DNA of 15,279 nucleotides from a bacterium. GTDB lineage: Bacteria > ARS69. Shown here in pieces: positions 1 through 15,279 of the stretch (positions are counted from its first letter, which is position 1; every line of letters begins with the position of its first letter). The notes under the pieces were generated by a model, which searched no databases, was not told the DNA's origin, and saw only the letters and a list, made by a program, of their open reading frames with translations. The translations under genes were made by a program, and so were the position numbers. The stretch is taken from contig JALGZO010000028.1 of the NCBI GenBank assembly GCA_025774865.1, positions 1 through 15,279 of the forward strand, read 5' to 3'.

Positions 1-1
1 C

Positions 2-376
2 CCGTATCCTCTGCGCGGTCACCCGATCTTGTACGACGGGGGCGAGACGATCAACGACGAGCTCGGGGACCGTCCCATCGTCATCGAGTTCAAATCCCAC
101 TACTCGGACGTGAGCGATCAGACCGCGATCATCCTTGGCGACTACAAGCTGATCCACTACCTCTCGACGGGCGAATACGAGCTCTACGACCTCTCGACCG
201 ATCCGGACGAGCGGTGGAACCTCGCGGCGGAGGACGGCGAGCGGCGCGAGGAGCTAGCGGCGCTCCTCGCCGGGATCATCCGTGATCATCAGGGCGGCTT
301 CTACGCGGAGCCCCCGTCGCCGCTGGAGGCCCAGCGCGTCCAGGAGGAGCTTCGGGCCCTGGGGTACATTCAGTGA
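2..376 (+). CDS. Sulfatase family protein, C-terminal fragment (5' end outside window)
   Basis: The frame is open from the left edge, so the true start lies outside the window; 124 residues are visible. Sulfatases of the alkaline-phosphatase superfamily hydrolyse sulfate esters, and usually act in the periplasm or outside the cell. The visible part is the typical C-terminal subdomain: a strand with Tyr-Lys-Leu-Ile (the KYKLI-type motif), then Glu-Leu-Tyr-Asp-Leu-Ser-Thr-Asp-Pro-Asp-Glu with Trp-Asn-Leu-Ala. This is the familiar 'ELYDL..DP.E..NLA' signature that precedes the closing helix. The protein ends in Leu-Gly-Tyr-Ile-Gln, a common ending in sulfatases of some environmental phyla. The catalytic Cys/Ser region is not in the window, so activity cannot be judged. 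The next gene starts only 13 bases downstream on the same strand, so the two may share a transcript, but no functional link is obvious. Confidence 0.85.
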   Translation, partial: PYPLRGHPILYDGGETINDELGDRPIVIEFKSHYSDVSDQTAIILGDYKLIHYLSTGEYELYDLSTDPDERWNLAAEDGERREELAALLAGIIRDHQGGFYAEPPSPLEAQRVQEELRALGYIQ

Positions 377-389
377 TCAGAGATCTCGC

Positions 390-3011
390 GTGACCTTTCT
401 GACGCGCTACGTCCGCTGGCTGCACACGCAGTGGCCGGCGGGCCACGTCGAGTCGCTGCCGGTCACCGACGAGGAGGGGCGGACGAACGTCCCCGGTCTG
501 TACGTCGTCGGCGACCTGCGCGGCATCCCCCTTCTCAAGTTCTCGGCGCACACCGGAGCGGGGGCCATCCGCGCCATCGCGAACGATCCGGCGATGCGGG
601 CGGAGCGGGACTCGTCGGCCGACGACCCCATGGACGTGGCGATCGTCGGGGCGGGAGTGGCCGGCATGTCGGCGGCCCTCGAGGCGCGAAAGCACGGCCT
701 CACCTACCGGCTCTTCGAGGCCACCGAGCCGTTCTCCACGATCGTGAACTTCCCGAAGGGGAAGACGATCTACACGTACCCGCGGGAAATGACGCCGGAC
801 GCCGATCTTCGGATCACGGCCGAGGTGAAGGAAGATCTGCTGGCGGAGCTCCGGCGCCAGACGATCGAGGCCGGGGTCGAGCCCGAAGCATCCCGAGTGG
901 AGAGCGTCCGGCGGCGCGGTGGGCTGTTCGCCGTGCAGCGGGCGGAGGGGGGCGAGTTGCTCGCCCGACGCGCGGTCATCGCGCTCGGGCGGAGCGGCAA
1001 CTTCCGGAAGCTCGGCGTCCCCGGGGAAAGCCTCGACAAGGTGTACAACCGGCTGCACGACCCGAAGGACTTCTGCGGTCAGAAGGCGCTCGTGGTCGGG
1101 GGCGGAGACAGCGCGCTGGAGACGGCGATCGCGCTCGCGCTGTGCGGCGGCGAGGTCACGCTCAGCTATCGAAAGCGGGAGCTCGCGCGGCCGAAGCCCG
1201 AGAACGTCGAAAAGGTCCAGCGACTGACCGCGGATCCCATGGCCGACGACGTGTCCATCGAAGATCCGTCGAGCGAGCGCGTCACCACGTCGGCCGCGGG
1301 GTTCCTCGGCGAGCACCGGAAGGCAGGGGCACTCCGGCTCCGTCTGGGCACCCAGGTGAAGGAGATCCGCGAGACGGAGGTCGAGCTGGCGAGCTCAGGC
1401 GGCGAGACGGAGACGCTCGAGAACGACGTCGTCTTCTCGATGATCGGTCGGGAGCCACCGCTCGACTTCTTTCGGCGATCAGGCGTTTCCGTGGCCGGGG
1501 ACCGGGGCGCGAAGTTCTTCGCGACGCTCGCGGCGTTCGTCGCGTTCCTCTGGTTCGTCTATCACTGGAAGGCGGGCGGAGGACTCACGACCTGGTGGGC
1601 CGAGCGGGACCTCTTCCCGTTCCAGTTCCTGCGACCGGACGACCCGGCGTCCTTCTTCGGGATGCTGCGCGTGTCGGCCGGAGTGCCGGCGTTCTGGTAT
1701 ACGCTCGTGTACTCGGCGCTCATCGTCGGGTTCGGAGTGCGCCGGATTCGCCGCCGGCGTACGCCGTATGTCCGGGCGCAGACCCTGACCCTCATGGCGA
1801 TCCAGGTCATCCCTCTCTTCGTGCTGCCGAACCTCTTGCTGCCCTGGATGGGGCACAACGGCCTCTTCGGGGACCGGCACGGGGTGGCGACCATCCCGGG
1901 CGAGCAGATCGCCGCGTGGCGTGAGGTGACGAGCGACCACCCCGGAGGCGACGCGACCGACCGACTGGCGGAAGTGCGAGCGAGAGGGCTCATGCCGCCG
2001 AGTGTGGTCGGTTGGGGGGAGCTCTCGCTCGAGAAATCGTGGGGAGATCGTTTGCTGCTTCGCGCCAACGCCCCCGGATCGCCCACCCGGGAAGCGACCC
2101 TCCGCCTTGCCGATGCCAGGATTCACGTTCGCGACGACACGGCGCCGGTATCCCGACTCGCCGAAGAGCTGTTTCCGGCCAGCGAATGGGATCCGCACGG
2201 TCGCGAGTACTGGCGCGCGTCCGGTTTCATCCTCGCGTGGCCGCTCTTCATCTGGAACGCGTTCACGGAGAGGCCGCTCGGGCTGTGGCTCGCGATCGGT
2301 TTCGTTCAGACCTTCGTGCTCATCCCGCTCATCATCCGGTTCTGGGGAAAGGGCGCGTACTGCGGCTGGATCTGCTCGTGCGGAGGTCTCGCCGAGACGC
2401 TCGGCGACGCGCATCGTCACAAGATGCCCCACGGTCCGATCTGGAACCGGGTCAACGTCGTCGGGCAAGTGATCCTCGCGATCGCGGTGATTCTCATGGG
2501 CCTGCGAATCGCCGGCTGGATGCTGTCGCACGACCACTGGGTGAACGCCGCCTTCATGGGGGTGCTGTACGGCAAGACCGCGGGATGGAGCAGCCTGCCG
2601 TTCCCGTTCGGTCAGCTGAACTACAAGTGGTTCGTGGATCTCTTTCTCGTGGGAATCGTCGGGACGGGTTTGTACTTCCACTACTCGGGGCGTGTGTGGT
2701 GCCGGTTCGCGTGCCCACTCGCGGCGCTGATGCACGTGTACGCGCGCTTCTCCAGGTTCCGCATCTTCGCGGACAAGAAGAAGTGCATTTCGTGCAACCT
2801 GTGCACCTCGGTCTGCCACCAGGGAATCGACATCATGAACTTCGCGAACAAGGGGATGCCGATGGAGGACCCCGAGTGCGTCCGCTGCTCCGCGTGCGTG
2901 CAGACGTGTCCGACGGGCGTGCTCACGTTCGGACGCATCGACCGTGAAGGCGGGATCGCGGCCGTCGACCGACTGCCGGCGAGCCCCGTTCAGATGCGTG
3001 AGGCATCGTGA
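390..3011 (+). CDS. Fusion of a thioredoxin-reductase-like FAD/NAD(P) module with a NapH-like membrane 4Fe-4S ferredoxin
   Basis: An 873-residue predicted inner-membrane electron-transfer protein. Residues 34-42 read VPGLYVVGD, the FAD-contacting strand that normally ends a thioredoxin-reductase fold. Residues 87-92 are GAGVAG (FAD dinucleotide fold) and 234-244 LVVGGGDSALE (NAD(P) fold). The flavin part ends near residue 354 without its usual C-terminal 'GD' segment. About seven hydrophobic spans follow (near 376-393, 435-451, 465-486, 612-626, 630-652, 688-712, 747-766), with a soluble stretch at 487-610. NapH/CcoG-type cysteines are C658, C662, C664, C771 and C775. Two ferredoxin CxxCxxCxxxC motifs lie at C799-C809 and C830-C840, so two 4Fe-4S clusters are expected. 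Inference: electrons pass between NAD(P)H, FAD, the Fe-S clusters and a membrane partner. The frame is open upstream to 282. GTG at 390 was chosen because it follows the sulfatase stop and precedes the conserved-looking segment; its ribosome site is weak. The stop overlaps the next start (TGATG). Confidence 0.85.
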   Translation: MTFLTRYVRWLHTQWPAGHVESLPVTDEEGRTNVPGLYVVGDLRGIPLLKFSAHTGAGAIRAIANDPAMRAERDSSADDPMDVAIVGAGVAGMSAALEARKHGLTYRLFEATEPFSTIVNFPKGKTIYTYPREMTPDADLRITAEVKEDLLAELRRQTIEAGVEPEASRVESVRRRGGLFAVQRAEGGELLARRAVIALGRSGNFRKLGVPGESLDKVYNRLHDPKDFCGQKALVVGGGDSALETAIALALCGGEVTLSYRKRELARPKPENVEKVQRLTADPMADDVSIEDPSSERVTTSAAGFLGEHRKAGALRLRLGTQVKEIRETEVELASSGGETETLENDVVFSMIGREPPLDFFRRSGVSVAGDRGAKFFATLAAFVAFLWFVYHWKAGGGLTTWWAERDLFPFQFLRPDDPASFFGMLRVSAGVPAFWYTLVYSALIVGFGVRRIRRRRTPYVRAQTLTLMAIQVIPLFVLPNLLLPWMGHNGLFGDRHGVATIPGEQIAAWREVTSDHPGGDATDRLAEVRARGLMPPSVVGWGELSLEKSWGDRLLLRANAPGSPTREATLRLADARIHVRDDTAPVSRLAEELFPASEWDPHGREYWRASGFILAWPLFIWNAFTERPLGLWLAIGFVQTFVLIPLIIRFWGKGAYCGWICSCGGLAETLGDAHRHKMPHGPIWNRVNVVGQVILAIAVILMGLRIAGWMLSHDHWVNAAFMGVLYGKTAGWSSLPFPFGQLNYKWFVDLFLVGIVGTGLYFHYSGRVWCRFACPLAALMHVYARFSRFRIFADKKKCISCNLCTSVCHQGIDIMNFANKGMPMEDPECVRCSACVQTCPTGVLTFGRIDREGGIAAVDRLPASPVQMREAS

Positions 3012-3454
3012 TGGCGAAGGCGAAGGTGCTCTTTCTCTGTACGGGGAACTCCTGCCGCAGTCAGATGGCCGAAGGATGGGCGAAGCATCTCCTCGGTGAT
3101 CGTGTCGACGCCTACTCAGCCGGTGTGGAGACGCACGGCCTCAATCCCCGCGCCGTGCAGGTGATGGCGGAGGCCGGTGTCGACATATCGGGCCAGCGTT
3201 CACAGGAGGTGGATGAGTTTCTGGACCTCGCGCCCGATCTCGTCGTGACCGTTTGTGACAACGCGGCGGAGCGGTGTCCCGTGCTGCCGGGCTCGCCCAG
3301 GACCGTGCACCACTCGTTCCGGGACCCGGCCGGCGCGCACGGCTCGGAGAACGAAGTGCTCCCCGTGTTTCGATCCGTGCGCGACGAGATCCGCGACTTC
3401 GTGAGGGGGCTTCCGGAGCTTCTCTCCGAGACTCCGCAGTCCGAGGGGGAGTGA
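3011..3454 (+). CDS. arsC: Arsenate reductase, thioredoxin-coupled, low-molecular-weight PTPase fold
   Basis: A 147-residue cytosolic protein of the low-molecular-weight protein tyrosine phosphatase family. In the arsenate reductase branch it reduces As(V) to As(III) using a relay of three cysteines regenerated by thioredoxin. The P-loop is CTGNSCR at residues 10-16 (CX5R). Cys82 and Cys89 lie in VCDNAAERC, and the acid Asp105 is in an RDP motif. The four cysteines 10, 15, 82 and 89 fall at the same positions as in the well-studied Staphylococcus aureus ArsC, which argues for arsenate reductase rather than plain phosphatase. ATG 3011 is preferred over GTG 3008: the GAGG at 3000-3003 is seven bases from the ATG, and the ATG overlaps the preceding stop. 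No arsenite exporter or ArsR regulator is visible nearby, so a phosphatase role cannot be fully excluded. Confidence 0.9.
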   Translation: MAKAKVLFLCTGNSCRSQMAEGWAKHLLGDRVDAYSAGVETHGLNPRAVQVMAEAGVDISGQRSQEVDEFLDLAPDLVVTVCDNAAERCPVLPGSPRTVHHSFRDPAGAHGSENEVLPVFRSVRDEIRDFVRGLPELLSETPQSEGE

Positions 3455-3996
3455 TGGCACTCGAGAAATGGGACAAGGCCAGCGCGGAGGAGGTCGACGA
3501 ATACGGAGTCTTTCGAGTTCGGCGCTATCTCGCTCGCTCACCTCGCACCGGGAAGACGCGCCCGTTTTCTGTCATCGACTCGGCCGATTGGGTGAACGTC
3601 GTGGGCCTGACCCCGGACGAGGAAATCATTCTCGTCCGGCAGTACCGGCACGGGTCCGAACGATTCTCGCTCGAGATTCCGGGAGGGATCGTCGACGCGG
3701 ACGAAGATCCGGCCGACGCGGCGGTGCGCGAGCTCAGAGAGGAGACCGGCTTCCAGGGGACCGCCCCCGTCTATCTCGGCACGATCGAGCCCAACCCGGC
3801 GGTTCTCAGCAACCGCTGTCACACTTACCTCGTTCGGGATTGTCGCCCGACCGGCGATCAGGAACTCGATCCCGGGGAGGACATCGAGATCGCCCTGCTC
3901 CCTCGATCCGAGGTGGCGTTGGCGGTCGCGGACGGCCGCATCTCGCACGCTCTCGTCGTCTGCGCGTTCTGGTGGCTCGCGCAGAACCCAGCCTGA
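3454..3996 (+). CDS. Nudix hydrolase, ADP-ribose pyrophosphatase-like
   Basis: 180 residues. The complete Nudix box GX5EX7REUXEEXGU spans residues 78-100 (G78, E84, R92-E93, E96-E97, G99), with an upstream Val-Arg-Gln-Tyr-Arg strand and a Leu-Glu-Ile-Pro-Gly-Gly entry to the box. These are typical of the ADP-ribose pyrophosphatase (NudF-type) group, which cleaves ADP-ribose to AMP and ribose 5-phosphate using Mg2+. Other nucleoside-diphosphate sugars are possible substrates. The ATG at 3454 overlaps the arsC stop as TGATG and is preceded by a purine-rich GAGGGGGAG ribosome site, so it is translationally coupled. The frame is open further upstream to 3274, but that part only shadows arsC. Exact substrate cannot be read from the sequence. 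Confidence 0.88.
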   Translation: MALEKWDKASAEEVDEYGVFRVRRYLARSPRTGKTRPFSVIDSADWVNVVGLTPDEEIILVRQYRHGSERFSLEIPGGIVDADEDPADAAVRELREETGFQGTAPVYLGTIEPNPAVLSNRCHTYLVRDCRPTGDQELDPGEDIEIALLPRSEVALAVADGRISHALVVCAFWWLAQNPA

Positions 3997-4113
3997 CTCA
4001 GGCGTGGAGAACTCGGCCACAGGCTCAGCTGCATGTCGTAGTTCGCGCAAGAATGCGTCTGTGTGTTGAAGTGGGCGGGACCGCCGGCGGCGGAGGCCAT
4101 CCGCTATCGTCGT

Positions 4114-4401
4114 TTACTTCGACCTGATTTCATAGACCCTGATGCTTGCAATGTATGGATTGTCTTGCGCGAGTCTTTCTGCCGCGTCGAGGTCTTCGGC
4201 TTCGATGACATTGTAGCCGGTGATGGACTCCATGCCCCACGGCAGATCTTTGGTTCCGTCATTTGAGATTTCTCGCCCACCGCTGAAACCGCCCTGGTCG
4301 ACCTGCTTGTCGGCGATCGACTCGAACCATTCTCCCCAGGCCTCCATGATCTCAGGCGTGGGTTTCTCGAATCCGAAATGCAGAAACATGAACTTCTTCA
4401 T
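4114..4401 (-). CDS. YCII-related (DGPF-like) small protein
   Basis: A 95-residue single-domain protein resembling the YCII/DGPF family, dimeric alpha-beta ferredoxin-like proteins that mostly lack a proven biochemical role. It starts MKKFMFLHFG, has a central Gly-Gly pair (GGFSGGREI) and ends with IEAEDLDAAERLAQDNPYI followed by a beta strand IRVYEI, the typical fold signature. The ATG (complement of 4399-4401) has a good AGGAG ribosome site at complement 4408-4412, six bases upstream. A much longer open frame continues to 5148, but it only shadows the adjacent PLP enzyme. G+C over 4141-4380 is about 56% by my count, against about 70% in a sample of the neighbouring gene, so recent acquisition is possible. 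It lies 92 bases after the PLP enzyme gene on the same strand and could be co-transcribed. Confidence 0.8.
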   Translation of the reverse strand: MKKFMFLHFGFEKPTPEIMEAWGEWFESIADKQVDQGGFSGGREISNDGTKDLPWGMESITGYNVIEAEDLDAAERLAQDNPYIASIRVYEIRSK

Positions 4402-4407
4402 TGCTCT

Positions 4408-4412
4408 CTCCT
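4408..4412 (-). promoter_or_regulatory. Ribosome binding site of the YCII-like gene
   Basis: AGGAG on the minus strand, six bases before the ATG at 4401. It fixes the start of the 95-residue protein and argues against the longer open frame that runs into the neighbouring gene. Confidence 0.7.
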
Positions 4413-4474
4413 GGTTGAGCTGTCGAAGCGAAGTGTCCGGGCTCGTCGTGAGTGGGTCCAGAACCTGTCCGTCG

Positions 4475-4490
4475 TGTGCCGGTTGGCACA
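4475..4490 (-). other. Small hairpin directly after the PLP enzyme stop
   Basis: TGTGCC and GGCACA form a perfect six-base-pair stem around a four-base loop, three bases beyond the stop of the minus-strand PLP enzyme. No T-run follows on the minus strand, so it is not a canonical intrinsic terminator. It may protect the 3' end or attenuate read-through to the YCII gene, or be chance. Confidence 0.3.
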
Positions 4491-4493
4491 ACA

Positions 4494-5735
4494 TCATGTC
4501 ACTTCCTCGCGCCCTTCGGCGAACCGTTTCCACGATTCCCGCGCCAGAATGTCCGAGATGGAGTCGAGGGCGTGGTCGACCTCCGCGTCTTCGTTGTAGA
4601 AGTGCGGCGCCATGCGGATGCCGCCGCCCGGCCGGTAGTCGACGAAGATCCGCTCTTCGATCAAAGCGCGCGAGACCTCGTACGCGTGAGGTGGGTCGAC
4701 ACCGACCACGCCGCCCCGCTGGTTCGGCTCCCGAGGGGTGCGCACTGCCCACTCCTCTGCCGCGCACCGGTCCAGGATCCGGCTCGTCAGCCGCACGCTC
4801 TTCGCGCGGATCGACGGGATTCCGGCCCGCGTCACGACGTCGATTCCCGCTTCGGCCGCCCGCAACGCGGGAATGGCGGGAGTTCCGTGGAGAAAGCGTC
4901 CGATTCCCCCGGCGGGCTCGAACGGTCCCGTGTCGAACGCGAAGGGATCGCGGTGCGCGAACCAGCCCGTCATCCTGGGCCGCAGTGAGTCGACCAGGTC
5001 CGGCCTGACGTAGAGGAACGCCGTTCCTGGTCCCCCGCACAACCACTTGAGGCAGCCGCCCATGGCGGCGTCGACCCCGGCGGCCGCGAGATCGATCGGA
5101 ACCGTGCCGGCCGACTGATACACGTCGAGCAGCACCAGCGCGCCGCACTCGCGCGCTCGGGTGACGATCGCCTCCACGTCCTGGCGATAGCTCGAACGAA
5201 AGAGGACGTGCGAGATCGCGACGATTCGCGTCCGGGCGTCGATGGCCTCGAGAAGGCGCTCGGTCTCGATCGTGATCCCATCATCCGACGGCACCTCGAC
5301 CACGTGAGCACCGCGGTCGCTCTGTCCCCGGAAGAGGTACAGGAGCGACGGAAAGTTGAGCGCGGTCGTCACGAGCCGGTTCCGGTCCTTTGTGAACTCC
5401 ACCGCGGAGAGGAATACGGCCGCGGCCAGCGTGACGTTCGGCTGCATGACGACGGAGCCCGGGGGCGCCCCGAGGAGCTGGCCGATCCGATCCCCGAGCG
5501 TCCAGCTCAGCCGCCACCAGCCCTCGTTCCACGCGCTGTTGCCCAGCTCGCGCCATTCCCGCGCGTAGCTCGCGAGCCGTTCTTCCGCCGCCCGCGGCAT
5601 GGCGCCGAGCGAGTGGCTGACGAGGTAGGTACAGCTCTCGAGCGACGGGAATTCCGCCCGGAGCCCCAGCAGGTCGTCTTGGGTTCGCGGCATCTCGAAG
5701 TCCGGCCGGGGTGGGCTTCGGAGGGAGGGCTTCAT
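4494..5735 (-). CDS. PLP-dependent class V aminotransferase / kynureninase-like enzyme
   Basis: 413 residues with fold type I PLP-enzyme features. The PLP-ring Asp is D204 in LLDVYQSAGTVPIDL, and the presumed Schiff-base Lys is K230 in GGCLKWLCGGPGTAFLYV. That arrangement, with Lys followed by a Gly-Gly-Pro-Gly turn, is typical of kynureninase and related class V enzymes. An N-terminal segment (36-45, TYLVSHSLGA) and the C-terminal RPGGGIRMAPHFYN motif, which carries the arginine that usually contacts the substrate carboxylate, also fit. Substrate is unknown: true kynureninase usually has a His after the Asp (DxAHS), whereas here it is DVYQS. The start is uncertain. The ATG at 5735 gives the longest form; a second ATG at residue 15 (5693) is possible, and neither has a clear ribosome site. 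No other tryptophan-catabolism gene is in the window. It is divergent from modA. Confidence 0.82.
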   Translation of the reverse strand: MKPSLRSPPRPDFEMPRTQDDLLGLRAEFPSLESCTYLVSHSLGAMPRAAEERLASYAREWRELGNSAWNEGWWRLSWTLGDRIGQLLGAPPGSVVMQPNVTLAAAVFLSAVEFTKDRNRLVTTALNFPSLLYLFRGQSDRGAHVVEVPSDDGITIETERLLEAIDARTRIVAISHVLFRSSYRQDVEAIVTRARECGALVLLDVYQSAGTVPIDLAAAGVDAAMGGCLKWLCGGPGTAFLYVRPDLVDSLRPRMTGWFAHRDPFAFDTGPFEPAGGIGRFLHGTPAIPALRAAEAGIDVVTRAGIPSIRAKSVRLTSRILDRCAAEEWAVRTPREPNQRGGVVGVDPPHAYEVSRALIEERIFVDYRPGGGIRMAPHFYNEDAEVDHALDSISDILARESWKRFAEGREEVT

Positions 5736-5760
5736 GAAAGCACTTTGGTGGGTTCGAGGC

Positions 5761-5766
5761 TAGAAT
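5761..5766 (+). promoter_or_regulatory. Possible -10 element for the mod operon
   Basis: TAGAAT, five of six matches to TATAAT, lies 32 bases before the modA GTG inside the 63-base divergent gap. I do not find a good -35 at normal spacing, so an activator or alternative sigma factor would be needed. No ModE-type palindrome was recognised. Confidence 0.25.
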
Positions 5767-5787
5767 CGTCTCCCCTCGACGCGGTAC

Positions 5788-5792
5788 GGAGG
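5788..5792 (+). promoter_or_regulatory. Ribosome binding site deciding the modA start
   Basis: GGAGG six bases ahead of the GTG at 5799. It selects this GTG over the many upstream in-frame codons of an open frame that begins at 5208 and only shadows the divergent PLP enzyme. Confidence 0.75.
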
Positions 5793-5798
5793 ATTGAC

Positions 5799-6563
5799 GT
5801 GAGGCATCGCTGGGTCGTCGTGAGTGCATGCCTGGGGTTCGTCGGCTGCGGGGCGCCCGGCGGAGAACGCGGCGAAGTCGTGGTCTTCGCGGCGGCCAGC
5901 CTCTCTCTCGCCGTCGACGAGATCGCGCGCGACCACGGGCAGGAGCACGGAATCCGCGTGAAGACCAGCTATGCCGCGTCATCGACTCTCGCCAAGCAGA
6001 TCGAAATGGGGGCACCGGCCCACGTCTACCTGGCGGCGGACCCGCGGTGGATGGCGTGGCTCGAGGAGCGCGGGCGGGTGAAGGCCGACCGCTCGGCCGA
6101 TCTTCTCGGGAACTCGCTCGTCATCGTCGCGCCCTCCGGGAAGCGGTTCTCGTTCGACCCCGAAGGCGGCGAGTCGCTCGCCGAGGCGTTCGCCGGACGG
6201 CTGGCCGTCGGCGACCCGGATTACGTCCCGGTCGGTCGTTACGCCCGCGAGGCGCTCGAGCGCTCCGGCGGGTGGTCGGAGCTCGAGTCCCGCCTGGCCC
6301 CCGCGTCCGACGCGAGGGCCGCCCTGGCGTTCGTCGAGCGGGGCGAGTGCGCCGCGGGAATCGTGTACGCGAGCGACGCGGCGACCTCGGGGCGGGTGGA
6401 AACCGTCGCGGCGATTCCGGAATCGTGGCACACGCGAATCGTCTACCCGGTGGCGATCGTCGAAGACGCCGGCCCGGCGGCCGAGGGGTTCGTCGCGACG
6501 CTGCGGGACGCCGATGACGTCTTCCGGCGGTACGGCTTCCGCGTTCTCGAGGCGGCACCGTGA
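5799..6563 (+). CDS. modA: Molybdate ABC transporter, periplasmic substrate-binding protein
   Basis: 254 residues from a GTG start with GGAGG upstream. ModA captures molybdate or tungstate in the periplasm and hands it to the ModBC permease. Residues 5-16 form a short hydrophobic segment ending at Cys17, a possible lipoprotein attachment site, although Phe at -3 is atypical. VFAAASLS (29-36) and YAASSTLAKQIEMGAPA (58-74) are the classic ModA motifs; S34 and S61 are the likely oxyanion ligands. AADPRWM (79-85) and the later VYASDA are also characteristic. The gene overlaps modB by four bases (GTGA), so it is the first cistron of a coupled modABC operon. The length is normal. Molybdate versus tungstate preference cannot be read from sequence. 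Confidence 0.93.
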   Translation: MRHRWVVVSACLGFVGCGAPGGERGEVVVFAAASLSLAVDEIARDHGQEHGIRVKTSYAASSTLAKQIEMGAPAHVYLAADPRWMAWLEERGRVKADRSADLLGNSLVIVAPSGKRFSFDPEGGESLAEAFAGRLAVGDPDYVPVGRYAREALERSGGWSELESRLAPASDARAALAFVERGECAAGIVYASDAATSGRVETVAAIPESWHTRIVYPVAIVEDAGPAAEGFVATLRDADDVFRRYGFRVLEAAP

Positions 6564-7249
6564 CCCCTCTTCGCCCGGAAGAATGGGAAGCTCTCCTCCT
6601 GTCGGCCAAGGTCGGGCTCGCGGCGACCGTGGTCGCGCTCCCCTTCGGGATCCTGTTCGCCTGGCTTCTCGCCCGCCGGGAGTTTCCGGGGCGCACGCTC
6701 GTCGAGACGACGCTGTCGCTCCCGCTCGTGCTGCCCCCAGTCGTGACCGGGTACTTCCTCCTCGTCGTTCTCGGAGGTCACGGAGTTCTCGGGAGGTTCT
6801 TCGAAGATCTCGGCTTCGGATTCGCGTTCACCTGGCGGGGAGCCGCGGTGGCTTCCGGCGTGCTCGGGTTTCCGCTCATGGTCCGGACGATCCAGGTCGC
6901 GATCGCCGCGGTCGATCCCGGGTTGGAGGGTGCCGCTCGATCTCTCGGGGCGGGGCCACGGCGGGTCTTCTTCACGATCACGTTGCCCCTCGCTCGCGCG
7001 GGCGTTCTGTCGGGCGCCATCCTCGCGTTCGCGCGGAGCGTGGGGGAGTTCGGGGCTACGATCACGTTCGTGGGCAACATTCCCGGCGAGACACGAACGC
7101 TCCCCCTCGCGATCTATGCGCTCCTGCAGACACCCGGCGGCGAGGCGGCGGCCGCGCGTCTCGGGATTCTCTCGGCGCTACTCGCCGCGACGGCGTTGTT
7201 CTTCGGCGAGTGGATCCGGCGTCGGGCCGCCCGGCGGGAGCTGCGATGA
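6560..7249 (+). CDS. modB: Molybdate ABC transporter permease
   Basis: 229 residues with about five hydrophobic spans, beginning with SAKVGLAATVVALPFGILFAW after a short cytoplasmic N-terminus. ModB forms the homodimeric inner-membrane channel. The EAA loop that docks on ModC is EGAARSLGAGPRRVFFTIT, near residues 123-141, with the conserved Gly and preceding Ala. LPLVLPPVVTGY and FARSVGEFGATI are near-invariant ModB segments. The GTG start at 6560 overlaps the modA stop and the gene's own stop overlaps modC (ATGA), so all three proteins are coupled. Length matches the family. Confidence 0.94.
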   Translation: MTPLRPEEWEALLLSAKVGLAATVVALPFGILFAWLLARREFPGRTLVETTLSLPLVLPPVVTGYFLLVVLGGHGVLGRFFEDLGFGFAFTWRGAAVASGVLGFPLMVRTIQVAIAAVDPGLEGAARSLGAGPRRVFFTITLPLARAGVLSGAILAFARSVGEFGATITFVGNIPGETRTLPLAIYALLQTPGGEAAAARLGILSALLAATALFFGEWIRRRAARRELR

Positions 7250-8322
7250 TCCACGCGCACGTCTCGCGGGCGATGCCTTCGCTCACGCTTCACGCGGATC
7301 TTCGGGTCGAAGACGGGATCACCGCGCTCTTCGGTCCGTCCGGAGCGGGCAAGACGACGTTGTTGCGTTGCATCGCGGGCCTGCTCGCGCCCGACGAGGG
7401 CCGGATCATCCGCGACGGCGAAGTGCTCTTCGACTCGGCGGCCGGAGTGAACCTGCCGCCGGAACGGCGTCGGGTCGGATTCGTGTTTCAGGACCTTCGT
7501 CTGTTCCCTCACCTGACCGTCGAGCAGAACTTGAAGTACGGCTGGCGGCTCTTGCCGGACTACGAGCGGCTGGTCTCTCCCGATCGAGTCCGGGATCTCT
7601 TGGAGCTCGGGCCGCTCCGCTCGCGGGCGGCCGCGTCGCTCTCCGGTGGTGAGGCCCGGCGCGTGGCGCTCGGACGCGCGCTTCTCTCGTCCCCCGCGGT
7701 GCTGCTGCTCGACGAGCCGCTCGCCGGCCTCGACGAAGCACGGAAGGGGGCGGCGCTGAGCCTCGTCGCGCGAGTGCGCGCCGAGTTCGGAGTGCCGACG
7801 TTGTTTGTGAGCCACTCGCTGTCGGAGATCCTGGAGCTGACGACGCGCGTGGCGGTTCTCGATCAGGGCGAGCTGATCGGGCACGGAGATATCGCGGAGG
7901 TTCTCGGCCGCGAAGAAGTGTTTCGGCTCGCCGACTCGTTGGGGCTCGAGAGCCTGATCGAAGTCGAAGTGCTGGACCAGACCGGTGAGGTCACACTCGT
8001 CGGTCTGGGGCCTCACCGGATCTCGTTGCCGAAGGTCGATCGGCCGCCGGGGACGAGAGCACTCGTGGCGATCCGCCCGCAGGATGTGGTGCTGGCCCGC
8101 GCCCCCGTCGAGGGAATCTCGGCGCAGAACGCGCTGGAGGGAACCGTCACACAGGTGACGAGGCTCTCTGATCGCGTGCTCGTGTCGATCGATGTGGGAG
8201 CCACGGTGCGCGCCGAGATCACCCGGCGTTCCGAAGCGGAACTCGGCATCGCGCCCGGAACGCGAATCTGGTGTCTCGTCAAGGTGTTCTCGTTCCGGTG
8301 GCGGCGCTTTCTGGATTCGTGA
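7246..8322 (+). CDS. modC: Molybdate ABC transporter ATP-binding protein
   Basis: 358 residues. Walker A is GPSGAGKTT (30-38), Q-loop Gln82, signature LSGGEA (132-137), Walker B LLLDEP (153-158), and switch His190. After the ATPase core (about 1-230) comes a molybdate-type regulatory TOBE/Mop region (about 280-350), including SAQNALEGTV and closing with WCLVKVFSF. This ending is usual for ModC and lets the subunit sense bound oxyanion. Energises ModB at the inner membrane. ATG 7246 overlaps the modB stop. The last 44 bases overlap, in the opposite orientation, the 3' end of the flippase-like gene, so the final residues are constrained by two genes and no terminator lies between them. Confidence 0.95.
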   Translation: MIHAHVSRAMPSLTLHADLRVEDGITALFGPSGAGKTTLLRCIAGLLAPDEGRIIRDGEVLFDSAAGVNLPPERRRVGFVFQDLRLFPHLTVEQNLKYGWRLLPDYERLVSPDRVRDLLELGPLRSRAAASLSGGEARRVALGRALLSSPAVLLLDEPLAGLDEARKGAALSLVARVRAEFGVPTLFVSHSLSEILELTTRVAVLDQGELIGHGDIAEVLGREEVFRLADSLGLESLIEVEVLDQTGEVTLVGLGPHRISLPKVDRPPGTRALVAIRPQDVVLARAPVEGISAQNALEGTVTQVTRLSDRVLVSIDVGATVRAEITRRSEAELGIAPGTRIWCLVKVFSFRWRRFLDS

Positions 8323-9286
8323 CCGGCTCCGGCTCCGGCTCGCCGGTTTGCGTCTCCCGCGTCAAGTGAACGATGCTACCGATGATTCCCTGGACCAGGG
8401 CGATCGCGAACGACGAGAGTGACAGCGCGACGGCCGACGCCGGGTCCATTCCCGCCCGCGTCAGAAACCACACGAACGCGGACTCGCGCACGCCGAGGCC
8501 GTTGATGCTGATCGGCAGCAGCATCACGCAGAACACGAGCGGAACGATCGCGACATACGTCGGAAACGGGATCGTCTGGCCGAATGCGAACTGCACGAGC
8601 CAGAAGTGCACGATGAGCAGGAGCTGGAAGCCGAGCGAGAGGACGTAGTTCGCGAGTAACGTTCCCCGGGCGCGGGAGAAGAGCTCGAACGCAGCGAGCA
8701 TCTTGCCCACCGTGAGGCGAACGAACGCGATGGGAACCCGCGCGACCAGCTGAAGGATGAGGTGGCGTACGCGGGCATTCAGGGCGAGCAGGAGGCCCGC
8801 CAGCGCCATGGCGAGCAGTCCCGCGAGAACCCACGGCAGACGCGGATCGATCCGCCCCGCGATTCCGCTGATGGCGGCCAGCCCTCCCAGGGAAAGCGTC
8901 GCGAGAAGGCCGATCAGCCTCTCTACCAGCACCACGGTGAGGTTCTCCGTGAGTGTGCCTCCGCCAGTCTTCTTGGCACTCGTGGCGCGGACCACGTCGC
9001 CCCCGATCGTCGAGGGGAGAAACATGTTGAAGAAGAGACCCACGAGGTAAGAGCCGAGGAGATTCAGGAGCGGGAGGCGCCGGTTCTGACTCCTCAGCAG
9101 AAGCTGCCAGCGCCAGGCCCCCAGAAGGTTTCCGGCCGAGTTCACGCCGAACGCCGCGACGATCCAGAGGAAGTTCGCTCCGGCGATCGTGGACGCGATC
9201 TCCTGCAGGTCGGCCTGCTTCAGCACCCAGACCAGAAGAGCCCCGCTCACGAGAATTCGCAGTACGCGCAGGAGGTGGGTCTTCAA
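8279..9286 (-). CDS. Flippase-like integral membrane protein (LPG synthase TM / UPF0104 family)
   Basis: 335 residues, strongly hydrophobic, with roughly seven to eight membrane spans. It matches the lysylphosphatidylglycerol-synthase membrane-domain family: an early WRWQLLL segment, the GLFFNMFLPSTIGGDVVRA motif (about residues 83-101) and LLPISINGLGVRESAFVWFL. It lacks the soluble aminoacyl-transferase domain of MprF, so it is probably a lipid or glycolipid flippase-type protein rather than an LPG synthase; the substrate is unknown. The start is TTG at complement 9284-9286, with GAGG five bases upstream. An in-frame stop lies at 9302-9304, so no longer form exists. The C-terminal tail is a charged EPEPEP-type linker encoded by a short GGCTCC-like repeat. 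It lies 75 bases after the symporter gene. Confidence 0.88.
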   Translation of the reverse strand: MKTHLLRVLRILVSGALLVWVLKQADLQEIASTIAGANFLWIVAAFGVNSAGNLLGAWRWQLLLRSQNRRLPLLNLLGSYLVGLFFNMFLPSTIGGDVVRATSAKKTGGGTLTENLTVVLVERLIGLLATLSLGGLAAISGIAGRIDPRLPWVLAGLLAMALAGLLLALNARVRHLILQLVARVPIAFVRLTVGKMLAAFELFSRARGTLLANYVLSLGFQLLLIVHFWLVQFAFGQTIPFPTYVAIVPLVFCVMLLPISINGLGVRESAFVWFLTRAGMDPASAVALSLSSFAIALVQGIIGSIVHLTRETQTGEPEPEPVTNPESAATGTRTP

Positions 9287-9304
9287 TCTCGCCTCACTCG
9301 TTCA

Positions 9305-9323
9305 CGCCGCCGAAAAGGCGGCG
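9305..9323 (-). other. GC-rich hairpin between symporter and flippase-like genes
   Basis: CGCCGCC and GGCGGCG form a perfect seven-base-pair stem around a five-base loop (GAAAA on the plus strand). It sits in the 75-base gap after the symporter stop and just before the flippase ribosome site. There is no T-tract on the minus strand, so read-through attenuation or mRNA processing is more likely than true termination. Confidence 0.4.
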
Positions 9324-9361
9324 CCGAGTCTACCACAGGCGCACCGTACGCCCGGGAGTGC

Positions 9362-10615
9362 CTACTCCGTGTCGACTCCCTCTTCGCCCTCGGAACGGGC
9401 GATGATCGCCGCGCCGCACGAGTCGCTGAAGACGTTGACCGCAGTACGATACATGTCCAGGGGTCGGTCGATGGCGAGCATCGTGCCGACGATGAGCTCC
9501 ACTTCGGGCCCGCGGAGGTTCACGGACTCGAGCACGAGAAAGATGATGACGAGTCCGGCCGAAGGAACCGCCGCCGCCCCGATCGACGCGAGCAGCGCCG
9601 TGAACACCACGACGCCTTGCTGAAGCAGGCTGAGCTCCGCACCGAGCACCTGTGCGATGAAGAGGACCCCCGCACACTCGTAAAGCGCCGTGCCATCCAT
9701 GTTGATCGTGGCACCCATCGGAAGGACGAACGAGGAGACGCGGTTCGAGACCCCGACCTTGTGTTCGACCGTGCGCAGCGTCACGGGCAGCGTGGCGCCC
9801 GAGGACGATGTCGAGAACGCCATGGTCAAGGGCTCCAGCATGTTCCGAAAGTGGATCTTCGGATTGATCTTCCCGAGAAACAGCAGGAGCAGCGGCAGCG
9901 TGATGAAGAGATGGATCGAAAGGCCTATCGCGATGGTCGCCATGTAGAGGCCGAGGGCACGAAACGCTTCGAACCCCGACGATCCGACGACCTTGGCGAT
10001 GAGCCCGAAGACGCCGATCGGAGCGAGCCGGATGATCCACCCGGTCATCTTCATCATCGCTTCGAACCCGGCGCTGAAGACGCCGAGCAGCGTCCGCCGA
10101 GGGGATTCCGGCAGCGACGCGATCGCTGCCCCGAGGAGGATGCAGAACAGGATGACCCCGAGCATGTCGGAGCTACCCGCCGCATCGATGATGTTCTTCG
10201 GCACCATCCCGAGCAACAGCTCCGTCACCGACGACGGAGTCTCCAGCTGGGGCAGCTCCTGGGCATCCGCGCCCGTGAGGCTCGCACCGACGCCGGGCCG
10301 GATCAGGTTCACGAGGAACAGGCCCACGAGAATGGAAAGGAGACTCGAGAGGACGTAGTACCCCAGCGTCTTGCCGAACATGCGGCCGAGGCCGAGACCC
10401 CCTCCGACCGAACCCACGCCCGTCACGATCGAGGTGATCACGAGCGGGACGATGATCATCTTCAGAAGCGTGACGAAGATCCGCCCGAGCCATTCGACGC
10501 GGTCCGCGAACGCTTCGCCGCCGATCCAGCCCGCCACGATTCCCGACGCCATACCGAGGAAGATCTGCCAGTGCAGCTTTCGGTACCAGGGGCCCCGCGC
10601 GATGTGCTCGGTCAT
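9362..10615 (-). CDS. Dicarboxylate/amino acid:cation symporter (GltP-type, likely glutamate/aspartate)
   Basis: 417 residues, a secondary transporter of the DAACS family (elevator mechanism) in the inner membrane. HP1 is the Ser-rich STSSSGATLPVTL (268-280), TM7 carries NMDGT (305-309), HP2 is ASIGAAAVPSAG (343-354), and TM8 has DRPLDMYRTAVNVFSD (383-398). By family comparison with GltPh, D387, R390, T391 and N394 match the aspartate-binding set and D398 a cation ligand. This favours acidic amino acids over C4-dicarboxylates. Na+ or H+ coupling cannot be decided. The ATG at complement 10613-10615 is chosen because upstream codons of the longer open frame overlap the YjbQ gene. Its ribosome site is weak, and it begins 13 bases after the YjbQ stop, so the pair is probably one operon. 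Confidence 0.92.
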   Translation of the reverse strand: MTEHIARGPWYRKLHWQIFLGMASGIVAGWIGGEAFADRVEWLGRIFVTLLKMIIVPLVITSIVTGVGSVGGGLGLGRMFGKTLGYYVLSSLLSILVGLFLVNLIRPGVGASLTGADAQELPQLETPSSVTELLLGMVPKNIIDAAGSSDMLGVILFCILLGAAIASLPESPRRTLLGVFSAGFEAMMKMTGWIIRLAPIGVFGLIAKVVGSSGFEAFRALGLYMATIAIGLSIHLFITLPLLLLFLGKINPKIHFRNMLEPLTMAFSTSSSGATLPVTLRTVEHKVGVSNRVSSFVLPMGATINMDGTALYECAGVLFIAQVLGAELSLLQQGVVVFTALLASIGAAAVPSAGLVIIFLVLESVNLRGPEVELIVGTMLAIDRPLDMYRTAVNVFSDSCGAAIIARSEGEEGVDTE

Positions 10616-10628
10616 GCGATCGAGCCTA

Positions 10629-11045
10629 TCATTCGCCCGTGATGGTGACCAGCACGCGGCGCGAGCCCGGATTCGTGCGGTGCTCGAAGAGGTACAGACC
10701 TTGCCAGGTCCCGAGGGCGAGCTTGCCGGAGGAGATCGGGATCGTCTCACTCGTGGAGGTGAGGGCCGCGCGAATGTGCGACGGCATGTCGTCCGGGCCC
10801 TCCGCCGTGTGCGTGTAGTGGGGGGCGTTCTCGGGGGCGAGCCGCGCGAAGCTCGTCTCGAGGTCGCGCCGCGCGGACGGGTCTGCGTTCTCCTGAATCA
10901 CGAGACTCGCGGACGTGTGCCGGATGAACACATGGCAGAGCCCCTGGCGAACGCCGCTCGCCCCCACGATGGCGCCGACCTCTCGCGTGAACTCAAGGAG
11001 GCCAGGTCCCTTCGGATGGAGCCGAATTTCCCGCTGGAGCCACAT
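10629..11045 (-). CDS. YjbQ family protein (UPF0047, secondary thiamine-phosphate synthase enzyme)
   Basis: 138 residues, the normal family length. Motifs: RHTSASLVIQENADP (about 42-56) followed by RRDLE, then EGPDDMPSHIRAAL and GTWQGLYLFEHR, all hallmarks of YjbQ. Family members are small trimeric proteins; the E. coli member has weak thiamine-phosphate synthase activity, and the true role is debated. No thiamine gene is nearby. The ATG at complement 11043-11045 encodes MWLQREI, a typical N-terminus; a longer frame reaching 11288 only shadows the divergent gene. No ribosome site lies close to this ATG, and the predicted promoter places transcription at or next to it, so the mRNA may be leaderless. 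It is the first gene of the minus-strand YjbQ-symporter-flippase cluster. Confidence 0.9.
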   Translation of the reverse strand: MWLQREIRLHPKGPGLLEFTREVGAIVGASGVRQGLCHVFIRHTSASLVIQENADPSARRDLETSFARLAPENAPHYTHTAEGPDDMPSHIRAALTSTSETIPISSGKLALGTWQGLYLFEHRTNPGSRRVLVTITGE

Positions 11046-11051
11046 CGACGG

Positions 11052-11057
11052 TATTAT
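11052..11057 (+). promoter_or_regulatory. Possible -10 element for the beta-helix/que transcript
   Basis: TATTAT, five of six to TATAAT, about 32 bases before the AAGGAGG site of the beta-helix gene. Any -35 (TTTCCC at 11027-11032, 19-base spacing) is poor and lies inside the divergent YjbQ gene. It uses the same AT-rich core as the minus-strand promoter. Confidence 0.3.
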
Positions 11058-11082
11058 GCTCCAGCGGTCGGGGGGACGTGAA
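11053..11082 (-). promoter_or_regulatory. Candidate sigma-70-type promoter for the YjbQ cluster
   Basis: On the minus strand, TTCACG (complement 11077-11082) and CATAAT (complement 11053-11058) are separated by 18 bases. They match four of six and five of six consensus positions. A start six to seven bases beyond the -10 would fall at about 11045-11047, on the A of the YjbQ ATG. Confidence 0.45.
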
Positions 11083-11088
11083 GGCCGT

Positions 11089-11095
11089 AAGGAGG
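11089..11095 (+). promoter_or_regulatory. Ribosome binding site deciding the beta-helix gene start
   Basis: AAGGAGG, a near-perfect anti-16S complement, eight bases before GTG 11104. Two other in-frame GTG codons (11095, 11098) overlap or touch the site and are therefore unlikely starts. Confidence 0.75.
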
Positions 11096-11103
11096 TGGTG
11101 GCG

Positions 11104-12411
11104 GTGCGAAAACAGCTTCGAAGCCGAGCGTGCGCCGGCGTGAGCGTCGTCCTCGTCGCCCTGGGAAGTGGCGTCGTGGACGCCGCGACGTGGCACATCA
11201 ATCCCGCAGGCACGGGTGACGCCTCCACACTGCAGGCCGCGATCGATCTGGCGTCGAGCGGAGACACGATCGTCCTCGCTCCCGGCATCTATCGGGATCG
11301 GGTGACGCGGACTCTCCACGGCAGCGACGCCGTGGCCGTGGCGTTCCTGAAGGGCGGTCTGACCATCGAGGGGCAGGAGGGACCGCTCGCTACGTTCATC
11401 GACGGCGAGGAGGACCATCACTGCCTGGTGGGGGAGGATCTCGACGAACAGACGAAGCTGAACGGACTCACGCTCATCCACGGAGATGCGCTCGATGAAT
11501 CGTCGCCGAGCGGCCGCCGGGGTGGGGGCCTCCTCCTGTACGAGTCATCGCCCGAGCTCCGGGAGATCCGGTTCGTCGGCTGCAACTCGCTCGACGGGGG
11601 CGGGGGGCTCCACGCGTCGGGGGCCTCGGGGAGTCAACCGCTCGGCGTGTACGAATGCGCGTTCATTTACTGCTGGTCCGGGGGACCCGGCGGGGGGGCG
11701 GAGCTGATCGACGTGGAGGATGCCGACCTGCAGCGCAACACGTTCGCCGGGAACTTTTCGGAGATGCGAGGTGGCGGTCTCGCCGTCGACGACGCATCCG
11801 TTCGAGTGGACAACAACGTCTGGTGGTTGAACTGCGCACACGAGGAGGGGGGGCCGCTGTGGTGCGAGCAGGCGGACGCCGCCGTGGAGTGCAACGTCTT
11901 CTGGCAGAACTTTCCCGAGATCGACGAGTCGCGCGGGTGTGGGGCCGACGTCGGCGTCGGGGCTAGGCCGAACACGATCGCGGATCCCATGTTCTGCGAC
12001 GTGAATTCGGAGGACTTCACGATTCACGAGCAGTCGCCGGCGGCCGAAGCGAACTCGGGCTCCTGCGGACAGATCGGCGCCTATCCATCGGCGTGTGGTG
12101 GGGGCCCCGGGCCCGTGAGCTCCGATCTGGCCCACGGCACGCTGCAAGTTCGCGTGTGTCCGAATCCGACGGCGGCGCCTTCGCGTCTCGAGGTGACCGG
12201 CGAGCTCGCGGCGGGCGCCCTCGTCGAGATCATCGACGTCGGTGGGCGGCGCATCCGCCGGCTCGGTCGCGCACGGGACGCTACTTCCCCGGTCGTGTGG
12301 GACGGTCGTGACGACGCCGGGAGGCGCGTCGTGGAGGGGATGTACTTCGCCCGGGCCTCCGCCGGAGACCGGTCGGCGGTGACCCGCGTGGTCGTCCGAC
12401 GTCGTCGATGA
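11104..12411 (+). CDS. Secreted right-handed parallel beta-helix protein with FlgD-like/sorting-type C-terminal domain
   Basis: 435 residues. Residues 1-27 form a signal peptide: basic MRKQLRSR, a hydrophobic core, and a VDA cleavage site before Ala-Thr-Trp. Residues 30-75 carry the '[25 protein letters not shown]' type opening of secreted parallel beta-helix (Pbl/DUF1565-like) proteins. A glycine- and asparagine-rich solenoid follows, and '[15 protein letters not shown]' with 'GQIGAYPS' closes the helix. The last 87 residues (349-435) form an Ig-like domain of FlgD or C-terminal-sorting type: CPNP, a valine-rich strand with IIDVGGRRI, then [17 protein letters not shown]. Cysteines are scattered and may pair outside the cell. 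Enzymatic activity (lyase or otherwise) cannot be inferred; it may be a surface or adhesive protein. GTG 11104 is set by AAGGAGG. Its stop overlaps queC (ATGA), an unexpected neighbour. Confidence 0.85.
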
Positions 12412-13097
12412 AACGCGCGGTCGTACTCTTCTCGGGGGGGCTCGATTCCACGACCGTGCTCGGTCATGTCGTCGCCGAGGGCTTCGAAGCGTACGCACTT
12501 TCCTTCGACTACGGTCAGCGACACCGTGACGAGCTCGACCGAGCGGTGGAGATCGCCCGTCCGCTAGCGAAGGAACACCGCATCGTCAAGGTCGACCTCG
12601 CCGGGTTCGGCGGCTCCGTCCTCACCGGCGAGGGAGAAGTCCCGAAGGACCGCGATTCCTTCCGCGAAATCCCGGTGACCTACGTGCCCGCGCGAAACAC
12701 GGTCTTCCTGTCGCTCGCTCTCGCGTGGGCGGAGACGCTCGGGGCGTTCGACGTGTTCGCGGGAATGAACGCTCTCGATTACTCCGGCTATCCGGATTGC
12801 CGCCCCGGTTACCTGGAAGCGTTCGAGCGGCTCGCCAATCTCGCGACGAAAGCCGGCGTCGAGGGAGAGGGTACCTACCGATTCCACGCGCCCTTGATGA
12901 AGCTGACCAAGGCGGGCATCGTACGCAGGGCCGTCGAGCTCGGGATCGACCTCTCCCGGACCCTGAGCTGCTACGACCCGGGCCCGGGCGGCGTGCCCTG
13001 CGGCTCATGCGATGCGTGTCGGCTCCGGGCCAAGGGCTTTGCGGAAGCGGGGCACCCGGACCCGGCGCTCGCCACCGCTCAGACGAGGGGCGGATGA
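12408..13097 (+). CDS. queC: 7-cyano-7-deazaguanine synthase
   Basis: 229 residues. Converts 7-carboxy-7-deazaguanine (CDG) to preQ0 using ATP and ammonia; cytosolic. The PP-loop SGGLDS is at residues 9-14, and the zinc-binding cysteines C188, C198, C201 and C204 lie in [18 protein letters not shown], the QueC C-terminal signature. SFDYGQRH (32-39) and VPARNT are other family blocks. ATG 12408 overlaps the stop of the beta-helix gene by four bases and has no strong ribosome site of its own, so translation may rely on coupling. The gene also overlaps queE by four bases. Full length, with no missing key residue. Confidence 0.96.
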
Positions 13098-13738
13098 GCA
13101 CGATCGTCGTCAACGAGATCTTCCATTCCGTGCAGGGCGAGTCGACCTACGCGGGTCTGCCCTGCGTCTTCGTGAGGCTGACGGCGTGCGATCTGCGGTG
13201 CTCGTGGTGCGACACCGAGTACGCGTTCTACGAAGGCACGAGGCGGGAAGTCGCGGATGTCGTGCGCGAGGTTCTCGAGAAAGGGTGTGATCTCGTGGAG
13301 GTGACGGGGGGTGAGCCTCTCCTGCAGCCAAGCGTGCACGATCTTGTCGCGGCGCTCCTCGATCAGGACAAGACGGTCTTGATCGAGACGGGCGGCCACC
13401 GGGACATTTCCGTTCTCGATCCTCGCGTGAAGCGCATCGTCGACGTGAAGACCCCTTCGTCGGGAGAGTCGCACCGCAATCGCACCGAGAACTTCGAGGA
13501 CCTTCGGGACGGGGACGAGCTCAAGTTCGTCGTGCAGGATCGGGCTGATTTCGAGTGGGCGTTGGACATGATCGTGCGACACGACCTCGAACGTCGGTGT
13601 CCTCTCCTCTTCTCGCCCGTGTGGGGCGAGCTCGAGCCCGCGGATCTAGCGAACTGGCTGCTCGCGGCGGGCGTTCCGGCGCGGCTCCAGCTCCAACTCC
13701 ACAAGATCCTCTGGCCCGAAGTGCTGCGGGGCGTCTAG
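13094..13738 (+). CDS. queE: 7-carboxy-7-deazaguanine synthase (radical SAM)
   Basis: 214 residues. A radical SAM enzyme that contracts the ring of 6-carboxy-5,6,7,8-tetrahydropterin (CPH4) to CDG. The cluster motif CX3CX2C is C32, C36 and C39 within [11 protein letters not shown], and TGGEP (71-75) is the SAM-binding GGE motif. The N-terminal FHSVQGES block is the QueE signature for substrate and Mg2+ binding. It is linked to queC by an ATGA overlap and to queD by TAGTG, where the last base of the stop is the first base of the queD GTG. Length is normal for the family. Confidence 0.95.
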
Positions 13739-14124
13739 TGAAGGTCGAGCTGACACGTACCTTCCGCTTCGAAGCGGCGCATCTTCTTCCGAACGTCCCG
13801 GAAGGGCACAAGTGCCGGAGGCTCCACGGGCACTCCTTCGCCGTGGACGTCACCGCCCGGGGGGAGGTGGACGAAGGGGTCGGCTGGTTCGTGGACTACG
13901 CGGACCTCGACGCCGCGTTCGCGCCGATCCGCCGGTCGCTCGATCACTATTACCTGAACGATATCGAGGGACTGGAGAATCCCACGTCCGAGGTGCTGGC
14001 GGCGTGGATCTGGGAGCGTCTCGAGTTGAGCGTGCCCGGTCTCTGGCGAATCACGGTCCACGAGACGTGCACGACGGCCTGCGCGTACTATGGGCCCGGT
14101 GATCTGCCCGGCAGGGAGGTCTGA
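13738..14124 (+). CDS. queD: 6-carboxy-5,6,7,8-tetrahydropterin synthase
   Basis: 128 residues, T-fold enzyme converting 7,8-dihydroneopterin triphosphate to CPH4, the second step of the queuosine pathway after GTP cyclohydrolase I. Zinc ligands are H15 (FEAAH), H30 and H32 (RLHGH). The catalytic Cys26 gives the CX3HGH pattern of QueD rather than a eukaryotic PTPS. Asp69-His70 and Glu109 (HET) complete the active site. GTG 13738 overlaps the queE stop by one base. A longer open frame reaching back to 13555 only shadows queE. The stop overlaps queF (TGATG). Confidence 0.94.
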
Positions 14125-14552
14125 TGGCCACGAAGCAGGGTTCTGACCGTGCCGCGAAGGCGGCGGCGGCCGCGCGCCGGGCGGAGCCCCGGCCCGATCC
14201 GGTATTGACATTCCCGAATCCGAACCCCGAGCGCGACTATGTCGTCGATATCTCGGCGCCGGAGTGGACCGCGCTTTGCCCGATCACCGGTCAGCCGGAC
14301 TTCGCGACGATCGAAGTGACCTACGTGCCCGACGAGCTCTGCCTCGAGCTCAAGTCGTTCAAGGAGTACATCTTCTCGTTTCGCGATCGGGGCGTCTTCC
14401 ACGAGGCGGTCACGAACGAGATCCTCGACCATCTCGTGGGGAGCTGTCGTCCGCGGAGGATGCGCGTGGTCGGTGACTTCAACGTGCGCGGCGGGGTCAA
14501 GACGGTGGTGACGGCGGAGTACCCGGAGCCCGGAGTGTTCGAGAACGCCTGA
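14124..14552 (+). CDS. queF: NADPH-dependent 7-cyano-7-deazaguanine reductase (preQ0 reductase)
   Basis: 142 residues, the short single-domain type I QueF. Reduces the nitrile of preQ0 to preQ1 with two NADPH, and closes the biosynthetic module. Cys52 in [10 protein letters not shown] is the nucleophile forming the thioimide, Asp59 the general acid. ELKSFKEY (75-82) is the QueF NADPH-binding signature, and the FHE at 92-94 binds substrate. The first 25 residues are an Ala/Arg-rich, low-complexity extension ([12 protein letters not shown]), unusual next to shorter homologues and probably disordered. The ATG overlaps the queD stop. Confidence 0.95.
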
Positions 14553-14866
14553 CGGCGGAGTGAGTCCAACCGCCTCGGTGCACGGAGGGCCACGGGGCTG
14601 GGACCCGAGCCTACGTGAACCGGCGAGCTCCCCCAACGATGTCAATCCGCGTGCGTCCGCAGCGGGTCGACCCGAGCTGACGAGGCGGGGCCGGGGTATC
14701 CCTCGCTCCGCTATACGCTCCTCGCCGAACATCCAAGCCTCCAGACGTGGCTGCGGTGCGCCACGCGGCGCGAGGAACACCCCGGCCCCGCCTCGTCAGC
14801 CCATGACGGCGGCGCAGCGGCGTCAACCGGAGTGCGCGCGCAGCGAGAGCGGCGGCGGCTGGTCCC
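14553..14866. other. Intergenic region between queF and the convergent partial gene
   Basis: About 314 bases without a supportable gene. It contains a 12-base perfect palindrome (CGGGTCGACCCG, 14663-14674) and the 22-bp inverted repeat described separately. Several open frames cross it on both strands, but none has a ribosome site or family motif. No canonical T-tailed terminator is visible for queF. Confidence 0.6.
14676..14800. repeat. 125-bp element with perfect 22-bp terminal inverted repeats
   Basis: The left arm (14676-14697, beginning GCTGACGAGGCGGGGCC) and right arm (14779-14800) are exact reverse complements. Pairing continues inward with scattered mismatches, e.g. CCTCGC and CCGC blocks at 14701-14711 against 14765-14775, so a folded transcript would form a long imperfect stem. 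It lies between convergent genes. No target-site duplication flanks it, and no transposase is present. It could be a REP/MITE-like dispersed repeat or a bidirectional transcription-stop structure; without a T-tract it is not a standard terminator. Confidence 0.7.
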
Positions 14867-15279
14867 TCAATCCTGATACCGCGCCTTCACCCGGCCCCAC
14901 GTGTTCGGCTCCACGGGCAGGGCGACCGGTTCACACGCCTCGAGGTGATCCCAGCCGGCGCACGGCTCGCTCCCATCGGACGAGAACCCGTGATAGATGT
15001 GCGATCGGAACTGCTCGGAATCGCACTGCGCGGAGCAGTTGACCCCGAGCTGATCCGACACTCCGAAACAGATCGACCCTCCGGTGCCGGCCGCATCCCG
15101 CACCACGACCTCCGCGACGACCAGGAATCCGGAGCACTCGGGGTAGGCGAGGACCGGGGACGTGGCCGTTCCAGAGTTCGTGACGCCGGGGCGCGGCGTA
15201 AGCGCGACGATTTCCAGTGATCCCTCGAACGCGAACTCGGCGCCCAGCGAGGGCTGCGCGAACGGGACGTTCCACAGGT
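14867..15279 (-). CDS. C-terminal part of a secreted-type hypothetical protein (5' end outside window)
   Basis: The minus-strand frame is open from its stop (complement 14867-14869) to the right edge, about 137 codons, so the start lies outside the window. I do not recognise a named domain. The visible part has alternating hydrophobic residues and beta-strand-like segments (FEGSLEIVALTP, FLVVAEVVVRD). At least six cysteines (ECSGF, SICFG, NCSAQCDS, EPCAG, EACEP) suggest disulfides and an extracytoplasmic location. The end, VEPNTWGRVKARYQD, resembles a 'TWGRVKxxY' tail I associate with many secreted proteins of Eisenbacteria-like metagenomes (memory, not checked). A GTG at complement 15104-15106 could begin a 79-residue form, but the composition continues smoothly upstream, so a longer gene is more likely. 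Confidence 0.6.
   Translation of the reverse strand, partial: LWNVPFAQPSLGAEFAFEGSLEIVALTPRPGVTNSGTATSPVLAYPECSGFLVVAEVVVRDAAGTGGSICFGVSDQLGVNCSAQCDSEQFRSHIYHGFSSDGSEPCAGWDHLEACEPVALPVEPNTWGRVKARYQD

Follow-up and report, generated by a model that had tools for sequence, protein, structure and literature searches.

The window, a 15,279-nucleotide stretch of bacterial DNA (contig JALGZO010000028.1), contains an open frame at 390-3011 whose 873-residue product joins a flavoprotein to a membrane iron-sulfur module. Its 3' end is overlapped by a gene for an arsenate reductase. Farther along, the frames at 12408-14552 read by inspection as a queuosine precursor cluster (QueC, QueE, QueD, and QueF-like). 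The features of the two adjoining genes are as follows.

390-3011, forward strand: the whole gene, encoding a permuted flavoprotein plus a NapH-like membrane iron-sulfur module (873 residues, GTG start)
390-461, forward strand: residues 1-24, the family-specific N-terminal motif RYxxWLHTQWPAGxVExLP, from conservation across 53 aligned rows
462-614, forward strand: residues 25-75, the displaced C-terminal FAD segment (TNVPGLYVVGD strand, then helices 49-64 and 67-75)
630-1502, forward strand: residues 81-371, the flavoprotein core (Pyr_redox_3, 8.4e-29; Pyr_redox_2, 8e-28; VIA-align Z 20.2 to YpdA 7a76)
1509-2750, forward strand: residues 374-787, the six-helix membrane module, from predicted helices, hydropathy peaks, and loop charges (transmembrane helices 374-394, 433-456, 465-489, 631-652, 689-711, and 745-764)
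1881-2180, forward strand: residues 498-597, a variable, partly beta-stranded insert between transmembrane helices 3 and 4, from alignment gaps (strands 545-582)
2361-2381, forward strand: residues 658-664, CGWICSC, the first membrane-proximal cysteine motif, of the NapH/CcoG type (Fer4_5, NapH family)
2700-2717, forward strand: residues 771-776, CRFACP, the second CxxxCP motif, with invariant cysteines
2772-2933, forward strand: residues 795-848, two [4Fe-4S] ferredoxin motifs (C799, C802, C805, C809; C830, C833, C836, C840), from Fer4_21, Fer4_7, and Fer4_10
3008-3454, forward strand: thioredoxin-type arsenate reductase ArsC, with the LMW phosphatase fold (TIGR02691, PF01451)

Two dinucleotide-binding folds score above cut-off in the product (Pyr_redox_3, 101.2 bits against 30; Pyr_redox_2, 98.1 against 26.1). 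Pfam places both models at residues 81-369, with Fer4_5 and a 4Fe-4S dicluster towards the carboxyl terminus, and NCBIfam adds weak NapH, YpdA, and TrxB matches. The core reads in the order FAD dinucleotide fold (GAGVAG, residues 87-92); inserted NAD(P) domain (GGGDSA, 237-242); and return to the FAD domain. The C-terminal FAD segment does not follow the NAD(P) domain but precedes the core: TNVPGLYVVGD occupies residues 32-42, and the Lys-Phe-Ser and Gly/Ala-rich helix residues 50-64, which is the order that the first-pass annotation had described. Residues 25-75 are matched by the C-terminal parts of the TrxB, lipoamide dehydrogenase, and AhpF-homologue models; in the lipoamide dehydrogenase model, positions 290-334 of 461 align to residues 25-68. 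The flavin part does run into the first membrane span, as had been proposed; it ends at about residues 366-371, and the first membrane helix begins at 374.

Translation does not start at Met81, because in approximately 55 homologues, drawn from many phyla, the chain starts at the residue equivalent to the GTG start, with the motif M....RYxxWLHTQWPAGxVEKLP. A mis-called start is thereby ruled out; the first-pass annotation had itself named a start at Met81, with the upstream part untranslated, as the finding that would count against its reading. Full-length relatives with the same domain order, from many phyla, retain the segment, and the 53-row alignment has many invariant residues in both the N-terminal motif (W10, L11, H12, W15, P16, A17, G18, E21, and P24) and the segment. 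An assembly artefact was also considered, and is ruled out by permuted paralogues elsewhere in the same genome together with homologues in chromosome-level records; those with full-length homologues include CP070677 and CP087563.

The permutation was examined by reversing it in silico: residues 18-76 were moved behind the core, with a shuffled segment as the control. De-permutation raised the Pyr_redox_2 score from 102.6 to 115.7 bits (shuffled, 90.4), and the resulting alignment is one continuous stretch covering profile positions 1-280. Scores rose likewise with TIGR01292 (80.5 to 91.7; shuffled, 67.7) and with the lipoamide dehydrogenase model (41.3 to 54.2; shuffled, 28.5). For the relatives, a model was built solely from six unpermuted sequences; the de-permuted order scored higher in 100 of 105 relatives (Wilcoxon p ~2e-18, the relatives not being independent), and the median gain over the core alone was 14.2 bits de-permuted, 6.2 in native order, and 1.4 shuffled. 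In L024, an unpermuted relative, the chain closes with YPVYDEETFETRISGLYLAGHITKQRFIKNALDHG..., which is this segment in its usual C-terminal position.

Among 122 distinct open frames, the segment lies before the core in 109, after it in eight, and at both ends in none, with five unassigned. Thus, no second copy follows the core in any of the 117 classified frames, in agreement with the earlier reading that none comes after the NAD(P) fold in this protein; a duplication intermediate, with the segment at both ends, was likewise absent from those 117 rows. The circular permutation put forward in the first-pass annotation, here of a TrxB/YpdA-type flavoprotein domain, is established by computation at the level of sequence, along with its conservation and the domain order.

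A scan of bacterial and archaeal genomes yielded 73 loci, most with a full-length protein (full-length homologues include L038-L110). Homologues occur in the Planctomycetota, Verrucomicrobiota, Latescibacterota, KSB1, Dadabacteria, Acidobacteriota, Myxococcota, Bdellovibrionota, Calditrichota, and other phyla, and a profile match beginning in the N-terminal segment was found in 33 of 386 sampled genomes. In trees built from core columns, without the segment columns, a single branch has every permuted row on one side (100/98; SH-aLRT 99 for the same split in another such tree), in trees whose unpermuted set is small (six rows) and whose root is not placed. The split is compatible with a single origin of the permuted domain.

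The gene neighbourhoods are diverse. Here, the downstream ArsC gene scores just below the TIGR02691 cut-off (167.6 bits against 174.3), matches PF01451, and probably belongs to the same operon as the flavoprotein gene; the flavoprotein-ArsC order recurs in G003, another genus of the same family. Genes for ArsS, ArsM, or an arsenosugar-type glycosyltransferase lie near L038, L060, L068, L071, L091, L097, L098, L107, and L111. DUF547 genes neighbour about 17 homologue loci. In three candidate-phylum genomes, a ferritin-family gene follows the flavoprotein gene (L042:6483-7142, L045:6326-6868, and L049:5789-6286).

Could the protein be dedicated to arsenic metabolism, supplying electrons for arsenate or organoarsenical chemistry? 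The ArsC neighbour, here and in G003, would fit such a role, as would the ArsS, ArsM, and arsenosugar-type TIGR04283/TIGR04282 genes near some homologues (L038, L068, and L097, for example) and the DUF2064/glycosyltransferase cluster at the Pseudoalteromonas homologue. Most homologues, however, lack arsenic neighbours and stand instead beside genes for ferritin, glutamate dehydrogenase, UPRTase, or DUF547 proteins, and a dedicated arsenic function is unlikely. Because the neighbourhoods vary, a general electron donor is favoured over a role in any single pathway.

Structure prediction bears on where the displaced segment goes. AlphaFold predictions for the full-length chain and for residues 1-373 have mean pLDDT values of 84.9 and 88.0, and the segment is modelled as a strand (residues 37-41) and two helices (49-64 and 67-75), with block means of 76-96. 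Foldseek and VIA-align match residues 78-371 to residues 1 to ~270 of YpdA/TrxR. The best structural match is YpdA, 7a76 (Z 20.2, 5.5 Å, 261 residues aligned), in which residues 3-277 of the 324-residue chain 7a76_D are covered; about 50 C-terminal template residues have no sequential partner in these alignments. The predictions argue against a segment that folds away from the flavin site, an outcome that had been set against the proposal at the outset, and we infer that the segment would fold back in cis and close the FAD site as it does in the unpermuted order. No solved structure with the same order was found by sequence search or among the structural matches listed.

A cis arrangement is not the sole way to close the site, since TrxR-like enzymes are dimers, and in TrxR-like ferredoxin-NADP reductases each FAD is covered by the C-terminal helix of the other monomer (PMC10294844). 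The N-terminal segment could thus complete the site of a neighbouring subunit by domain swapping, an arrangement with which the monomer model is compatible. Against this, only a short linker connects the segment with strand 81-86, and both segment and core are modelled with high confidence in the monomer. Furthermore, what crosses between monomers in those enzymes is a C-terminal subdomain bearing the stacking residue, an element that Bdr/YpdA, the nearest solved relatives, do without (PMC10294844). Such a swap is accordingly judged quite unlikely. The preferred reading, considered probable, is a membrane-bound single-chain NAD(P)H oxidoreductase whose circularly permuted TrxR/YpdA-type flavin domain closes its FAD site in cis.

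The membrane module was thought at first to contain seven spans, but hydropathy peaks and predicted helices both give six. Residues 614-630, not helical in the model, are probably the additional span counted earlier. Six helices and arginine-rich loop charges indicate an N-in, C-in topology; six spans place the ferredoxin clusters and the two cysteine motifs on the same, cytoplasmic side as the flavin domain. The cysteines C658/C662 and C771/C775, as well as all eight cluster cysteines, are invariant in 53 rows, and these together with the Fer4 family matches uphold the earlier assignment of a NapH-like module carrying two [4Fe-4S] motifs at its carboxyl end. The insert at residues 498-597 is predicted to lie on the outer side of the membrane. 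It is absent from most homologues (gaps at ~493-590) and continuous in L038, L039, L040, and L107; this stretch of about 100 residues between helices 3 and 4, common to few homologues, is possibly an extra extracytoplasmic domain.

The domain content suggests a likely function, in which electrons would pass from NAD(P)H through FAD and [4Fe-4S] clusters to a membrane or periplasmic acceptor. The FAD-closing strand and helix, formerly C-terminal and now N-terminal, would lead through a short helix into the FAD fold's first strand. Hydride would be transferred from NAD(P)H to FAD, which would then feed the C-terminal [4Fe-4S] clusters one electron at a time, as happens in TrxR-like ferredoxin-NADP reductases. 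From the clusters, electrons would pass through the NapH/CcoG-type membrane module, whose two cysteine motifs would face the cytoplasm. They would end on a quinone, a metal, or a periplasmic acceptor, perhaps a different one in different organisms.

Details of the core are in keeping with this scheme. The only cysteines in residues 81-371 are C229 and C252; having no CxxC, the core is unlikely to carry out TrxB-like disulfide chemistry, and a role like that of the TrxR-like ferredoxin reductases fits. Conserved basic residues (R261, R267, and K269) follow the second glycine motif, which suggests that NADPH, more likely than NADH, may be the substrate. As for the acceptor, CcoG has the same membrane-anchored 2[4Fe-4S] layout. 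Cupric reductase activity is reported for CcoG (PMC8267372), and NapGH is known as a quinol dehydrogenase (PMC5449189), which makes a quinone or a metal the foremost candidate. Gene neighbourhoods differ between lineages, which leaves room for other acceptors and for electron flow in the reverse direction.

If reversed, the NapH-like module would oxidize quinol and send electrons to NADP+, aided by the membrane potential. The quinol dehydrogenase activity of NapGH (PMC5449189) offers a precedent, and a PntB-like gene lies upstream in L038, with its homologue in L071. Nonetheless, this direction is energetically uphill without a pump, and no pump subunit was recognized in the chain; we regard it as improbable. 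Electron flow from NAD(P)H towards the membrane remains the preferred reading.

In architecture A, that of the 390-3011 gene, the permuted domain precedes a NapH-like membrane module; architecture D comprises divergent paralogues with the A layout (L014, L048, L054, L125, L127, and L128). In architecture B, an N-terminal anchor and a 2[4Fe-4S] domain come first, and the permuted domain ends the protein, with 7-34 residues after the core. The genome that carries the 390-3011 gene encodes both A and B (the latter as C616), and its C229 has an N-terminal part that C9 may continue. In Emticicia, a B-type gene adjoins cytochrome c3 genes. Further variants place a cytochrome c3 domain N-terminal to Fer4 (L139, 82-2430), or follow the permuted part with a C-terminal membrane domain that has no Pfam name (L143, 1135-3399; L144, 370-3408).

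Within the A-type family, WLHTQWPAG is almost invariant although modelled with low confidence (pLDDT for residues 11-20 is 44 in the isolated domain and 62 in the full chain), a combination that suggests the motif may contact the membrane module or a partner.

The first-pass annotation had explained the permutation by its outcome here, a new carboxyl terminus able to reach the NapH module. The evidence speaks against that explanation: B-type proteins carry the same permuted domain after an N-terminal 2[4Fe-4S] domain and end shortly beyond the core; the permutation is not tied to NapH fusion, and probably was not selected just to reach it. In the complete rows examined, the partners are Fer4, NapH-like, cytochrome c3, and other membrane domains, and the common theme is an electron-transfer partner on either new end. 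That the segment might be a leftover of fusion to another flavoprotein, with no part in the fold, is scarcely credible: taken alone, it does match known families weakly (best E 3e-4), but G41, G45, and L48 are invariant in 43 rows, no classified relative has an additional C-terminal copy to take its place, and none of the architectures has lost the segment. The permuted domain would rather appear to be a general adaptor that links NAD(P)H to wiring of the iron-sulfur or haem type.

A broader proposal is that one ancient permutation of the TrxR/YpdA FAD domain founded a widespread, unrecognized electron-transfer superfamily that bacteria combine with ferredoxin, NapH-type, and cytochrome membrane wiring as a general link from NAD(P)H to the membrane; we lean slightly towards it. 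If the reading of these proteins is right, many phyla share a naturally permuted, conserved version of a classic fold, coupled to electron-transfer partners, and bacterial membranes have a new candidate entry point for NAD(P)H electrons. Database models label such proteins as ordinary Pyr_redox or "NAD(P)-binding domain-containing protein", overlooking the permutation, and no published description of the module was found in the part of the literature on permutation, flavoproteins, NapH/CcoG, and arsenosugars that was covered. The reading is testable because cultured carriers exist: Pseudoalteromonas sp. Bsw20308 (WP_007378779.1, full-length) and Emticicia oligotrophica.

YpdA/Bdr and the TrxR-like ferredoxin-NADP reductases share with this protein the two-Rossmann flavoprotein core and the lack of a TrxB-type CxxC. 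Relative to both, the segment order is permuted and a membrane module is fused (YpdA model TIGR04018, 118.2 bits against a cut-off of 339.9). TrxB is set apart by its CxxC, absent here (TIGR01292, 75.1 bits against 343.45). On the membrane side, the ferredoxins of the NapH/MauN, CcoG, and NosR types have the same paired membrane cysteine motifs and two C-terminal [4Fe-4S] motifs, whereas the protein described here has extra helices, an extracytoplasmic insert, and an N-terminal flavin domain (NapH/MauN model TIGR02163, E 1.6e-12, 47.5 bits against 213.05). The NapH-NapG fusion polyferredoxin of delta proteobacterium MLMS-1 likewise combines a NapH-type module and a further redox domain in one chain (PMC5449189). 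There, the fusion partner is a Tat-exported periplasmic ferredoxin; here, it is a predicted cytoplasmic NAD(P)H flavin domain.
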